NCBI GenBank assembly: GCA_025928515.1
Contig: JAICJI010000001.1
Coordinates: 1-64,000 of the forward strand
Source: Thermoleophilia bacterium
GTDB lineage: Bacteria > Actinomycetota > Thermoleophilia > Gaiellales > Gaiellaceae
Reading direction: 5' to 3'
DNA: 64,000 nt
The notes under the pieces are model-generated. The model made no database searches and was not told the origin of the DNA. It worked only from the letters and a program-made list of their open reading frames with translations. Below are positions 1 to 64,000 of the stretch, one piece after another (position 1 is the stretch's first letter; each line of letters begins with the position of its first letter). The position numbers and the translations under genes are program-made.

Positions 1-644
1 AGCATCGTGTTCGCCGCGTCGACGAGCCGCGTGCGCACCTTCTTGTCGGCCGACTGCAGCAGCACCCGCTCGTAGGCCATCCCCGCGCCGTGATGGATGC
101 CGTCGTCGACGGCGAGCCGGTTGCAGAGATCCTCGAGCACCGTCCCCCGTGACGAGCGCGCGATCAGCCGGAAGCGCGGGATGATCAGGCGCTCGAAGAA
201 GACCTGCATGAGAAAGACCTTCTCCTCGAGCAGATCCGCCTCCAGGAACATGTGCGCCAGCTCGTCGAGGTACGGGTCGCGCTCCCCCTCCCCACCGACC
301 TGGCCGATCAGCCGCAGCCACGCCTCGGTGTGCCGCGACTCGTCCTGCACCATCGTCGCGTAGTAGAGGCGCGCCTCGGGATCGGGCGCCGCGGCGAGCA
401 GCTGGGACGCCATCTCGCACGCGAAGACGTCGGCCTGGAGCTGCTGCATGATCACCGAGCGCCAGATGTCGCGCCGCCGCGCCTGCCGCTCGGCGCTGCC
501 CTTCCCCTCGGGCACGAAAGGCATCCCGTCCCACGGGACATCGTCCACCTGCCACTCCTGGTGCTTCGCGAGGTGGTAGAAGCGTAGGACGCCTGCGTAC
601 TCGGCCCGGGACTCGGGCTCGGCTGGAACGGCCTCGGCACTCAC
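1..644 (-). CDS. Ferritin-like di-iron (R2-like) protein, 3' end outside window
   Basis: A helical protein of the ferritin/ribonucleotide-reductase-R2-like superfamily, translated from a GTG at 644; at least 214 residues are visible and the C-terminus lies beyond the window. Visible motifs are D72/E77 on a first helix, E102-S-R-H105 (classic ExxH), E151, and D181-G-I-H184 where a second ExxH is expected. This suggests a four-helix bundle binding two metals, with one Glu replaced by Asp. The fold is well supported; the reaction is unknown (oxidase, hydroxylase or storage are all possible). The start is favoured by a TAAGGT box 7 nt upstream and no Shine-Dalgarno sequence, so the message is probably leaderless. 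It is divergent from the 669 gene. Confidence 0.72.
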   Translation of the reverse strand, partial: MSAEAVPAEPESRAEYAGVLRFYHLAKHQEWQVDDVPWDGMPFVPEGKGSAERQARRRDIWRSVIMQQLQADVFACEMASQLLAAAPDPEARLYYATMVQDESRHTEAWLRLIGQVGGEGERDPYLDELAHMFLEADLLEEKVFLMQVFFERLIIPRFRLIARSSRGTVLEDLCNRLAVDDGIHHGAGMAYERVLLQSADKKVRTRLVDAANTM

Positions 645-668
645 GCGCGGGACCTTATCCTCACCTGC
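645..668. promoter_or_regulatory. Divergent leaderless promoter pair
   Basis: The 24-bp gap between two divergent GTG starts contains ACCTTATCCT at 652-661. Read rightward it gives the -10 box TATCCT (656-661), 7 nt before the GTG at 669. Read leftward it gives TAAGGT (657-652), 7 nt before the GTG at 644. The two boxes share one TA step. No Shine-Dalgarno sequence fits on either side. Confidence 0.5.
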
Positions 669-968
669 GTGATTGCACTCGTCTTCAGCTACGAGGTGCG
701 CGACGCCGCGGAGTTCGAGCGCGTCTACGGGCCGAGCGGCGAATGGGCGGAGTTCTTCCGGCGGGGCCGTGGCTTCATCGGCACCGAGCTCCTCCGCGAC
801 GTCGAGGCGCCGAACCGCTTCCTCGTCGTCGACCGATGGGAATCGGCCGACGCCTACAACGCATTCGTCGCCGAGCACCGCGAGGAGTACATGCAGCGCG
901 TCGACGCCACCGGCTTCCACTACGACAGCGAGCTTCGTTTCGGCACGTTCGAGTCCGTCTGGGACTGA
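669..968 (+). CDS. Antibiotic biosynthesis monooxygenase-like (ABM/dimeric alpha-beta barrel) protein
   Basis: A 99-residue protein with the look of the ABM domain: a beta strand (IALVFSYEV), an amphipathic helix (AAEFERVYG), a strand-turn-strand core ending RFLVVDRWES, then a helix that begins ADAYNAF. Family members are small dimeric barrels acting as monooxygenases or simply binding aromatic or haem-like ligands. Full length for the family. The GTG start is set by the TATCCT box 7 nt upstream, so the mRNA is probably leaderless. It is divergent from the ferritin-like gene, and the shared promoter hints at a joint oxidative role, which is inference. The specific substrate cannot be read from the sequence. 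Confidence 0.65.
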   Translation: MIALVFSYEVRDAAEFERVYGPSGEWAEFFRRGRGFIGTELLRDVEAPNRFLVVDRWESADAYNAFVAEHREEYMQRVDATGFHYDSELRFGTFESVWD

Positions 969-999
969 GAGCTCGCATTTCGTAAGCACGACCGGCCGA

Positions 1000-1020
1000 C
1001 TGCCTCGCAATGCGAGGCAG
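1000..1020. promoter_or_regulatory. Perfect 9-bp palindrome, likely operator of the polyamine operon
   Basis: CTGCCTCGC-AAT-GCGAGGCAG is a perfect inverted repeat centred 8 bp upstream of a good -35 element (1028). There is no T-tract after it and the preceding gene stops 32 bp earlier, so a regulator site directly upstream of the promoter is more likely than a terminator, although a weak terminator for the 669 gene cannot be excluded. Confidence 0.5.
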
Positions 1021-1027
1021 CTGCGGC

Positions 1028-1056
1028 TTGAACCAGGTCAATCGCGCAGCGATAAT
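1028..1056 (+). promoter_or_regulatory. Sigma-70-type promoter of the aminotransferase/ABC transporter operon
   Basis: TTGAAC (1028-1033), a 17-bp spacer, then GATAAT (1051-1056). The expected transcript start is about 1062-1064, leaving a leader of only 4-6 nt before the ATG at 1068. This is the best two-box promoter in the window. Confidence 0.6.
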
Positions 1057-1067
1057 CCCGGGCGCTG

Positions 1068-2351
1068 ATGTCCGTCGAGCAACGCGCCAGCGCCGCCGAA
1101 CGGATCCTCGCCGCGCGCGAGAGATACGTCCCCCGCGGCGTCGCCACGCCCGCGCTCGTCGTCGCGCGCGCCGAAGGAGCCCGCGTCTGGGACGTCGACG
1201 GCCGCGAGTTCCTCGACTTCGCCGGCGGCATCGCCTGCCAGAACCTCGGCCACGGCCACTCGACGGTCGTGGCGGCGATCCACGAGCAGGTCGATCGCTA
1301 CCTCCACCAGTGCTTCATGGTCGGGACGTACGAGCCGTACATCGAGGTCTGCCGGCGGCTGGACGAGCTGTGGCCCGGTGACGCAGAGACCAAGTCGATC
1401 CTCGTCAACTCTGGCGCCGAGGCGATCGAGAACGCGGTCAAGATCGCGCGCGCCGCGACGGGCCGCGCAGGCGTCGTCGTCTTCGACCGCGCCTTCCACG
1501 GGCGCACGAGCCTGACGATGGCGATGACGGCGAAGCTCGTCTACAAGGACGGCTTCGGGCCGCTGGCGACGGACGTCTACCGCGCGGCTGCGCCCTATCC
1601 GTTCCGCGGCGTCTCGACGGAGGACGCGCTCGCGAGTCTCGAGCTGCTGTTCAAGCAGGACGTCGCGCCGGAGTCGGTCGCGTGCTTCGTGCTCGAGCCC
1701 GTGCAGGGCGAGGGAGGTTTCATCCCGATGCCGCCGGAGTTCGTACAAGCGCTGCGCCGGATCTGCGACGAGCATGGGATCGTCTACGTCGACGACGAGG
1801 TTCAGGCCGGCTGCGGGCGCGCCGGCACGATGTGGGCGATCGAGCAGCTCGGGGTCGAGCCTGACCTTCTGGTGTCGGGCAAGACGCTCGGCGGCGGGCT
1901 CCCGCTCGCCGGCGTGACCGGCCGCGCCGAGCTGATGGACGCCGTCCACGTCGGCGGGCTCGGCGGCACCTTCGGCGGGAACCCGGTCGCCTGCGCCGCG
2001 GCGCTCGCCGTGCTCGACGCGCTGGCCGAGCCCGGCTTCGCCGAGCGCGCGGCGCAGATCGGCTCGCACCTCCGCGCCCGGCTCGAGGAGATCGCCGCGC
2101 ATCAGCCGCTCGTCGGCGAGGTGCGAGGCCTCGGCCCGATGCTCGCGCTCGAGCTCCGCGAGCCGACGCCCGACGCCGCGAAGGCGACCACGGCCGCCGC
2201 ATTCGCGAAGGGCTTGCTGCTGCTGGCCTGCGGCCTCGACGGAAACGTCATCCGGCTCCTCCCGCCGCTGACCACAGCGGACGAGGAGCTCGAGCGCGGG
2301 CTCACCCTGCTGGAGGAGTCGCTTGGCGACGCTGGCGCCGACCGCGGCTGA
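1068..2351 (+). CDS. Class III PLP aminotransferase (4-aminobutyrate/omega-amino acid type)
   Basis: A 427-residue fold-type I aminotransferase that moves a terminal amino group from an omega-amino acid (GABA-like) to 2-oxoglutarate or pyruvate. Visible landmarks are the NSGAEAIENAVKIAR helix, the VLEPVQGEGGFIP loop, the DDEVQAGCGRAGTM region (the cofactor-ring Asp sits in DDEVQ) and the PLP lysine Lys272 in SGKTLGGG. Normal family length. It is the first gene of an operon with a spermidine/putrescine-type ABC transporter, so degradation of imported putrescine or GABA is the natural reading. Its end overlaps the transporter ATPase gene by 29 nt. It is a paralogue of the 23814 gene. Confidence 0.88.
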   Translation: MSVEQRASAAERILAARERYVPRGVATPALVVARAEGARVWDVDGREFLDFAGGIACQNLGHGHSTVVAAIHEQVDRYLHQCFMVGTYEPYIEVCRRLDELWPGDAETKSILVNSGAEAIENAVKIARAATGRAGVVVFDRAFHGRTSLTMAMTAKLVYKDGFGPLATDVYRAAAPYPFRGVSTEDALASLELLFKQDVAPESVACFVLEPVQGEGGFIPMPPEFVQALRRICDEHGIVYVDDEVQAGCGRAGTMWAIEQLGVEPDLLVSGKTLGGGLPLAGVTGRAELMDAVHVGGLGGTFGGNPVACAAALAVLDALAEPGFAERAAQIGSHLRARLEEIAAHQPLVGEVRGLGPMLALELREPTPDAAKATTAAAFAKGLLLLACGLDGNVIRLLPPLTTADEELERGLTLLEESLGDAGADRG

Positions 2352-3372
2352 CGCCGATCCGGTAGCGGGCGCTCCGGCCGTCCGCCTGAGCGGCATCCGC
2401 CGCGCGTTCGGTGACGTGGTCGCAGTCGACGGCGTCGACCTCGACATCCCGGCCGGCGAGTTCTTCACGATGCTCGGCCCCTCGGGCTCGGGGAAGACGA
2501 CGACGCTGCGGGTGATCGCCGGCTTCGAGCGGCCCGACGCCGGGAGCGTCGAGCTGCAGGGAGTAGACGTGACTCGAGTCGCGCCCTCGCAGAGGGCCGT
2601 CAACACCGTCTTCCAGGACTACGCGCTCTTCCCGCACATGACCGTCGCGGAGAACGTCGAGTACGGGCTGCGCGTGAAAGGCATGTCCCGCAAGGACCGT
2701 CGCTCGCGCGCCGAGGCGATGCTCGAGAAGGTGCGGCTGCCGGGGCTCGGCAAGAGGAAGCCGGTCCAGCTCTCCGGCGGCCAGCGACAGCGCGTCGCAC
2801 TGGCCCGGGCGATCGTGAACGGCCCGCCGGTCCTGCTCCTCGACGAGCCGCTCGGCGCGCTCGACCTGAAGCTGCGCCAGGAGATGCAGATCTTCCTCAA
2901 GGCGCTGCAGCGCGACCTCGGGATCACGTTCGTGTACGTCACGCACGACCAGGAGGAGGCGCTGACGATGAGCGACCGGCTGGCCGTCTTCAACGAGGGG
3001 AGGATCGAGCAGGTCGGCGCACCGGCAGATGTCTACGAGCATCCGCAGACGGAGTTCGTCGCGGGCTTCGTCGGCGTCTCGAACGTGCTCGAGCGTGGTA
3101 GCCGGCGCTTCACGATCCGGCCGGAGAAGATTCGGATGAGCGACGACGGTGCCGGCCCGGGCGAGCCCGGAACGGTGCGGGAAGTGGTCTACGTCGGGAT
3201 GGTCACGCGGTACGTCGTCGACCTCGACGACGGCGGCCAGCTCGTCGTCGTCCGCCAGAACCTCGAGACGTCTTCGCAGGACGCTCTCGCGGAACGAGGG
3301 AAAAAGGTCCGCCTCTCGTGGCGGCCGGAGCACACGTACGAGATCGGGGTCGACAAGGAGGAGGGCACGTGA
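2323..3372 (+). CDS. potA: ABC transporter ATP-binding protein, polyamine type
   Basis: A 349-residue ATPase subunit of an importer for spermidine/putrescine-like substrates. In order: Walker A GPSGSGKTT, the Q-loop within VFQDYALFPHM, the signature LSGGQRQRVALARA, Walker B VLLLDEPLGALD, the switch His in VTHDQEEALTMSD, and a C-terminal TOBE-like regulatory domain (about residues 260-349, starting near FTIRPEKIRM). The TTG start at 2323 lies inside the upstream aminotransferase gene, implying translational coupling. The stop overlaps the GTG of the binding-protein gene (GTGA). Substrate assignment rests on family resemblance and the neighbours; opines or other cationic amines remain possible. 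Confidence 0.87.
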   Translation: MATLAPTAADADPVAGAPAVRLSGIRRAFGDVVAVDGVDLDIPAGEFFTMLGPSGSGKTTTLRVIAGFERPDAGSVELQGVDVTRVAPSQRAVNTVFQDYALFPHMTVAENVEYGLRVKGMSRKDRRSRAEAMLEKVRLPGLGKRKPVQLSGGQRQRVALARAIVNGPPVLLLDEPLGALDLKLRQEMQIFLKALQRDLGITFVYVTHDQEEALTMSDRLAVFNEGRIEQVGAPADVYEHPQTEFVAGFVGVSNVLERGSRRFTIRPEKIRMSDDGAGPGEPGTVREVVYVGMVTRYVVDLDDGGQLVVVRQNLETSSQDALAERGKKVRLSWRPEHTYEIGVDKEEGT

Positions 3373-4517
3373 AAAGGAACATCAGAGGGTACGTTCTGCT
3401 AGCCGCGTTCACCGCGGCGTTATGCGTGCCGGCCTCAGGGGTCAGCGCGAGCAAGGGACTGCCGACGTCGGTCGGCAAAGGCGAGGGGAAGCTCAACCTG
3501 ATCGCCTGGGAGGGCTACACCCAGGGCCAGTGGGTGAAGCCGTTCCAGAAGAAGACGGGCTGCAAGGTGCATGCGCACTACGCGGGGTCGTCGGACGACA
3601 TGGTGACGCTCATGCGGCAGGGCGGCGGAACCCAGTACGACGGCGTTTCGGCCTCCGGTGACGCAAGCCTGCGCCTGATCTACGGCAAAGACGTGCAGGC
3701 GGTGAACCCCAAGCTCATCCCGGACTTCAAGAACTTCATCCCGGCCCTGAAGTCGCCGCCGCACAACACGATCAAGGGCGTCCACTACGGGATCTCGCTC
3801 CAGTGGGGGCCGAACACGCTGCTCTGGAACACGAAGAAGGTGAAGCCGGCGCCGACGAGCTGGTCCTCGATCTACAGCAAGAAGTACAAGGGCAAGATCA
3901 CGGTCCCGGACAACCCGATCCAGATCGCCGACGCCGCGCTCTACCTGTCGAAGGCGAAGCCGTCGCTGAAGATCAGCGACCCGTACGAGCTGACGCAGAC
4001 GCAGTTCAACGCGGCGATCAGCCTGCTGAAGAGGCAGAAGCCGCTGATCAAGAAGTACTGGGCGCTCGCGTCCGACGAGATCGGCCTGTTCAAGAGCGGC
4101 GACGCCGTGATCGGCGCCTCGTGGCCGTATCAGACGAACACGCTGAAGGCCGACAAGGTTCGCGTCAAGGACGAGATCCCGAAGGAGGGCGCGACCGGCT
4201 GGGCCGACACCTGGATGATGTCGGCGCACGTCCAGCATCCGAACTGCATGTACAAGTGGATGCAGTGGGTCTCGACGCCGAAGGTGCAGGCCGAGCAGGC
4301 GATCTACTTCGGCGAGACGCCGGCCAACACGAAGGCCTGCTCGATCATGAACAAGCTCTCGGCGGGCTCCGCACAGCAGTACCACTGCGGTGCGTCGAAG
4401 AAGTACTTCAACTCGATCAAGTTCTGGAAGACGCCGATCTCGAAGTGCGACAACGGCAAGAACGACTGCATGAACTACAGCCAGTGGCAACAGGCGTGGA
4501 CGCAGATGAAGGGCTGA
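3369..4517 (+). CDS. Extracellular substrate-binding protein, PotD/polyamine family
   Basis: A 382-residue periplasmic-type binding protein with an N-terminal Sec signal (basic KRN, hydrophobic YVLLAAFTAALCVPASG, probable cleavage after VSA). The mature domain opens with LNLIAWEGYTQGQWVKPF and YDGVSASGDASLRLI, the usual PotD-like arrangement, and has two closely spaced Cys near the C-terminus (KCDNGKNDC). The Cys in the signal is not in a good lipobox, so how it stays at the cell surface is unclear. The GTG at 3369 is chosen because it forms a GTGA overlap with the ATPase stop and places the signal peptide at the very start. It delivers substrate to the two permeases that follow. Confidence 0.87.
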   Translation: MKRNIRGYVLLAAFTAALCVPASGVSASKGLPTSVGKGEGKLNLIAWEGYTQGQWVKPFQKKTGCKVHAHYAGSSDDMVTLMRQGGGTQYDGVSASGDASLRLIYGKDVQAVNPKLIPDFKNFIPALKSPPHNTIKGVHYGISLQWGPNTLLWNTKKVKPAPTSWSSIYSKKYKGKITVPDNPIQIADAALYLSKAKPSLKISDPYELTQTQFNAAISLLKRQKPLIKKYWALASDEIGLFKSGDAVIGASWPYQTNTLKADKVRVKDEIPKEGATGWADTWMMSAHVQHPNCMYKWMQWVSTPKVQAEQAIYFGETPANTKACSIMNKLSAGSAQQYHCGASKKYFNSIKFWKTPISKCDNGKNDCMNYSQWQQAWTQMKG

Positions 4518-4520
4518 GTT

Positions 4521-5441
4521 CTGTCCGTCCGCGCTGCTGATCTGACGAAGCCGGGCCGTCCCACGAGGGCGGCCCGGCTTCGGTTCACGGGGCTCTTCTG
4601 GCGCCACCGGTGGGCGAAGGCTCTGCTGCTGCTTGGGCCGCCGCTGCTCGCCTTCGCAGCGGTGTACCTCGCGTCGCTCGTCGCCCTGTTCCTCTCCTCG
4701 TTCTGGACGGTGGACCCGTTCACGTCCGTGGTCCAGCACATCTGGAACGTCGACAACTACAAGCTCCTCTGGGAGCAGAGCGCGTACCACTCGATCGCGC
4801 TGCGGACGGTCGGGATCGCCGCCGCGGTCACGGCCGCGGACGCAGTCCTCGCCTTCCCGGTCGGGTACTTCATGGCTCGCATCGCCGGCGGCCGTTCCCG
4901 CGCCTTCATCTTCGTCGCCGTCCTGCTCCCGCTCTGGTCGAGCTATCTGATCCGCGTCTACATCTGGCGGCTGATCCTCGACCACGACGGCGTCCTCAAC
5001 TGGAGCCTGCGCAAAGTCGGGCTGCCGGCCGCGAACATCGGCTACACGAACTGGGCCGTCTGGCTGATCTTCACGTACGTGTGGCTCCCCTTCATGATCC
5101 TGCCCGTCTACGGCGCGCTGGAGCGAGTCCCGGACTCGTTCCTCGAGGCGTCGCGCGACCTCGGCGCCGGCGGCTGGACGACGTTCCGGCGCATCCTGCT
5201 TCCGCTCGCGCTGCCGGGCGTGATCGCCGGCTCGATCTTCACGTTCTCGCTCACGCTTGGCGACTACATCACCCCGCTGCTCGCGGGCGGTGCCTCGTCA
5301 CAGTTCATCGGGAACGTCGTCTACGACTCGATCGGCTCGCAGCAGACACCGTTCGCGGCCGCGTTCGCCGCGGTTCCGCTCGTGGTCATGGCGGTGTACC
5401 TCCTGATCGCCCGCAGGCTCGGCGCCTTCGAGGCCCTCTGA
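4521..5441 (+). CDS. potB: ABC transporter permease 1, PotB-like, start unresolved (CTG at 4521 proposed)
   Basis: A membrane subunit of the polyamine-type importer with about six transmembrane segments and the EAA loop FLEASRDLGAGGWTTFRRILLP, which docks on the ATPase. Canonical starts are missing: the first is GTG 4662, but the reading frame upstream encodes the expected basic stretch and first membrane helix (FWRHRWAKALLLLGPPLLAF), so a start at 4662 would cut helix 1. The frame opens right after the previous stop; CTG at 4521 has AAGGG 7 nt upstream and yields 306 residues, a normal length. The proposed 5' coding region contains the 12-bp hairpin at 4547-4581. Confidence 0.8.
   Translation: MSVRAADLTKPGRPTRAARLRFTGLFWRHRWAKALLLLGPPLLAFAAVYLASLVALFLSSFWTVDPFTSVVQHIWNVDNYKLLWEQSAYHSIALRTVGIAAAVTAADAVLAFPVGYFMARIAGGRSRAFIFVAVLLPLWSSYLIRVYIWRLILDHDGVLNWSLRKVGLPAANIGYTNWAVWLIFTYVWLPFMILPVYGALERVPDSFLEASRDLGAGGWTTFRRILLPLALPGVIAGSIFTFSLTLGDYITPLLAGGASSQFIGNVVYDSIGSQQTPFAAAFAAVPLVVMAVYLLIARRLGAFEAL
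4547..4581. repeat. Perfect 12-bp inverted repeat between binding-protein and permease genes
   Basis: GAAGCCGGGCCG (4547-4558), an 11-nt loop, then its exact complement (4570-4581). The stem lies just after the binding-protein stop and has no T-tract. Such hairpins often stabilise the upstream message or attenuate the downstream one, giving more binding protein than permease. It may also fall inside the first codons of the permease gene if translation begins at CTG 4521. Confidence 0.6.
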
Positions 5442-6250
5442 TGGAGCGCCGTGCCACCCGCGTGGCCCTCACGGCGTGGACCGTGCTCGTGGTGCTCTTC
5501 CTCTGGATCCCCCTCGCGCTGATCCTGCTCTACGCGTTCAACAAGTCGAACGTCGAGAGCTGGCCGATCTCGAGCTTCACGACCCACTGGTTCCATGCCG
5601 CCTGGAACTCGGAGGTGCGCTCGGCCCTCTGGCTCTCCGTCCGGGTCGGCCTGACCGCGACCGGGATCGCGCTCGTGCTCGGGTCGATGGCCGCGTTCGG
5701 CGTCGCCCGCTTCCGCTTCTTCGGGCGTGAGGCCATCTCGTTCCTGCTCATATTGCCGATCGCACTACCCGGGATCGTGACGGGCATCGCCCTCAACTCC
5801 GCATTCCTCGCGGGCCACATCCTGCTCTCGACGTGCACGATCATCGTGGGGCACGCGACCTTCTGCGTCATCGTCGTCTACAACAATGTCCTCGCCCGCC
5901 TTCGCCGCTCCTCGCCTTCGCTGATCGAGGCGTCGCAGGACCTCGGCGCCGACGGCTGGCAGACGTTCCGCTTCGTGATCTGGCCCGTCCTCTCGACCGC
6001 TCTCGTCGCCGGCGGCCTGCTCGCCTTCGCGCTCTCGTTCGACGAGGTCGTCGTCACGTACTTCACGGCAGGTGCGCAGAACACCCTCCCGCTCCTCATC
6101 TTCGGCTACATCCGCCTCGGCCAGCAGCTCCCGGTCGTGAACGTGATCGCCTTCGCGATGATTCTCGTCACAGCGATCCCCGTCCTGCTCGCGCAACGGC
6201 TAGTGCGCGACGCCGGGCTCGTCCGTGGAGCAGGGGCAGCCGCCCACTGA
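5441..6250 (+). CDS. potC: ABC transporter permease 2, PotC-like
   Basis: A 269-residue second membrane subunit of the importer. It shows an N-terminal helix (VALTAWTVLVVLFLWIPLAL), a periplasmic stretch, four to five more helices, and the EAA motif LIEASQDLGADGWQTFRFVIWP for contact with the ATPase. The ATG at 5441 shares its A with the stop of the first permease (TGATG), so the two are translationally coupled and made in equal amounts. It closes the five-gene operon that began at 1068. A weak inverted repeat just after the stop (6259-6281, one mismatch, no T-run) might end transcription. Confidence 0.88.
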   Translation: MERRATRVALTAWTVLVVLFLWIPLALILLYAFNKSNVESWPISSFTTHWFHAAWNSEVRSALWLSVRVGLTATGIALVLGSMAAFGVARFRFFGREAISFLLILPIALPGIVTGIALNSAFLAGHILLSTCTIIVGHATFCVIVVYNNVLARLRRSSPSLIEASQDLGADGWQTFRFVIWPVLSTALVAGGLLAFALSFDEVVVTYFTAGAQNTLPLLIFGYIRLGQQLPVVNVIAFAMILVTAIPVLLAQRLVRDAGLVRGAGAAAH

Positions 6251-6712
6251 AAGTGCGGAGGCGGACTCGCGATTGAGCCCGCCTGGCGCCGCAGTGTCTA
6301 GGTTTGGGCCGGTCGTGTTGCGCTCGAGGAGCGGTGTGCACGAACTCGGTGCCCGTCTCTGTTCATCATCGTGAACGACCGGCTGGAACCGCGCCCTGGC
6401 GGGTCGGCCAGTTTCTCGGCCACCGACCGTTGTGGCTCGTTCGAGGGACGGATCTCCCGGCCGACCCAGACGTACTAAGGCATCCCAGCCGTCCTGGGGA
6501 CGACGCGCCCCGGCGGGTGTCCTATCTCCATGGAAAGGGTCAGGAAGTCGTTCGCGCAACGGCGCAGGGCACGTTGTCTAGCCACTGACGCCCGGCTGCG
6601 GTGGGGCGAGTACGCGCCGGGGACGTGCCCTTCCTGACCGCTTCAGCGCCAACCTCCGCGGGCTTTCGTCGTCTCAGCCCCTGAGGCTACGCTCTCTGGA
6701 GAAGGAGGCCGG
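6251..6712. other. 462-bp intergenic region without a convincing gene
   Basis: No open frame here has plausible protein features. There is an imperfect hairpin at 6259-6281 (ggcggActc / gagCccgcc) that could end the transporter transcript, a TACGCT box near 6690 and a strong GAAGGAGG ribosome site just before the TTG at 6713. The rest carries several short GC-rich dyads but no recognisable tRNA, tmRNA, RNase P or SRP signature. An unannotated small RNA cannot be excluded. Confidence 0.5.
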
Positions 6713-7720
6713 TTGGCAATCGAGACGCACGTCGAGGCGCACGCCGTGGCATGCCGGCTGCTCGACAACATCGAGACAGTCGTGCACGGCAAGCGTGACC
6801 AGATCACGCTGGTGGTCGCGGCCCTCGTCTGCGGCGGCCACGTCCTCCTCGAGGACGTCCCGGGCACGGCGAAGACGGTGCTCGCCCGCGCGATCGCGCA
6901 GTCGATCGAGGGCTCGGCTTCTTCCCGGATCCAGTGCACCCCCGACCTGCAGCCGACCGACGTGACCGGCCTCTCGATCTTCAACCAGCGCGAGCGCGAC
7001 TTCGAGTTCCGGCCCGGGCCTGTGTTCGCCAACGTCGTGCTCGTGGACGAGATCAACCGCGCGATGCCGAAGACGCAGTCGGCGCTGCTCGAGGCGATGG
7101 CCGAGCAGCAGGTGACGGTGGACGGGACCACACGCCGGCTCCCCGAGCCGTTCCTCGTCATGGCGACCCAGAACCCGATCGAGTACGAGGGGACGTTCCC
7201 GCTGCCCGAGGCACAGCTCGACCGCTTCTTCGTCCGCACGACGCTCGGGTACCCGGACGTGGAGGATGAGAACCGGATCGTCGAAGAGCAGGTCGGCAGC
7301 CATCCGCTCTCCCGGCTGCAGCCGGCCGTCGATGTCGGTGACGTCGCGGCGATGAGCGAAGCGGTACAGGACGTCTTCGTTCACGAGGCCGTCGCCCGCT
7401 GGATCGTCGACCTCGTGCGGGCCACTCGCGAGCTCGACGTGGTCGCGATCGGCAGCTCCGTCCGCGGCTCGCTCGCCCTTAACCGCGCAGCGCGCTCTTG
7501 GGCGATGCTGCACGGCCGCCGCTACGTGACCCCGGAAGACGTCGAGCGGTTGTTCATCCCTGTGCTCTTGCACCGGCTGCTCTTCAAGCCGAGCTTCCTG
7601 GCGGAGATCCGCGACCGCGGGTGGGAAGCGGCTGCCCGCGACATCCAGGAACGTTGCGTCGGGCGGGCACCGAAGCCGGGCTTCGACATCGACCTCGACG
7701 TCCCCACCACGGCGGTGTAG
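6713..7720 (+). CDS. MoxR-family AAA+ ATPase
   Basis: A 335-residue MoxR-type AAA+ ATPase. Walker A is EDVPGTAKT (Lys54), Walker B VLVDEINRAMPKTQSALLEAM, sensor 1 within MATQNPIEYEGTFPLPEAQ, followed by a lid domain. These ATPases act as chaperones that mature partner complexes, usually containing VWA metal-binding proteins, as in methanol dehydrogenase activation and CoxD/NorQ systems. The TTG start is supported by GAAGGAGG 6-7 nt upstream. It is the first gene of a six-gene operon with a DUF58 protein and two VWA proteins, the classic MoxR/DUF58/VWA setting. The client is unknown. Confidence 0.9.
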   Translation: MAIETHVEAHAVACRLLDNIETVVHGKRDQITLVVAALVCGGHVLLEDVPGTAKTVLARAIAQSIEGSASSRIQCTPDLQPTDVTGLSIFNQRERDFEFRPGPVFANVVLVDEINRAMPKTQSALLEAMAEQQVTVDGTTRRLPEPFLVMATQNPIEYEGTFPLPEAQLDRFFVRTTLGYPDVEDENRIVEEQVGSHPLSRLQPAVDVGDVAAMSEAVQDVFVHEAVARWIVDLVRATRELDVVAIGSSVRGSLALNRAARSWAMLHGRRYVTPEDVERLFIPVLLHRLLFKPSFLAEIRDRGWEAAARDIQERCVGRAPKPGFDIDLDVPTTAV

Positions 7721-7753
7721 CGCCATGCCCGCCGAGCGGGTGGTCTTCTAGCC

Positions 7754-8662
7754 ATGGCGGTCGGGGTCTTCCCGCTGATCCCCCGCCGGCGCGTGATCGG
7801 TCTCGCCTTCGGCGGCGTGCGCAGCGTGCGGCGGGGCAGCGGCTCCGACGTCGCGGGCTCGCGCCGGTACGTCCCGGGAGACAACCTGGCCTGGATCGAC
7901 TGGGCGGCGTCGGCGCGCCTTTCCGCCGCGCGCGACAACGACGAGTTCATCGTCCGCGAGCTCTTCGCCGACGAGGCCCCGCACGTCGTGATGGTCGCCG
8001 ACCGGCAGCCCTCGATGGGGATTCGCTCGTCCCCGCTGCGCCGGCTCGACAAGCCCGAAGCGCTCCTCAGCAGCCTGGAGCTGATCGCCGAGAGCGCACG
8101 CGCGGTACGAAGCCTGTCGGGCTACTTCGACGATGCGGAAGGCGAGACTCACTGGCTGCCGCCGCGCAGCGAGCGGCAGCGCCCACGCGAACCTCTCGAC
8201 GGTCGGCCGTTCGGTGCCCCGGCCGACACTGTCTCGCGCGGCCTCGAGCATCTGGTCCAGCACCGGCGCGAGCTGCCCACCCAGACCTTCGTCTTCGTCC
8301 TCTCGGACTTCTTCGTCCCGCCGGACGAGAGCACGTGGCTCCGGGCGCTCGAGTACCAGTGGGAGATCGTGCCGGTCCTGATCCAGGACCCCGTCTGGGA
8401 GCGATCGTTCCCCGACGTCGGCGGCATGACCGTCCCGTACGCCGAGCCGACCTCCGCCGGCGTCGTGCCCGTCTACCTCACGCAAGCCGAGGCGAGGCGG
8501 CTCCATGACGAGCACGAGGCGCGCGCCGCAGAGCTCGTGCGCATCTTTCGCTCTCTCGGCACCGAACCGGTTCAGATCGATTCGCACGAGCCGGGCCCGA
8601 TCCTGTCCGCGTTTCTCCGCTGGGCCGACCTCCGGTTGATGGCGAGAGGAGCGGTCGCGTGA
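7754..8662 (+). CDS. DUF58 domain protein
   Basis: A 302-residue protein with the DUF58 hallmark YVPGDNLAWIDWAASARL at residues 39-56, followed by a region resembling a VWA fold (VVMVADRQPSMGI, where the metal-site DxSxS is degenerate as DRQPS). DUF58 proteins almost always sit next to MoxR ATPases and are thought to link the ATPase to membrane VWA partners. No membrane segment is obvious. The start at ATG 7754 lies 33 nt after the moxR stop. The stop overlaps the GTG of the next gene by 4 nt. Confidence 0.82.
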   Translation: MAVGVFPLIPRRRVIGLAFGGVRSVRRGSGSDVAGSRRYVPGDNLAWIDWAASARLSAARDNDEFIVRELFADEAPHVVMVADRQPSMGIRSSPLRRLDKPEALLSSLELIAESARAVRSLSGYFDDAEGETHWLPPRSERQRPREPLDGRPFGAPADTVSRGLEHLVQHRRELPTQTFVFVLSDFFVPPDESTWLRALEYQWEIVPVLIQDPVWERSFPDVGGMTVPYAEPTSAGVVPVYLTQAEARRLHDEHEARAAELVRIFRSLGTEPVQIDSHEPGPILSAFLRWADLRLMARGAVA

Positions 8663-9594
8663 AGCGCGCCACCGTCCTCGCCGCCGTGCTGGCGGCCCTC
8701 GCAGCCGCCGCCCCGGCGAACGCGAAGATTCCGCCCGTCAAGGGAGGCTCGGTGATCGGCCGCAACCTTCCGCTCAAGGTCTTCGCCTCGCTGAATCCGC
8801 CGGTCCATGTGTTCGGGACCGCCGTCACAGCCAAGGTCGCGGTCGTCGCCGACCGGAAGTGGGTCGCTCCGGCGAACCTGCGGGTCACGGGCCACTTCGA
8901 CCCGTACCACCCGGTCGGACCTCCGACGGAGACCCGCACCGAGAGCGGCCGCTTCCTTCAGGTCACGTGGACGTGGACGCTCCGGTGCCTGACGGCCGAC
9001 TGCGTCCCGGTGAGGCCACGCAGCCAGACCACCCACATCTTCCACTTCGGCCCCGCGAACGTCGAATACCTGTCGCCCACCGGCCAGGTCCGCTACGCCC
9101 TCAACGCCCGCTTCCAGCGGCTGGAGGTCGTCTCCGAGCTGAGCCCCGACGTCGTAAAGGGGATCGTCAACCACGCGATCGAGTGGCAGGCTCCGCTCAC
9201 CCCGGTGGCCGCGGCGCGGTATGGGAGGTCTCCGGCGCTCGCGTTCTGGCTCGCCGTCGCCCTCGCGGCCGTGCTCGGAGCCGCCGGCCTGGGTATCGGG
9301 GCTCGTTGGGCCTGGCAGTTCCGCCCGGTCAAGGCCGAGGACGACCTGATGCTGCGTGGCTCGTCGCTAGAACGGGCACTCGGCCTCTTCTTCTGGGCGC
9401 GCGAGCACGACGACGAGACCCTGCAACGGAAAGCGCTCGAGCGGGTCGCGGACGAGTTGCCCTTCGACGTGCATGACCTCTCCGAGACGGCACGCGCTCT
9501 CGCCTGGTCGCGGGAGATCCCGGACGAGGAGGACGTCCAGGAGATCTCCGAGCGGGCCGGGATCCACCGCCGCAACGGGGAGCCGAAGCTGTGA
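8659..9594 (+). CDS. Secreted/membrane-anchored protein of the MoxR operon
   Basis: A 311-residue protein with a signal peptide (RATVLAAVLAALAAAAPANA), an extracytoplasmic beta-rich domain of about 165 residues, one membrane helix near residues 195-215 (LAFWLAVALAAVLGAAGLGI) and a cytoplasmic tail of about 90 residues rich in acidic and helical stretches. This is the topology of BatD-like proteins in MoxR/Bat operons, but I see no motif that would prove the family. The extracytoplasmic part carries a Cys pair (RCLTADC) that could form a disulfide. Overlaps both neighbours by 4 nt, so translation is coupled. Confidence 0.7.
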   Translation: MKRATVLAAVLAALAAAAPANAKIPPVKGGSVIGRNLPLKVFASLNPPVHVFGTAVTAKVAVVADRKWVAPANLRVTGHFDPYHPVGPPTETRTESGRFLQVTWTWTLRCLTADCVPVRPRSQTTHIFHFGPANVEYLSPTGQVRYALNARFQRLEVVSELSPDVVKGIVNHAIEWQAPLTPVAAARYGRSPALAFWLAVALAAVLGAAGLGIGARWAWQFRPVKAEDDLMLRGSSLERALGLFFWAREHDDETLQRKALERVADELPFDVHDLSETARALAWSREIPDEEDVQEISERAGIHRRNGEPKL

Positions 9595-10436
9595 GAGGGA
9601 TGACACTCGATCGCCGCAGCCCGACCCGGCTCGGTGACCTGCCCCAGCTGGCGCAGCCGGCCTGGCGCACGACCTTCGTCCGCGTCGGCCTGGCGCTCGC
9701 CCTGGCGGCGACGCTCGCCGGCGCGGTGCTGCTGGCGCGCTCCGCCGGCAGCGGACGGGCGGCAGTGCTGCCCGTCGGCGCGAAGACGGGCGTGATTGTC
9801 TCCGACATGTCGGCAAGCGTCGCCGGCCCGACCTTCGAGCGGGTCGCCACGGTCGTGCGCGGGCTCGTGGCGGCGAACCAGGCGATGGGGCTCGTCATGT
9901 TCTCGGACGTCGCCTACGAGCTCCTCCCGCCGAACACGCCGCCGAGCGCGCTCGAACAATTCGTCCGCTTCTTCGTCCCCGAGAAGGTGGCCCAGGGCCA
10001 GCCGTTGTTCGGGCAGAGCCCGTGGAGCCAGTTCAGCGGGGGCACCAGGATCTCGACCGGTCTCGTTGCCGGCGAGCAGGCGCTCCTGCGCGCAGGCGAG
10101 CCGCACGGGGCCTTGGTGTTGATGAGCGACCTCAACGACGCGCAGGACGACAGGGAGCCGCTCGTCGCCGAGGCACTCACGTTGAAGAAGGCGCACGTCC
10201 CGATCCGGATCGTGCCGCTCAACGCGTCCCCGCAGAACGTCGCGCTCTTCAGCCAGCTCTTCGGCTCGGGCGTCTTCGTCAGCGTCCATGCGTTCAGGCA
10301 TCAGGGGAAGCACCGCGTGCTGCCGGTTTCCGCCGGCTCGCCGTGGGCCCTGCTCACGGTCGGCCTCGTGTTCATCGGGCTGCTGGCCGCGAACGAGCGA
10401 CTCAACTCTCGCCTCGTCCCGGAGTCGGCTGCGTGA
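9591..10436 (+). CDS. Membrane-anchored VWA-domain protein
   Basis: A 281-residue protein with a membrane helix near residues 30-50, a von Willebrand A domain whose metal-ion-dependent adhesion site reads D72-M-S-A-S, and a C-terminal membrane helix (ALLTVGLVFIGLLAA). Internal motifs such as GLVMFSDVAYELLPP and GALVLMSDLNDAQDD fit the VWA core strands. The GTG at 9591 overlaps the previous stop (GTGA); the ATG at 9600 is an alternative. VWA proteins beside MoxR are its usual clients, so this is a probable partner of the 6713 ATPase and pairs with the second VWA protein at 11062. Confidence 0.78.
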   Translation: MRGMTLDRRSPTRLGDLPQLAQPAWRTTFVRVGLALALAATLAGAVLLARSAGSGRAAVLPVGAKTGVIVSDMSASVAGPTFERVATVVRGLVAANQAMGLVMFSDVAYELLPPNTPPSALEQFVRFFVPEKVAQGQPLFGQSPWSQFSGGTRISTGLVAGEQALLRAGEPHGALVLMSDLNDAQDDREPLVAEALTLKKAHVPIRIVPLNASPQNVALFSQLFGSGVFVSVHAFRHQGKHRVLPVSAGSPWALLTVGLVFIGLLAANERLNSRLVPESAA

Positions 10437-11065
10437 ACCGGCTTCGTCGCGCGCTCCCACCGGTCGCGGCAGTCGTCCTGCTCGGGCTCGCCGCCGTGCT
10501 CGTGCTGTTCGCGACCGACGTCCGCGCCTGGCAGGGCAGAGTCACGCGAGACGACGCGGCCTTCCGGGTACAGCGCTCGCACGTGGGCTACTGGCGCACT
10601 CCCACGATCCTCCCGGGCGACCCGGCGCGCTCGGTCCTCGGCCTCGACGATGCGCTCGCGTTCCGGCGGGCGATGCAGCTCTTCTGGCTGAGCACCGTCG
10701 GCGCGAGCACCGCGGGCCAGGCCGACCTCGCGCAACTGCGCGTCGTGGCCGAGGCGCGACTGCAGACGCTCGCCGATTCGGCGGGGACTCGAGAGGAACG
10801 CTCGACCGCCGCCAACCTCCTCGGCGTCATGGCCGTGACGACGTCCGCAGCCGACAGCCCGACCCAGAAGGCGACGGTCGAGCGCGCGAAGCGCTACTTC
10901 GGGCTCGCGGTCCGCGAGGAGCCGACGAACTACGCGGCGAGGCTCAACCTCGAGCTCACTCTGCGCCTCGAAAAGCCGGGCAAGTCGCGCCTCGACCAGG
11001 ACGCCCGCGGCGGCTTCGGCTTCGGCGGCGCGAACGGCCTGGGCGTCGTCGGCGGAGGCCTCTGA
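10433..11065 (+). CDS. Single-pass membrane protein with helical (TPR-like) extracytoplasmic part
   Basis: A 210-residue protein: a membrane helix at residues 8-28 (PPVAAVVLLGLAAVLVLFAT), then a region with repeated Ala/Leu helices (RRAMQLFWLSTVGAST, AQLRVVAEARLQTLAD, AKRYFGLAVREEPTNYAARL) that looks like one or two TPR-type hairpins, and a Gly-rich end. Small TPR proteins sit in other MoxR/VWA operons as scaffold subunits. The GTG start overlaps the previous stop (GTGA). No catalytic motif is visible; the function is inferred only from context. Confidence 0.68.
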   Translation: MNRLRRALPPVAAVVLLGLAAVLVLFATDVRAWQGRVTRDDAAFRVQRSHVGYWRTPTILPGDPARSVLGLDDALAFRRAMQLFWLSTVGASTAGQADLAQLRVVAEARLQTLADSAGTREERSTAANLLGVMAVTTSAADSPTQKATVERAKRYFGLAVREEPTNYAARLNLELTLRLEKPGKSRLDQDARGGFGFGGANGLGVVGGGL

Positions 11066-12027
11066 CGGGCATCTCGTTCCTCACGCCGATCGACGCGCTG
11101 TTCGCGCTCGCGGCGGTGTTCCCGCTGGCTGCCCTGTGGCTGGCCCAGCGCAGGATCGAGCAGCTGCGCCGCGTCTTCTCGCTGGCGCCCACCCACCGGC
11201 GTGAGCTGATGAGCGTGGTCGCGGCTCTCGCCCTCCTGCCGATGCTCCTCGGAGTCGCCGCCGCCCAGCCGGTCGTCATCCGCCACCAGTCGCTGGGAGT
11301 GCGGGCCGACGTCCAGGCGTTCTTCGTCTTCGACACCTCCCTCTCGATGTCCGCGCGCGAGAGCAAGGACGGCCCGACCCGGCTGGAGCGAGCAAAACAC
11401 GAAGCCGACCAGGTAATCCCGCAGCTCGGCGACATCCCGATCGGCCTCGCGACGATGACCGACCGGGTGCTTCCCGACCTCATGCCGACCCCGAACCTCG
11501 CGGTCATCCTGCGCACCCTCCACCAGTCGGTCGGCATCGACCGGCCGCCGCCGAGCCAGGTCTACGACGGGCGCGCAACGACCTTCCAGGCGCTCTTCCC
11601 GATCCCGACCGCGAACTTCTACAACCCCGGCGTCACGCATCGGATCCTCGTCGTCTTCACCGACGGCGAAGACGCTCCGTTCCGCTCCTCCGTTGACTTC
11701 GAACTCGCGCGCGCGATGACCGTGCACCCCCTGTTCGTGCGCGTCTGGACGCCGACGGATCGGATCTACCTGCACGGCCGGGTCAACGGCAAATACCGCC
11801 CCGATCCCGCGAGCGGCAGCGTGTTGCGCCGATTCACAGCGGCCGCCCACGGCCAGGTCTTCGGGGAAAACGACCCGGACGCACTCGTCCAGGAGATCCG
11901 CGACGAAGCCGGCAACTCGCCTGCCCGAACAACCGTGGTCGGCTATGCGCGGGTCGCGCTCGCACCGTGGTTCGTCCTCGCGGGAGTCATTCCGCTCGGC
12001 TTCCTGCTCTACCGCAGGAACCTGTAG
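11062..12027 (+). CDS. BatA/B-like VWA membrane protein, CTG start proposed
   Basis: A 321-residue protein with two N-terminal membrane helices (about residues 9-27 and 50-69), a VWA domain with a complete metal site D91-T-S-L-S and a later TDGEDAPF segment, and a C-terminal membrane helix (APWFVLAGVIPLGFLL). This is the BatA/BatB arrangement. No ATG, GTG or TTG lies before the first helix; the frame begins L-T-G-I-S-F-L-T-P with CTG at 11062, whose last two bases start the upstream TGA. That mirrors the GTGA overlaps of its neighbours, so CTG is the proposed start. It is the last gene of the MoxR operon. Confidence 0.78.
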   Translation: MTGISFLTPIDALFALAAVFPLAALWLAQRRIEQLRRVFSLAPTHRRELMSVVAALALLPMLLGVAAAQPVVIRHQSLGVRADVQAFFVFDTSLSMSARESKDGPTRLERAKHEADQVIPQLGDIPIGLATMTDRVLPDLMPTPNLAVILRTLHQSVGIDRPPPSQVYDGRATTFQALFPIPTANFYNPGVTHRILVVFTDGEDAPFRSSVDFELARAMTVHPLFVRVWTPTDRIYLHGRVNGKYRPDPASGSVLRRFTAAAHGQVFGENDPDALVQEIRDEAGNSPARTTVVGYARVALAPWFVLAGVIPLGFLLYRRNL

Positions 12028-12039
12028 CCAGTCGGGCGG

Positions 12040-12255
12040 CTAGTCGACTCGCACGACGACGAGGATGTTGTACGGCGAGCGGGGAACGTTCGGCACGTGT
12101 TCGCGAAGCGTGACGCGCCACGGGCCGGACCCATTGGACAGGTAGAGCTCCTGGCCCTCCACGGGCTCCTTCTCGGGGACGTCGTACACGTAGTTCTTCA
12201 TGACGAGAGGGCCGTCGAGCGATCCCTCGCGGACAGTCCAGGTGTACGGCGCCAC
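12040..12255 (-). CDS. Small conserved-looking hypothetical protein
   Basis: A 71-residue protein with alternating polar and hydrophobic beta strands (YTWTVREGSL, NYVYDVPEKE, NILVVVRVD) and no signal or metal motif. It may be a small beta sandwich. The GTG start is preceded by a GAGAAT element 6 nt upstream, compatible with a leaderless message. It is convergent with the VWA gene (12 bp apart) and lies just downstream of tRNA-Cys on the same strand. I do not recognise a family. Confidence 0.5.
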   Translation of the reverse strand: MAPYTWTVREGSLDGPLVMKNYVYDVPEKEPVEGQELYLSNGSGPWRVTLREHVPNVPRSPYNILVVVRVD

Positions 12256-12300
12256 GTGTGGATTCTCTCAGGTGATCCGGAGGGTCTCGAGCTACGAAGA

Positions 12301-12371
12301 AGGCGCCTAGCGGAGTCGAACCGCTGTAAACGGCTTTGCAGGCCGCTGCCTAACCACTCGGCCAAGGCGCC
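12301..12371 (-). tRNA. tRNA-Cys (GCA)
   Basis: Read on the minus strand it folds into a complete cloverleaf: a 7-bp acceptor (GGCGCCT/AGGCGCC), anticodon loop CTGCAAA with GCA, T-loop TTCGACT, and discriminator U, the identity base for cysteine tRNAs. CCA is not encoded. Confidence 0.95.
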
Positions 12372-12394
12372 GCGCGAGGGAATCGTATCGTCGG

Positions 12395-14110
12395 CTAGCC
12401 GACGACTTCGTCGAGGAAGGCGACCGCCCGCTCGAACACGTCGACGCGATTCACGAGCTTCTCGACCGGATGCCCTTCGTCTTCGTAGATCACGAGCTCG
12501 CAGCGAACGCCTCTCTGCACGAGCTCGCGATGGATGGCCTCCGACTCGCTCACCGGCACGCGCGGGTCGTTGCGGCCGTGCTCGATGAAGAGCGGCGCCC
12601 TGATCGCCTCGAGGCGACTCCACGGCGAGAGACGCTCGAGCAGCTCGGGGTCGCCCAGCGGGCCGTACTCGCGCTCGCGCGCCGCGCGCCGCCAGGCCGA
12701 CGTGTTCTCGAGGAAGGTGCGGAGGTTCGAGATGCCGACGAACTCGATCCCGGCCGCCCACAGCTCCGGCTGGAACGCGAGCGCGGACAGCACCATGTAC
12801 CCGCCGTACGAGCGTCCGTAGACGACGGCGCGCGAGCCGTCGACCTCCGGCCGCGCCGCGAGCCAGGCATGGAGCGAGGCGAGGTCCGCGACCGAGTCGA
12901 GCCGCTTCTCGACGTCGTCCAGGTGCTCGAAGCGCTTCCCGTAGCCGGTCGAGCCGCGCACGTTCGGCGCCGCCACTGCGTAGCCCCGGGCGACGAGGTA
13001 CTGCGTGAACGCGCCGAAGCCCCCCGAGTACCACGGCCGCCACTGGCTTTCGGGCCCGCCGTGCACGGTCACGACCACCGGGAACGGCCCCTCGCCCTCG
13101 GGCCGGAAGAGGAAGACGGGGATGGACTCGCCGTCGAAGCCGTCGAAGCGGTGCAGCTCCGGCTCGATTCCGCCCTCGACGGCGCCGAGATCGGTCAGCT
13201 TCCGAGCAGCTCCCGAGCCGAAGTCGTGCACCCACACCTGATGGGGCTCCGTCGGCGTCGAGAACGCGAAGGCGACACGGTCTCCGTCGGGAGAGAAGAC
13301 GAAGTGCTCCGCCAGCCCATCGCCCGGCAGCGAGATGCCGTCGATCCGCGAGTACCCGTCCTCGTTCGCGACCACGAGCAGGTGCCGGCCCGCGTCGTCG
13401 CCGAAGCACTCGAGATCCCAGTCCGCCGCGTGCATGACGTCCCACCCGCCGCCGAGCGTGTAGCGGGAGACAGCGAAGGTGTCACGCCCTTCGTTCGTCG
13501 CGGCGAGGAAGCCGGACGAGTCGGGGAGCCAGACGGGCGACATGTACTCGGCCGCTCCGTCGTGGGGCGTCACGTGGACGACCTCGCCACTCTCGATCCC
13601 GAGCAGGAACAGGTTCGAGTCACCGCTCAGCTCGCCGAGCTGCTCGGCGACGAACCACCGTCCGTCCGGGGAGATCTCGCCGGAGGCGCACCAGCCGCCG
13701 AGCTCGAAGCTCCGCTCCTCCCCGCTCTCGAGCCGGCGGACGACGACGTCGAAGTCGAGCCCGTTGCGGCGGTTGGTCGAGTAGGCGAGCAGCCTCCCGT
13801 CGCGCGAGACGTGCGGCGTGCGGTGGATGAAGCGCGGGTCGACGACGAGCGGCTCGCCGTCGAGATGGAGCTGACCGCGCTCGTTCCCGCCCTCGTCGAT
13901 CTCGAGCAGCAGCCGGTCGTCCGGCAGGAGCTGCCCCTCTACCGGCTCGGCGTAGCTCGTCAGCTGCTCGAGCTCACCGGTGGGCAGCGGCAGCCGGTAG
14001 AGCTGACGTGTCCCCGAGAGGTCGCAGGCGACGAGCAGCCACGAGCCGTCGTGCGACCACGACAGCGGATACGCCTGCCGCAGCTCGAGCAGCGTCCGCA
14101 GATCCCTCAC
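12395..14110 (-). CDS. S9 family (prolyl oligopeptidase/acylaminoacyl) peptidase
   Basis: A 571-residue serine peptidase with an N-terminal beta-propeller (residues about 20-320, repeated blades such as SWSHDGSWLLVACD and SPDGDRVAFAFS) and a C-terminal alpha/beta hydrolase. The nucleophile is S434 in GRSYGGYM, the acid is in GRNDPRVP and the His is H547 in DEGHPVEK. Such enzymes cleave short peptides or N-acylated residues in the cytoplasm. No signal peptide. The GTG at 14110 is preceded by TAGCTT and 6 nt, so it is probably leaderless. Substrate specificity cannot be told. Confidence 0.9.
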   Translation of the reverse strand: MRDLRTLLELRQAYPLSWSHDGSWLLVACDLSGTRQLYRLPLPTGELEQLTSYAEPVEGQLLPDDRLLLEIDEGGNERGQLHLDGEPLVVDPRFIHRTPHVSRDGRLLAYSTNRRNGLDFDVVVRRLESGEERSFELGGWCASGEISPDGRWFVAEQLGELSGDSNLFLLGIESGEVVHVTPHDGAAEYMSPVWLPDSSGFLAATNEGRDTFAVSRYTLGGGWDVMHAADWDLECFGDDAGRHLLVVANEDGYSRIDGISLPGDGLAEHFVFSPDGDRVAFAFSTPTEPHQVWVHDFGSGAARKLTDLGAVEGGIEPELHRFDGFDGESIPVFLFRPEGEGPFPVVVTVHGGPESQWRPWYSGGFGAFTQYLVARGYAVAAPNVRGSTGYGKRFEHLDDVEKRLDSVADLASLHAWLAARPEVDGSRAVVYGRSYGGYMVLSALAFQPELWAAGIEFVGISNLRTFLENTSAWRRAAREREYGPLGDPELLERLSPWSRLEAIRAPLFIEHGRNDPRVPVSESEAIHRELVQRGVRCELVIYEDEGHPVEKLVNRVDVFERAVAFLDEVVG

Positions 14111-14159
14111 GCCCTGAAGCTATCGAGCGCGGGTCAGCCGGTGCCGCGGCGCGCGACGA

Positions 14160-15176
14160 TCATGCCGGCGAGCCGGCCATCTCGGGGATGATCTGGTCGC
14201 CGAACGCCTGCAGAGTCTCCTCCTGCCCGTGGGTCATGAGGTAGATGTTGAACTGGTCGACGCCGACCGACTCGAGCTCGCGCAGCTTCGCCTTCGCCTG
14301 CTCGGTGTTGCCGAGCACGCAGAAGCGGTCGCAGATCTCATCCGTGACGAACTCACCGTGTTTCGCACCCACGCGCGAGTGCTCGTTGTAGTCGTAGAAC
14401 TTGCGCGCCTGGACGTAGTCGGTGAGCGCCTTCGGCACGGCACTGCCGTCGGCGCCGTAGCGCTCGATCAGGTCCATCACGTGGTTCGAGACCATCGCCG
14501 GGAACCAGCGCACCTGCTCGCGCGCGTCCGCGAGGTCGTCGGTGATGTGGGCCGGCGCGCCGACGATGCACTTCAGCTGCGCCGGGTCGCGCCCCGCCTC
14601 CTCGGCGGCGCGACGAGCTGTGTCCATGATCCACTGGATGATCTCGGGGTCGGCGAGCTGGATGATCACGCCGTCCGCGACGCGACCGGCGACGGCGAGC
14701 GCCCGTGGCCCGTAGCCGGCGACCCACATCGGAATCGGCGGCAGCTCCGGCCGGATCCACTTGAGCTGGAGCTGCTTGCCGTTCCACTCGACTTCGCGGC
14801 CGTTCATGAAGTCGCGCACCATCGCGCAGGAGCGCTCGAACTCCGCCACCTTCATCGGCTGCCGCCCGATGTAGCGGACGGCGGAGTCGCCGCGCCCTAC
14901 GCCCATCGCCATCCTTCCGTCCGAGAGGTCGTGCAGGGTCGCGTACGCGCTCGCGAGCACGGTCGGGTCACGCGTCGCCGGGTTCGTCACGAAGTGGCCG
15001 AGCCTGATCGTCGAGGTCTCGCGTGCGGCGACGGCGAGCATCGGCACCGACTCCTGCCAGAGGACGTGCGAGTCGTACGTCCACGCGTAGCCGAAGCCGT
15101 GGCGCTCGGCGAGCTGAATCAGCTCGAGCCAGCGAGAGAACGGCGGATCCGGGAGAACCGTGACGCCGAAGTCCAT
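14160..15176 (-). CDS. LLM-class F420-dependent oxidoreductase
   Basis: A 338-residue bacterial-luciferase-like (TIM barrel) oxidoreductase. Typical segments include MDFGVTVLPDPPFSRWLELIQ, FGYAWTYDSHVLWQE, IRLGHFVTNPATRDPTVLA, DLSDGRMAMGVGRGDSAV and MWVAGYGPRALAVAGRVADG. Members bind F420 or FMN. Its place beside dihydropyrimidinase and carbamoylase genes, with no dihydropyrimidine dehydrogenase in view, makes it a candidate for a ring-reducing or ring-opening step in pyrimidine breakdown; that is inference. The ATG is preceded by TAGGCT and 7 nt (leaderless). A separate transcript from the two genes upstream on the same strand is likely. Confidence 0.87.
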   Translation of the reverse strand: MDFGVTVLPDPPFSRWLELIQLAERHGFGYAWTYDSHVLWQESVPMLAVAARETSTIRLGHFVTNPATRDPTVLASAYATLHDLSDGRMAMGVGRGDSAVRYIGRQPMKVAEFERSCAMVRDFMNGREVEWNGKQLQLKWIRPELPPIPMWVAGYGPRALAVAGRVADGVIIQLADPEIIQWIMDTARRAAEEAGRDPAQLKCIVGAPAHITDDLADAREQVRWFPAMVSNHVMDLIERYGADGSAVPKALTDYVQARKFYDYNEHSRVGAKHGEFVTDEICDRFCVLGNTEQAKAKLRELESVGVDQFNIYLMTHGQEETLQAFGDQIIPEMAGSPA

Positions 15177-15201
15177 GACCGCGAGCCTATCGCTGCGGAG
15201 C

Positions 15202-15516
15202 TCACGCGACCAGGTCGTAGCTACCGGCGACGAGCTCGCGCACGAGGTCGTCTCCTACGGCGCCGCCGCAGGTGACGGTCAGCCAGTGGCGCTTGTTCAG
15301 GTGGTAGCCGGGCTCGATCTCGTCGTAGCTCCCGCGCAGTTGCTCGCCGAGCTCCGGCTCGCACTTGACGCTCACCTTGAGCGGCTTCCGCTTCAGCTGG
15401 GCGAGCGCGAACATCTTCCCGCCCACCTTGAAGACGGACGTCTCGGGGCCGAACGGAAAGGTCTCCTCGGCCCGCGCGAAGGTGAGGCAGAGCCTGCGGA
15501 GCCGCGCGGGCGTCAC
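15202..15516 (-). CDS. MmcQ/YjbR family protein
   Basis: A 104-residue YjbR/CyaY-like fold protein: FPFGPETSVFKVGGKMFAL, KVSVKCEPELGEQLRG and NKRHWLTV are the usual conserved segments. The family is often called DNA-binding but its biochemical role is not established. The GTG start overlaps the stop of the 15513 gene by 4 nt, so it is translationally coupled to the deazaflavin-dependent nitroreductase upstream. Confidence 0.8.
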   Translation of the reverse strand: MTPARLRRLCLTFARAEETFPFGPETSVFKVGGKMFALAQLKRKPLKVSVKCEPELGEQLRGSYDEIEPGYHLNKRHWLTVTCGGAVGDDLVRELVAGSYDLVA

Positions 15517-15938
15517 ACTCGCTCGAGCACCACGACCGGAATCTCGCGGTCCGTCCTCGTGGCGTACTCGTCGTAGTGAGGCCAGATCTCGTTCATCAGT
15601 TCCCAGAGCCGCTCGCGCTCCTCGCCCTCCGCGACGCGCGCGCGGGCGCGGAACCTGTCGCCCTTGATCTGAACACCGACCTCGGGCGTCCTCGCGAGGT
15701 TCTCGAACCAGCCGGGATGGTCCGGGGCGCCGCCCTTCGAGGCGACGATCACGGGCGTCTCGCCGTCGAGGTTGTAGATGAGCGGTGTCGTCGTCTCGCG
15801 GCCGCTCTTCCGGCCCGTGGTGGTGAGGAGAAGGATCGTCGCCCCCTCCTTCCAGACGTGTCCGACCTCGCCGTCGGTCTCCCGGTAGCGCCGGACGTGC
15901 TCTTCACCGTAGAGCTGCGCTGCCTCGGTGTTGCTCAT
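15513..15938 (-). CDS. Deazaflavin (F420)-dependent nitroreductase family protein
   Basis: A 141-residue protein of the DDN/F420-dependent nitroreductase family, a split-barrel fold. Landmarks are ILLLTTTGRKSGRETTTPLIYN, where the TGRKSG loop binds the cofactor phosphate, and VIVASKGGAPDHPGWFENL. These enzymes use reduced F420 to reduce quinones or other acceptors. Together with the LLM gene nearby it implies the organism makes F420. The ATG start lies 35 nt inside the carbamoylase gene upstream, so the two are coupled. Confidence 0.85.
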   Translation of the reverse strand: MSNTEAAQLYGEEHVRRYRETDGEVGHVWKEGATILLLTTTGRKSGRETTTPLIYNLDGETPVIVASKGGAPDHPGWFENLARTPEVGVQIKGDRFRARARVAEGEERERLWELMNEIWPHYDEYATRTDREIPVVVLERV

Positions 15939-17169
15939 GCAATCCCCCCAGTGCCTTCGTGGTCAACCGGTCGAGTGCCTGCACCGCAAGCTCGAGGTGC
16001 TCTTCCTTCGTGTCCTCGAGCTTCGTGTGCGAAAGCCCTCTCAGGGACTGAACGAACACCATCACCGTCGGGATTCCCGCCCGCGCGACCTCGGCCGCGT
16101 CGTGGAGCGGCCCGGACGGCAGCCTGTGAGACGAGCCGGCAATCTCGCGGATCGACTCGTCGGCGAGCTCGATCAGCCGGTCGTCGAACGGGATCGGCTG
16201 GATGCTCCAGATCCGCTCCCACTCGACCGCGACGTCCTCCTCCTGGGCGAAGCGCCGGCTCGCCGCCTGGGCCAGCTCGAGCAGGCGGGCGAGCTTGCCG
16301 GCGTCGAGATGCCGCTGGTCGAGGAGCTGCTCGGCGGTCTCGACGACCGAGGTGACGATGCCCGGTCGGCAGACCACGCCGCCGGACGTGCAGACCGCGC
16401 CGTCCCCCACCTCCGCTGCGATCGGCCGGATCTCGAGCGCGAGCTTCGCGGCGCCGGCGAGCGCGTCGCGGCGCTTGTCCATCGGCGTCGAGCCGGCATG
16501 CGCCGCCTGGCCGCGCCAGGTGACGAGGTGGCGCTCGACTCCGAACGTGCCGAGCACGACACCCAGCGGCAGGTCGAGCGACTCGAGCACCGGGCCCTGC
16601 TCGATGTGGAGCTCGAGATACGCCGCCGCATTGGCCAGCTGCCCGCGCGCCTCGAGCGCGCGATCGAGGTCGACCCCGTGCTCGGCGAGCGCATCCGGGA
16701 GCGCGATCCCCTCGGCGTCGCGCCGCCCGCGCAAATCGTCCTGGTCGTCCAGCGAGCCCGCGGCGGCGGAGGAACCGAACAGCGAGCGGCCGAAGCGGGC
16801 GCCCTCCTCGTCGGCCCAATTGACGAGACGGACCGTCAACGGCGGCGTTCCCTCCTCTGCGATTCGCCGCAGCACCTCGATGGCGGCCATCACGTTCAGA
16901 GAGCCGTCGAGCCAGCCGCCGCTCGGCACCGAGTCGATGTGGCCGCCGAGCAGCAGCGCGTGCTCCGAGTTGCCGGGGAGCGTGAACCACTGGTTGCCGG
17001 CCTCGTCGATCTCCTCCTCGGCGCCTGTCGGGACGACCTTCTCGCGCAGCCATTGCCGCGCCCGCTCCCACGTCTCCGTCCACGCCACGCGCTGTGCGCC
17101 GTTCTCGTCGCCGGTCAGCTCCTGCAGCTCACGAAGCTCGGCGACGGTCCGTTCGGGTGACAGGCTCAC
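15904..17169 (-). CDS. N-carbamoyl amino acid hydrolase / beta-ureidopropionase-type amidohydrolase (M20 family)
   Basis: A 421-residue Zn-dependent amidohydrolase of the hydantoinase/carbamoylase (AllC/HyuC) family. Metal ligands are visible in GGHIDSVPSGGWLDG and in DEEGARFGRSLFGS; the AHAGSTPMDKRRDA segment belongs to the dimerisation/substrate domain, and the C-terminal His in GPLHDAAEVAR completes the site. It hydrolyses N-carbamoyl-beta-alanine or N-carbamoyl amino acids to the free amino acid, CO2 and ammonia. It is divergently paired with dihydropyrimidinase, the preceding step. The GTG start has TAAGCT 6 nt upstream (leaderless). Confidence 0.88.
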   Translation of the reverse strand: MSLSPERTVAELRELQELTGDENGAQRVAWTETWERARQWLREKVVPTGAEEEIDEAGNQWFTLPGNSEHALLLGGHIDSVPSGGWLDGSLNVMAAIEVLRRIAEEGTPPLTVRLVNWADEEGARFGRSLFGSSAAAGSLDDQDDLRGRRDAEGIALPDALAEHGVDLDRALEARGQLANAAAYLELHIEQGPVLESLDLPLGVVLGTFGVERHLVTWRGQAAHAGSTPMDKRRDALAGAAKLALEIRPIAAEVGDGAVCTSGGVVCRPGIVTSVVETAEQLLDQRHLDAGKLARLLELAQAASRRFAQEEDVAVEWERIWSIQPIPFDDRLIELADESIREIAGSSHRLPSGPLHDAAEVARAGIPTVMVFVQSLRGLSHTKLEDTKEEHLELAVQALDRLTTKALGGLHEQHRGSAALR

Positions 17170-17193
17170 CCCGCGAGCTTAAACTCGGCAGCG
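17170..17193. promoter_or_regulatory. Divergent leaderless promoter pair of carbamoylase and dihydropyrimidinase
   Basis: A 24-bp gap with AGCTTAAACT. Rightward the box is TAAACT, 8 nt before the ATG at 17194. Leftward it is TAAGCT, 6 nt before the GTG at 17169. The two boxes share the central TA. Neither start has a ribosome-binding sequence, so both consecutive pathway enzymes are probably made from leaderless messages driven from one shared site. Confidence 0.55.
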
Positions 17194-18606
17194 ATGTCGA
17201 TCCTGGTCCGAGGCGGACGCATCGTCACGGCGGCCGACGACTTCGTCGCCGACGTCCTCGTCGAGGGAGAGCGCGTCGCGCTGATCGGAACCGATCTCGA
17301 CGCCGCGGCCGACCGCACGATCGACGCCGCAGGCAAATATGTCCTGCCTGGCTGCATCGATCCGCACACACACCTCGACATGCCGTTCGGCGGCACCGTC
17401 ACGATCGACGACTTCGAGTCGGGACAGGGATCGGCCGCGTGCGGGGGCACGACCTGTCACGTCGACTTCTGCATCCAGGGCAAGGGTCAGACCTTCGCCG
17501 AGGCGCTCGAGGGCTGGCACGCCAAGGCGAACGGCAAGACGCTGATCGACTACGGCTTCCACATCGCGATCACCGACCTCGGCGACGACGAACGGCTCGC
17601 AGAGCTCGCCACGCTGCCGGAGCAGGGCATCACGTCGTACAAGCTCTTCATGGCGTACAAGAACGTGCTGCAGGTCGACGACGAGACGCTCTTCCGCGCG
17701 ATGGAGGTAGCGGCGGCGAGCGGGGCGCTCGTGATGGTGCACGCCGAGAACGGCGACGCGATCGACGTCCTCGTGCGGGAAGCGCTCGACCGCGGCGACA
17801 CCGACCCGATCCACCACGCACTCACCCGCCCGCCCGAGCTCGAAGGCGAGGCGACGAACCGCGCCATCCAGCTCGCGCGCATCGCCGGCAGCCCGCTCTA
17901 CGTCGTCCACGTCACCTGCCGGGAGGCGGTCGACCCGATCCGCCGCGCCCGCGAGCAGGGCTGGGACGTCTGGGGGGAGACGTGCACGCAATACTTCTTC
18001 CGGTCGATTGACGACCTCGCGCAGCCGGGCTTCGAGGGCGCGAAATACGTCTACTCGCCCCCGGCTCGCGACGCCACCAACCACGACGTGCTGTGGAACG
18101 CGGTGCGCACGGACGCGCTCTCGGCGATCTCGACCGACCACTGCGCGTTCCTCTGGGACGGGCAGAAGACCCTCGGCAAAGACGATTTCACGAAGATCCC
18201 GAACGGCGGCCCGGGCCTCGAGGACCGGCTGAGGATGATCCACCACTTCGGCGTCCGCGAGGGTCGGATCAGTCTCAACCGGATGGTCGACCTGCTCGCG
18301 ACGCAGCCGGCGAAGCTGTTCGGGCTCTATCCCCGCAAGGGGACCGTCGCCGTCGGAGCCGATGCCGACCTCGTCGTCTTCGATCCCGAGCGGCGGCAGA
18401 CGATCTCGGCGTCGAGTCACCACTCGAAGTGCGACTACAGCCTGTACGAGGGCACCGAGGTGGCCGGCGCCCCCGAGCTCGTGCTGTTGCGGGGCAACGT
18501 CCTCGTCGAGGACGGAGACCTCGTCGGCACCCCCGGGATCGGCCGTTTCGTGCGCCGCGCACGCTTCGGCGAGCCGCTCGAGACCGGCGCAGCGATTCCC
18601 TCCTAG
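17194..18606 (+). CDS. hydA: Dihydropyrimidinase / D-hydantoinase
   Basis: A 470-residue amidohydrolase opening 5,6-dihydrouracil/dihydrothymine (or hydantoins) to N-carbamoyl-beta-amino acids. Metal ligands are H58 and H60 in DPHTHLD, the carboxylated lysine K150 in SYKLFMAYKN, His in MVHAENGDA and in VVHVTC, and Asp in STDHCAFLW. Substrate loop residues NGGPGLEDRLRMI are the standard ones. The C-terminal end (DLVVFDPE) closes the beta sandwich. Normal length. The second enzyme of the reductive pyrimidine pathway; the third is divergent at 15904 and downstream beta-alanine enzymes lie at 22284 and 23814. Confidence 0.93.
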   Translation: MSILVRGGRIVTAADDFVADVLVEGERVALIGTDLDAAADRTIDAAGKYVLPGCIDPHTHLDMPFGGTVTIDDFESGQGSAACGGTTCHVDFCIQGKGQTFAEALEGWHAKANGKTLIDYGFHIAITDLGDDERLAELATLPEQGITSYKLFMAYKNVLQVDDETLFRAMEVAAASGALVMVHAENGDAIDVLVREALDRGDTDPIHHALTRPPELEGEATNRAIQLARIAGSPLYVVHVTCREAVDPIRRAREQGWDVWGETCTQYFFRSIDDLAQPGFEGAKYVYSPPARDATNHDVLWNAVRTDALSAISTDHCAFLWDGQKTLGKDDFTKIPNGGPGLEDRLRMIHHFGVREGRISLNRMVDLLATQPAKLFGLYPRKGTVAVGADADLVVFDPERRQTISASSHHSKCDYSLYEGTEVAGAPELVLLRGNVLVEDGDLVGTPGIGRFVRRARFGEPLETGAAIPS

Positions 18607-18619
18607 CAGGGCTTTTTTT
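18598..18619 (+). terminator. Weak intrinsic terminator after dihydropyrimidinase
   Basis: A short stem CCCT/AGGG (18598-18601, 18608-18611) followed by seven T (18613-18619), the longest T-run in a region otherwise nearly free of them. The stem is short, but the T-tract at this exact place supports termination. Confidence 0.45.
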
Positions 18620-18650
18620 ACCGCGGCCGAACAAGACCTGCGCTAGCCTC

Positions 18651-20828
18651 ATGACAGCTGTGGGGTCCGTCATCGGTGCGCGTCGCAGGCAGCTCGGGCT
18701 GCTCGCGGGTCTCGTCCTCGCGCTAACGGCGCTCCTTTCGGTGAGCGTGTCTGACGCTGCCACCGTCCGGGCGAAGGGCCTCGACGTCTCGAACTGGAAC
18801 GGGGCGATCAATTGGACGAAGGTCGCGCACGCCGGCTACCGCTTCACGTTCGGGAAGGCGACCGAGGGCACGGGCTACGTCGACAAGACGTACACGACGA
18901 ACCGGAACGGGAGCGAAAGCGCCGGTCTCGTCTTCGGGGGGTACCACTTCGCGCGGCCGGCCGGCAAGAGCATTGCCGCCGCGACGGCAAGCGCGATCAG
19001 GCAGGCGAACCACTTCCTCGCCGTTGCCGGGCCGCAGCCGGGAGAGCTGCCGCCGGTGCTCGACCTCGAAGTCACCGGCGACCTCTCCAAGCCGCGTCTG
19101 CTCGTGTGGACCCTCGCGTGGCTCGACCAGATCTACGCCAGCACCGGCGTCGAGCCGTTCGTCTACACCTCGCCGCTCTTCTGGAAGGGCCGCCTCGGCG
19201 ACTCCACGGCGGCGGCCGCGGCGGGCACGCGCCTCTGGATCGCACACTGGACCGCCAACACCAGACCGACGGTGCCCGCCCAAAACTGGAACGGGAAGGG
19301 CTGGAAGTTCTGGCAGTGGACCGACTGCGTCACCGTCCCGGGCCTCAAGCATTGCGCCGACGGCGACCGGATGAACGGAACGAACCCCGGAGCTGTCGCG
19401 ATCGAGCCGTATCCGGCGGGTGTGCCTCTGCTCTCGACGCCGCCGACGGTCGTCGGGGCTCCGCAGGCGGGCCAGGTGCTCGCAGCCGTGCCCGGGACCT
19501 GGGAGGGCGGCAAGCCGCTCACCTTCACGTATCAGTGGCGGACCTGCGACGCGGCAGGCGCCAACTGCGCGCCGCTCACGGGCGCAACGGCCGAGTCGTA
19601 CCACCCACTCAGCACCGATGTCGGGCACTCGCTCAAGGTCGTCGTGACTGCCACCTCCGCCGCGGGCACGGCGACGTCCGTCACGGCTCCGACCGCCACC
19701 GTCTCCCCGGCCGGCACGTCGCCGGGCGCCCGGCCGACGAACCTCGAGCCGCCGGCGATCGTCGGCCAGGATCAGGACGGTCAGGTGCTGACGAGCTCCG
19801 TCGGAACCTGGACGGGCTCGCCCCAGAAGTTCACGTATCGCTGGCGGCGCTGCAACGCAAGCGGCGCCTCCTGCCTCGCGATCCCGCATGCGACGGGACC
19901 GCGGCGCACGCTCACACCCGACGACATCGGCTCCACCCTCTCGCTCGTGGTGACCGCGACCGGCAAGGGCGGCTCCGCGTCCGCCACCACCGGCACGACC
20001 GACGTCGTGGTCTCTGCATCGCTTCCGCCGGTCTCGATCGGGACGCAGACGGTGCGCCGCGGCATCGCCGGAAACCTCCAGACGGACGACGGGCGCGCGA
20101 CCGTCACCTGGCAGCCGGGCGCGGTGCCGGTCGGCAGGACGGTCTCGCTCACGACCTTCAGCGGCGCGCTGACCGTGCCGGGCACCGAGGTGTCCCTTTC
20201 GGTGCCGGGCCTGTCGTCGAGGGGATTTTCCTGGCCGCTCGACCTCGTGTACGCGCAGCCGCAACCGAGCCGGACGGTGCTCGGCTATTCGACCGACGGC
20301 AGGGTCTTCCACTCCGTGCCGCCGCTCGAGCCCCCGCAGCTGCCGCCCGGGACGGCGGTCGGCTGGTTCGCCGACCCGAACAACCTCGTCAACGTGCTGA
20401 CGCGGACGCCGTTCCAGGTCGCCTTGTTCAAGCGGGGCGCCTTCGGCGATCCCACCTACACGTCACCGAACGGCCCGGCGCTCGCGACGCAGACGAAGTT
20501 CCAGGCCCTCCCCCATCCCGCCGACCACAGCCTGCTCCTCCTCACGCGGCTCGCCGTGCACTCGCAGGCCCGGATCTCGGGCTCGGTGACCGGCCCTCAC
20601 CGGGCTTCGGTCCTCGTCCTCGGCAAGGGCAGCCGTTTCGGCTCCCGCCTCAAAGCCGGCAGCTTCCACCTCGTCCAGTCCTACCGGCGGAAGCCTGGCT
20701 CGATGCAGGTGCGCTTGCGGCTCAATGCGCGCAACCTCCGGCCCGGCTCGTACAGTCTCCGCCTGCTCGCGCTCGATCCGTGGGGGCGGCGGAGCCGGCT
20801 GACGCTCCGCTTCCGCTACCGCGGCTGA
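18651..20828 (+). CDS. Secreted GH25 lysozyme with two Ig-like repeats
   Basis: A 725-residue exported protein. A signal peptide (about residues 1-36, ending SVSDA) is followed by a GH25 muramidase domain (about 40-245): KGLDVSNWNGAINW, FTFGKATEGTGYVDKT, PPVLDLEVTGDLS and WKFWQWTDC carry the acidic active-site residues and barrel strands. Two homologous repeats follow (about 260-350 and 365-455), each with GQVL, a G-x-W-x-G turn, an FTYQWR/FTYRWR strand and a paired C...C. The C-terminal third is beta-rich with no recognised domain. It would cleave peptidoglycan outside the cell. It lies between pyrimidine-catabolism genes without obvious relation and overlaps the convergent ureohydrolase stop by 13 bp. 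Confidence 0.85.
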   Translation: MTAVGSVIGARRRQLGLLAGLVLALTALLSVSVSDAATVRAKGLDVSNWNGAINWTKVAHAGYRFTFGKATEGTGYVDKTYTTNRNGSESAGLVFGGYHFARPAGKSIAAATASAIRQANHFLAVAGPQPGELPPVLDLEVTGDLSKPRLLVWTLAWLDQIYASTGVEPFVYTSPLFWKGRLGDSTAAAAAGTRLWIAHWTANTRPTVPAQNWNGKGWKFWQWTDCVTVPGLKHCADGDRMNGTNPGAVAIEPYPAGVPLLSTPPTVVGAPQAGQVLAAVPGTWEGGKPLTFTYQWRTCDAAGANCAPLTGATAESYHPLSTDVGHSLKVVVTATSAAGTATSVTAPTATVSPAGTSPGARPTNLEPPAIVGQDQDGQVLTSSVGTWTGSPQKFTYRWRRCNASGASCLAIPHATGPRRTLTPDDIGSTLSLVVTATGKGGSASATTGTTDVVVSASLPPVSIGTQTVRRGIAGNLQTDDGRATVTWQPGAVPVGRTVSLTTFSGALTVPGTEVSLSVPGLSSRGFSWPLDLVYAQPQPSRTVLGYSTDGRVFHSVPPLEPPQLPPGTAVGWFADPNNLVNVLTRTPFQVALFKRGAFGDPTYTSPNGPALATQTKFQALPHPADHSLLLLTRLAVHSQARISGSVTGPHRASVLVLGKGSRFGSRLKAGSFHLVQSYRRKPGSMQVRLRLNARNLRPGSYSLRLLALDPWGRRSRLTLRFRYRG

Positions 20829-21766
20829 GCCGTCAGCGCCCGGAGACTGAGCAGCTCGTAGGCGATGTTCGCCGCCGCGAGCGCCGTCTGTTGTCCGACC
20901 CCGTCGTACGGCGGCGAGACCTCGACGACGTCGGCGCCGGCGAGCGCGATGCCGCGCAGCGCGCGCAGGAAGGAGAGCGCTTCGGCCGTCGTGAGGCCAC
21001 CGGCCTCCGGCGTTCCCGTCCCCGGAGCGAACGCCGGGTCGAGCACGTCGATGTCGAACGAGAGGAAGACGGGATGCCCGCCCGTCCGCGCACGGACGAG
21101 GTCGCCGTATCCGGCCGGCCCGAGCTCGCGCAGCTCGTCGCACGAGAGCACGGTGAAGCCGAGCGTCCGTGCCGAGCCGAGGTCGTCGGGCCCGTAGAGC
21201 GAGCCGCGCAGGCCTGCCTGCACCGAGGCCGCCGGCTCGATCAGCCCTTCCTCGTGCGCCCGCAGGAAGGTCGTCCCGTGGAAGAACTTCTGACCGAAGT
21301 ACTCGTCCCACGTGTCGCCGTGGGCGTCGAGCTGGACGAGCGCGAGCGGCCCGTGCCGGCCGGCGAGGGCGCGCAACTCGGCGAGCGTGATCGAGTGGTC
21401 GCCGCCGAGGGCGAGCGGGAAGACGCCGGCGTCGAGGAGCGGCGCGAGCGCTTCCTCGATCTGGCCGTATGTGCGCTCCGTGTCGCCCGGCGAGACGGGG
21501 ACGTCGCCGTAGTCGACGATCGAGAGCGTCTCGACGACGTTCACGTCGAGCGCCGGGTTGTACGGCCGCAGCAGCGCCGACGCGGAGCGGATTCCCTCGG
21601 GCCCGAAGCGCGTCCCGGTCCGGAAGCTCGTCGCCGTGTCGAACGGGATCCCGTAGACGGCCGCGTCCACGCCGGCCAGGTCCGTCGTGTGCGGCGCGCG
21701 CATGAAGGTGCGGACCCCGGCGAAGCGCGGGACGAGCCGGGCGTCGAGGGGGCGGTGATGCGTCAC
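20816..21766 (-). CDS. Ureohydrolase of the agmatinase/arginase family
   Basis: A 316-residue Mn-dependent ureohydrolase with all metal motifs: GGDHS, DAHGD, and SFDIDVLDPAFAPGTGTPE. These enzymes split a guanidino compound into an amine and urea. The family label is firm but the substrate is not: it is coupled to an AhpD-like gene and a CoA-acylating semialdehyde dehydrogenase, opposite a beta-alanine-type aminotransferase, so 3-guanidinopropionate (giving beta-alanine plus urea) or agmatine/guanidinobutyrate (giving putrescine/GABA) are both reasonable. The GTG at 21766 overlaps the previous stop by 4 nt. Last gene of a three-gene operon. Confidence 0.87.
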   Translation of the reverse strand: MTHHRPLDARLVPRFAGVRTFMRAPHTTDLAGVDAAVYGIPFDTATSFRTGTRFGPEGIRSASALLRPYNPALDVNVVETLSIVDYGDVPVSPGDTERTYGQIEEALAPLLDAGVFPLALGGDHSITLAELRALAGRHGPLALVQLDAHGDTWDEYFGQKFFHGTTFLRAHEEGLIEPAASVQAGLRGSLYGPDDLGSARTLGFTVLSCDELRELGPAGYGDLVRARTGGHPVFLSFDIDVLDPAFAPGTGTPEAGGLTTAEALSFLRALRGIALAGADVVEVSPPYDGVGQQTALAAANIAYELLSLRALTAQPR

Positions 21767-22281
21767 GGGGCGTCGATCGGCCGGCCGACGGTGAGCGCCT
21801 CGCGAAAGGCCGGGTCGAGCTCGCCGAAATGCGCATCGGGTTGCACGCCGAGCGCGTCGAGTGTCTTCGAGAAGAAGCAGCGGGTCGTGGCGGCGAGGAC
21901 GACATCCACGATCTCTTCGTCGCTCAATCCGTGCGAGCGCAGCTCCTCGACGTCCGCCTCGGTGATCGCCGTCGCATCGACGACGATTTTCTCGGCGAAG
22001 GCCATGATCGCGCGGTCGGCGTCGTCCAGCCCGTCCGGCAGCGCCGGCACCGAGTCGAAGTCGTAGAACTTCTCGGCCAGCACCTTCCCGTGCGCGAGCG
22101 AGCAGTAGGAGGAGCGCAGCCGTCGTGCCGCCGCAAGCGTCGCGAGCTCGTAGCGCCGTTCGTCCGACGCCGACACCACGGCGGTGACGAGCTGCCGCCA
22201 GGCTGCGTAGACCTCCGGGCGAGACGCGAACGCCCGCTCCATGTTCGGCCCGTCTCCGTCGGGAACGCCGATGAACGGCAT
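21763..22281 (-). CDS. AhpD-like / carboxymuconolactone decarboxylase family protein
   Basis: A 172-residue helical protein of the AhpD/CMD superfamily. The motif is SSYCSLAHGKVLAEKF, with a single Cys and the C-x3-H spacing rather than the CxxC of true AhpD, followed by the family helices (ALPDGLDDADRAIMAFAEKI, SDEEIVDVVLAATT). A peroxidase activity dependent on two cysteines is therefore doubtful. It starts 2 nt after the stop of the mmsA gene and its stop overlaps the ureohydrolase start. Its role in the pathway is unknown. Confidence 0.78.
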   Translation of the reverse strand: MPFIGVPDGDGPNMERAFASRPEVYAAWRQLVTAVVSASDERRYELATLAAARRLRSSYCSLAHGKVLAEKFYDFDSVPALPDGLDDADRAIMAFAEKIVVDATAITEADVEELRSHGLSDEEIVDVVLAATTRCFFSKTLDALGVQPDAHFGELDPAFREALTVGRPIDAP

Positions 22282-22283
22282 CG

Positions 22284-23795
22284 TCAGCGCGTCTGCGGGA
22301 AGCCGAGGTCGATCTGCGACGTCGCGGGGTCGGGCCAGCGCTGCGTGACGACCTTGCCGCGCGTGTAGAAGTCGATCGCCTCCGGCCCGTAGACGTGCCG
22401 GTCGCCGAAGAGCGACGACTTCCAGCCGCCGAACGAGTAGTACGCGACGGGCACCGGGATCGGAACGTTGATCCCAACCATCCCGGCCTGCACGTCGAAC
22501 TGGAACTGCCTCGCCGCGCCGCCGTCGCGCGTGAAGATCGCGACGCCGTTGCCGTACGGGCTCTCGTTCACGAGGCGCACTGCCTCCTCGTACGTCGCGA
22601 CGCGCGTGATCCCCAGCACCGGCCCGAAGATCTCGTCCACGTACGCCTTCATCTGCGGCGTCACGTCGTCGAGCAGGCTCGGGTTGAGGAAGAAGCCCTC
22701 GCCCGGCACGCCGTCCCGCCCGTCGACGACGACCGTGGCACCCTCGCCCGGCGCGTTCTCGACGTAGGACGCGACCTTGTCCCGGTGCTCCTGCGTCACG
22801 AGCGGGCCCATCTCGGAGGCAGGATCCATCCCGTCGCCGACCTTGACCTTCGGAATCCGCTCCTTGATCGCCTCGACGAGAGGCTGCGCGACGTCCCCCA
22901 CCGCGACGACGACGGAGACGGCCATGCAACGCTCGCCGGCGGAGCCGTAGCCCGCGGAGATCGCCGCGTCGGCGGCAGCGCCAACGTCGGCGTCGGGCAG
23001 GACGATCATGTGGTTCTTCGCGCCGCCGAGCGCCTGGCAGCGCTTGCCGGCCGCCGTCGCCTGCTCGTAGACGTAGCGCGCGATGGGCGTCGAGCCGACG
23101 AAGGAGACAGCGGCGACGTCCGGGTGCTGGAGCACGGCGTCGACGGCGACCCGGTCGCCCATGATCACGTTGAAGACGCCGTCCGGGAGGCCGGCCTCGC
23201 GCAGCAGTTCGGCGGTCCAGAGCGACGCGGACGGGTCCTTCTCCGACGGCTTGAGCACGAAGCAGTTGCCGCTCGCGATCGCCGGCGCCCACATCCACAT
23301 GGGCACCATCGCCGGGAAGTTGAAAGGCGTGATGCCTGCGACAACGCCGAGCGGCTGGCGGATCGAGTAGACGTCGATCCCCGTCGAGGCCTGCTCGGAG
23401 TGCTCGCCCTTGATCAGTTGCGGGATGCCGCAGCAGTACTCGACGACCTCGAGCCCGCGCGTGACCTCGCCGAGCGCGTCGGAAAAGACCTTGCCGTGCT
23501 CGTGGACGAGGATCTCGGCGAGCTCGTCTCGCCGTGCGTGCAGGACCTCGCGGATGCGGAAGAAGAGCTCCGCCCGCTTGGCGAGCGACATCTCGCGCCA
23601 GCCCGAGAAGGCGTCCGTCGCGGACTGGACGGCGGCGTCGACCTCCTCGACCGTCGCGAAGTCGACGGCGCCGGTCTGACGCCCGGTCGCGGGGTTGAAC
23701 ACGGGGCCGCTGCGGCCGGAGGCGCCGTCCACGCGTCGCCCTCCGATCCAGTGCGGGATTCTTGTGGTTGCGGGTGCCTCGGCCGTCTCTGTCAT
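22284..23795 (-). CDS. mmsA: CoA-acylating methylmalonate/malonate-semialdehyde dehydrogenase
   Basis: A 503-residue aldehyde dehydrogenase of the MmsA/IolA type. Key segments are ITPFNFPAMVPMWMWAPAIA, SFVGSTPIARYVYEQ, GGAKNHMIVLPDAD and the catalytic C290 in AGERCMAVS; the NFPAMVP and GGAKNH motifs distinguish the CoA-acylating clade from ordinary ALDH. It converts malonate semialdehyde to acetyl-CoA and CO2 (or methylmalonate semialdehyde to propionyl-CoA), the end of beta-alanine and valine breakdown. The ATG has TAGGCT 7 nt upstream (leaderless) and shares its promoter DNA with the divergent aminotransferase that makes the substrate. Confidence 0.9.
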   Translation of the reverse strand: MTETAEAPATTRIPHWIGGRRVDGASGRSGPVFNPATGRQTGAVDFATVEEVDAAVQSATDAFSGWREMSLAKRAELFFRIREVLHARRDELAEILVHEHGKVFSDALGEVTRGLEVVEYCCGIPQLIKGEHSEQASTGIDVYSIRQPLGVVAGITPFNFPAMVPMWMWAPAIASGNCFVLKPSEKDPSASLWTAELLREAGLPDGVFNVIMGDRVAVDAVLQHPDVAAVSFVGSTPIARYVYEQATAAGKRCQALGGAKNHMIVLPDADVGAAADAAISAGYGSAGERCMAVSVVVAVGDVAQPLVEAIKERIPKVKVGDGMDPASEMGPLVTQEHRDKVASYVENAPGEGATVVVDGRDGVPGEGFFLNPSLLDDVTPQMKAYVDEIFGPVLGITRVATYEEAVRLVNESPYGNGVAIFTRDGGAARQFQFDVQAGMVGINVPIPVPVAYYSFGGWKSSLFGDRHVYGPEAIDFYTRGKVVTQRWPDPATSQIDLGFPQTR

Positions 23796-23813
23796 GTCGG
23801 TTAGCCTAGCCCG
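23796..23813. promoter_or_regulatory. 18-bp divergent leaderless promoter of mmsA and the beta-alanine-type aminotransferase
   Basis: The whole gap between two ATG codons is 18 bp. Rightward TAGCCT (23802-23807) lies 6 nt before ATG 23814. Leftward TAGGCT (23808-23803) lies 7 nt before ATG 23795. The two boxes overlap by five positions in TAGCCTA. There is no room for leaders or ribosome sites, so both messages must begin at or next to their ATG unless transcription comes from inside the opposite gene. Confidence 0.6.
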
Positions 23814-25169
23814 ATGGCGGCGATCGAGCGGAACAGCGAGATCGGCGAGCGGATCAAAGCCGACGCGAAGCGGTACGTCCTCCATTCCTGGTCGGTGCAG
23901 GACGCGCTCGACCCGATTCCGGTCGCAGGTGCGGAGGGCCGCTACTTCTGGGACTACGACGGGAACAGGTACCTCGACTTCGCGTCGCAGCTGGTCAACG
24001 TCTCGATCGGCCACCAGCACCCGAAGCTCGTCGCGGCGATCAAGGAGCAGGCCGAGCAGCTCTGCACGATCGGGCCGCCGATGGCGACCGAGCCGCGCTC
24101 GACCCTCGCGCGGCTGATCGCCGAGGTGACGCCGGGCGACATCTCCATGACGTTCTTCACGAACGGCGGCGCCGAGGCGAACGAGAACGCGATCAAGCTC
24201 GCCCGCTGGTACACGGGCCGACACAAGATCATCGCCCGCTACCGCAGCTACCACGGCGCGACCGCCGGCGCGATCACCGCCACCGGCGACCCGCGCCGCT
24301 GGCCCGCCGAGCCCGGCATCCCCGGCGTCGTGCGGATGCTCGATCCATTCACCTACCGCTGCCCCGCCGGCCATCCCGACCCGTGCCCCGTCTGCACGGG
24401 GGCGCCGCATCTCGAGGAGATCCTCCAGTACGAAGGGCCGGAGACGGTCGCGGCGGTCATCCTCGAGACGGTGACCGGGACGAACGGCGTCATCGTCCCG
24501 CCCGACGGCTATCTGCAGTCGGTCCGCGAGGTTTGCGACCGCCACGGGATCCTGCTCATCACCGACGAGGTGATGGCGGGCTTCGGCCGCACCGGCACCT
24601 GGTTCGCGGTCGATCACTGGGACGTCGTCCCCGACATCCTGACCATGGCGAAAGGCATCAACTCCGGCTACATCCCGCTCGGCGCGATGGCGGTGCGGGA
24701 GCCGATCGCGGCGTGGATGCGCGACAAGTACTTCGCCGGCGGGCTCACGTACAGCGGGCATCCCCTCGCGTGCGCGGTCGGCGTCGCCTCGATCGAGGCG
24801 TTCCGGGAGGAAGGGATCGTCGAGCACGCGGCCGCCATGGGCCCGGCATTCGAGGAGGCGCTGCACGGGCTCGCCGAGCGGCACCCGTCGATCGGCGAAG
24901 TGCGAGGGCTCGGCTGCTTCTGGGGGCTCGAGCTCGTCCGCAACCGCGAGACGCGCGAGCCGCTCGTCCCGTTCAACGCGAGCGGCGAAGCGGCGGCACC
25001 CGTCGCACGCCTGGCGAAGGCGGCGCTCGAGCGCGGCCTCTATCTCATGACGCACTGGAACGTCGTCATGGTCTGCCCGCCCCTCACGATCACACCCGAG
25101 GAGCTGGCCGAGGGCATCGCCATACTCGACGACGCCGTTGCAATCGCAGACGAGTACTACACCGATTAG
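23814..25169 (+). CDS. Class III aminotransferase, beta-alanine/taurine:pyruvate type
   Basis: A 451-residue PLP enzyme. Landmarks are FTNGGAEANENAIKLARWYTG, YRSYHGATAGAITATGDPRR, ITDEVMAGFGRTGTWFA and the PLP lysine K280 in TMAKGINSGY. The segment CPAGHPDPCPVCTGAPHLEE, with three Cys and two His in 16 residues, is an insert seen in one clade of these enzymes and could bind a metal. Divergent pairing with mmsA points to beta-alanine (product malonate semialdehyde) as the donor; taurine or GABA are alternatives. Leaderless start, no Shine-Dalgarno sequence. Confidence 0.87.
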   Translation: MAAIERNSEIGERIKADAKRYVLHSWSVQDALDPIPVAGAEGRYFWDYDGNRYLDFASQLVNVSIGHQHPKLVAAIKEQAEQLCTIGPPMATEPRSTLARLIAEVTPGDISMTFFTNGGAEANENAIKLARWYTGRHKIIARYRSYHGATAGAITATGDPRRWPAEPGIPGVVRMLDPFTYRCPAGHPDPCPVCTGAPHLEEILQYEGPETVAAVILETVTGTNGVIVPPDGYLQSVREVCDRHGILLITDEVMAGFGRTGTWFAVDHWDVVPDILTMAKGINSGYIPLGAMAVREPIAAWMRDKYFAGGLTYSGHPLACAVGVASIEAFREEGIVEHAAAMGPAFEEALHGLAERHPSIGEVRGLGCFWGLELVRNRETREPLVPFNASGEAAAPVARLAKAALERGLYLMTHWNVVMVCPPLTITPEELAEGIAILDDAVAIADEYYTD

Positions 25170-25317
25170 CGAGCTCCGCCGCGGACCGCTTAGCGAGATC
25201 TGCCCGCGCTGCAACGCCGAGATGGAGTGGCGCCACGGCACGTTCCAGTGCCCGACGTGCCGGTTCAAGGTCGGCTGCTGCGAAGGCGAGACAGGTGACT
25301 GCCGGGACCCGGGCTAG
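25138..25317 (+). CDS. Small zinc-ribbon protein
   Basis: A 59-residue open frame (TTG start inside the aminotransferase end) encodes two Cys pairs, C-P-R-C and C-P-T-C, separated by 16 residues, then a CC and a last Cys: a rubredoxin-like zinc ribbon. The frame holds a coherent ribbon ending in TAG at 25315, while the flanking gene starts overlap it on both sides. The start codon is uncertain because no ribosome site is visible; ATG 25222 would remove the first Cys pair. Function unknown. Confidence 0.5.
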   Translation: MQSQTSTTPISELRRGPLSEICPRCNAEMEWRHGTFQCPTCRFKVGCCEGETGDCRDPG

Positions 25318-25693
25318 GCTCGAGGAGCTCGAGCGCTCGGGGCTCGACCCCCGCTCGAGCGAGCTGCTCGTCGTGCTCTGCTGGCTCGTCAAGGACGACA
25401 TCCCGATCGACGAGGCGGAGCTGAACGGCGCCCGCCGACGCGCGATGTTCGTGCTCGCCGCCGGCGGCGATCCTCATCGCGACGTCGATCTCGACTCGGT
25501 CGCCGCTGAGCGGCTCGCCGGCGAGCTCGACACGCCGGCGCGGCGCGAGCAGCTCGCAGCGGCTCTGGACGATCTGCCGGCCGACGATCTCCCGGCGGTG
25601 AGGGCCGCAGTGGAGCTGCTGCGGGGCGACTTCGAGCTCGCCTGGCGCTCGTTCGCGCTCTCGCTGCTGGCCGATGAGCTCGCGGACGAGTAA
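25295..25693 (+). CDS. Hypothetical helical protein
   Basis: A 132-residue protein made of charged amphipathic helices (ARLEELERSGLD, EAELNGARRRAMFVLAAGG, PARREQLAAALDDLPADDLPAVRAAVELLRGDFELAW), strongly acidic at the C-terminus. No motif or signal. The GTG at 25295 overlaps the end of the zinc-ribbon frame by 23 nt, so the two are likely co-expressed. I do not recognise a family; cytoplasmic location is expected. Confidence 0.5.
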   Translation: MTAGTRARLEELERSGLDPRSSELLVVLCWLVKDDIPIDEAELNGARRRAMFVLAAGGDPHRDVDLDSVAAERLAGELDTPARREQLAAALDDLPADDLPAVRAAVELLRGDFELAWRSFALSLLADELADE

Positions 25694-25727
25694 CCCGCTG
25701 TAAAACCGACTACTCTGGACGCCAGCC

Positions 25728-27686
25728 GTGGCGATCTCGAGACCGGATCCTCGGCGCCGGTTGAAGCTCCCCCGCAATCTGCCGGGTGGGCGGCGACTGC
25801 AGCCGTACTCGCGCGCAGACGCGCCGTATTTCCGCAGCCCCGGCTTTTACCTCCGGGTGGGCGGGCTCGCGGTCGTGGTCGCTGCGGGCCTGTCGCTGCT
25901 GCTCCTGCGCGCGTGGTCGATCCAGGTGCTGCACGGCAGGCAGTACGCGAAGGACGCACACAGCCAGGCGTTCCGGACCGTCGACCTGCTCGGCCAGCGC
26001 GGCGTGATCGTCGACGACGCCAAGCGGGTGATCGCGGGCACGACGGGACATCCCGTCGTCGACGCCGACGCGGCTTCGCTCGGCAGTCGTGGTGTGCACG
26101 GGCACTGGAATCCGAGCGCGGCGGGCCTACGGGCGCTCGGTCGACTCGCGCGCCGAACCGGCAGGTCGCGGGCGGCTCTCGTCGCCCGCATCCGCTCGGG
26201 AATCCTCCACTCTCCTTTCGCGCCGGCCGTCGTGATCCAGCACCCCAGCGCAGCCCTCGCGAACTACCTGCAGGAGCGGCCCGACATCTATCCCGGCTTC
26301 AAGGTCGGGATCGAGGACACCCGGAACTACCCGCAGGACGCGTTCGGCAGCGAGTTCGTCGGCCTGCTCGGACAGGTGACCCTGGATGAGCTCAAGGCGC
26401 ACACCTACAAGGGGGCGCAGGCAGGGGAGGTCGTCGGGCAGAGCGGCGTCGAGGCCGCGTACGACCACATCCTGAACAAGGGCTTCGTCCAGGCACGTGT
26501 TCCCGTCGACTCGATGGGTCACATCGCCGGAGCGCTGCGCGTGCCGCGGCAGAAGCAGCCGCCGACGTTGCAGCTCTCGATCGACACGCGCCTCCAGAAG
26601 GCAGCGCAGAGCGCCCTCGTCTACGGGATGGAGCAGGCGCGGGCGACCGGCCATCGCCCGACCGGCGGCTCCGCAGTCGCGATCGACCCATGGACAGGCG
26701 CGATCAAGGCGATCGTCAGCTTCCCGACCTTCGACCAGAAGCGCGCGGCGAGCAACCCGGCCTACTACTCGCACGTGCTCAACGACAACGTGAGCTTCTC
26801 GGGCTTGAACCGTGCGATCAACGGCGTCTATCCGACCGGCTCGACGTTCAAGCCGATCATCTCCGAGGCGGCTTTGAGCGCGGGGATCATCACGCCCTAC
26901 ACCCCGCAGGCGTGCACCGGCTCGTTCACGCTCGGCGACCACACGTTCTTCAACGTCGAGCGCGGCGCCAACGAGACGATGGACCTGCGGACCGCGCTCG
27001 AGCAGTCCTGCGACACGTGGTTCTACCGGCTCGGCGCGCGGATCTGGGCAGCCGATCCCGCGCGGAAGGCGACCCTGATCCAGAGCTGGGCCCGGAAACT
27101 CGGGCTCGGAGCCCGGCCGCCGGTCGATCTGACAGGCGCCGGCGCCGGCTACCTCCCGATGCCCGGCCGCTACTTCGAGCGGCACTCCGGCACGCCGTAC
27201 ACAGAGGGCCAGGCGGTCAACCTCGCAATCGGCCAGGGCGCGCTCCAGGTCAGCCCGCTGCAGCTCGCCGTCGCCTATTCGGCGCTCGTCAACGGCGGCA
27301 CGGTCGTCCGGCCGCACGTCGGCGAAGCCGTGATCCGCAACGGCGTCCGGCATCTCCTCCATTTCAGGCCCGTGCGCAAGGTGAAGCTCTCGCCGTACAC
27401 GTGGGCGATCAAGCAGGGTCTCTACGACGCGGCCAACAACCCGAGCGGCACCTCGTTCGCGGTCTTCAACGGCTTCCCGATCAAGGTCGCCGGCAAGACG
27501 GGCACCGCCGAGGCGCCGACGGCCGCGAACTCGAACGACCATTCCTGGTACGCGTCGTGGGCGCCGTACAGCCACCCGAGGCTCGTGGTCGTCGCGATGA
27601 TCGAGCACGGCGGCTTCGGTGCGCAGGCGGCCGCGCCGACCGTGAAGAAGATCTACGAGGCCTACTTCCACCCTCACGGCTCCTGA
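25728..27686 (+). CDS. Penicillin-binding protein 2 (transpeptidase, MrdA-like)
   Basis: A 652-residue class B penicillin-binding protein. A basic N-terminus and one membrane helix (about residues 45-66) precede the dimerisation domain (FRTVDLLGQRGVIVDD) and the transpeptidase with S372-T-F-K, the second motif SCDTWFYRLG, and K590-T-G-T. It crosslinks peptidoglycan during wall elongation or division. The GAGSAYLP-like and AIGQGALQVSPLQLA segments are typical of PBP2. No rodA or mreBCD gene is beside it in the window. GTG start with TACTCT about 12 nt upstream, giving a very short leader. Confidence 0.92.
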   Translation: MAISRPDPRRRLKLPRNLPGGRRLQPYSRADAPYFRSPGFYLRVGGLAVVVAAGLSLLLLRAWSIQVLHGRQYAKDAHSQAFRTVDLLGQRGVIVDDAKRVIAGTTGHPVVDADAASLGSRGVHGHWNPSAAGLRALGRLARRTGRSRAALVARIRSGILHSPFAPAVVIQHPSAALANYLQERPDIYPGFKVGIEDTRNYPQDAFGSEFVGLLGQVTLDELKAHTYKGAQAGEVVGQSGVEAAYDHILNKGFVQARVPVDSMGHIAGALRVPRQKQPPTLQLSIDTRLQKAAQSALVYGMEQARATGHRPTGGSAVAIDPWTGAIKAIVSFPTFDQKRAASNPAYYSHVLNDNVSFSGLNRAINGVYPTGSTFKPIISEAALSAGIITPYTPQACTGSFTLGDHTFFNVERGANETMDLRTALEQSCDTWFYRLGARIWAADPARKATLIQSWARKLGLGARPPVDLTGAGAGYLPMPGRYFERHSGTPYTEGQAVNLAIGQGALQVSPLQLAVAYSALVNGGTVVRPHVGEAVIRNGVRHLLHFRPVRKVKLSPYTWAIKQGLYDAANNPSGTSFAVFNGFPIKVAGKTGTAEAPTAANSNDHSWYASWAPYSHPRLVVVAMIEHGGFGAQAAAPTVKKIYEAYFHPHGS

Positions 27687-27745
27687 ACGCAATTCACCCG
27701 CCGCGCGGGATCGAGTGGAACGCCACGCGAGCCGAGAATTCAGCC

Positions 27746-28111
27746 GTGACGACGTCACCTTCGCTCGCGCGGCCGGAGATCCAGGCCGAGCTCATCGCCG
27801 AGGCGCTCGGCTCGGCGAGCGTCGGCTTCCTCGTCTGGGACGAGCACCGGCGCTACGTCGCGGCCAACGCGGCGGCGTGCGACATCCTCGGCACGACGTT
27901 GGAGGAGCTGCTCGGCCGGCAGGTCGGCGCGCATGCCATCGAGGGCCTCGACTCGGTCGACGAAGCGCTCGCCAGCGGCTTCGCTTCGGGCCGAGCGGTG
28001 GTGCAGCGCTCCGAGGGACGGGAGCCGATCGAGGTCTTCTACGCGACGTTCACGACGACGACCGCCGGCATGCCGTTCATGGCGACGGTGATCGCCCCGC
28101 TCGCGACCTAG
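27746..28111 (+). CDS. Single PAS-domain protein
   Basis: A 121-residue protein consisting of one PAS domain: GFLVWDEHRRYVAANAAACDILGTTLEELLGR is the characteristic first half, ending with strands VVQRSEGREPIEVFYA and PFMATVIAPLA. There is no output domain, so it may act by binding a partner or a small ligand. The GTG at 27746 is chosen because it precedes the domain by a short linker; no strong ribosome site is seen. It is convergent with, and overlaps by 4 bp, the methyltransferase at 28108. Confidence 0.72.
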   Translation: MTTSPSLARPEIQAELIAEALGSASVGFLVWDEHRRYVAANAAACDILGTTLEELLGRQVGAHAIEGLDSVDEALASGFASGRAVVQRSEGREPIEVFYATFTTTTAGMPFMATVIAPLAT

Positions 28112-28767
28112 CCTCGGGATCCGACGGCGAGAAACGCCGTCCCGAGGAACAGCTCCGTCCAGGAGACGTCCACGAGCTCTTCCTCCATGGCTGCGCGGAT
28201 CGTCTCCCACGGGCGGCGCTCGACCCACTGGTCGATCGACGCAAACGGCCGCGCCACTGCCATGCCGAGCTGCGTCAACCAGCGAGGGGCGAGCTCGGGA
28301 GCCTTGAGGTCGAGCACGACCCAGCGCCCGCCTCCGGCGAGGGCCGCTGCGCCGTGGGCGATCACCTCGCCGCACTCGGGCACCTGCGACAGGGCGTACG
28401 TGGAGAGGATCGCGTCGACCTCGGTAGGGGACTCGAACGAGGCCGCATCCCCCTGCACGAGGCTGACGTTGCTCCAGCCGTTGCTCTCGACCCGCCGCCC
28501 GGCCTGGGCGAGCATCGCGTCGGTCAGGTCGACGCCGGCGATCCGGCCCGCGGGGCCGATCGCCTGCTCGATCAAGGGGAAGTTCTGGCCGGTGCCGCAG
28601 GCCATGTCGACCACGGTGTCCCCGGGCCGGAGGCCGAGCGCCCGCACGGCGCGGACGCGGTAGATCTGCTGCGGGTAGCCGGGAGCCGGGTAGAGCCGCG
28701 AGGTCACGTTGTAGTGCTTCGCCTTCTTGCGGTACGTCTCGATCAGACGCTCGTGCGTGCGGTCCAT
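28108..28767 (-). CDS. Class I SAM-dependent methyltransferase (UbiE-like)
   Basis: A 219-residue methyltransferase. Motif I is VVDMACGTGQNFPLIE, motif II AGVDLTDAMLAQA, then SLVQGDAASF and AILSTYALSQVPEC. The N-terminus (TYRKKAKHYNVTSRLYPAPG) resembles UbiE/lipid-type methyltransferases acting on hydrophobic substrates. ATG at 28767 lies 5 nt after the stop of the SRPBCC gene, so the two form an operon. Substrate unknown. Confidence 0.82.
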   Translation of the reverse strand: MDRTHERLIETYRKKAKHYNVTSRLYPAPGYPQQIYRVRAVRALGLRPGDTVVDMACGTGQNFPLIEQAIGPAGRIAGVDLTDAMLAQAGRRVESNGWSNVSLVQGDAASFESPTEVDAILSTYALSQVPECGEVIAHGAAALAGGGRWVVLDLKAPELAPRWLTQLGMAVARPFASIDQWVERRPWETIRAAMEEELVDVSWTELFLGTAFLAVGSRG

Positions 28768-28772
28768 CTGGC

Positions 28773-29219
28773 TCAACCGGATTCGACGGCAGCCTTGATC
28801 GCCACCATCTCGACGTCGCTCACGCGCTGAATCCGCTGCTTGAAGAGACCCGCGGGGATCGCACGCATCGGCCCTTCGAGGTCGACCTCGATCCACATCA
28901 GCGTGTCGGTCAGCCCGTCGCCCAGCGGCTCGAGCTCCATGCCCCAGCGCGCCGACGACGTGCCCAACGGTCCGGCGAACGCCATCGAACGAGGCTCGTC
29001 GACGGCGGTCACGTGTTGCGCCCGGCTGCGGCTCGTCCCCAGGATCCCCTTCGCCCGCTGCTCGACGCGCGTGCCCGGCTGCAGGGGCGCGCCTCCGGCA
29101 GTCCGGCACTCGAGCACGGTGGGCGCCCACTCCGGCCAGCGCCCGACATCGCTGAGATACGCCCAGACGTCGGCGGCGCTGCCGGCGATCGTTATGCGGC
29201 TCTCGGTTCTGAATCCCAT
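28773..29219 (-). CDS. SRPBCC (polyketide cyclase/START-like) family protein
   Basis: A 148-residue helix-grip protein: ESRITIAGSAADVWAYLSDVGRWPEWAPTV is the typical opening, with later strands LEPLGDGLTDTLMWIEVDLEG and a C-terminal helix. These proteins bind hydrophobic ligands in a deep cavity; some are cyclases, many have no known reaction. The ATG at 29219 is taken because it starts directly at the domain, with TAGACA 7 nt upstream. First gene of a two-gene operon with a lipid-type methyltransferase. Confidence 0.78.
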   Translation of the reverse strand: MGFRTESRITIAGSAADVWAYLSDVGRWPEWAPTVLECRTAGGAPLQPGTRVEQRAKGILGTSRSRAQHVTAVDEPRSMAFAGPLGTSSARWGMELEPLGDGLTDTLMWIEVDLEGPMRAIPAGLFKQRIQRVSDVEMVAIKAAVESG

Positions 29220-29347
29220 CGCGCCTTGTCTACGACCGGAGCCGCTCGACGGATTGCAGCTTGTCATAGCGCTTCCGGCTGCGCTCGTTGCGGGTGTCAC
29301 GTGGGAATCCGCCGAGTAACGTCCCGCGTACTTCGCAGGAAAGGCTC

Positions 29348-30343
29348 ATGGGAAAAACCCTCGACAACAGACGCGCGCAAGCGTTCTGGCTGCGGGCGCC
29401 GGGCTCCGGAGAGATCCGGCCCGTCGGGCTGCCCGACCCCGGGCCGGATGACGTCGTCGTCCGCACGGTCCGATCGGCGATCAGCCGCGGCACGGAGACG
29501 CTGGTCTTTCGCGGCGCGGTGCCGCCGGATCAGCACACCGAGATGCGGGCGCCGTTCCAGGAGGGCGACTTCCCGGGGCCGCTCAAGTACGGCTACCTCA
29601 ACGTCGGTGCGGTGGAGGAAGGGCCTGCGGAGCTCCGCGGGCGCACCGTCTTCTGCCTCTATCCCCACCAGACCGCCTACGTCGTTCCCGCGGGTGCAGT
29701 TGCACTCGTGCCCGAAGGCGTCCCGGCCACCCGCGCCGTGCTCGCAGGCACCGTCGAGACCGCGGTCAACGCTCTGTGGGACCTGTCCCCGCTCGTCGGC
29801 GACCGGGTCGCCGTGGTCGGCGCGGGGATGGTGGGTTGTTGCGTCGCCCGGCTGCTCCAACGGTTTCCGGCCGTCGAGGTCACCCTCGTGGACGTCGATC
29901 CCGGGCGCGCGGACGTTGCAGCTGCGCTCGGCGTCGACTTCGCCCTGCCCGGCGACGCGAACGGCGGGCTCGACTCCGTCGTGCACACGAGCGCGACGTC
30001 GGCGGGCCTCCAGCGGTCGCTCGAGCTGCTCGCGCCGGAAGGCACCGTGATCGATCTCAGCTGGTACGGAGACACCGAGGTTCGGCTCTCGCTGGGAGGC
30101 GCGTTCCACGCCCGGCGCCTCGGCATCCGCTCGAGCCAGGTGGGCAGCCTCTCCCCCGCTCGCGCTTCACGCCGCACGACGGCCGACCGCCTGGCGGTCG
30201 CCCTGGAGCTCTTGCACGATCCCGCCTTCGACGTGCTCCTCACCGGGGAGTCGCGTTTCGACGAACTGCCGGACGTGATGGCGCGCCTCGCGGATGGGAG
30301 CTTGCCGGCGCTCTGCCACTCGATCACCTACGGCGAGGGCTAG
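29348..30343 (+). CDS. MDR-family (zinc-type alcohol dehydrogenase-like) oxidoreductase, first gene of pterin/riboflavin-like operon
   Basis: A 331-residue medium-chain dehydrogenase/reductase. The N-terminal catalytic domain contains VVRTVRSAISRGTETLVFRG and a YGYLNVGAVEEG segment; the Rossmann part has VVGAGMVGCCVARLLQRFP with GxGxxG and the acidic VDVD end. The usual catalytic-zinc Cys is replaced in the I-S-R-G-T-E loop, so it may be zinc-free. ATG 29348 has AGGAAAGG 5 nt upstream, one of the few clear ribosome sites in the window, and TAACGT further up as a -10 candidate. It starts a seven-gene chain with minimal spacing. Confidence 0.8.
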   Translation: MGKTLDNRRAQAFWLRAPGSGEIRPVGLPDPGPDDVVVRTVRSAISRGTETLVFRGAVPPDQHTEMRAPFQEGDFPGPLKYGYLNVGAVEEGPAELRGRTVFCLYPHQTAYVVPAGAVALVPEGVPATRAVLAGTVETAVNALWDLSPLVGDRVAVVGAGMVGCCVARLLQRFPAVEVTLVDVDPGRADVAAALGVDFALPGDANGGLDSVVHTSATSAGLQRSLELLAPEGTVIDLSWYGDTEVRLSLGGAFHARRLGIRSSQVGSLSPARASRRTTADRLAVALELLHDPAFDVLLTGESRFDELPDVMARLADGSLPALCHSITYGEG

Positions 30344-30346
30344 CGC

Positions 30347-30745
30347 ATGTTCAGCGTGACCGTCCGCGACCACATGCTGATCGCCCACAGCCTGCGCGGC
30401 GAGGCGTTCGGGCCGGCCCAGAGGCTCCACGGCGCGACCTACGTGGTCGACGCGACGTTCCGGCGGGCGGAGCTCGACGCCGACGGCGTGGTCGTCGACA
30501 TCGGGCGAGCGGCCGAGGAGCTGCACGCGGTCGTGGCGGAGCTCGGCTACCGCAATCTCGACGACGAGCCGACCCTCGCGGGCCTGAACACGACGACCGA
30601 GGCGCTCGCGCGCGTGGTCGCGGATCGGCTCGCCGAGCGGGCACAGTCCGGTGCTCTCGGCGACGGCGGCCGCGAGCTCGACGGGCTCGAGGTCACGCTG
30701 CACGAGTCGCACATCGCCTCGGCGACCTACGAGCGTGCCCTGTGA
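30347..30745 (+). CDS. 6-pyruvoyl-tetrahydropterin synthase/QueD-like protein with altered zinc site
   Basis: A 132-residue T-fold protein. IAHSL (H14) and RLHGATY (H28) match the first two zinc His of PTPS/QueD, but the third (HGH) is Ala30 and the catalytic Cys between them is absent (R17 to R26 has no Cys). The C-terminal [11 protein letters not shown] keeps the conserved Glu. It probably binds a pterin-like or GTP-derived compound but may not perform standard PTPS chemistry. Sits 3 nt after the dehydrogenase gene and overlaps the glycosyltransferase by 4 nt. A homologue in a comparable Streptomyces locus (SCO6650) is, from memory, structurally characterised. Confidence 0.78.
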
Positions 30746-31764
30746 CCGCTGCTGTGCACATGGTCGTCCCGGCCGGAGTCGACGACCCGGCTCGGCCGAG
30801 CGGCGGGAACACGTACGACCGCCGAGTCCGCGACGGCCTCCTCGCCGCGGGCCGGGAGGTGCACGTGCACGAGGTCTCCGGGCCGAACGACGCTCTGGCG
30901 GAAGCGGTGCGGCAGATTCCCGACGGCTCCCTCGTCCTACTCGACGGGCTCGTGGCTTCGCCCGCACCCGACGTGCTCGTTCCGGAGTCGCGGCGCCTGC
31001 GGCTCGTCGCGCTCGTGCACATGCCGTTCGGACAGGCCGAGCCGCACGCGGAGGAAGGCGCAGTGCTCCGGGCGGTCTCGACGGTCGTGACCACGAGTGC
31101 CTGGGCTCGGCGGGTGCTCCTCGACCTCTACGAGCTGCCGGCCGACTCGGTGCACGTCGCAGAGCCGGGCGCCGAGGCGGCCGACCTCGCCCCGGGTACG
31201 GCTGCGGGAGCAGCCCTCCTGTCGGTTGCCGCCGTCATTCCCGGCAAGGGCCACGACGTGCTGCTCGACGCGCTCGCCACGATGCAGAGCCGGCGCTGGC
31301 GCTGCCTCTGCGTCGGCACGATCGAGCGCGACCCGGCTTTCGTCGCGAGCCTGCGGCGCCAGGCCGTGGACGCCGGGATGAACGGCCGCATGCGCTTTTC
31401 GGGCGCGCTGCCCGAAGAGGATCTCGCACGCAGCTACGGCGCGGCCGATCTGCTCGTGCTCCCGTCGCGCTCGGAGACCTACGGGATGGTCGTCACCGAG
31501 GCGCTGGCGCGCGGCCTGCCCGTGATCGCGGCCGAGGTCGGCGGCGTGCCGGAGGCCATGGGGCACGGCGCCGACGGCACCCGGCCGGGCCTGCTCGTCC
31601 CTCCCGAGGACCCGGCTGCGCTCGGCGATGCCCTGCGCGCCTGGCTCGGAGACCCGCGGCTGCGCCGGCAGTTGCGGCAGGCAGCGCGCGAGCGGCGCGA
31701 GTCGCTCGCCGGCTGGTCCGAGACGACTGCGGCCGTAGCAGGCGTCCTGGCGAGGGCGGCATGA
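30742..31764 (+). CDS. GT4-like glycosyltransferase
   Basis: A 340-residue GT-B glycosyltransferase. The N-terminal half has the acceptor domain start ([20 protein letters not shown]); the C-terminal half has [20 protein letters not shown] and the donor-binding [35 protein letters not shown], with E-x7-E around [11 protein letters not shown]. It should move a sugar from a nucleotide sugar to a small molecule or lipid. GTG start in a GTGA overlap with the PTPS-like gene. It suggests the pathway product is glycosylated. Confidence 0.85.
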
Positions 31765-32546
31765 CGACCGTCGAGACGGTTCGCGTCAGCCCCGACTGGC
31801 TCGAGCTGCGCGAGGGCGCGGACGCGGCGGCGCGCTCGCAGGACCTCGTCCGACTGCTGCGCGACCGGCTGAGCCCGGTGGTGGGCGGGCTGGTCATCCA
31901 CGATCTCGGCTGCGGCACCGGCGCAATGGAGCGATGGCTCGCTCCGCTTCTGCCCGGCCCGCAGGAGTGGATCCTCCACGACCGCGACCCGGAGCTCCTC
32001 GCCCTGGCCGGCGGCGCGACGAGATTGTCCGACGTCACCCGGCTCGAGCAAGACGAGCTCGCCGGTGCGAGTCTCGTCACGGCCTCCGCGCTGCTCGACC
32101 TCCTCACAGAGGACGAGCTCGACGGGCTGGTCGCGGCCTGTTCAGCCGCGGGGTGCCCGGTCCTCTTCGCGCTCTCCGTCACGGGGCGCGTCCAGCTGCT
32201 TCCCGCCGACTCGTTCGACTCGCGAGTCGCGGCCGCGTTCGACGCGCACCAACGGCGGACGACGCCGCGCGGCCGCCTCCTCGGCCCGGACGCCGTCGAC
32301 GCGGCAGTGTCGGCGTTCCGCCGACTCGGCGCCGAAGTCCTCGTCAGGCCGAGCCCTTGGCGCCTCGGCGGTTCCGACGGCGACCTCACGGCCGCGTGGC
32401 TCACCGGCTGGGTGGACGCCGCCTGCGAGCAGGAACCCGGTCTGGCTCCTGACGCCGAGCTCTACCTGCAACGACGTTTCCGAGAGGCCGAGGCCGGTTG
32501 CCTCGCCGTCACCGTCGGGCACGCCGACCTGCTGGTGCTGCCGTGA
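31761..32546 (+). CDS. SAM-dependent methyltransferase of the pterin/riboflavin-like operon
   Basis: A 261-residue class I methyltransferase. Motif I is VIHDLGCGTGAMERWLAPLL and the acidic motif II LHDRDPELLALAGG; SLVTASALLDLLTEDELD is the post-III region. The rest is a helical substrate cap with several Arg (FREAEAGCLAVTVGHADLLVL end). ATG overlaps the previous stop (ATGA). A modification enzyme of the operon's product is the simplest reading; target atom and substrate are unknown. Confidence 0.8.
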   Translation: MTTVETVRVSPDWLELREGADAAARSQDLVRLLRDRLSPVVGGLVIHDLGCGTGAMERWLAPLLPGPQEWILHDRDPELLALAGGATRLSDVTRLEQDELAGASLVTASALLDLLTEDELDGLVAACSAAGCPVLFALSVTGRVQLLPADSFDSRVAAAFDAHQRRTTPRGRLLGPDAVDAAVSAFRRLGAEVLVRPSPWRLGGSDGDLTAAWLTGWVDAACEQEPGLAPDAELYLQRRFREAEAGCLAVTVGHADLLVLP

Positions 32547-33448
32547 CGAGCCTCCGCCGCTGGATCAGTCCTGCACTTGCAGCCGTCGTGCTGGTCGTCG
32601 TGGTCTGGCGTCTCGGCACCGGGCCGTTCGTCTCCGGCCTCGAAGCGGTCGACGGTCGTGCACTGGCCGCGGCCGCCGGCATCGGATTCGTCACGACCGT
32701 CTGCGGCGCCTGGCGGTGGACGATCGTGGCTCGTGGCGTCGGGCTCCGCCTCACCTTTCCGACTGCCGTCGCCGCGTACTACCGCGCGCTCTTCCTCAAC
32801 CTCACGCTGCCGGCAGGCATCGCCGGCGACGTCCACCGCGGCATCAGGCACGGCCGCGACGCGCACGACGTCGGCCGCGGATTGCGAGCCGTCGTCTGGG
32901 AGCGCGCCGCCGGCCAGGTCGTGCAGGTCGTGCTGACGATTGCCGTCCTTTCCGTCTTGCCTTCACCTGTGCGGTCGTCCATGCCGTACGTCGCCGTCGC
33001 GGTGATCGCCGCCGGCGCCGGGCTCGTCCTGGCGGGACGACGGTTTCCCAGGGTTACAGCCGAGGTTCGAGGCGGAGTGTTGCGCCGGAACGCGTTGCCG
33101 CCGATCGTGGTGGCGACGACCGTGGCCGTGCTCGGCTACGCGGCCATGTTCGTGGTCGCCGCGAGAACTGCCGGAGTCGACGCCTCGATCGTGCGCCTCC
33201 TGCCGCTCTCCTTTCTCGCGATCCTGGCGATGGTGCTGCCGAGCATCGCGGGTTGGGGGCCACGGGAGGGGGCGACCGCGTGGGTGTTCTCGGCGGCCGG
33301 CCTCGGCGCGAATGCAGGCGCAGCGACCGCCGTTGCCTACGGGGTCATGATGCTCTTCGCCTTCCTGCCCGGCGCGATCGTGCTCGTCGCCGGCTGGCTC
33401 CCCCACGGCGCGGCCGTCTTCGGGCCGGAAGGGGCGACGGATGGGTGA
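32543..33448 (+). CDS. YbhN/flippase-like membrane protein (LPG synthase TM family)
   Basis: A 301-residue integral membrane protein with about seven or eight helices, e.g. SPALAAVVLVVVVWRLG, a long IGFVTTVCGAWRWTIVARG region, FLNLTLPAGIAGDVHRGIRHG and LSFLAILAMVLPSIAGWGPREGA. It matches the lysylphosphatidylglycerol synthase TM/flippase-like family, whose members are thought to move lipid-linked molecules across the membrane. In this operon it implies that a lipid-linked glycosylated product is exported. GTGA overlap at the start, 8-nt overlap at the end. Confidence 0.82.
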   Translation: MTSLRRWISPALAAVVLVVVVWRLGTGPFVSGLEAVDGRALAAAAGIGFVTTVCGAWRWTIVARGVGLRLTFPTAVAAYYRALFLNLTLPAGIAGDVHRGIRHGRDAHDVGRGLRAVVWERAAGQVVQVVLTIAVLSVLPSPVRSSMPYVAVAVIAAGAGLVLAGRRFPRVTAEVRGGVLRRNALPPIVVATTVAVLGYAAMFVVAARTAGVDASIVRLLPLSFLAILAMVLPSIAGWGPREGATAWVFSAAGLGANAGAATAVAYGVMMLFAFLPGAIVLVAGWLPHGAAVFGPEGATDG

Positions 33449-34130
33449 GCGCCCGTACACGCTGCTCTCGTGCTGCGTGTCGATCGACGGCTACATCGGC
33501 AGCGCGGCCTCCCGCCTGCTCCTGTCGAACGACGCCGACTTCGACCGTGTCGACGCCGTCCGCGCCTCGTGCGACGCGATCCTCGTCGGGGCGGAGACGG
33601 TTCGGGTCGACAACCCGCGTCTCCTCGTGCGGTCTCGGACGCGCCGCGAGGAGCGCTCCGCCCGCGGGCAGCCTGCGTCGCCGATCAAGGTCACCGTCAC
33701 CCGGCGGGCCAAGCTCGACGCACACGCCGACTTCTTCCGTGCCGGGGACGCCGAGAAGCTCGTCTACTGCGCGACCCCGCGCGTCGAAGTCGCGCGCGAG
33801 CGGCTGGGGCCGGTGGCGACCGTCGTCGACGGCGGCGACAGCGTGGAGATGGGCACGCTCAGCAGCGACCTCGCCGGCCGCGGCGTCGAGCGGCTCATGG
33901 TCGAGGGCGGCGCGACGATCCACACGCAGTTCCTGACCGACGATCTCGTCGACGAGCTGCAGCTGACCGTCGCCCCGGTCTTCGTCGGCGACTCCGGAGC
34001 TCCGAGGTTCGTGCGCGACGGCGTCTTCCCCTGGAACCCGGGCCGGCGCGCGGAGCTCGTCGACGTCCGGCAGCTCGGCGACGTCGTCCTGCTGCGATAT
34101 GCGTTGTCGTCCCGGTTCGAGGACGCATGA
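33441..34130 (+). CDS. RibD C-terminal-type (dihydrofolate reductase fold) reductase
   Basis: A 229-residue stand-alone reductase domain of the RibD/RibG C-terminal family: SCCVSIDGYIG, DAILVGAETVRVDNP, RLMVEGGATIHTQFLTDDLVDELQLTVAPVFVG. In riboflavin synthesis this domain reduces the ribose of an aminopyrimidine phosphate to ribityl with NADPH. The deaminase domain of full RibD is absent. Encoded directly before a GTP cyclohydrolase II whose product, after deamination, would be the expected type of substrate. ATGA overlap with the next gene. Confidence 0.86.
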   Translation: MGERPYTLLSCCVSIDGYIGSAASRLLLSNDADFDRVDAVRASCDAILVGAETVRVDNPRLLVRSRTRREERSARGQPASPIKVTVTRRAKLDAHADFFRAGDAEKLVYCATPRVEVARERLGPVATVVDGGDSVEMGTLSSDLAGRGVERLMVEGGATIHTQFLTDDLVDELQLTVAPVFVGDSGAPRFVRDGVFPWNPGRRAELVDVRQLGDVVLLRYALSSRFEDA

Positions 34131-34807
34131 CCTTGCGCCTTCCAGCCGCCACGATCCGCACCCAGGTCGAGCTGCCGCTGCGGTTCGCCGACGGCTACGA
34201 GACGGAGGCCCGGGTGTTCAGCTTCGACGGGCTTGTCGACGGCCGGGAGCACCTCGCCTTCGCGCTCGGCGATCGCACCGCGCCCGTCCCCGCAGACGAG
34301 CGTCACGTGCCCTTGATCCGCCCTCACAGCGAGTGCCTCACCGGAGACGTGTTCGGCAGCCGGCGCTGCGACTGCGGCCCGCAGCTGCGCGAGGCGGTCG
34401 AGCGCATCGCCGACGTCGGAGGGTACCTGCTCTATCTGCGGCAGGAGGGTCGCGGCATCGGTCTGTACTCCAAGCTCGAGGCGTACGCGTTGCAGGACGA
34501 CGGGGCCGACACCTACGAGGCGAACCTCGCCCTCGGCCACGAGGAGGACGAGCGCAGCTACCTGGCCGCCGCACAGATGCTGCACGCGCTCGGCGCAACC
34601 ACGGTCGCCCTCCTCACCAACAACCCCGACAAGGCGCTGCAGCTCCGCTCGTGCGGCGTGACGGTCGTCGAGCAGGTGCCGACGGGCGTCTACGTCTCCG
34701 ACGCGAACCAGCGCTACCTCGAGGCGAAAGCCCTCCGCGGCCGGCACACGCTCGACCTCCCGAACGTGCTCGCGCCGAGCTCGAGCGTCAGTGGTCGAAC
34801 GCGTTGA
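34127..34807 (+). CDS. ribA: GTP cyclohydrolase II
   Basis: A 226-residue stand-alone GTP cyclohydrolase II. Zinc ligands are C70, C81 and C83 in HSECLTGDVFGSRRCDCG; the GTP-binding RQEGRGIGLYSKLEAYALQD and the LLTNNPDKALQLRSCGV loop are intact. Tyr120 in LEAYALQD corresponds to the residue (Tyr105 in E. coli) needed for full conversion of GTP to the diaminopyrimidine with release of formate. No ribB domain is fused, and no ribE or ribH is nearby, so this copy probably serves the local operon, not riboflavin supply. Its stop overlaps the convergent fusion gene by 20 bp. Confidence 0.92.
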   Translation: MTLRLPAATIRTQVELPLRFADGYETEARVFSFDGLVDGREHLAFALGDRTAPVPADERHVPLIRPHSECLTGDVFGSRRCDCGPQLREAVERIADVGGYLLYLRQEGRGIGLYSKLEAYALQDDGADTYEANLALGHEEDERSYLAAAQMLHALGATTVALLTNNPDKALQLRSCGVTVVEQVPTGVYVSDANQRYLEAKALRGRHTLDLPNVLAPSSSVSGRTR

Positions 34808-37139
34808 GGAACTGATTCCGGAAGGCGCTCATAAGCCAGACCGGCGCGTCCGGGCTCGGCAGCATCCCGTCCGTCCAACCCCAGCCCGACAACCTGCGGA
34901 TCACCTTCGGGTCGTGGGCGATGATCGTGGTCGGGACCTCGTGATTCGCCTGCGAGATCACCCTCGAGGGCTGGTGGTCGCCCAGGACGATGAGGACGGT
35001 GTTCTTGTTCCCGTAGCGCTCGACGAACGAGTACAGGGCACGTAGCGCGTACTGGATCGACGTCGCGTAGCCCTGCTGTGTGTCGGTCAGCCCGGTGCGG
35101 TCGATGGGGATGCGGTCGAAGATCGAGCCGTCGCCGAGCCGCCGCCAGGAGATCAACTGTGGAATGCGCGTCCACGGCTCGTGGCTCGAGGTGAGGTCGA
35201 TCTCGGAGAAGACGGGACGGCGATGGGGCTTTGCCAGCGCGCGCTTCTGCAGGGCCTGGAGCGCCCACTGGTCGGGCATCGGGGAGAAGCTGAACTTCGG
35301 GCCGCGGTAGCCGAGGTTGTCGCGATCCAGGATCGTCCCGTAGTGGTAGAAGGAGTGCCCCTCGGGCCAGCTGCCGTGGGTCGCCGGAACGTCGGCAACC
35401 GTCCTCCAGCCCGCGCGCCGAAACGCGGAGGTGAGCGTGAGCCGCTTGCTGTCGACGAGCTGCGAGTAGCGCCCGGGGCTGTCGACCCAGACCCCCGACT
35501 GCAGCGTGGAGTGAGCGAGCCAGCTGCCTCCACCGAACGTCGACGACGTGAGCCAGCCGCTGCGGGCCGAGAAGCCGTCGGCCTGCAGCTGGTCGTTTCC
35601 GGCGTTCACGACGTCGTCGACGCCCGGGGAGAACGACGTTCCCTGGACGGCCATCTGCCCGTAGCTCTCGACGAACACGAGCAGCACGTCCTTGCCGCGC
35701 AGGCCCTTCAGGAGCCGGTTCGAGGGCGTGTCGCGGAACGGGTCCTTGCGGCCGATCAGAGCCCGGAACCGCGCCTCCGAGCGAAAGTCCGCCTGCACGG
35801 CCCGGACCTCGTCGACGGCGAAGTTGGCCGCGCTCGTGGATGCGACGGCGGCACCCGAGACCTGAGCACCGAATGCCCAGCAGAGCACCCAGGCGGCCGA
35901 GAGCGCGGCCACCACCGCGAGCGACTGCGTGCGATGACGCGCGGCCACTCGCGTCACGCGGCCGAGGGCAAGCGCAGGCATGACGAGCGCGGCTACGCCG
36001 AGCACCGCGGCCGCGGCCACCGCCAGGTCGGCGTCCCTGTTCCCGAACGTGTCGCGCACCGTCCCCACGCCGACCGAGAGATACGACCAGTCCTCGACCG
36101 GGTTGAACTGCCGGTCGAAGAAGACGAAGAAGCCGAGGTCGAAGAGCTTCGCGACCACCAGCAAGCCCACCAACGGCCCGAGCAGCCACGGGACGAAACG
36201 CCCCGCACGAGCGGGCAGCACCACCACGAGGATCACGAGAACGAGCCCTTCGAGCGGGACGCGCACGAAGGAGCCGGCTGTGAGCTGCCACGGACGGATC
36301 GGAGCCACGAGCGCGGCCCAGACGACGAGCAGGCCGACGATCGTCAGCGCGGACGTCACCGCCGGGTGTCGGCGGCGCACCGCTGCGACGCGAGCGGGGG
36401 CCGCGGCACGGCGGCGCCAGAGCCACAAGACGTCGTGGCCGAACGACTCGGCGAGCAGGGCCAACGCGACTGCCAGGAGCACCGTGGATACGCCCGTCGA
36501 CACGACGCCGGCGGCCGCGATCGCCAAGGCGACTCCCTGCGCTGCCGTCACCGTCTTGCGCCAGTCGCGCCGCGGCAACTGCGCCTGCAGCCAGTGGAAC
36601 CGCCAGCCCGCCGCCAGGAACAGATAGCGCGCAGCCCCGATCAGCAACACCCAGGCGCCGACGGTCGGGGCGACGTCGATGCTGAGCACGAGAATGAGGA
36701 AGGCGTCGACCTCGCCGTCCAGCTTCGCGCCGAGCGCCGACTCCGTTGCGGTTCGCCGCGCGACCCAACCGTCGACGAAGTCGAGCGCGAGCGCGACGGA
36801 CGAAAGCGTGGCGAGCGTGGCCACCGCGACGTCTCGCTCGAACGACGCCGCGGTCAGCGCGGCGACCCCGATCGCGAGCGACGCACGGGCGAGCGTCACC
36901 CAACCGGCCGGCCCGAGCCGCGCCGTCCGGTCGCGCCGGAGCGCATGCGCGAGCGCGAAGTCCAGCGTCAGGGAACAAGCGATGCCGACGACCCAGCCCG
37001 CACCCCCGATCCCGACCGTGTCCGCGAGTGCAGCGAGGAGCAGGAGCTGGCCGACGAGCCCGGCGAGCGGCCCGAGCTGCTGCCTCTGGTCGGCGAGGGG
37101 GCGGCGACCCACCCGCAATGTTGCTCCCCGCTCGAGCAT
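34788..37139 (-). CDS. CDP-alcohol phosphatidyltransferase fused to an alkaline-phosphatase/sulfatase-like domain
   Basis: A 783-residue membrane protein (793 if ATG 37169 is used). The N-terminal part has the full CDP-alcohol phosphotransferase signature spread over DFVDGWVARR, an eight-residue spacer, G, and KLDGEVD; several membrane helices follow (LVILVVVLPARAGRFVPWLLG and others). The C-terminal half is an extracytoplasmic LtaS/sulfatase-like domain with KDVLLVFVESYGQM, SEIDLTSSHEPW and TVLIVLGDHQPSRV, resembling the metal site Asp/His pattern. It could build and then modify a phospholipid-like headgroup outside the membrane. Convergent with ribA; conserved proximity to the pterin-like operon suggests one pathway. 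Confidence 0.82.
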   Translation of the reverse strand: MLERGATLRVGRRPLADQRQQLGPLAGLVGQLLLLAALADTVGIGGAGWVVGIACSLTLDFALAHALRRDRTARLGPAGWVTLARASLAIGVAALTAASFERDVAVATLATLSSVALALDFVDGWVARRTATESALGAKLDGEVDAFLILVLSIDVAPTVGAWVLLIGAARYLFLAAGWRFHWLQAQLPRRDWRKTVTAAQGVALAIAAAGVVSTGVSTVLLAVALALLAESFGHDVLWLWRRRAAAPARVAAVRRRHPAVTSALTIVGLLVVWAALVAPIRPWQLTAGSFVRVPLEGLVLVILVVVLPARAGRFVPWLLGPLVGLLVVAKLFDLGFFVFFDRQFNPVEDWSYLSVGVGTVRDTFGNRDADLAVAAAAVLGVAALVMPALALGRVTRVAARHRTQSLAVVAALSAAWVLCWAFGAQVSGAAVASTSAANFAVDEVRAVQADFRSEARFRALIGRKDPFRDTPSNRLLKGLRGKDVLLVFVESYGQMAVQGTSFSPGVDDVVNAGNDQLQADGFSARSGWLTSSTFGGGSWLAHSTLQSGVWVDSPGRYSQLVDSKRLTLTSAFRRAGWRTVADVPATHGSWPEGHSFYHYGTILDRDNLGYRGPKFSFSPMPDQWALQALQKRALAKPHRRPVFSEIDLTSSHEPWTRIPQLISWRRLGDGSIFDRIPIDRTGLTDTQQGYATSIQYALRALYSFVERYGNKNTVLIVLGDHQPSRVISQANHEVPTTIIAHDPKVIRRLSGWGWTDGMLPSPDAPVWLMSAFRNQFLNAFDH

Positions 37140-37146
37140 CCGCACG

Positions 37147-37156
37147 GCACTACGGT
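37147..37156. promoter_or_regulatory. Possible back-to-back -10 boxes of the fusion gene and the 37187 methyltransferase
   Basis: GCACTACGGT: rightward TACGGT is followed after 7 nt by an A at 37164; leftward TAGTGC lies 7 nt before ATG 37139. The shared central TA repeats the arrangement at 652-661 and 17170-17193, but the leftward box lacks the final T, so this is weaker. Confidence 0.3.
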
Positions 37157-37186
37157 GCGCCCTATGCATCGGTTTCCGGCGAAGCC

Positions 37187-37951
37187 ATGAGGCAGGACGA
37201 GCGTGGCCCGTTCGTCGAGGCTCTGCGGCCGGCACGCGAGCAAGCCTACGGCCCCGGCGAGTTCGTCGAACAGGAGAGTCTCATGCGCGCGTCGGAGATC
37301 CGCGGCCTCGCCGAGCGGGCGCGCGTCGGAACCGGCGTCTCGGTGCTCGACCTCTGCTGCGGCATCGCCGGCCCCGGCCGTTTCCTCGCGCGAGAGCTCG
37401 GTTGCGACTACGTCGGCGTCGACGCGAGCGCGAGTGCCGTGGAGATCGCACGCGAGCGTGCGGGGGGCTCGCTCTGCCGCTTCGTGGTCGCCGAGATTCC
37501 GCCGCTACCGCCCGGCCGGTTCGAGGTGGTGCTGCTCCTCGAGACGATGCTCGCGTTCCGCGACAAGGAGACGCTGCTACACGGGATCGCCGGCGTGCTC
37601 CCTACGGGTGGTCGTTTCGCGTTCACGCTCGAGGAGGGGCAGCCGCTGACGCAGCAGGAGCGAGCGTCCATGCCCGACGCCGACACGGTCTGGCTCACGC
37701 CGCTCGACGAGATGCACGCTCTCCTGGCCCGGGCCGGCTTCGCCGTGCGCTGGGAGGAGGACTGCAGCGAGCCCCATTGCGCCGTGGCCGAGTCCCTGGC
37801 GAGCGCCTACACCGCCGACGCCGACTCCATTGCGTCCCGGATCGGCAGCCGAGCGCTGGACGAGCTACTCGCGGCTCATCAGCTGTGGGTCGAGTGGCTC
37901 GCGACGGGCCGCGTCCGCAAGTTTGCGGTCGTCGCCGGGCGGCAGGGGTGA
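37187..37951 (+). CDS. SAM-dependent methyltransferase
   Basis: A 254-residue class I methyltransferase: motif I VLDLCCGIAGPGRFLAREL, motif II VGVDASASAVEIARERA, then FEVVLLLETMLAFRDKETLL and GGRFAFTLEEGQPL. The N-terminus (GPFVEALRPAREQAYGPGEFVEQESLM) suggests a small-molecule substrate, as in sarcosine or terpene-type methyltransferases. It is divergent from the phosphatidyltransferase fusion. An eight-codon leaderless frame at 37164-37190 ends in an ATGA overlap with its ATG. It may belong to the pathway encoded at 29348-34807. Confidence 0.8.
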   Translation: MRQDERGPFVEALRPAREQAYGPGEFVEQESLMRASEIRGLAERARVGTGVSVLDLCCGIAGPGRFLARELGCDYVGVDASASAVEIARERAGGSLCRFVVAEIPPLPPGRFEVVLLLETMLAFRDKETLLHGIAGVLPTGGRFAFTLEEGQPLTQQERASMPDADTVWLTPLDEMHALLARAGFAVRWEEDCSEPHCAVAESLASAYTADADSIASRIGSRALDELLAAHQLWVEWLATGRVRKFAVVAGRQG

Positions 37952-37953
37952 CC

Positions 37954-37980
37954 GAGGGCCGCGCGAGCTGCGCGGCCCTC
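37954..37980. terminator. Bidirectional hairpin terminator between convergent genes
   Basis: GAGGGCCGCGC (37954-37964), a 5-nt loop, and the exact complement (37970-37980). It sits between the stops of convergent genes at 37951 and 37992. There is no T-run, as is common for actinobacterial terminators. Confidence 0.6.
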
Positions 37981-37991
37981 GACGATCGAGC

Positions 37992-38453
37992 TCAGTGGTG
38001 TCCGCCGGGATCGCGGCCGTTGTCGTCGCCGATGTCATGGCTAGGGGCGGCGCCGGTCACCGCGCCGGCGGACTTCGGGGCGGCAGTCGCGGCGCGGCAC
38101 GTCTCCCCGGAGCGGGTCGCCGTCGCGGTGATGCGGGCGTGCGGCCGTGACGCGATCAGGCGGCGCAGGTCGAACGAGCCGCTCGGAGCGTGCGTCCTGA
38201 CGGTGAGGGATGCCACGAGGACGCCGTTGCGGCGTAGCGTGACGTGCCATGGAACTCCGTTCCGGTTCTCGTCGACCTGGAACTCGACCTCGATGCCGCG
38301 GTCCTCGCGGCTCAGGTCGAGTTTGCTCGTCGACTGCTGCGTGCAGGCACCGCGGACGATGCGATGGCTGGTTCCCTTCGCGGACGCGGCCTGAACCGCT
38401 ACGAGCGAAATCGCGAAAAAGGCGAGTGTGAGTGGGATGAGCAAGCGGCGCAT
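37992..38453 (-). CDS. Secreted protein A, paralogue of the 40520 gene product
   Basis: A 153-residue exported protein with a signal peptide (RRLLIPLTLAFFAISLVAVQAASA). The mature part reads R-I-V-R-GAC, SKLDLSRED, GIEVEFQVD, NGVPWHV, then FDLRRLI and a final Cys in SGETCRAAT. It aligns along its length with the 40520 product (R-V-A-GAC, GAIEVRFGL, GHGVWRI, VELRRNL, LGCRAS), including both Cys, so a small beta-sandwich with one disulfide is likely. A GAAAGGA ribosome site precedes ATG 38453. The C-terminus adds a His/Gly/Asp-rich tail absent from its paralogue. Transcribed away from the histidine kinase gene. Confidence 0.72.
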   Translation of the reverse strand: MRRLLIPLTLAFFAISLVAVQAASAKGTSHRIVRGACTQQSTSKLDLSREDRGIEVEFQVDENRNGVPWHVTLRRNGVLVASLTVRTHAPSGSFDLRRLIASRPHARITATATRSGETCRAATAAPKSAGAVTGAAPSHDIGDDNGRDPGGHH

Positions 38454-38489
38454 ATTGGTGATCCTTTCGTCGATCATCGGAGTAAGGCC

Positions 38490-38519
38490 AGCCTCGCGAT
38501 CGGCCGGTCCGAGCCGCAA
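38490..38519 (-). promoter_or_regulatory. Promoter of secreted protein A
   Basis: On the minus strand TTGCGG (38519-38514), an 18-bp spacer and GAGGCT (38495-38490). The -35 element forms the end of the 22-bp operator, the same register as at the paralogous gene. Confidence 0.45.
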
Positions 38520-38538
38520 TGAGACATTGGTCGGAGTC
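38517..38538. promoter_or_regulatory. 22-bp operator, copy 1
   Basis: Contains the dyad CAATG-n3-CATTG followed by GGTCGGAGTC. Twenty of 22 positions match the inverted copy at 40465-40486. It overlaps the -35 element of secreted gene A and lies 21 bp before the kinase start. A binding site for the neighbouring NarL-type response regulator is the simplest interpretation. Confidence 0.65.
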
Positions 38539-38559
38539 GCCGGGCCGACCGCCCGCTCG

Positions 38560-39834
38560 GTGATCGTCCGCTTCGCCACCGGCACGCTCATGGCGATCGT
38601 CGTTGCCGTGGTCGGCGGCTACTTCGTTCTGCGGTCGGTCGCGATCGACGAGGCGAAGCAGCAGACGCGCGTGCGTGTGAAGGAAGAGGCGAAGCTCGTC
38701 GGCGCGACGGTGACCGACGCGCTCCTGCGGGGAAGCGGGAAGGCGCAAGAGGCCGTCGACAACGCGGTCGTCGGTCGCGTGCTGACCAACTCGATCGTGC
38801 GCGTGAAGATCTGGTCGTCTGCGGGCCGCGTCCTCTACTCCGACGAGCACGCCGAGATCGGCGGCCACTATGCGCTGGACCGCGGACAGCTGCACTTGTT
38901 GCGGCACGGCGGCGCGGAGGTCGAGGTGTCCGATCTCAGTCGGCCCGAAAACCGGCTCGACCGCCAGCAAGGCCGGCTGCTCGAGGCGTACACGAGGATC
39001 CGCACGCCCTCCGGCACGCCGCTGTTGTTCGAGATCTACCAGCGCTTCGGTTCGGTCACGGACCAGGCGCGCAGTCTGCTCGGGAAGCTCGCGCCGCCGA
39101 TTCTCGGCGCGATCGGCCTCATCCTGCTCGTCCAGGTGCCGCTCTTCTGGTCGCTCATGCGCCGGCTGCAACTGGGCTACGAGCAGCGGGAGGGCCTGCT
39201 CGCGAATGCCGTCACGTCGTCACGGCGGGAGCGTCGACGGGTTGCGGCGTACCTCCACGACGGGCCCGTTCAGGACCTGGCGGGCTTGGCGTTCTCGCTG
39301 GCTCCGGTGGCCGACGACGCGGAAACACGCGGAGCGGACCGCGAGGCTGCGGTCGTCCGGACGGTGATCGACCGCCTGCGCGGGACCGTTCGTGACCTGC
39401 GCGCGCTGCTCGTCGACCTCCACCCGCCGACGCTTGCGACCGCGGGTCTCGAGGCGGCGCTCGGCGATCTCGTCAGCCCGTTCCCCGCCCGCGGCACGAA
39501 GGTCGAGCTGCGCGTCGACGGCGGCGACCTCCTCGGCCTCGACACGCAGGCGCTCGTCTACCGCGTCGCCCAGGAGGCCGTCCGCAACGTGCTCGCCTAC
39601 GCCGAGGCGAGCAACGTCTCGGTCGAGGTCGGAGTCGCGGATTCCACCGCGCACCTGCTCGTCGCCGACGACGGGCGTGGCTTCGGGCCCGAGACGCGGG
39701 AGCGCCGTCGCGCAGAGGGACATCTCGGCCTGTCGCTCGTCGAAGAGCTTGCCCAGCAGGCGGGCGGGAGCCTCACCATCGACTCGCGCGAAGGCGCCGG
39801 GACTCGCGTGCGCCTGGAGGTGCCGATCCGATGA
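38560..39834 (+). CDS. Sensor histidine kinase, NarL/DesK-type (HisKA_3)
   Basis: A 424-residue membrane sensor: helix 1 at about residues 8-25, an extracytoplasmic domain of roughly 150 residues (containing VKIWSSAGRVLYSDEHAEIGG, a Cache/PAS-like pattern), helix 2 at about 176-198 (PPILGAIGLILLVQVPLFW), then HisKA_3 with the phosphorylated His near 232 in YLHDGPVQDLAGLA, and the ATPase domain with AVRNVLAYAEASN and DDGRGFGPE (about residue 369). The GTG at 38560 is chosen because earlier in-frame starts fall inside the operator. It overlaps the regulator gene (ATGA). The outer domain probably senses an envelope signal. Confidence 0.88.
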   Translation: MIVRFATGTLMAIVVAVVGGYFVLRSVAIDEAKQQTRVRVKEEAKLVGATVTDALLRGSGKAQEAVDNAVVGRVLTNSIVRVKIWSSAGRVLYSDEHAEIGGHYALDRGQLHLLRHGGAEVEVSDLSRPENRLDRQQGRLLEAYTRIRTPSGTPLLFEIYQRFGSVTDQARSLLGKLAPPILGAIGLILLVQVPLFWSLMRRLQLGYEQREGLLANAVTSSRRERRRVAAYLHDGPVQDLAGLAFSLAPVADDAETRGADREAAVVRTVIDRLRGTVRDLRALLVDLHPPTLATAGLEAALGDLVSPFPARGTKVELRVDGGDLLGLDTQALVYRVAQEAVRNVLAYAEASNVSVEVGVADSTAHLLVADDGRGFGPETRERRRAEGHLGLSLVEELAQQAGGSLTIDSREGAGTRVRLEVPIR

Positions 39835-40466
39835 TCCGCGTCCTCATCGCCGACGATCACGGCATCGTGCGCGACGGCCTCGCCGGCGTCATCGCAGCCC
39901 AGACGGATCTCGAGGTGGTCGGCTCGGTCGAGAACGGCGCGGAAGCCGTCGAGTCGTGCCGCAGCCTCGCCCCCGACGTCGTGCTGATGGATCTCGAGAT
40001 GCCGGTGCTCGACGGGATCGAGGCCACTCGCGTCATCCGGGAGGAGCACCCGGAGACCGCGGTGCTCGTCCTCACGTCGTTCTCGGACGCGCGCCGCATC
40101 ACGGCGGCGCTCGGCGTAGGCGCGGCCGGTTATCTGCTCAAGGACGCGTCCGCGGATGACGTGATCCGTGGCCTCCGGGCCGCCGCGGAGGGCGGAGCGC
40201 CGCTCGATCCAAAGGCTGCACGTCTCCTGCTCGAGGCACGGGATGCCCCGGACCCGCTCGAGGGGATCTCACCGCGGGAACGCGAGGTGTTCGCGCTGCT
40301 GCTCGACGGGCTCCCGAACAAGCTGATCGCCCACCGCCTCGGCATCAGCGAGAAGACGGTGAAGACGCACCTGACGAACATCTTCCGCGAGATCGGCGTG
40401 GCCGACCGGCTGCAGGCCGTGCTCTGGGCCGAGCGCCAGGGGCTCCGTTCCGACCTCTCCAGCTGA
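39831..40466 (+). CDS. NarL/FixJ-family response regulator
   Basis: A 211-residue regulator. The receiver domain (residues 1-120) has the acidic pair in IADDHG, the phosphoacceptor Asp in VVLMDLEMPVLDG, the Thr in LVLTSFSD and the Lys in YLLKDAS. The C-terminal LuxR-type helix-turn-helix is SPREREVFALLLDGLPNKLIAHRLGISEKTVKTHLTNI. It is co-translated with the kinase. The operators on both sides of the kinase-regulator pair are its likely targets, so it would control the two secreted proteins and perhaps itself. Confidence 0.92.
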   Translation: MIRVLIADDHGIVRDGLAGVIAAQTDLEVVGSVENGAEAVESCRSLAPDVVLMDLEMPVLDGIEATRVIREEHPETAVLVLTSFSDARRITAALGVGAAGYLLKDASADDVIRGLRAAAEGGAPLDPKAARLLLEARDAPDPLEGISPREREVFALLLDGLPNKLIAHRLGISEKTVKTHLTNIFREIGVADRLQAVLWAERQGLRSDLSS

Positions 40467-40486
40467 CTCGGACCAATGTCCCATTG
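40465..40486. promoter_or_regulatory. 22-bp operator, copy 2 (inverted relative to copy 1)
   Basis: Reads GACTCGGACC followed by the dyad CAATG-n3-CATTG. Compared with the reverse complement of 38517-38538 only two positions differ. It begins at the stop of the response regulator gene and ends in the -35 element of secreted gene B. Confidence 0.65.
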
Positions 40487-40512
40487 CGCGGCCATGAGGC
40501 GGCCCGCACACT
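40484..40512 (+). promoter_or_regulatory. Promoter of secreted protein B
   Basis: TTGCGC (40484-40489), a 17-bp spacer and CACACT (40507-40512), then 7 nt to the GTG at 40520, so the message should be leaderless or nearly so. The -35 hexamer overlaps the operator by three bases. Confidence 0.5.
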
Positions 40513-40519
40513 GGGAAGC

Positions 40520-40918
40520 GTGAAGCGTCTCCTGCTCCTGGTGCTCGTCCTGCTCGGCCTGTCGGCCGGAGCCGCACAGGCGCGCGGCAACGACGGCGGC
40601 GGAGGCGACGGCGGAGAGATCCGCGTCGCCGGCGCCTGCGGGCGTGGCGTGACATCGTCACTCCGCCTTCGCGGGCGCGACGGTGCGATCGAGGTGCGCT
40701 TCGGGTTGCGGCAGACGCGCGGGCACGGCGTCTGGCGGATCGCGATCGTCCACGAGGACCGCATCTCCGCACGCGCTACGCGGAGGACGACGCGCAGCGA
40801 CGACTCGGTCGAGCTGCGGCGGAATCTGACCGATCTCCGTGGCAGCGACACCGTCGTGATCCACGCCTGGGGACCGCGCGGCCTCGGTTGCCGCGCGAGC
40901 GCGACGCTCTCTCCGTGA
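40520..40918 (+). CDS. Secreted protein B, paralogue of the 37992 gene product
   Basis: A 132-residue exported protein with signal peptide VKRLLLLVLVLLGLSAGAAQA, a Gly/Asp-rich linker (NDGGGGDGG) and a mature domain homologous to secreted protein A. The shared pattern is R-x-x-GAC, T/S-x-S/K-L, IEV-x-F, G-x-W-x, S-F/V-D/E-LRRNL and a second Cys near the end (LGCRAS). No catalytic residues stand out; a ligand-binding or structural role outside the cell is likely. Controlled by the same operator as its paralogue and located directly after the response regulator gene. The family is not one I can name. Confidence 0.72.
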   Translation: MKRLLLLVLVLLGLSAGAAQARGNDGGGGDGGEIRVAGACGRGVTSSLRLRGRDGAIEVRFGLRQTRGHGVWRIAIVHEDRISARATRRTTRSDDSVELRRNLTDLRGSDTVVIHAWGPRGLGCRASATLSP

Positions 40919-40928
40919 GAGCCGTGGA

Positions 40929-41957
40929 GTGATCGCCGAAGCCGTTGCGGCGGTGACACTGACCCGCGGGCCGGTGGCCGAAAGCGTGACGCGGCGCAGC
41001 GCGATCATCTCCTTCCGCACCTCGGTGGCGGGCGAAGCATCCGTCCTCTTGCCTGGCAGAGCGCGCGTCCGGGCCGGCTCGGGCGTCGACCACGTCGCCC
41101 GGCTGACGGGGTTGACACCGGGACGGCGCTATGCGTACAGGGTCGAGGGACAGTCGGGAGCGCTCGCCGACGGCCGTTTCCGCGCGGCGCCGGCTCGCGC
41201 GTCGAGGTTCACCTTCGCCGTCGTCGGCGACAGCGGCAGCGGAACGACGAACGAGTCGGACGTCGCCTCGCTCATCGGCTCCTGGCACCCGGACTTCGTG
41301 CTCACGGTGGGCGACAACGCCTACCCGCTCGGCTCGGCGGGGCTGCTGGATCGCGACATCTTCCGCCCTTACGCGGCAGTGCTGCGAGAGTCGGCGTGGT
41401 TCCCCGCTCTGGGCAACCACGACGTGAAGGCAGAGGGTGGGAAGCCGGAGCTCGAGGCATTCCACTCGCTCGGCAAGGAGCGCTGGTATCGCTTCACATG
41501 GGGGAATGCGGCCGTCGTCGTGCTCGACTCCGACACGTCGGTCGCGCCGGGCTCGCCCCAGTTGCGCTTCGCGCGACGCGCCTTGGCGCGGCGTTCTTGC
41601 TTCCGCTTCGCCGCGTGGCACCATCCACCGTGGGAGCCGCCAGGCAGGCCGCACAGCCCTGGGCTCCGCCGCAACATCGTCCCGCTCGTGCAGAAGGACG
41701 GCGTCAGGGTGGTGTTCGTCGGTCACCTGCATGCCTACGCCCGCAGCCGGCCGCGCGATGGGGTCGTCTACGTGGCGGTGGGCACCGGAGGAGCCTCGCT
41801 CGACAACGACGCCCGCAAGCTGACGATCCCCTCCGCGCGCATCGTCCAGGGTCATTTCGGTGCGCTGCGAGTGGACGTCGTCCGCCGCAAAGCACACCTC
41901 CGGTATGTAACGGTCGACGGTCGAGTTCGTGATCGTTTCAGCCTGAGCTGCCGCTAG
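40929..41957 (+). CDS. Purple acid phosphatase-like metallophosphoesterase
   Basis: A 342-residue protein: an N-terminal fibronectin-like domain (about 5-90, RSAIISFRTS and LTGLTPGRRYAYRVEG) and a metallophosphatase domain with VVGDSGSG, LTVGDNAYPLGSAGL, PALGNHDV, AAWHHPPW and VGHLHAYARS, covering the usual di-metal ligand blocks GDxG, GDNxY, GNHD, H and GHxH (here GHLH). Relatives are secreted, yet no signal peptide precedes the domain from GTG 40929 (the N-terminus begins IAEAVAAVTLTRG, as if already mature). Either the true start is missed or the protein is cytoplasmic. It would hydrolyse phosphomonoesters. Confidence 0.82.
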   Translation: MIAEAVAAVTLTRGPVAESVTRRSAIISFRTSVAGEASVLLPGRARVRAGSGVDHVARLTGLTPGRRYAYRVEGQSGALADGRFRAAPARASRFTFAVVGDSGSGTTNESDVASLIGSWHPDFVLTVGDNAYPLGSAGLLDRDIFRPYAAVLRESAWFPALGNHDVKAEGGKPELEAFHSLGKERWYRFTWGNAAVVVLDSDTSVAPGSPQLRFARRALARRSCFRFAAWHHPPWEPPGRPHSPGLRRNIVPLVQKDGVRVVFVGHLHAYARSRPRDGVVYVAVGTGGASLDNDARKLTIPSARIVQGHFGALRVDVVRRKAHLRYVTVDGRVRDRFSLSCR

Positions 41958-41989
41958 CTTCCGGCTTCACCGATCGGAGGAGGCCCCAA

Positions 41990-42298
41990 GTGGACCACTA
42001 CCGCTTAACGCACGAGCACGACGAGGAGAGAGAAGGCGGCTGGTCGACGCCCGAGGAGGAGCGCACGTTCCTCCGCGTCCGGGATCTCCTGATGGAGATG
42101 CACGGCCGCGGCAGCGGCAGCGGCATCTACATCATGCCGGTGCAGCAGGGGATGCAGGCAGCCGGCGACAGGTCGGGCGAGACCTACGGAGTCGACGGCT
42201 GGGCGGTCGGAGAGTTCACCGCGAGCGGCGGTCAAGACCTCGCGATCGGGCCGTGGCTCGATCAGGTGGTCGAGGCCGCCCGTGAGGCCGCGCGCTGA
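41990..42298 (+). CDS. Hypothetical protein
   Basis: A 102-residue protein with an acidic-basic N-terminus (HYRLTHEHDEEREGG), a helix (EEERTFLRVRDLLMEMHGRG), a short hydrophobic strand (GIYIMPVQQG) and a C-terminal helix. No motif recognised. The GTG at 41990 has a good ribosome site (CGGAGGAGG, about 6 nt upstream). Located between the phosphatase gene and tRNA-Gly. Cytoplasmic. Confidence 0.55.
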   Translation: MDHYRLTHEHDEEREGGWSTPEEERTFLRVRDLLMEMHGRGSGSGIYIMPVQQGMQAAGDRSGETYGVDGWAVGEFTASGGQDLAIGPWLDQVVEAAREAAR

Positions 42299-42329
42299 TT
42301 CCTGATTCCGAGAGCAGAGAGCGAGAGAG

Positions 42330-42403
42330 AGCGGATGATGGGACTCGAACCCACGACCTTCTGCATGGCAAGCAGACGCTCTAGCCAACTGAGCTACATC
42401 CGC
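42330..42403 (-). tRNA. tRNA-Gly (GCC)
   Basis: Minus-strand cloverleaf: acceptor GCGGATG/CATCCGC, D-arm GCTC-GAGC, anticodon stem TCTGC/GCAGA with loop TTGCCAT (anticodon GCC), T-loop TTCGAGT, discriminator U. CCA not encoded. Confidence 0.95.
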
Positions 42404-42417
42404 GTGGGACGCGCATT

Positions 42418-42825
42418 CTAGCCGAGCTCAGCCGCGTCCAGAGCTTCGTTCACGAGCTGGTCGGCAAGCTTGTTGTGCTCGCGGCGGACGGCCGTGTAGC
42501 GCACGCTCCCGACCCGTCGCGCGAGCCGCGCCGCCTCGAGCGAGAGCTCCCGGAGCGCCTCGTTCTTGACTCGGTACTCGCCGGTCATCTGCTTCACGAG
42601 CAGCTCGGAGTCGGAGACGACCTCTACCTCGCCGACCTGCAGCTCAGCCGCGCGCTCGAGCCCGGCGACGAGTGCGCTGTACTCTGCCACGTTGTTCGTC
42701 GCGACACCGATCGCCTCGCCGTGCGCCGCCAGCACGGTTCCGTCCTCCGCCTCGAGCACGTAGCCGAACGCCGCGGGGCCGGGGTTCCCGCGGGCGCCGC
42801 CGTCGGTGAAGAGCCGCGCTTTCAC
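42418..42825 (-). CDS. Ribonuclease HI-like protein
   Basis: A 135-residue RNase H fold protein. Acidic residues are in place: Asp in LFTDGGARGNPG, Glu in TNNVAEYSALVAGLE, Asp in VEVVSDSELLVKQM, and a last one in REHNKLADQLVNEAL. It would cleave RNA in RNA/DNA hybrids. The short length without the basic handle is typical of actinobacterial and archaeal types. GTG start overlaps the previous stop by 4 nt, so it is the last gene of a chain 45567-42418. Confidence 0.88.
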   Translation of the reverse strand: MKARLFTDGGARGNPGPAAFGYVLEAEDGTVLAAHGEAIGVATNNVAEYSALVAGLERAAELQVGEVEVVSDSELLVKQMTGEYRVKNEALRELSLEAARLARRVGSVRYTAVRREHNKLADQLVNEALDAAELG

Positions 42826-43133
42826 GAGACGAGCTCGTAGATGTCGAAGGCCGGCTCCTCGTACGGATGTGCGCTCCGCAGCGCTGCGAGGACCTCGTCC
42901 TGGCGCTCGACCGGGAAAATCGTCTCGAGCCGCAGCTCGGCGACGCGCTCCTCGCGACCCGCCTGCCCCACGCTCGGTGACGTCCCTTCGCCGCCGAGGA
43001 ACGTCCCGGTTCCCTCGGTGTACCAGGAGCACCGCTCGTAGTCGCCGATCTGCCCCGCGCCCGCGGCGAACAGCGCGTCGCGTACCCGGTCGAGCGCCTC
43101 GCGCGGCACGAACACGACGAGCTTGCGGTTCAC
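42822..43133 (-). CDS. YqfO/Nif3 insert-domain-like small protein
   Basis: A 103-residue protein similar to the PII-like domain inserted in Nif3/YqfO proteins. Conserved pieces are KLVVFVPREALDRVRDALFAAGAGQIGDYERCSW, a TGTFLGGEGTSPSVGQAG loop and the end LRSAHPYEEPAFDIYEL, in which HPYEEP is diagnostic. Present here without the Nif3 enzyme. Family role is unclear, possibly metal or nucleotide sensing. The GTG start overlaps the aldo/keto reductase stop; its own stop overlaps the RNase H start. Confidence 0.82.
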   Translation of the reverse strand: MNRKLVVFVPREALDRVRDALFAAGAGQIGDYERCSWYTEGTGTFLGGEGTSPSVGQAGREERVAELRLETIFPVERQDEVLAALRSAHPYEEPAFDIYELVS

Positions 43134-44068
43134 GCGAGCACGTCGTCGATCGCCTGGAGCGCCGCTTCGTCGAGCTCGACACCCGACGCTGCCGCGTTGT
43201 CGCGGAGCTGCTCGGGACGTGACGAGCCCACGATCGCGCTCGCGACGTTCGGCTCGCGGAGGATCCACGCCAGGGCGAGCTGCGGCATCGTGGCGCCGAG
43301 CTGCTCGGCGATCGGGCGGAGCCGCTCCACACGCTCGAGCATGTCGTCGCCCAGGTACCGCGACATGAAGCCGTCGCCCCGTGCAGCCGCACGCGTTCCT
43401 TCGTCCCACGGCTCGCCGGGCCGGTACTTCCCGCTCAGGACACCTTGCGCCAGCGGCGAGTAGACGATCTGCGAGACGCCGTTCTCACGCGAAGCGGGGA
43501 TGACGTCCCCTTCGGCCTCACGGTGCAGCAGCGAGTACTCGGGCTGCGAGGAGACGATCTTGGCGTAGCCACGCTCGCGGGCGAGCACGACCGCGTTGCG
43601 GATCTGATCGCCGCTCCAGTTCGAGATACCGATGAACCGCGCCTTGCCCGCGTCCACGACTTCGGTCAGCGCGCCAAGCGTCTCCTCGACCGGAACCTCG
43701 TCGTCCCAGGAATGACACTGGTAGAGGTCGACGTGGTCAAGCTGGAGCCGGCGCAGGGACTCGTCGATCTGCTTCAGCACCTGCTCGCGCGAGAGGCCAC
43801 GGTCGCCGTTGGGCATCTCCCCGAAGACCTTCGTCGCCACGACGAACGTGTCGCGGGGACGGCTCGCGAGCGCACGGCCGAGCACCTCCTCCGAGCGCCC
43901 CTCGCTGTAGACGTTCGCCGTGTCGAAGAAGTTGATCCCGTGCTCGAACGCCGCGTCGACGACTGCGAGCGCGGCGTCCTCCTCGAGGCTGCCGCCGAAG
44001 GTCGTCCAGGTGCCGAGACAGATCTCCGAGACGCGGAGATCGCTGTCGCCGAGCCGGCGATAGTCCAC
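43130..44068 (-). CDS. Aldo/keto reductase
   Basis: A 312-residue NADPH-dependent TIM-barrel reductase (Kvbeta/YajO-like subgroup). Catalytic tetrad: Asp in NFFDTANVYSEG with the Tyr four residues on, Lys in VATKVFG, and His in YQCHSWD. Cofactor segments ISNWSGDQI and AIVGSSRPEQL are present. It reduces aldehydes or ketones. The GTG at 44068 overlaps the ALDH stop by one base (TAGTG). It forms a likely redox pair with the aldehyde dehydrogenase before it. Confidence 0.9.
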   Translation of the reverse strand: MDYRRLGDSDLRVSEICLGTWTTFGGSLEEDAALAVVDAAFEHGINFFDTANVYSEGRSEEVLGRALASRPRDTFVVATKVFGEMPNGDRGLSREQVLKQIDESLRRLQLDHVDLYQCHSWDDEVPVEETLGALTEVVDAGKARFIGISNWSGDQIRNAVVLARERGYAKIVSSQPEYSLLHREAEGDVIPASRENGVSQIVYSPLAQGVLSGKYRPGEPWDEGTRAAARGDGFMSRYLGDDMLERVERLRPIAEQLGATMPQLALAWILREPNVASAIVGSSRPEQLRDNAAASGVELDEAALQAIDDVLA

Positions 44069-45567
44069 TACTGCTCGGTGTCGATCTGGGCGCGTTGCAG
44101 GTGCCCGGAGTAGTCGACGTAGATCGATTTCCACTCGGTGAACACGTCGAGCGCGGCCTGACCGGCCTCGCGGTGGCCGTTGCCCGTGTCCTTCGTGCCG
44201 CCGAAGGGGAGGTGAACCTCGGCGCCGATCGTGCCGGCGTTGACGTACGTGATCCCGGCCTCGAGGTCGCGCATCGCGCGGAACGCCGCGTTGACGTCCC
44301 GGGTGAAGATCGAGGACGAGAGGCCGTACTTGATCCCGTTCGAGACGCGAATCGCCTCGTCGAGGTCGGCCACCGGGATGAGAGCGGTCGTCGGGCCGAA
44401 GATCTCCTCCTGCGCGATCCGCATCTGCGGTTCGACGTCCGCGAAGATCGTCGGCCGGTAGAAGAAGCCCTTGCCGAGGTCGCCGTCGCCGGCGATCTCG
44501 CCCCCGGTGAGGAGCTTCGCGCCCTCGTCCTTGCCGATCTCCGTGTAGGAGTGGATCTTGTCGAGCGCGCTTCGGTTGATCACCGGGCCGATGTCGGTGT
44601 CGTCCTCCCAACCCGGGCCGAGCCTGAGCTTCTCGACCCGCTCGACGAGACGCTTTTGCAGCTCGCCGTAGGCGCCCTTCTGGACGATGACGCGCGACGC
44701 GGCGGTGCAGCGCTGGCCCGAGGTGCCGAACGCCGACCAGAGGATCCCGTCGACGGCGAGCTCGACGTCGGCGTCGTCGAGGACGATGATCGCGTTCTTG
44801 CCTCCGAGCTCGAGGTGGACGTGCGTGAGCGTCTCGGCCGCCGCCTTCAACACCTCGACGCCGGTCTCGCGGGCGCCGGTGAGCGTGATCACGCGGACGT
44901 CGGGATGGCGCACCATCCGGTCGCCGACCGTGCCGCCTCCCCCGTGGACGATGTTGACGACGCCGCTAGGGATGCCCGATTCGGCGAGGAGCTCGACGAA
45001 GCGCTCAGCGAGCGCGGGCGTGTCGGTCGCGGGCTTGAGGACGGCGGTGTTCCCGCAGACGAGCGCCGGGATGAGCTTCCACGACGGGATCGCGACCGGG
45101 AAGTTCCAGGGCGTGATCGCACCGACGACGCCGATCGGCTGGCGGATGCTCATGTTCCACTTGTCGCGCAGCTCGGACGGCGTCGTGTGGCCGAAGAGGC
45201 GCCTGCCTTCGCCGGCCATGTAGTACGTGATGTCGATCGCCTCCTGGACGTCGCCGCCCGCCTCGGCCTTCACCTTCCCCATCTCGCGCGTCATCAGGTC
45301 GGTGAGCTCCGGCTTGGCCTGCTCGAGCAGGCGGGCGAGCTTGAAGAGGATCTCGCCGCGCTTCGGCGCCGGCACGAGCCGCCAGTCGGCGAACGCCTCC
45401 TTCGCGACCGCGACCGCGCGGTCCACGTCCTCGACACCGGAGCGCGGGAAGATCCCGATCGTCTCGCCGGTCGCGGGGCTAGTGCTCTCGAAGGTCTCGC
45501 CGGAAGCGGCATCGACCCACTCGCCGCCGATGAAGTTCTTGAAGGTCTGCGCTGTTGTCGTGGCCAT
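44068..45567 (-). CDS. NAD(P)-dependent aldehyde dehydrogenase
   Basis: A 499-residue aldehyde dehydrogenase with ITPWNFPVAIPSWKLIPALVCGN, a TLTGARETGVEVLK cofactor loop, the general base in ELGGKNAIIV, catalytic C287 in SGQRCTAAS, and the late EEIFGPTTALIPV motif. The TGAR loop and GGTKDTGNGHREAG end are seen in semialdehyde/ALDH7-like members, but the substrate cannot be fixed. ATG start with TAGGCT 6 nt upstream (leaderless). First gene of a four-gene chain (ALDH, AKR, YqfO-like, RNase H). Confidence 0.88.
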   Translation of the reverse strand: MATTTAQTFKNFIGGEWVDAASGETFESTSPATGETIGIFPRSGVEDVDRAVAVAKEAFADWRLVPAPKRGEILFKLARLLEQAKPELTDLMTREMGKVKAEAGGDVQEAIDITYYMAGEGRRLFGHTTPSELRDKWNMSIRQPIGVVGAITPWNFPVAIPSWKLIPALVCGNTAVLKPATDTPALAERFVELLAESGIPSGVVNIVHGGGGTVGDRMVRHPDVRVITLTGARETGVEVLKAAAETLTHVHLELGGKNAIIVLDDADVELAVDGILWSAFGTSGQRCTAASRVIVQKGAYGELQKRLVERVEKLRLGPGWEDDTDIGPVINRSALDKIHSYTEIGKDEGAKLLTGGEIAGDGDLGKGFFYRPTIFADVEPQMRIAQEEIFGPTTALIPVADLDEAIRVSNGIKYGLSSSIFTRDVNAAFRAMRDLEAGITYVNAGTIGAEVHLPFGGTKDTGNGHREAGQAALDVFTEWKSIYVDYSGHLQRAQIDTEQ

Positions 45568-45747
45568 GCGGCGAGCCTAGCGCCGCGCGTCCGGACGCCG
45601 CGGTCTGAGGCGGCGAAAACAGCCACGACGACCAGCTACAACGCTCCAACGCGGAAGCGAGCGCCGGCGGTGGCCGCGTGGGACACGTCACGGTGCCTGA
45701 CACCGGACCACGTCCGCAGCGGGCAGGCGAGCTCCTGCGATGCGGGG

Positions 45748-45975
45748 CTACTCGGGCGGTTGGTCGACGTCCGGGAACGTGCCCGGATGCGCCCGGCGTC
45801 GGTCGCGGGTCGTCCGCTTCTCGACGTCCTCGAGGCGCGGCTCGGACTCCTTGCGGCGGTCGGCTCCCTCGCGGCGGTCGACGATGACGGTCACGTTCGG
45901 GTTGTCCCTGTAGTAGTCGACCATCTTGTCGTAGAGCTCGTCGGCGAGCTCGCGGGGAATGACGCAATAGATCAT
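45748..45975 (-). CDS. Small hypothetical protein with charged C-terminal tail
   Basis: A 75-residue protein: MIYCVIPRELADELYDKMVDYY forms a strand and helix, NPNVTVIVDRREGADRRK a second strand, then a highly charged Arg/Glu tail. The IPREL...VDYYRDNPNVTVIVDRR core looks like a conserved small domain. ATG 45975 is preceded by TACAAT, a near-perfect -10 box, ending 9 nt upstream, so the leader is two or three nt at most. Divergent from the HtrA gene. Function unknown. The 180 bp between it and the ALDH gene shows no feature. Confidence 0.58.
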   Translation of the reverse strand: MIYCVIPRELADELYDKMVDYYRDNPNVTVIVDRREGADRRKESEPRLEDVEKRTTRDRRRAHPGTFPDVDQPPE

Positions 45976-46038
45976 CGCCGTCTGATTGTAGGACGCAAAT
46001 CGGCCGATACCGCTCGCGGATGCGGGTATAAGGAGACA

Positions 46039-47088
46039 ATGTTGAGACGGCACCTCTGGTGGCTGGCCCCGCTGGCCGGTGCAGCCGTCGCCGGTGGGAT
46101 CGTCGCGGCAGTCTCGCTCGGCGGCGGCTCATCCTCCACGAAGGCGCCGAAAACGGGTCAGGAAGGCCTCCGGCCCGCCGCCTCGGTGCTCGCATTCCAG
46201 CGCGCGATCACGGCCGTCGTGCACGAGCTCTCGCCCTCCGTCGTCCAGATCCAGGACCCGTCAGGGCTCGGCTCCGGGATCGTCTTCGACTCGAACGGCG
46301 ACATCGTCACGAACAACCACGTCGTCGGCGGCAGCGACAGCGGCCCGTTCACGGTCACCGCCGGAGCCCACACCTACGGCGCCAAACTCGTCGGCCGGTT
46401 CGCGCCAGACGACCTGGCCGTCGTCCGCGTCTCGGGAGCGCACCTCTCCCCGGCCGCGTTCGCCGACTCGAGCAAGCTCGACGTCGGCGACTTCGCGATC
46501 GCCATCGGCAACCCGCTGGGGCTGCGTTCGAGCGTCACGGACGGGATCGTCAGCGCCTTCCGGCAGGGCGTCTCGGAAGGAAACGGCGTCGCGCTGCCGC
46601 TCATGATCCAGACGAGCGCCCCGATCAATCCCGGCAACTCCGGGGGCGCACTGGCCGACCTCCAGGGCCGCGTGATCGGGATCCCCACGCTTGCCGCGAC
46701 CGATCCCGAGCTCGGCGGCTCGGCCGCGCCGGGAATCGGCTTCGCGATCCCGAGCAACCTCGTCAAGGACATCGCGACGCAGCTCATCCGCTTCGGCCAT
46801 GTCGTCCACTCGCACCGCGCCTACCTCGGCGTCGAGATCGGCGACACGAACGGCTCGGGCGTCTACGTCCAGAGCGTCACCGCCGGCGGGCCCGCAGCGA
46901 AGGCCGGACTCGCATCGGGTGACGTGATCCTCGCCGTCAACGGCCACTCCACGACCACGGTCGACGACCTGACGAGCGCTCTATCGGAGCTGAAGCCGGG
47001 CACGACCGTCAAGGTCGCGGTCGTGACGCAGCACGGCGCGCACAAGACGCTGCAGCTCACGCTCGGGACGTTCCCGGGCAGCAGCTAG
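46039..47088 (+). CDS. HtrA/DegP-like trypsin-family serine protease with PDZ domain
   Basis: A 349-residue membrane-anchored protease: an N-terminal helix (LWWLAPLAGAAVAGGIVAAVSLG), then the S1C catalytic domain with H94 (TNNHVV), D125 (DDLAVV) and S201 (INPGNSGGAL), and one C-terminal PDZ domain (AYLGVEIGDTNGSGVYVQSV onward, with VDDLTSALSELKPG). It degrades or refolds damaged envelope proteins outside the membrane. ATG 46039 follows TATAAGGAGACA, which holds both a -10-like box at leaderless spacing and an AAGGAG ribosome site. Its stop overlaps the convergent cyclase gene by 4 bp. Confidence 0.92.
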   Translation: MLRRHLWWLAPLAGAAVAGGIVAAVSLGGGSSSTKAPKTGQEGLRPAASVLAFQRAITAVVHELSPSVVQIQDPSGLGSGIVFDSNGDIVTNNHVVGGSDSGPFTVTAGAHTYGAKLVGRFAPDDLAVVRVSGAHLSPAAFADSSKLDVGDFAIAIGNPLGLRSSVTDGIVSAFRQGVSEGNGVALPLMIQTSAPINPGNSGGALADLQGRVIGIPTLAATDPELGGSAAPGIGFAIPSNLVKDIATQLIRFGHVVHSHRAYLGVEIGDTNGSGVYVQSVTAGGPAAKAGLASGDVILAVNGHSTTTVDDLTSALSELKPGTTVKVAVVTQHGAHKTLQLTLGTFPGSS

Positions 47089-50000
47089 CGGATCCCCAAC
47101 CGCGCCTCGAGCTCGTCGGCCAGCGCAACCTGTTCGGCGTCTGCCTCCCCCGACTTCTCGAGCAGGCGGATCGCCTTCACTCGCCACCAGGGCCCGTTCT
47201 CCCCGAGCAGAGCGAGCGCACAACGTGCGTGGTCTGCTCCCTCGAGGCGGGCGCGAAGGAGAGCCTCGACCGCGCGCGCAAGCTGCGTCTCGAGGTGCAA
47301 CGCGATGCGGTCGAGTGCTCGCCGGGCGCTCTCATCATCGCCGGCCGCGAGCCACGACTCCACGATCGTCTCGATCGACGCGAGCCAGCTCGGGCCGCCG
47401 TGACCGAGGTCGAACGACGGCAGCAGCCAGTCGACCTCGGGTACGAACGGCGCGTCGAGGCCAGCCTCTGCAAGGCGGAGCTGGACGGCGGTGACCATCA
47501 CCCGGGCAAAGGTCGAGTCAGAGGGGCCGGGCTCGCCCCATCGGGGAAAGCGCTGCCGCACCTCGGGGAACAGATCCTCGCGCCGCCTGGCCAGGGCGAT
47601 GGGCGTGAGCACCGACCAGCTCCGGTAGGCGACCCGGATGAAGCCACGCTCCTCGCCGACGGCGATCGCCCGCAGGCCGTTCTCGAGCGCGTCGTCCCAC
47701 CGACCCGCCGCGAGGCCCGCCTCGGCGAGCACGTAGTCGCACCACGCCGTCTGCTCGACGAGCCCGTGGGCTTCCGCCAGGGTCGCTGCAGGAGCGACCA
47801 GAGGCGGGACTGCGTCCGGGTCGTCGTCGACGCGGTCGCCTGCTTGGGCACGAAGCGCGTTGACGACGGTCGGCCAACGTCGCGCCCGCCGCGCCGCCCG
47901 TTCGAGCTCGGGCCAGCCGGGGTCGCTGTCGCCCCGCTCTGCACGAAGCGGCGTCGCCTGCTCCAGCACGGTGAGCTCCAGCTCGGCGTCGCCGAGCTCT
48001 CGCGCGATCTCGAGGGCGAGGTCGGAATCGCGGCCCGCCTCCTCATAGGCATCTCGCCCTCCGAGCGCCGCGTCGGCGCGCATCACGAGCAGGCGGACGG
48101 TGGCCGCGTCGCGCGGCTCGCCGAACTCGGCGACCAACCCGTCGGCGAGCTGCTCCTCCTCGGCGAATCGCACCTGCGCGAACAGGAGGCGCCCGAGGAG
48201 GAGGGCTGCCGACGACAGACCCTCTCGATCCGCGGCGGCGCGGTAGAGCTCGAGAGCCTCGCGCGCGTACAGCTCTGCCTCGGTCGCACCGGCGGTGTTG
48301 ACCGCTGCCCGGGCAAGCCGCTCGAGCCTGCGTGCCCTGGCCAACGGCTCGCCGTCCGCGGTCAGCTCGAGCGCACGCTCTGCGAGCGTCCGCGCGCCCT
48401 CCCAGGCCGCGACGCCGGCGGCAGCGTCGGACGCCTGCTCGAACCACGCCGCCGCAAGCGCGCCGATCTCCGCGCGATCGCGGCCGCCGACCGCGCTTGC
48501 GAGCGCCGGCGCAGTCTCGATCGCAGCCGCATAGTGGCGCGCGATCACCTCGGCGATCGCAGGTAGCGCCTCGGGCGGGCGGTCGGCGAGCCAGTCGGCG
48601 AAGTCGAGATGGAGCGTCGCGCGATCGGCCCGCGCCAGGCTCGCGTAGGCCGTGTCGCGAAGCAGTGCATGGCGGAAGCGGAGCGTCCGGCCGAGCGCCG
48701 TTTCCTCACGGCCGTCCCCGACGAGCGCGCGCCGCTCGAGCACCGCGACCGCAACCGTCGCGTCCGGCACCGCGAGCGCCGGCAGCGCGTCGAGTGGGAA
48801 CCGCCGCCCGGCGACCGACGCGTGCCGAGCAGCCGTGCGGGCGGACGGCGCGAGATCGTCCAGCTGGGCGGCGTAGATCGCCTGGACGGTCGGCGGCAGC
48901 CCCACCTCGTCCCGATCCGCAGCGAGGAGCCACCGGCCTCCGTCCGCTCGCGCGAGGACACCGGTACCGATCCAGGTGCGCAACAGCTCCTCGACGAACA
49001 GCGCGTTGCCACCCGAACGCTCGGCGATCCGTTCCACGAGCTGCGGAGCGAGCGCGTCGCCAACGAGCGCGTGGACCAGCGCACCCACGTCCGCCGCCGG
49101 CAGCGGCGCGAGGTGCAGCAGCTCCGCGGCGGCGCACCAGTCGGGCGCGCTCTCGAGCAGCGCGGGGCGTGCCGTTGCGACGACGAGCCGCTCGCGACCG
49201 GCTCCGACGGCGTACGCGAGGAAGGCGAGCACGTCGGGGGACGCCCAGTGGACGTCCTCCACGAGCCACGCTTGCGGCGCCGAGCCGGACAGCGCGTCCA
49301 ACCCCTCGAGCCAGGCGGCGAAGAGCTGGTCGCGCTCCGTCGCTTCGGCCGGCGCGGCTCCGGCCGGCGCGACGACGGCCTCGAGCGACTCGCGCACGAC
49401 CTCCGCTCTCGCTTCGCCGATCCCCGCCGCACTGAGTCGCTCGGCAGCGTCCTCGAGCCCGGCCGAGCGCACGAGCTGGCCGACCGGCTCGAACGGCGAG
49501 AGCAGGTCGGGCCGGAGCTGCGCACGAAGGACGGCGCCGCACGCCTCTGCGAGCTCGGCGGCGAGTTCGGTGAGGAGCCTGCTCTTCCCCACTCCGGGCG
49601 GGGCGACCACGAGCTCGAGCCGCGTCGAGCCGAGGCCCGCGCGAAGCCTCCGAAGCTCGTCGTCGCGCCCGATCATCGGCGCCCGGAGGTCTCCCAGTGC
49701 GGCCTCACGCGACCGTTCCGCGCGGAACCCGACCACGCGCCAAGCGTGAACCGCCTCGGCCTTCCCTTTCAGCTCGAGCGGCCCGACAGCCTCCAGCTCG
49801 ACCGCCTCGCCGACCGCGAGCGCCGTCACCTCGCCCACGACGACCGTGCCCGGCTCGGCCGCAGCCTGCAGGCGCGCCGCGACGTTGACGGTGTCGCCCG
49901 TCACCGGCCCGCGCTCGGCGGTCGCCTCGCCGTAGACGGCCTCGCCGCTCGCGATCCCCACCCTCAGGCGGAGCGTGCCCGGCTCGAGCGCGAGCTGCGC

Positions 50001-50285
50001 TCCCACCCGCTCGATCGCCGCCACGAGCGCAAGCCCTGCACCGACGGCGCGCTCCGCATCGTCGTCGCGGGCCGTCGGTGCGCCGAACACCGCCATTGCC
50101 GCGTCGCCGACGAACTTCTCCAGCAGCCCGCCGTGCCGGTCGACGGCGTCCCGGACCGCGTCGAAGTAGGCGTCCTGGACGATCGAGACGTCCTCTGCGT
50201 CGAGGCGCTCCGACAGCGAGGTGAAGCCGACGAGATCGGCGAAGAGGACGGTGACGATCCGCCGCTCGACGGCGCGAGTGCTCAC
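47085..50285 (-). CDS. Class III adenylate/guanylate cyclase fused to a STAND-type ATPase and helical repeats
   Basis: A 1066-residue regulator. The cyclase domain (residues 1-190) has TVLFADLVGFTSLSERL (metal Asp), KFVGDAAMAVFGAPTA and TGDTVNVAARLQAAAEPG. A P-loop ATPase follows, Walker A PPGVGKSRLL (K234) and a WLVEDVHWASPDVL Walker B-like segment, then a long helical/TPR region (about 560-1066). No LuxR DNA-binding domain ends it, unlike many relatives. It would make a cyclic nucleotide in response to a ligand sensed by the ATPase/TPR part. GTG start with TAGGCT 7 nt upstream (leaderless). Confidence 0.88.
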   Translation of the reverse strand: MSTRAVERRIVTVLFADLVGFTSLSERLDAEDVSIVQDAYFDAVRDAVDRHGGLLEKFVGDAAMAVFGAPTARDDDAERAVGAGLALVAAIERVGAQLALEPGTLRLRVGIASGEAVYGEATAERGPVTGDTVNVAARLQAAAEPGTVVVGEVTALAVGEAVELEAVGPLELKGKAEAVHAWRVVGFRAERSREAALGDLRAPMIGRDDELRRLRAGLGSTRLELVVAPPGVGKSRLLTELAAELAEACGAVLRAQLRPDLLSPFEPVGQLVRSAGLEDAAERLSAAGIGEARAEVVRESLEAVVAPAGAAPAEATERDQLFAAWLEGLDALSGSAPQAWLVEDVHWASPDVLAFLAYAVGAGRERLVVATARPALLESAPDWCAAAELLHLAPLPAADVGALVHALVGDALAPQLVERIAERSGGNALFVEELLRTWIGTGVLARADGGRWLLAADRDEVGLPPTVQAIYAAQLDDLAPSARTAARHASVAGRRFPLDALPALAVPDATVAVAVLERRALVGDGREETALGRTLRFRHALLRDTAYASLARADRATLHLDFADWLADRPPEALPAIAEVIARHYAAAIETAPALASAVGGRDRAEIGALAAAWFEQASDAAAGVAAWEGARTLAERALELTADGEPLARARRLERLARAAVNTAGATEAELYAREALELYRAAADREGLSSAALLLGRLLFAQVRFAEEEQLADGLVAEFGEPRDAATVRLLVMRADAALGGRDAYEEAGRDSDLALEIARELGDAELELTVLEQATPLRAERGDSDPGWPELERAARRARRWPTVVNALRAQAGDRVDDDPDAVPPLVAPAATLAEAHGLVEQTAWCDYVLAEAGLAAGRWDDALENGLRAIAVGEERGFIRVAYRSWSVLTPIALARRREDLFPEVRQRFPRWGEPGPSDSTFARVMVTAVQLRLAEAGLDAPFVPEVDWLLPSFDLGHGGPSWLASIETIVESWLAAGDDESARRALDRIALHLETQLARAVEALLRARLEGADHARCALALLGENGPWWRVKAIRLLEKSGEADAEQVALADELEARLGIR

Positions 50286-50318
50286 GCGCGCGAGCCTAGT
50301 CCTCTTCTCGCGAGACTC

Positions 50319-50939
50319 CTAGATGCGAGCGATCGCCGGAACGAGCCTGCCCTCGTCCTCGACCTGCGCGTTCCAGTCCTTGTAGCCCTCTTCGAGCTCG
50401 TGCAGCTCGTGGCCGCGCCGCTCGAGCCGGACGGGCTGCGCGGACTCGGGGCTCACGCGGTACTGGTACCAGGAGAGCTCCCAGGCGACGGTCACGGCGA
50501 GCTCGCCGGACGTGCCCGACAGCGGGACGATGCTCACGTGCGGCTCGCCGAGGCTCTTGGCGATGCCGCCGACCGTGCGCCGGTAGGCGCTGCCGTTGAA
50601 GAGATCCGCAGCCTCGAGCAGCGCGACCTCTCCGTCGGAGAGCTTGCGCAGAATCGGCTCCTGCTGGGCCAGCGCGCCCTCTTCCGACGTGCGCGTGATG
50701 CCGAGGAAGTCGACGAGGTTGCGCTTGCGCCGCCGGCGGCGACCGCCCTCGAGCGTCGGCGTGGTCGGCGCGCCTTCCTTGAGCCAGCCCGCCTCGCTCG
50801 CGAGCTCCTGGCAGAGCGGGCAGACGTCGACGAGCTCGGCGCCCTCCGACGGCGCGAAGCTCACGGCGCGCTCGCCCATCAGCAGCGTCCGCTCACAGAC
50901 GGCACACGTGTTGCTCGTGGCGATTTTCGTGACCCTCAT
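50319..50939 (-). CDS. Hypothetical protein with N-terminal zinc-binding Cys pairs
   Basis: A 206-residue protein with two CxxC pairs, C-A-V-C and C-P-L-C, about 27 residues apart at the N-terminus (a small zinc finger), then a basic GGRRRRRKRN stretch and a C-terminal domain of mixed helices and strands (EGYKDWNAQVEDEG near the end). The order suggests a DNA- or RNA-interacting protein. ATG 50939 has TACACT 10 nt upstream, so the leader is very short. Divergent from the PadR gene. No family recognised. Confidence 0.6.
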   Translation of the reverse strand: MRVTKIATSNTCAVCERTLLMGERAVSFAPSEGAELVDVCPLCQELASEAGWLKEGAPTTPTLEGGRRRRRKRNLVDFLGITRTSEEGALAQQEPILRKLSDGEVALLEAADLFNGSAYRRTVGGIAKSLGEPHVSIVPLSGTSGELAVTVAWELSWYQYRVSPESAQPVRLERRGHELHELEEGYKDWNAQVEDEGRLVPAIARI

Positions 50940-50999
50940 CCGGCTTCCGAGTGTAGCCAGGCTTGCGCAAGACCCTCCAAAACGGATAGTGTCTCTTAC

Positions 51000-51023
51000 A
51001 TGTGTCTTTCACATATAGATGTG
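51000..51023. promoter_or_regulatory. Three-half-site PadR-type operator
   Basis: ATGTG (51000-51004), TCTTT, CACAT (51010-51014), ATAG, ATGTG (51019-51023): three alternating half-sites giving two perfect dyads that share the middle one. ATGT...ACAT is the known PadR-family half-site pattern. The site covers the probable -10 (TATAGA, 51014-51019) and the first base of the PadR start codon, as expected for autorepression. Confidence 0.6.
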
Positions 51024-51400
51024 TGTTGAGAGGACCGCGCGCCCGGCGCCATCACGGCGGTCGCTGGCGAGTCCTCGCGCGCGTCGAGCGGTTCGCCGAA
51101 CCGGCACTGTTGCTGCTCTTGCGGGAGCGCCCCGCCCACGGCTACGACCTGCTCGAGCGGCTGCCCGAGCTCACGGGCGAAGCCCGCGTGGAGATGGGGA
51201 ATCTCTACCGCCTCCTGCGCGGGCTCGAGGAAGAGGAGCTCGTCTCGTCGGAATGGGACGCCTCCTCCCCCGGACCTGCGAAGCGCCGCTACGCGATCAC
51301 ACCGGCGGGCGAACGGCTGCTCGATCACTGGGCCGAGGCGCTGCGCCGCTCCCAGGAGCGGACCGCCCGCTTTCTCGCACGGTACGAGGAAAGGAGGTGA
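51023..51400 (+). CDS. PadR-family transcriptional regulator
   Basis: A 125-residue winged-helix regulator: ERFAEPALLLLLRERPAHGYDLLERL, the recognition region ARVEMGNLYRLLRGLEEEELVSSEWD, wing residues SPGPAKRRYAITPAGERLLDHW, and a C-terminal dimerisation helix. PadR proteins repress drug-transport or stress genes and respond to small ligands. A start at GTG 51002 would place coding sequence within the operator; GTG 51023, 3 nt after the -10-like TATAGA, or TTG 51026, at usual leaderless spacing, is more plausible. Its stop lies 2 nt before the start of a His-rich small protein gene. Confidence 0.86.
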   Translation: MLRGPRARRHHGGRWRVLARVERFAEPALLLLLRERPAHGYDLLERLPELTGEARVEMGNLYRLLRGLEEEELVSSEWDASSPGPAKRRYAITPAGERLLDHWAEALRRSQERTARFLARYEERR

Positions 51401-51402
51401 AC

Positions 51403-51594
51403 ATGCACCACAGCCACAGACATCACGGTCGGGGTCGTGGCCCGCGGATGTTCTTTCGCGGCCCGTTCCCGAGCCGGCAAGAGCTCGTCGAGCGCCTGGA
51501 ATCGTTCCAGCGCGATCTCGAGCAGCAGCTTGCGGACGTGACGGACGTCCTCGCGCATCTGCGCGACGAAAGTCAGCCTCAGCAGCAGGTCTGA
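51403..51594 (+). CDS. Small His-rich, coiled-coil protein
   Basis: A 63-residue protein: a His/Gly/Arg-rich head (HHSHRHHGRGRGPR, six His in the first nine residues) that could bind metal, and a C-terminal coiled coil (ELVERLESFQRDLEQQLADVTDVLAHLRDE). Such proteins recur directly after PadR genes. AAGGAGGTGA 4-5 nt before ATG 51403 is the strongest ribosome site in the window and implies high expression with the PadR gene. Possibly a metal-sensing or effector partner; function unknown. Confidence 0.7.
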   Translation: MHHSHRHHGRGRGPRMFFRGPFPSRQELVERLESFQRDLEQQLADVTDVLAHLRDESQPQQQV

Positions 51595-51608
51595 CCTGAG
51601 CCGCGCGC

Positions 51609-51636
51609 GGCGGGCTGGCCGAGCAGTCAGCCCGCC
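51609..51636. terminator. Hairpin terminator between convergent genes
   Basis: GGCGGGCTG (51609-51617), a 10-nt loop, CAGCCCGCC (51628-51636), perfectly complementary. It lies between the small His-rich gene and the S10 peptidase and overlaps the latter's stop codon. No T-run. Confidence 0.5.
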
Positions 51637-53150
51637 AGAGCGCCGGCCACGAACTCTTGGATCGCGGCCGTGAACGCGTGGCGGCTCTCCTCCCACGCGT
51701 AGAACATGTGCCCGCCCTCGAAATGGCGCACGGTCAAGCGCGCGGCGGTGTCCGGATCGAGCCGCATCAGGTTGCGGAGCCGGTCGCTCGCGTAATACGG
51801 CGTCGCCATGTCGTAGCGGCCGTGCGTGAGGAAGGCGCGCATGTGCGGGTTGAGTGCCATGCCGTAGCGGAACGAGTCGGTCGCGCCCTCGGGCGGCGCG
51901 AAGAAATGCCGCTGCGTGTCCTCCTTCCACGCCTGGTTCACCTCGAGGCTGAGCAGGCGGTATTCGCGGTCGGTGCGGACGCCGATCTCCGAGCGGAGCT
52001 GCCGGTTGACCGCCGCGGTGTACGCAGGCGAGATCCCGGCGAGCGTCGGGTCCGGTGCCTCGTGGTCCGGCCGGTCCGGGAACGGGTCGGTCGAGGTGAT
52101 CGAGACGTCGTAGTAGCCGACGACCTTCTGCTTGTCGCGGAGCAGCTCGCGCGCGAAGACGATCGGTGAGACACGGCCCTCGGCGCGCGTCACGAGCTCG
52201 ACAGGTAGGCCGAGCAGGTCGGCGAGCCGCGACAGCGTCCGCTCCCGTTCCGGCACGCCGAGCGAGGCGCCACGAATGAGGAATGTCGCGTAGTCACCGC
52301 TGGCGAACTCCTCAGCTCCGGCGAGCGCCTGGGCAAGCGGCGTCCCGGTCGGAAACGCGCGCGAGCGCCCGTGGAAGAACGCTCCGCCTGCCATCGTCGG
52401 CAGCTGGTCGACCCACTGCACGACACCGTAGTCGTCGCCGGCGAGACCGCTCAGCTCGAGCGCCGGCGAGATGAGGATCGCGCCGTTGAGGCCGATGCCG
52501 GTGTCCTCCTGGAGCATCCGCACGAGCCGGCCGACGCGGTAGCCACCGTAGCTCTCGCCCGCGATGAAGATCGGCGAGCTCCAGCGGTCGTTCTCCGACA
52601 GCCAGCGCGCCATGAACTCGCACAGCGACTCGAGATCGCGCTTCTGGCCGAAGTACTCGTTCGGGTCCTGCTTCTCGTCCTCGCCCGGCTTCGACGCGCC
52701 GTCCGGCTTGTCCGCCGGGCCTCCACCGTTCTTCTCGGGCTCGATGATGCGGCTGAAGCCGGTGCCGACCGGGTCGACGAAGACGAGGTCGGCGAAGCCG
52801 AGCCATGACGACTCGTTCTGCACGAGCTTCGGCGGCAGCGTCGGCAGCGTCCCGTTGACCGGGAACGCGACGCGTTGCGGGCCGACGGCGCCCATGTGGA
52901 GGTACGCCGACGACGCGCCGGGCCCTCCGTTGAATACGAACGCGACCGGCCGATTCTGGTCGCCGCCCTTGGCGAGGTACGAGACGGAGAAGATCTCGGC
53001 CGAGGGCTTCTCCTTCTTGCGCAGCACGAGCCATTTCGCCGTCGCGGTGTACTCGAGCGGCTTCGCCCCGCCGGTCCAGCGCTCGGTCGTCTCCGCCCCG
53101 GCAGGCGGCTCGTGATCGCGCTTCGGCTTCGTCTGCTCGTCCTCGGCCAC
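51627..53150 (-). CDS. Serine carboxypeptidase-like protein (peptidase S10)
   Basis: A 507-residue alpha/beta hydrolase of family S10. Signature segments are FVFNGGPGASSAYLHMGAVGP, DPVGTGFSR, the nucleophile in FIAGESYGGYRVG, Asp in LTHGRYDMATPY and His in FEGGHMFYAW. These remove C-terminal residues from peptides; homologues are widespread in soil bacteria. No signal peptide is visible, so the protein may be cytoplasmic despite the family's usual secretion. GTG 53150 is used; TAGCTT lies 8 nt upstream, overlapping the stop of the EF-G2-like gene. An insert rich in Lys/Asp/Pro (GGGPADKPDGASKPGEDEK) is probably a surface loop. Confidence 0.88.
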   Translation of the reverse strand: MAEDEQTKPKRDHEPPAGAETTERWTGGAKPLEYTATAKWLVLRKKEKPSAEIFSVSYLAKGGDQNRPVAFVFNGGPGASSAYLHMGAVGPQRVAFPVNGTLPTLPPKLVQNESSWLGFADLVFVDPVGTGFSRIIEPEKNGGGPADKPDGASKPGEDEKQDPNEYFGQKRDLESLCEFMARWLSENDRWSSPIFIAGESYGGYRVGRLVRMLQEDTGIGLNGAILISPALELSGLAGDDYGVVQWVDQLPTMAGGAFFHGRSRAFPTGTPLAQALAGAEEFASGDYATFLIRGASLGVPERERTLSRLADLLGLPVELVTRAEGRVSPIVFARELLRDKQKVVGYYDVSITSTDPFPDRPDHEAPDPTLAGISPAYTAAVNRQLRSEIGVRTDREYRLLSLEVNQAWKEDTQRHFFAPPEGATDSFRYGMALNPHMRAFLTHGRYDMATPYYASDRLRNLMRLDPDTAARLTVRHFEGGHMFYAWEESRHAFTAAIQEFVAGALAG

Positions 53151-53161
53151 GAACGGGGAAG

Positions 53162-55222
53162 CTACACCTTCGCCTCTTCGCGCTCGCGCTTCGTCTGTTC
53201 GATGATCTTTTGCGCGACGTGCGTCGGCACTTCCTCGTAGCGGAGGAAGTGCATCGAGTAGTCGCCGCGGCCGCCCGTCATCGAGGTCAGCGCCTGCGAG
53301 TAGGTGAGGATCTCGGCCATCGGCACCTCGGCCTGGATCGTCGTCATACCGCCCGCGGGGGCCATCCCGTGCAGCCGGCCGCGTCGCGAGTTGAGGTCGC
53401 CGTTGACCGCGCCGACCGAGTCGTCGGGCACGGTGACCTCGAGCTCCATGATCGGCTCGAGCAGGACGGGCTCCGCCTTCTGGTACGCCTCCTTGAAGGC
53501 CATCGAGCCGGCGATCTTGAACGCCATCTCCGAGGAGTCGACGTTGTGCTCCATCCCGTCGACGAGCACCACGCGCACGCCCTGGATCGGCGCGCCCGCG
53601 AGATCTCCGTGCTCCATCGCCTCGCGGACCCCCTTGTCCACGGCCGGCCGGTAGCTCTGCGAGATGACGCCGCCGACGATCTTGTCGACGAACTCGTAGC
53701 CCAGCTCGCCGTCCTCCGCGGGCAAGGGCTCGATCCGGATCGCGCAGTCGCCGAACTGGCCGCGACCGCCGGTCTGCTTCTTGTAGCGGTGGCGAGCGGT
53801 CGCCTCCTTGCGGATCGTCTCCTTGTACGGGACGCGTGGCGGATGGAGCTCGACGTCGACGTTGAAGCGGGACTTCAGGCGATCGACCGCCACCTCGACC
53901 TGCATCTGCGAGAGGCCGGAGAGGAGTTGCTCGCCGGTCTGCGGGTCGCGGCGGAGGAGCAGCGTCGGATCCTCCTCGTGGAGGCGCCGCAGGCCCGTCG
54001 CCATCTTCTCCTCGTCGCCTTTCGCCTGCGGCGTGACGGCGAAGCTCATGACGGGCTCGGGGAAGTCGATGTGCGGCGGCTCGACCGCGACCTCGTGGTC
54101 GACGAGCACGTCGCCCGTGACGACATCCTTGAGCTTCGCCACCGCGCCGAGGTCGCCGATGCCGAGCGCCTCGACCGGCTCCGAGTCCTTGCCCTGCAGC
54201 AGGAGGACCTGGCCGAGCCGTTCCTTCGCGTGCGTGCGCGGGTCGACGAGCGTCGTGTCGCCCGAGACGGGGCCTGCGAGGACACGGAACAGGCTGATGC
54301 GACCGGTGAACGGGTCGGCGATCGTCTTGAAGATGAAGACCGCCTGTTTCGCGTCGCCGAACTCGATCGTCGTGCCCTTCCTCGCCGGCGACGGGACGCC
54401 CTCGACGAGGAGGTCGAGCAGCGCCGTCGTGCCGAGGTTCTTCGTTGCGACGCCGCAGGCGACCGGATAGAGCTCGTCGCGCGTCACCGCCTGCTTGAGC
54501 GCCTGGGCAACCGCGTCCGGGTCGAGCTCCTCCCCCTCGAGGTAGCGGCCCATGAGCTCCTCGTCCGTCTCGACGACCGCGTCGAGGAGCTTTTCGCGGT
54601 GCTCCTGCACGAGATCCGTCATGGAATCCGGAATCGGCTGCGGCCCGCCCTCGCGCCCACCCGACGGATCCATGTACGCGCACATATGGAGGAGGTCGAC
54701 GACTCCCGTCAGCTCGTGCTCGGTGCCGATCGGCAGCTGGATCGCGACGCACCGGTCGGAGAGCTGCTGGCGCGCTGCCTCGAGCACGCGGTAGAAGTCG
54801 GCGCGCTCGCGGTCGAGCATGTTGACGAAGACGACCCGCGAGAGCTCCTGCTGCTCGGCGCGCTGCCAGACGCGCGAGGTGTTGACCTCGACCCCCATCA
54901 CGCCGCTCATGACGACGAGCACGCCCTCTACGACGCGCAGCGCTGCGTACGTGTCGGCCTGGAAGCCCGCGTCGCCCGGCGTGTCGACGAGATTGATCTT
55001 GCGGTCTTTCCACTCGAGGTGGCAGAGCGAGCCGGAAAGGGACATCGCCCGCCGCTGCTCGTGCTCTTCCCAGTCCGAGACCGTGGTCCCCTGCTCGACG
55101 CTGCCGAGCCTGTTCACCTTTCCCGCCTCGTAGAGCAGTGCCTCGACGATCGACGTCTTCCCGACTCCGCGGTGGCCGGCGACTGCGATGTTGCGGATCT
55201 TCGTAGGCTCGGTGGCAGGCAT
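53162..55222 (-). CDS. EF-G2-like translation GTPase with divergent G motifs
   Basis: A 686-residue elongation factor G homologue. The P-loop is GHRGVGKTS instead of AHVDHGKT, G3 is VDTPGDAGF (DTPG retained, next His replaced) and G4 is VNMLDRER, where NKxD has become NMLD. Domains II to V follow, with PRVPYKETIRKEATARHRYKKQTGGRGQFGDC intact. Actinobacterial EF-G2-type proteins lack or alter translocation activity and are linked to ribosome rescue or stress. ATG 55222 has a GAGGAGG site upstream and TACGAT as a -10. Substrate preference for GTP may be relaxed by the Lys to Met change. Confidence 0.88.
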   Translation of the reverse strand: MPATEPTKIRNIAVAGHRGVGKTSIVEALLYEAGKVNRLGSVEQGTTVSDWEEHEQRRAMSLSGSLCHLEWKDRKINLVDTPGDAGFQADTYAALRVVEGVLVVMSGVMGVEVNTSRVWQRAEQQELSRVVFVNMLDRERADFYRVLEAARQQLSDRCVAIQLPIGTEHELTGVVDLLHMCAYMDPSGGREGGPQPIPDSMTDLVQEHREKLLDAVVETDEELMGRYLEGEELDPDAVAQALKQAVTRDELYPVACGVATKNLGTTALLDLLVEGVPSPARKGTTIEFGDAKQAVFIFKTIADPFTGRISLFRVLAGPVSGDTTLVDPRTHAKERLGQVLLLQGKDSEPVEALGIGDLGAVAKLKDVVTGDVLVDHEVAVEPPHIDFPEPVMSFAVTPQAKGDEEKMATGLRRLHEEDPTLLLRRDPQTGEQLLSGLSQMQVEVAVDRLKSRFNVDVELHPPRVPYKETIRKEATARHRYKKQTGGRGQFGDCAIRIEPLPAEDGELGYEFVDKIVGGVISQSYRPAVDKGVREAMEHGDLAGAPIQGVRVVLVDGMEHNVDSSEMAFKIAGSMAFKEAYQKAEPVLLEPIMELEVTVPDDSVGAVNGDLNSRRGRLHGMAPAGGMTTIQAEVPMAEILTYSQALTSMTGGRGDYSMHFLRYEEVPTHVAQKIIEQTKREREEAKV

Positions 55223-55287
55223 CGGGGACGTGTCCTCCTCGGTCGCTTCGAGCCAGCATCGTATCCCTGCCGAGCGCAGGGTTCGAG

Positions 55288-56076
55288 CTACATCGCGGCC
55301 GCTGCGCCGAACGACGCGATGTGCGCCTTGAGCCGGAGGATCGCCTTCGTGTGGAGCTGCGAGACGCGCGACTCGGTGACGCCGAGCACCTCGCCGATCT
55401 CGCGCAGGGTCAGCTCCTCGTAGTAGTAGAGCGTGACGACGAGCTTCTCGCGCTCGGGGAGCCGCGCGATCGCGTCGGCGAGCGCCTCCTTCTGCTCGGT
55501 GACCGAGAGCGTGCCCTGCGGATCGGGAGCGCTTTCGTCCTCGATCGTGTCGATCAGCGCGACCTGGTCGCCTCCACCGGAGCCCGAGACCGTCCAGAGC
55601 TCGTCGAGCGCCGCGATCGAGGAGCGCGCGATCTCGCCGAGGCTCTCCTCGAGCTCCTCCTCGGTGATCCCGAGCTTCTTCGAGATCTCCTCGTCGGTCG
55701 GCGCGCGGCCGAGACGGGCTTCGAGCTCGCCGATGGCGCGCTCGATGTGGCGGGCGCGGGCACGCACCGAGCGCGGCACCCAGTCCATCGAGCGGAGCTC
55801 GTCGATGATCTGCCCCTTGATGCGGGCCATCGCGTACGTCTCGAACTTCACGTCGCGCGACGGGTCGTAGCGCTCGATCGCGCCGATCAGGCCGAGGAGG
55901 CCGTACGAGACGAGGTCGCCTTCGTCGACGTGGGCCGGCAGCCCGGAGCCGAGCCGGCCGGCGACGTACTTGACGAGCGGCGCGTAGGTGAGGATCAGGC
56001 GGTCGCGGATCTTCTGGTCGCCCGTGCGCCGAAAGTCCAGCCAAAGCTGCTGTGTCTCGTCGGCCCTCGCTGCCAC
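55288..56076 (-). CDS. RNA polymerase sigma factor, FliA/WhiG family
   Basis: A 262-residue sigma-70 family factor. Region 2 is LILTYAPLVKYVAGRLG and EGDLVSYGLLGLIGAIERYDPSRDVKFETYAMARIKGQIIDELRSMDWVP (shown here in part), region 3 APTDEEISKKLGITEEELEE, region 4 EKLVVTLYYYEELTLREIGEVLGVTESRVSQLHTKA. The DWVPRSVR segment is characteristic of the FliA/WhiG group, which controls motility or sporulation genes in other bacteria. No flagellar genes are in view. GTG start with TATTCT 7 nt upstream (leaderless). Confidence 0.92.
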   Translation of the reverse strand: MAARADETQQLWLDFRRTGDQKIRDRLILTYAPLVKYVAGRLGSGLPAHVDEGDLVSYGLLGLIGAIERYDPSRDVKFETYAMARIKGQIIDELRSMDWVPRSVRARARHIERAIGELEARLGRAPTDEEISKKLGITEEELEESLGEIARSSIAALDELWTVSGSGGGDQVALIDTIEDESAPDPQGTLSVTEQKEALADAIARLPEREKLVVTLYYYEELTLREIGEVLGVTESRVSQLHTKAILRLKAHIASFGAAAAM

Positions 56077-56118
56077 GACCGAGAGAATACGGCGTTTTCC
56101 GGCGGACTCCTCAGTTTC

Positions 56119-56301
56119 TCAGCGTCGTCCGCGCCGGAAAGCGCTCGCCGAGAGGGACGCGAGCCAGACCGCGACGGCTGCTGCGGCGAAACCGACGACG
56201 AGCCGGCGGGCGTTGTCCCCGCCTGCGAGCGCATACACCGCGACGGCCGCGATCGCCGTCGCGAGCGTCGCGAACAGGATGCCCAGCCCATGCCGCTGCA
56301 C
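56119..56301 (-). CDS. Small two-helix membrane protein
   Basis: A 60-residue protein: a first helix (LGILFATLATAIAAVAVYALAGG), a short basic loop, a second helix (LVVGFAAAAVAVWLASLSA) and a basic end (FRRGRR), so both ends are probably cytoplasmic. The GTG at 56301 is preceded by TAGGCT and 6 nt, a good leaderless promoter that supports reality despite the small size. Encoded upstream of the sigma factor on the same strand. No family recognised. Confidence 0.6.
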   Translation of the reverse strand: MQRHGLGILFATLATAIAAVAVYALAGGDNARRLVVGFAAAAVAVWLASLSASAFRRGRR

Positions 56302-56368
56302 GGGCCGAGCCTACTCGGGCGGAAGCTTTGGGCCCGGAAACACGCCGGGTACACTGGCCAACCGGCAC

Positions 56369-56441
<73 letters not shown>

Positions 56442-56481
56442 CTTCTCTCTGCCGTCGCCACCTCTATCTACCGTGGCTCAT

Positions 56482-57165
56482 ATGCCGGAGCTGAAGGCGG
56501 GCGAAGCCGAACTCGAGACCTACTTTCGGCGTCGCGGCTGGCCTTTCGAGCGGCATCCACTCCTCACTGAGGAGGCGTCAGCCCCCAGGCCCGACTATCT
56601 GGTTCAAAACCCGCGCACCACGTTCGTCTGCGAGGTCAAGGACATCGAGTCGTGGAGGATCGTGGAGGCTCTGGCAGTGATGCCCAACGAAGCCAGTTAC
56701 GTCGATCCGACGCTGGCGTATCACCGACAATGGAGCAAGATCCGCTCGGCACACGATAAGCAGCTCGCTCGCTACGCATCTATCCACCCGGTCGTCGTCG
56801 CGCTGGTAGAGGCGGCCGCATCCGACGTAGTGCTCGACAGTCATTCGATGTGCGAACTCCTCATCGGTAGGGACGAGGTGGTCATTTCGCGGCAGACCGG
56901 GGAGATCATCCGGCACCAAGCCACGGTTACTGACCATCCGAACAGCCTGTTCTGTGCGCCAAGGACTCGTCCGGCGGATGCCTTCGACTATCTCACCGGG
57001 GGACTCGCCGCCGTTGTCGTCGTACGTTCAGGCGCTTCGGGGGTCGACGTCTATCTGAATCCAAATTGCGAGGCACTAACACTGCAAGCCGAAGCTTTCG
57101 ATCATGCTGACGATCGGGTTTGGGGCTTGACGCCCGACGGCTTCGGGTACCAGCCGGTTCCCTAA
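56482..57165 (+). CDS. Putative PD-(D/E)XK-superfamily nuclease-like protein next to tRNA-Trp
   Basis: A 227-residue protein whose N-terminal part shows a PD-(D/E)XK-like pattern: P-R-P-D-Y-L-V then E-V-K (RPDYLV...FVCEVKD), preceded by a helix with Glu (AELETYFRRRGW). The rest is helical and strand regions with no other motif. No membrane segment. Third codon positions hold many more A and T (cta, aca, gta, cat, gat) than its neighbours, suggesting recent transfer. It begins 40 nt after tRNA-Trp, a common integration target, though no duplicated tRNA end is seen. Start could be GTG 56473. Orphan restriction-type nuclease is a guess. Confidence 0.55.
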   Translation: MPELKAGEAELETYFRRRGWPFERHPLLTEEASAPRPDYLVQNPRTTFVCEVKDIESWRIVEALAVMPNEASYVDPTLAYHRQWSKIRSAHDKQLARYASIHPVVVALVEAAASDVVLDSHSMCELLIGRDEVVISRQTGEIIRHQATVTDHPNSLFCAPRTRPADAFDYLTGGLAAVVVVRSGASGVDVYLNPNCEALTLQAEAFDHADDRVWGLTPDGFGYQPVP

Positions 57166-57168
57166 GGA

Positions 57169-58227
57169 TCAGACGGCCTCGAGCGCGAGCTGGCGGAAGT
57201 CCGCGAGGCCCGAGACGCCGACACCCACGAGTCGCAGCGCTCCCGGACGATCTTTCAGGCCCCGATCGAGCTGTTGGCACGCGAGCTTGCCGATCGTCTC
57301 CGCCGCGTCGATTCCCGCGTCGAGTGACGTCGAGCGGCTGCGGATCGAGAAGTCCGCATAGCGGAGCTTCGTCGTCACCGTACGCGCGACCTGGCCGCGG
57401 CGCTGGAGGGCGGCGGCGACCTCGTCGGCCATCCCGCGCAGCTCGTCGTGGAGCCGCTCGCGGTTCGAGATGTCCCGTTCGAACGTGTTCTCGACGCTGA
57501 TCGAGATCCGCTCCGTGTCGAGCTCGAGCCCGCGCGGGTCGATGCCGCGGGCGCGGTTGCGGAGCATCGTCCCGACGCTGCCCGGGAGCAAGCGGCGCAA
57601 GTCGTCGTCGGTGAGCGCCGCGAGGTCGCCGATCGTCTCGAGGCCGCCACTCTTCAGCCGCTCCTCCGCCTTCGGGCCGACCCCCGGGAGTCGCCGAACG
57701 GCAAGTGGGGCGAGGAACGCCGCCTCACGCCCTGCGGGAACGACGACGAGCCCTCCCGGCTTGCGGGCGTCGCTCGCGATCTTGGCCACGACCTTGCACG
57801 GCGCGACGCCGAGCGAGCAGGTGAGGCTCGTCGCCGCGCGCACTGCGGTCTGCACCGCCTCCGCGACGACCCTCGCCGCGAGGAAATCGGAGGCAACTTC
57901 CCCGATGTCGAGATAGCCCTCGTCGATCCCGGTCTGCTCGACGGTCGGGACGACGCCGCGCACGTTCGCCCAGACGGCCCGCGAGTGCTCGCGATAGACC
58001 GAGTGCCGCGGCCGGACGAAGACTGCCTCCGGACAGCGGCGCAGCGCCTCGGCGCAGCTCATCGCGGAGTGGATCCCGAAGCGGCGCGCGACGTAGTTCG
58101 CCGTTGCGACCACCCCACGCCCGCGCGGATCGCCGCCGACAACGAGCGGCTGCGTGCGGAGCTCGGGGTTCTCGAGCTCCTCCACGCCCGCGTAGAAGGC
58201 GTCGAGGTCCAGGTGCGCGACGATCAC
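57169..58227 (-). CDS. dinB: DNA polymerase IV (Y-family)
   Basis: A 352-residue translesion polymerase. Palm motif I is HLDLDAFYAGVEELENP, then GVVATANYVARRFGIHSAM, with the second catalytic site GIDEGYLDIG (canonical SIDExYLD with S to G), thumb helix-hairpin-helix LPGVGPKAEERLKSGG and little finger (RISISVENTFERDISNRERLHDEL). It copies damaged DNA. GTG start, TACATT 7 nt upstream, the box being part of the flank of the permease terminator. The C-terminal end lacks a clear beta-clamp motif of the QxxLF type, although QLALEAV may serve. Confidence 0.9.
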   Translation of the reverse strand: MIVAHLDLDAFYAGVEELENPELRTQPLVVGGDPRGRGVVATANYVARRFGIHSAMSCAEALRRCPEAVFVRPRHSVYREHSRAVWANVRGVVPTVEQTGIDEGYLDIGEVASDFLAARVVAEAVQTAVRAATSLTCSLGVAPCKVVAKIASDARKPGGLVVVPAGREAAFLAPLAVRRLPGVGPKAEERLKSGGLETIGDLAALTDDDLRRLLPGSVGTMLRNRARGIDPRGLELDTERISISVENTFERDISNRERLHDELRGMADEVAAALQRRGQVARTVTTKLRYADFSIRSRSTSLDAGIDAAETIGKLACQQLDRGLKDRPGALRLVGVGVSGLADFRQLALEAV

Positions 58228-58237
58228 CCGAACAAAT

Positions 58238-58267
58238 GTACGGGGCGCCGGTGACGGCGCCCCGTAC
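58238..58267 (-). terminator. Intrinsic terminator of the amino acid permease gene
   Basis: GTACGGGGCGCC (58238-58249), a 6-nt loop, exact complement (58256-58267); on the minus strand the stem is followed by ATTTGTT. Its T-rich tail overlaps the TACATT box of dinB, so termination of one gene and initiation of the next share DNA. Confidence 0.75.
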
Positions 58268-58278
58268 AGGCGCTGAGC

Positions 58279-59859
58279 TCAGGTCGTCGTGACGGGTGAC
58301 GCTTCGGGCGCCTGGGATGCGCCGCCCTGCAACCGCCGCGCGACGTTTCGGTCGGGCCGGCCAAGGAGCAGATACGCACCCCCCACAACGGCGATGAGGA
58401 AGATGATGAAGAGCGTGATCCAGTCGATGTTGACGAACGCGCGTGCACTCGAGAGACCCGACGGATACACGACGTTGATGAACATCGCGGCGAGGTAGCC
58501 CGCGCCGAGAAGCGTCACCGGCCAGCCCCACTTGCCGAGCTGGAAGCTTCCCTCCGGTTGCCAGCCGCGGGCGCGGGCGATGATCACGCCGATCACCGTG
58601 AGCAGGAACGAGAGGTAGATGCCGCTCACTCCGAACGAGACGAGCGAGACGAGCGCGTTCACGTGCGCCGGGTAGGTCACGAACCAGATGTGGTAGTTGC
58701 TCCCCGGGTTGACGTAGACGAGCAGCGCGAAGAGGAGCGTGATGACCGCGCCCATCAGCAGCGCGTTGACCGGCGTCTTGAAGCGCTGGTTGACGCGCGA
58801 GATCCAGCCCGATCCCGGCAGCGCACCGTCGCGCGCGTACGAGAACGCGAGCCGCGAGCCTGCGCCCTGGATCGACGAGCCGCAGGAGAAGAACGCGAAG
58901 ATGATCAGCAGGAGCAGGACGTCCTGCAGCCAGCTCGGCAGCTGGGCGAGGATCGACGGGATCCCACCGGCGACGGCCGCCGCGACCCCACCGTGCTTCT
59001 GCGTGGCGAGCAGCAGGCCGGCGGTGAGGATGAACGACGCGATGCAGCCCCAGATCAGCGCCTGGCGCATGGCTCGCGGGATCTGCCGTCCGGCGTCCTT
59101 CGTCTCCTCGGCGATGTCGCCGGCCGACTCGAAGCCGTAGAAGATGTAGACGGGCGCGAGCACGGCGATCAGCGCGGCGCTGAGCCAGCTTCCGTGGAAG
59201 TCGAATCCGAGCGCGTTGGTCGCCTTGTGCTGGGCGCCCTGCGTCGAGAAGAGGAAGCCGAGCCCGTGGTGGAAGCCGTGGATCCCGAGCACGATCGCAA
59301 TCCCGAGCGTGCCGAGAATCTCGACGTAGACGCCGAACTTCGCGACGTCGGCCATGATCCGGGCCCCGGTGATGTTCACCGTCGTCTGGATCGCGAGCAG
59401 GATGAGCGTGATCACGAGGATCGTCCCGTGGCCCGCAGGGTTGAGATTCCAGCCGAACCAGTTGTGCGTCAGCGCCGTGACGTAGCCGACGACGCCCGTG
59501 TCGACCGCGGCCACCGTGATGAGCAGGGCGAAGCCGTAGAACCAGCCGACGAACCAGCCGTAGCGGGGGCCGACCGTGAACTTGCTGTATTGGAAGAGCG
59601 CCCCGGCCACGGGATAGTTGCTCGCGAGCTCGCCGAAGACCAGCGCGACGAACAGCATCCCGGCGACGGGCAGGAACGTGAGCCAGATGTAGGCGGGGCC
59701 GCCCATCCCGAGGCCGATGACGAACAGCGAGTAGATCCCGACCATCGGCGACAGGTATGTGAAGGCCACCGCAAAGTTCGAGAACAGCCCCAGCACGCGG
59801 TTGAGCTGCGGCGTGTAACCCAAGCTCTCGAGCCTGGCATCCTCATTCCCAGCAACCAT
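58279..59859 (-). CDS. APC-family amino acid permease
   Basis: A 526-residue transporter with about 12-14 membrane helices. The first helix breaks at the substrate-binding motif (FTYLSPMVGIYSLFVIGLGMGG), and the FYGFESAGDIAEETKDAGRQIPRAM sequence in helix 6 to loop 7 is the APC hallmark (ExxxxxGDxxEE). Related permeases carry amino acids, choline or putrescine/GABA by antiport or proton symport. ATG 59859 has GGGAGGG upstream. It ends at a strong terminator and is divergent from the carboxylase gene. Substrate unknown; a polyamine link to the 1068 operon is possible. Confidence 0.88.
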   Translation of the reverse strand: MVAGNEDARLESLGYTPQLNRVLGLFSNFAVAFTYLSPMVGIYSLFVIGLGMGGPAYIWLTFLPVAGMLFVALVFGELASNYPVAGALFQYSKFTVGPRYGWFVGWFYGFALLITVAAVDTGVVGYVTALTHNWFGWNLNPAGHGTILVITLILLAIQTTVNITGARIMADVAKFGVYVEILGTLGIAIVLGIHGFHHGLGFLFSTQGAQHKATNALGFDFHGSWLSAALIAVLAPVYIFYGFESAGDIAEETKDAGRQIPRAMRQALIWGCIASFILTAGLLLATQKHGGVAAAVAGGIPSILAQLPSWLQDVLLLLIIFAFFSCGSSIQGAGSRLAFSYARDGALPGSGWISRVNQRFKTPVNALLMGAVITLLFALLVYVNPGSNYHIWFVTYPAHVNALVSLVSFGVSGIYLSFLLTVIGVIIARARGWQPEGSFQLGKWGWPVTLLGAGYLAAMFINVVYPSGLSSARAFVNIDWITLFIIFLIAVVGGAYLLLGRPDRNVARRLQGGASQAPEASPVTTT

Positions 59860-59959
59860 CGTTCCCTCCCGTCGGCCGATTCCGTTCGAGCGACTCTCTA
59901 CGGTTCGTCACGTCTGTGTCAATGGCTGCGCGCGGGTCCTTCACGGTTAGGCTCCGGCC

Positions 59960-61522
59960 GTGGCGGTCCTGACCTCGCAGCTCGACCGAGATGCCGAGGA
60001 GTTTGCGCGCCGGCGCGGGCGCATGGAGCAGCTCGTCGCGGAGCTGCGCGAGCGCTCGTCGCACGTCGCGCGCGGCGGCGGCGAGAAGGCGACCGAGCGG
60101 CACCGCTCGCGCGGCAAGCTGCCGGCTCGGGAGCGGGTCGACCTCCTCGTCGATCCCGGCACCGCCTTCCTCGAGCTGAACGCGCTCGCAGCCTGGGATC
60201 TGTACGACGGCGGCGCGCCGAGCGCCGGCATCGTCACCGGGATCGGCGTCGTCGAGGGCCGCGAGTGCGTGATCGTCGCGAACGATGCCACCGTCAAGGG
60301 CGGCTCGTACTTCCCGCTCACGGTGAAGAAGCACCTGCGCGCGCAGGAGGTGGCGGAGCAGAACCGGCTCCCGTGCATCTACCTCGTCGACTCGGGCGGC
60401 GCGTTCCTGCCGCTGCAAGCCGAGGTCTTCCCCGACCGCGAGCACTTCGGCCGGATCTTCTTCAACCAGGCGCAGATGTCCGCGCAGGGCATCCCGCAGA
60501 TCGCGGTCGTGCTGGGCTCCTGCACGGCCGGAGGCGCTTACGTGCCCGCGATGTCGGACGAGACCGTGATCGTGCGCGGCACCGGCACGATCTTCATCGG
60601 CGGCCCGCCGCTCGTGAAGGCCGCGACCGGCCAGGACGTGACGGCCGAGGAGCTCGGCGGCGCCGACGTCCACACGAGGCGCTCAGGCGTAGCCGACCAC
60701 TACGCGACCTCCGACGAGCACGCGCTCGCGATCGCGCGAGGCATCGTCCGGAACCTCGAAGGCCGACGCGAGGAGCCGACCTGGGACGTCGCCGAGCCGG
60801 AGCCGCCGGCGCTCGAGCCGTCGGACCTCTACGGCCTCATCCCCGAGGACTTCCGCCACCAGGTCGACCCGCGCGAGCTGATCGCGCGCATCGTCGACGG
60901 CTCGCGCTTCCAGGAGTTCAAGCAGATGTACGGCGAGACGCTCGTGACCGGGTTCGCGCGGCTCGAGGGCTTCCACGTCGGGATCCTCGCGAACAACGGC
61001 GTGCTCTTCGCCGAGTCCGCGCAGAAGGGTGCGCACTTCATCGAGCTCTGCTGCAAGCGGCGGATCCCGCTGATCTTCCTCCAGAACATCACCGGTTTCA
61101 TGGTCGGCACCGAATACGAGGCCGGCGGGATCGCGCGCGACGGCGCGAAGCTCGTGATGGCGGTCGCGAACGCCGCGGTGCCGAAGTTCACGGTCGTCAC
61201 GGGCGGCTCGTTCGGCGCCGGCAACTACGCGATGTGCGGTCGCGCGTACGGGCCACGGCAGCTCTGGATGTGGCCGAACGCGCGCATCTCCGTCATGGGC
61301 GGCGAGCAGGCGGCGACGGTGCTGTCCATGGTCGGCGACGTGGATCAGGACGAGATCCGCGCGAAGTACGAGGAGGAGGGCAATCCGTACTACTCGACTG
61401 CGCGGCTCTGGGACGACGGGATCATCGACCCGCTAGACACGCGGCGTGTGCTCGCGCTCGGGCTCGCGGCGGCGAGCAACGCTCCGATCCCGGACACCAC
61501 GTTCGGCGTCTTCCGCATGTGA
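59960..61522 (+). CDS. Biotin-dependent acyl-CoA carboxylase beta (carboxyltransferase) subunit, methylcrotonyl-CoA type
   Basis: A 520-residue carboxyltransferase. Diagnostic motifs are [78 protein letters not shown] and [19 protein letters not shown]; the [14 protein letters not shown] stretch fits methylcrotonyl-CoA carboxylase (leucine breakdown), with geranyl-CoA carboxylase as the near alternative. It transfers carboxyl from biotin to the acyl-CoA. The biotin-carrying alpha subunit gene is not adjacent, which is unusual. GTG start with TAGGCT 6 nt upstream (leaderless). Confidence 0.9.
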
Positions 61523-61878
61523 TGGGCTACTCGGTCGTCCGCATCGACGAGATCGAGCCAGCCGGCCCGGGCGGCGCGGTCCGCTTCGTGCGCCGCGAGC
61601 TCGGCGTCGAGGCGTTCGGCATCAACTGGTTCGATGTGCCACCGGACACCGAAGGTCGCCTGCATGACGAGAGCGACTCGGGGCAGGAGGAAGTGAACGT
61701 GATCGTCAGCGGATCCGGCGTGTACCGGATCGGAAACAAGGAAGTTCCGTTCGCCGCAGGCACGATCTTCCGCTTCGACCCGGACACGATCCGCCAGCCG
61801 GTCGCCGGCCCGGACGGATTCACGATGATCGCGATCGGCGCCCGGCGCGGCAGCTATGAGGCGAGGGGGCCGTTCTGA
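61522..61878 (+). CDS. Cupin-domain protein
   Basis: A 118-residue single-domain cupin: motif 1 region DTEGRLHDESDSGQEEVNVIVSGSGVYRIG and motif 2 region VPFAAGTIFRFDPDTIRQPVAGPDGFTMIAIG. Of the usual metal ligands one His (RLHDES) and acids are present, but the two-His H-x-H is not, so metal binding is uncertain. ATG overlaps the carboxylase stop (TGATG), so the two are co-translated. Role unknown; small cupins often act as isomerases or sensors. Confidence 0.74.
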   Translation: MGYSVVRIDEIEPAGPGGAVRFVRRELGVEAFGINWFDVPPDTEGRLHDESDSGQEEVNVIVSGSGVYRIGNKEVPFAAGTIFRFDPDTIRQPVAGPDGFTMIAIGARRGSYEARGPF

Positions 61879-61880
61879 CC

Positions 61881-62099
61881 GTGCGGATCCTGATCTGGAG
61901 CCTGTACGAATCGAAGACGACGCTCGAGGAATTGCGCGAGAACCTGCCCTTTCTGCCGGAGGGCGACGTCTGGATTTTCAACGAGGCGCAGGATCGCTTC
62001 GGGCTGATCTCGTACGGCGAGGAGCTACCGGATCTCGGCGGCGTGCCCGAGCTGATCGGCGAAGAGCCGGCGGTCGCCGAAGAGTTCGACGTCGAGTGA
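61881..62099 (+). CDS. Small hypothetical protein
   Basis: A 72-residue acidic protein with a strand-helix start (RILIWSLYESKTTLEELREN) and central segment EGDVWIFNEAQDRFGLISYGEE. No motif recognised. GTG start 2 nt after the cupin stop; its own stop overlaps the next GTG (GTGA). It is therefore the link between the cupin and the membrane glycosyltransferase in one operon. Confidence 0.58.
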   Translation: MRILIWSLYESKTTLEELRENLPFLPEGDVWIFNEAQDRFGLISYGEELPDLGGVPELIGEEPAVAEEFDVE

Positions 62100-63337
62100 G
62101 ACGAGAGCCGAGGACGTGGACCGCGGCCGGCGCAGCCGCCGTCCTGCTCGGGATCTCCTTCTACGCGCTTGTCACCTGGATCGAAAAGGGCCAGCTCTCG
62201 GACGTGCCTGTGTACGTGCACTACGCGGGGCTCCTCCGCGGCGGCCACGTCCCATACCGCGACTTCGCCTTCGAGTACCCGCCGGCTGCGTTGCCGCCCA
62301 TGCTCCTGCCGAACTACATGAGCTGGAGCTACCCGACGTCGTTCGCCGTGCTCATGGGCGTCTGCGGCGCCGGCTGCATCGCTGCGGCGGCCTCGGCGCT
62401 GCGGGCGGTCGGCGCCGACGCGATGCGGACGTGGGTCGCGCTGCTCACGATCGGCGTCTCGCCGCTCGTCCTCGGCTCCCTCTTCGACACGCGCTTCGAC
62501 CTCTGGCCGACGCTGCTCGCGGTCGGTGCGCTGACGGCGCTCGTCCGGGAGCGGCCGCTCGTCAGCGGGGCGCTGCTGGGGCTCGGGTTCGCGGCCAAGC
62601 TCTGGCCGGCCGTGCTGCTGCCGATCGCGGTCGTCCACCTCTGGCGGCGGAGAGGACAGCCGAGCGCGCTCGCCTCAGTCGTCGCGTTCGTCGTGGTCGC
62701 GGCCGCGTGCTTCGTGCCCTTCGCGGTGCTGGCGCCGGACGGCCTGCATGCGATGTTCAGCGACCAGCTCGGCCGCCCGCTGCAGATCGAGAGTCTGGGC
62801 GCGGCGGTGCTGATGGCGGGGCAGCACGTGGGCATGCATCCGCTCACGACCGTCACCTCGCACGGCGCGCAGGCGCTGAGCGGGCGCGGTGCCGGTCTCG
62901 CGGCCGATCTCTCGACGGCGGGCGAGGTCGTATCGGTCCTCGCGGTCTGGGCCGCCTTCGCGCGGCGGCGCAACGCGGGCGGAGAAGCGACGCTGCTGGC
63001 CGGAGTTGCCGCAGTCGCGGCGCTCGTCGCCTTCGACAAGGTGCTCTCGCCGCAGTACCTGATCTGGCTCGCCCCGTTTGTCCCGCTCGTGCGCGGCGCA
63101 CGCGGCGTCTTCGCCGGCGGCCTGCTCCTGCTCGCACTCGGGCTGACGCAGACGTGGTTCCCGTGGCACTACTGGCGGCTCGCGAACGATCACGCCGCGC
63201 CGTGGTCGTGGTACCTCCTCGCGCGCGACCTCGCGCTCGTCGCGCTCGCGGCCGTGCTCGTCGTCGCGCTCAGCCGCGAAGGAGATTTCGGAGCAGAAAG
63301 ACGAGGTTGGCCGGCCGCTCGGCGAGCCGGCGCATGA
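62096..63337 (+). CDS. GT87/DUF2029-like polytopic membrane glycosyltransferase
   Basis: A 413-residue protein with about ten membrane helices. The first loop carries VYVHYAGLLRGGHVPYRDFAFEYPPAALPPML, typical of GT-C enzymes (acidic pair plus EYPP), followed by FDTRFDLWPTLLAVGALTAL and AFDKVLSPQYLIWLAPFVPL. These transfer mannose or other sugars from polyprenyl-phosphate donors outside the membrane, as in actinobacterial lipomannan synthesis. GTG start overlaps the preceding stop. The last 68 bp overlap the convergent proline dehydrogenase gene. Confidence 0.78.
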   Translation: MRREPRTWTAAGAAAVLLGISFYALVTWIEKGQLSDVPVYVHYAGLLRGGHVPYRDFAFEYPPAALPPMLLPNYMSWSYPTSFAVLMGVCGAGCIAAAASALRAVGADAMRTWVALLTIGVSPLVLGSLFDTRFDLWPTLLAVGALTALVRERPLVSGALLGLGFAAKLWPAVLLPIAVVHLWRRRGQPSALASVVAFVVVAAACFVPFAVLAPDGLHAMFSDQLGRPLQIESLGAAVLMAGQHVGMHPLTTVTSHGAQALSGRGAGLAADLSTAGEVVSVLAVWAAFARRRNAGGEATLLAGVAAVAALVAFDKVLSPQYLIWLAPFVPLVRGARGVFAGGLLLLALGLTQTWFPWHYWRLANDHAAPWSWYLLARDLALVALAAVLVVALSREGDFGAERRGWPAARRAGA

Positions 63338-64000
63338 GATAGCGGTACCACTCGGGCCCGTACGGCGTGGCGACGAGGACGTCGAAGCCTCGCCGCACGA
63401 GATCGAGCTGGAGCCGCGGCCGGACGCCGTAGAGCATCTGGAACTGGAAACGTTCCTTGGGGATGTCCGAGTCGCGCGCCAAGGCGATCGTGTGCTCGAT
63501 GAGCTTCTCGTCGTGTGTCGCCACCGCAGTGAAACCGCCGCCGCCGAGCGACGTCTCCAGCAGCCGGACATACGCGGCGTCGACGTCGCTCTTGTGCGGA
63601 TACGCGACCTCCGGCGGCTCGAGGTACGCGCCCTTGACGAAGCGGAGGTTCGGGGCGAGCGGCAGCAGGGCCGCGAGGTCATCCTCCGTGCGGAACAGAT
63701 ACGACTGGAGCACGGCCCCGACGTTCTCGTGCCCGCTCTCACGCAGGCGGCGGTAGATGCGCAGTGTCGCGTCGACGTGCGCCGACTCCTCCATGTCGAT
63801 GCGAACGAAGTTGCCGACTCGCGCCGCGTGCTCGACGAGCTCGGTGAGGTTGCGCTGCGCGAGCTCCTCGCCGATCGACAGGCCCAGGTGGGTGAGTTTC
63901 ACGGCGAGGTTCGTCCGCAGCGCTTCCGCCTGGATGCGGTCGAGCGCGTCCCGGCAAGCGGCGACGACCGAGCGTGTCTCGGCCTCGTCGGCGACGCCCT
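63270..64000 (-). CDS. Proline dehydrogenase, 5' end outside window
   Basis: The C-terminal 243 codons of a flavin-dependent proline dehydrogenase. Motifs are AVKLTHLGLS, VRIDMEESAHVDATL, GAVLQSYLFRTEDDL, LRFVKGAYLEPPEVAYP, ATHDEKLI, FQFQMLYGVRPRLQ and the end YRYLMRRLAERPANLVF, covering the substrate Arg pair and FAD contacts. It oxidises proline to pyrroline-5-carboxylate at the membrane. The open frame continues to the window edge, so GTG 63902 is internal. It is a stand-alone enzyme, not a PutA fusion, as far as visible. Confidence 0.9.
   Translation of the reverse strand, partial: GVADEAETRSVVAACRDALDRIQAEALRTNLAVKLTHLGLSIGEELAQRNLTELVEHAARVGNFVRIDMEESAHVDATLRIYRRLRESGHENVGAVLQSYLFRTEDDLAALLPLAPNLRFVKGAYLEPPEVAYPHKSDVDAAYVRLLETSLGGGGFTAVATHDEKLIEHTIALARDSDIPKERFQFQMLYGVRPRLQLDLVRRGFDVLVATPYGPEWYRYLMRRLAERPANLVFLLRNLLRG

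Follow-up and report, generated by a model that had tools for sequence, protein, structure and literature searches.

How do a two-component system and the small secreted-protein genes on either side of it come to sit together, and does the system control them? This question is raised by a locus at positions 37992 to 40918 of the window, a 64,000-nucleotide stretch of contig JAICJI010000001.1 from a Thermoleophilia bacterium. An earlier note described a histidine kinase and its regulator enclosed by two related exported proteins, and suggested that the latter could be ligands of the kinase, effectors of envelope stress, or adhesion- or toxin-like products.

Four genes and a pair of related exported proteins

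An open reading frame check recovered all four genes (SP-L, kinase, regulator, and SP-R) where the earlier note had placed them. The kinase (38560 to 39834, plus strand; likely start GTG 38560 or TTG 38527) carries His233 in an HDGPVQ motif and exceeds the Pfam cut-offs for HisKA_3 (30.5 bits; cut-off 24) and HATPase_c (57.4 bits; cut-off 26.4). The regulator (39831 to 40466, plus strand) likewise exceeds those for Response_reg (90.4 bits; cut-off 30.2), with Asp54 as predicted phospho-acceptor, and for the GerE helix-turn-helix (67.1 bits; cut-off 23.5). The assignment of 38560 to 40466 to a HisKA_3 kinase and a NarL-type regulator between two small-protein genes thus agrees with the Pfam domains. 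The best NCBIfam matches were MctS for the kinase (9.7e-32, 109.9 bits; curated cut-off 700) and MadR for the regulator (4.8e-46, 156.8 bits; curated cut-off 300). The locus pair therefore has its kinase and regulator superfamily in common with MctS/MctR and MadS/MadR but scores far under the curated cut-offs. The MctS match spans kinase residues 184 to 422 only, leaving the outer domain outside it, and the structure model of the kinase was too weak for naming that domain.

SP-L (37992 to 38453, minus strand, 153 amino acids) and SP-R (40520 to 40918, plus strand, 132 amino acids, GTG start) do point outward, but the layout has less symmetry than was attributed to it, as kinase and regulator are co-oriented with SP-R. 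Both products are predicted to be exported, with signal peptides called by eye and not by a program. Their homology is significant against shuffled sequences: the BLOSUM62 local score is 100 at full length and 86 for the mature part, neither of which was reached in 20,000 shuffles, and comparison of the SP-L and SP-R profiles gave a probability of 98.6 and an E value of 8e-16 over 127 columns. The residue patterns first used to align them are slightly loose (RIVRGAC and NGVPW in SP-L, RVAGAC and GVW in SP-R), and the second cysteine is not near the end of SP-L, in which a 34-residue Asp/His-containing tail extends past a sandwich domain that holds Cys37 and Cys119. The structure model of SP-L is an all-beta sandwich with eight strands in its confident part, and the small proteins are predicted to combine an immunoglobulin-like sandwich with a conserved cysteine pair. 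Neither protein has a Pfam or NCBIfam family above cut-off, and sequence and fold searches for SP-L relatives returned generic sandwiches only.

An inverted repeat in both small-protein promoters

A repeat search uncovered a 24-bp inverted repeat, missed in the first reading of the letters and the open reading frame list, with a left copy at 38515 to 38538 and a right copy at 40465 to 40488. The two are identical at 22 of 24 bases, and one lies in each small-gene promoter. The 20-base box within them (38517 to 38536, facing SP-L, and 40467 to 40486, facing SP-R) is, read toward the gene, CTNGGACCAANGTCCCATTG; its core at SP-R is GGGACATTGGTCC, from which the SP-L copy differs by one base per arm. 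The right box begins directly after the regulator stop codon, and the alternative kinase start at TTG 38527 falls inside the left one. The window yielded two matches versus none in 100 shuffles. The 20-base core had no further site at up to three mismatches in the 2.0-Mb (79% complete) genome. A GGACC that could be a third half-site (38506 to 38510, minus strand) shows partial conservation in other promoters, at an equal offset, and is missing from that of SP-R.

On sequence grounds, the box appears to sit within a promoter. Its end overlaps a predicted -35 element on either side, TTGCGG for SP-L (38514 to 38519, minus strand) and TTGCGC for SP-R (40484 to 40489, plus strand). The predicted -10 elements are AGGCT (38490 to 38494, minus strand), which fits ANNNT at a conserved offset to the box, and ACACT (40508 to 40512, plus strand), which ends seven bases before the GTG start, so that SP-R is possibly read from a leaderless mRNA. 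Among 82 unique box copies, 76 have an ANNNT at offset 41 or 42, where about 1.8 are expected per offset, and 69 have TTG at the -35 place. It is plausible that the phosphorylated regulator binds the box across the -35 element of both promoters and acts as a class II activator.

Conservation of the box and of the gene pair in relatives

The box recurs in relatives of the locus. In 52 sequences (501 kb) we found 59 matches, of which 58 lie upstream of a gene start, 50 for SP and 8 for the kinase alone, with 1 elsewhere; control motifs gave 2 and 2. By hand count, a box precedes 44 of the 50 SP genes linked to a kinase, and six (G156, G216, G322, G370, G394, and SP-R of G312b) are without one at the threshold. 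The motif derives from the window itself, and the limit of five mismatches was our own choice. Because a near-identical motif precedes both genes of the window and recurs before such genes in relatives, the regulator likely switches on both small proteins directly. We favor a predicted two-component module whose regulator activates both SP genes as its main output through a DosR-like box; the regulatory core of this module seems very probable from the sequence evidence, and the reading as a whole, with its envelope-protective role, has a probability of roughly 0.6. A box before the kinase might also suggest autoregulation, which we set aside for the window, since each kinase-start box of the 52-sequence set faces away from the kinase. 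Of the boxes near a kinase start that lack an SP target, 5 of 9 face another reading frame, and in two loci without SP (G245 and G285) the box faces the kinase, so autoregulation is a possibility.

The expectation that homologues of the small proteins would lie beside kinase-regulator pairs was borne out in part. Of 51 sequences with SP that we retrieved from the class, 32 have the pair adjacent to an SP gene and 19 have no pair; in an overlapping set of 47 named genome loci, the kinase is beside SP in 31 and both kinase and regulator in 29. We also retrieved 20 loci from other families in the phylum; kinase and regulator are present in only 2 of them (G496a and G545) and absent from 18. SP matches in G038, G041, and G073 (L046, L048, and L051) were excluded before counting as false or too weak, and L042 has no SP frame. 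Neither the downstream metallophosphoesterase gene (40929 to 41957) nor the upstream methyltransferase gene was retained as part of the system, as homologues of both are absent from the other 51 scanned sequences.

The orphan SP genes bear on whether the box belongs instead to a different, global regulator, with the kinase-regulator pair merely a neighbor under the same control. The box is present at 6 of 19 orphan loci, as such a regulator would allow, and the link between the locus regulator and the box is a prediction from sequence. However, of the genomes searched, 19 of 29 that have the kinase contain strong boxes and none of 10 that lack it do (p 0.0004), paralogous kinase loci without SP bear the box too, and the core is found only twice in the genome of the window, which is too few sites for a global regulator. 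When the comparison is confined to orphan SP genes whose promoters could be read, the kinase is present in 5 of 6 box-bearing genomes versus 3 of 10 boxless ones, a difference that is not significant (p 0.12). The orphan count takes in G312a, G313, and G318c and leaves out G131, which has its promoter outside the contig. In G313, SP and box are retained, but a kinase search at E 1e-8 came up empty and the locus shows just a 28-bit piece. A global regulator is highly improbable on this evidence.

The common promoter motif of the small proteins makes them look like outputs of the system, and envelope-stress effectors, as the earlier note had put it, are the best fit of the proposed roles as judged from sequence. 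If SP-L or SP-R were instead a ligand or co-sensor giving the kinase an activating signal, its divergent position beside the kinase (kept in 14 of 51 sequences with both genes) and its predicted export to the side of the outer domain would be accounted for. Yet genes apparently switched on by their own system are more often outputs or dampers, 19 of 51 SP loci have no pair, and the box precedes unrelated proteins in related loci, which therefore keep no single ligand family. We regard an activating ligand as unlikely; a small protein sensed by the kinase in the form of feedback is possible.

In related kinase loci without SP, the box often precedes other predicted exported proteins, including Asp/His-rich peptides and copper proteins. 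By our reading, 24 of 34 non-SP boxes have a target predicted to be exported and 10 do not, and three of the targets exceed the Pfam cut-off for Copper-bind. These metal-binding-like box-mates sit poorly with a role as adhesins, as toxins, or as products otherwise directed at neighbors or surfaces, which would share the predicted export, sandwich, and cysteine pair of the small proteins. Each small protein is one small domain in which no anchor or repeats were seen, no Pfam or NCBIfam match rises above cut-off, and neither of two neighbors tested is a conserved immunity partner. We found nothing that specifically favors this suggestion and consider it highly improbable; overall, the earlier interpretation is partly supported, and neither of the refuting conditions set in the earlier note came true.

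A proposed role in envelope defense, and known systems

Envelope stress in general is the probable theme of the system, and metal specifically a tentative one; several SP-L proteins lack the Asp/His tail, so metal binding is not general. Through its outer domain the kinase might sense envelope stress, whether related to metal or not, and the two exported sandwich proteins might bind metal or damaged material and in this way shield the envelope. By analogy with CpxP and ZraP, one of the two, the divergent SP-L being the likeliest candidate, may in addition hold the kinase in check. A speculative and somewhat doubtful extension is an undescribed envelope-defense regulatory clan of Actinomycetota and Chloroflexota, in which one NarL-type kinase-regulator lineage would use a portable promoter cassette (the box fused to the -35 element) to drive interchangeable secreted parts (paired sandwich proteins, Asp/His-rich metal peptides, and cupredoxins), the divergent part being a feedback ligand of the kinase. 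On our reading, an unnamed family of small exported proteins can be assigned a promoter, a probable regulator, and a function that can be tested. With the conserved box as a search key, numerous hypothetical secreted proteins from little-studied actinobacteria could be brought together into one envelope response. In the open-licence PMC literature, we found nothing on a NarL system with a divergent secreted protein, a Gaiella operator, or Svornostia abyssi, and only unrelated work on Thermoleophilia two-component systems.

Among the closest known proteins are SoxZ, DUF3244, and similar members of the immunoglobulin-like sandwich group, which have at least the common sandwich in common with the SP-L model. 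DosS-type kinases carry GAF sensor domains, whereas the locus kinase has no Pfam GAF match at E ≤1. The DosR (DevR) regulon of mycobacteria pairs a NarL-type regulator with a palindrome of the same GGGAC-N-arms-CC spacing as the locus box, a likeness of the box only. The stringent DosR consensus appears in PMC6448022 as GGGACTTNNGNCCCT; the locus box has extra flanks (CTN...CATTG), and its targets are small exported proteins beside the system.

CpxP and Spy are helical folds, whereas SP-L is modeled as all-beta with eight strands and has no Pfam family above cut-off, the CpxP/Spy/ZraP family profile included. In arrangement, the locus has a divergent small exported-protein gene and a box common to both SP promoters, through which control by the system is predicted. 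According to PMC6737893, cpxP is divergent from cpxRA, and CpxP is a highly induced target that inhibits CpxA; a reference title there terms ZraP a chaperone and repressor of ZraSR. The envelope-stress systems CpxAR-CpxP and ZraSR-ZraP of Proteobacteria adjoin a two-component system to the gene of a small exported accessory protein, as in the locus. The locus system differs in being NarL-type with a HisKA_3 kinase and in having a second homologue downstream, and any feedback in it is putative. If feedback is true, the locus would be a counterpart of the CpxP/ZraP design built from unrelated parts.

Layout and homology of the flanking small genes

The kinase/NarL-type regulator pair lies between two small genes, in the order that the earlier note had proposed. 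SP-L (37992-38453, minus strand), encoding the left predicted exported protein, is followed by the histidine kinase, which ends at 39834, the NarL-type regulator (39831-40466), and SP-R (40520-40918, plus strand), encoding the right one. The proposed homology of the two small proteins was also upheld, with local alignment scores of 100 (full length) and 86 (mature), neither matched in 20,000 shuffles, and with a profile-profile E value of 8e-16 over 127 columns. Their signal peptides were assigned by eye. SP-L was modeled as a sandwich of eight strands, with a mean pLDDT of 76.9 and block values of 89-97 across residues 31-120; its structure matches are only generic. Overall confidence in the kinase model is low (mean 63), and the structures matched by its core are those of DesK and ZraS.

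The gene at 40929-41957 (plus strand; Pfam Metallophos) encodes a metallophosphoesterase. It begins 11 bases past the stop codon of SP-R, with which it may share a transcript; no homologue of it was found in the other loci scanned. At 34788-37235 (minus strand), a single long open reading frame combines a CDP-alcohol phosphatidyltransferase domain with a weak sulfatase-like match, below the cut-off.

Gene neighborhoods and two types of small protein

Searches of 101 related genomes matched SP-R in 15 and SP-L in 12; searched together, the two types matched 48 of 399 genomes of the class and 24 of 396 of the phylum. At a threshold of E 1e-8, the kinase outer domain was commoner than the small proteins (79 of the 399 class genomes). 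We annotated the window slice and 51 fetched loci, and 51 of these 52 sequences contain an SP gene. The check proposed in the earlier note, whether homologues sit beside HisKA_3/NarL pairs, comes out positive in part: kinase and regulator (>150 bits each) adjoin the SP gene in 32 of the 51 SP-bearing class sequences, and 19 have no such pair. The outward layout of the window recurs in 14 of the 32, three have two tandem SP genes downstream, in 13 only a downstream SP was detected, one has an upstream SP alone, and one (G386) has a different order. These rows are not independent, as G053 and G318a have identical SP rows and some genomes supply two to three loci.

The pair is present in 2 of 20 further loci from other families of the phylum (G496a and G545). 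In these two (L257 and L261), which represent another family of the phylum, a tandem of two SP genes lies downstream of the pair on the same strand. A named genome collection yielded 47 loci, some on contigs already in the fetched set; the kinase extends over nearly its whole length in 31, 29 of which also have the regulator. Pair-bearing loci there include Nakamurella, Phycicoccus, an uncultured Marmoricola, Svornostia abyssi J379, and two Chloroflexi-titled genomes, names that are record titles and may include misbinned contigs.

A tree of 65 rows, built on only 117 columns, contains a supported set of 34 (support 100/96). This set takes in all SP-L rows from upstream positions (15), the second gene of each of the 3 tandems, and 16 of the 19 orphans (SP genes without the pair beside them); the remaining downstream rows fall outside it. 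In the alignment, a VHExR motif is kept in SP-R rows, and most SP-L rows have NG there.

A shared inverted repeat in the promoters

Comparing both SP promoter regions revealed a 24-bp inverted repeat, CGCAATGRGACATTGGTCSGAGTC, with copies at 38515-38538 and 40465-40488 that are identical at 22 of 24 bases (a score reached in 0 of 2,000 shuffles). The window contains two copies of its inner 22 bases, and 100 shuffles contain none. At up to 3 mismatches, its 20-base core, hereafter the box, was found only in these two promoters across the 2,019,453 bases of the genome (78.7% complete); a looser degenerate pattern added one weak site (3 mismatches), against two for its reversed control.

Scanning both strands of the 52 sequences (500,856 bp) at up to 5 mismatches gave 59 box matches: 50 near an SP start, 8 near a kinase start only (-40 to +200), and 1 elsewhere, with two matches each for the reversed and complemented control motifs. 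Every match near an SP start is on the other strand from the SP gene concerned, and the lone match elsewhere (G370) is directed toward a reading frame rich in Asp and His that sits at the end of a contig. By hand count, the box is found at 44 of 50 kinase-linked SP genes and at 6 of 19 orphan loci, and most of 15 SP genes from other groups are preceded by diverged forms (judged by eye, unscored). Of 29 genomes with the kinase, 19 have strong boxes (at most 1 mismatch against the degenerate pattern), versus 0 of 10 genomes lacking it (p 0.0004). Among orphans with readable promoters, box and kinase are not significantly linked: the kinase is present in 5 of the 6 genomes whose orphans carry a box and in 3 of the 10 others (p 0.12).

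G313 (L112:4568-5410) retains an SP gene and boxes; a 28-bit piece is all that was found of the kinase, which may have decayed or been lost at this locus. In G245 (L201:4864-4899), two overlapping opposite-strand boxes lie just upstream of a paralogous kinase and, unlike in the window, one is directed toward the kinase.

TTG stands at the gene-facing end of the box in 69 of 82 unique copies. ANNNT follows at offset 42 in 57 and at offset 41 in 19, together 76 of the 82, with at most 5 copies at every other tested offset and about 1.8 expected. Assuming that transcription starts about 7 bases past the -10, the box would be centered about 44 bp before the start, the position of a class II activator. 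Because the predicted -10 of SP-R lies seven bases before its GTG, the SP-R mRNA may be leaderless. PMC6448022 gives ANNNT as the -10 signature of 79% of Mycobacterium smegmatis promoters and puts the share of leaderless transcripts in that species at 24%.

Genes behind the box and a proposed reading of the module

We examined 34 boxes without an SP target (25 at up to 4 mismatches and 9 more), drawn from SP-less kinase loci, a few strong-box sites, and boxes of the first set. By our reading, a gene for a predicted exported protein stands behind 24 of them. Of these proteins, 9 are Asp/His-rich peptides and 3 exceed the Pfam cut-off for Copper-bind; there is also a weak cupredoxin, a weak multicopper-oxidase-like protein, a Lipoprotein_15, and a cupin (identified by eye), and the remaining 8 are unnamed. 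Several of the Asp/His-rich targets share a GADDPAGH / GDDHG style with the SP-L tail, the 34-residue stretch after the sandwich domain. Four of the other 10 boxes precede regulator or kinase genes and 6 precede nothing clear. Where SP-L is missing, boxes stand before small Asp/His-rich predicted exported peptides at L188:5842, L211:4880, L194:1702, L103:7445, and L118:1393. A second kinase locus in G133 (L183:5066 and 7423) carries a paralogous pair and two strong boxes; one is followed by a very long reading frame that is multicopper-oxidase-like, the other by an additional gene with a receiver domain. Judged by this set of genes, an output at the envelope is likely and a metal link is plausible.

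From sequence, we predict with a probability of about 90% that the regulator acts directly on both SP promoters and would thereby switch on SP-L and SP-R. This activation would probably serve an envelope-stress response, and a link of that response to metals is a more tentative suggestion.

Two known systems offer comparisons. The consensus published for DosR, GGGACTTNNGNCCCT, as quoted in PMC6448022, resembles the core of the box described here. By analogy with CpxP, as outlined in PMC6737893, we hypothesize that SP-L could have a feedback role.
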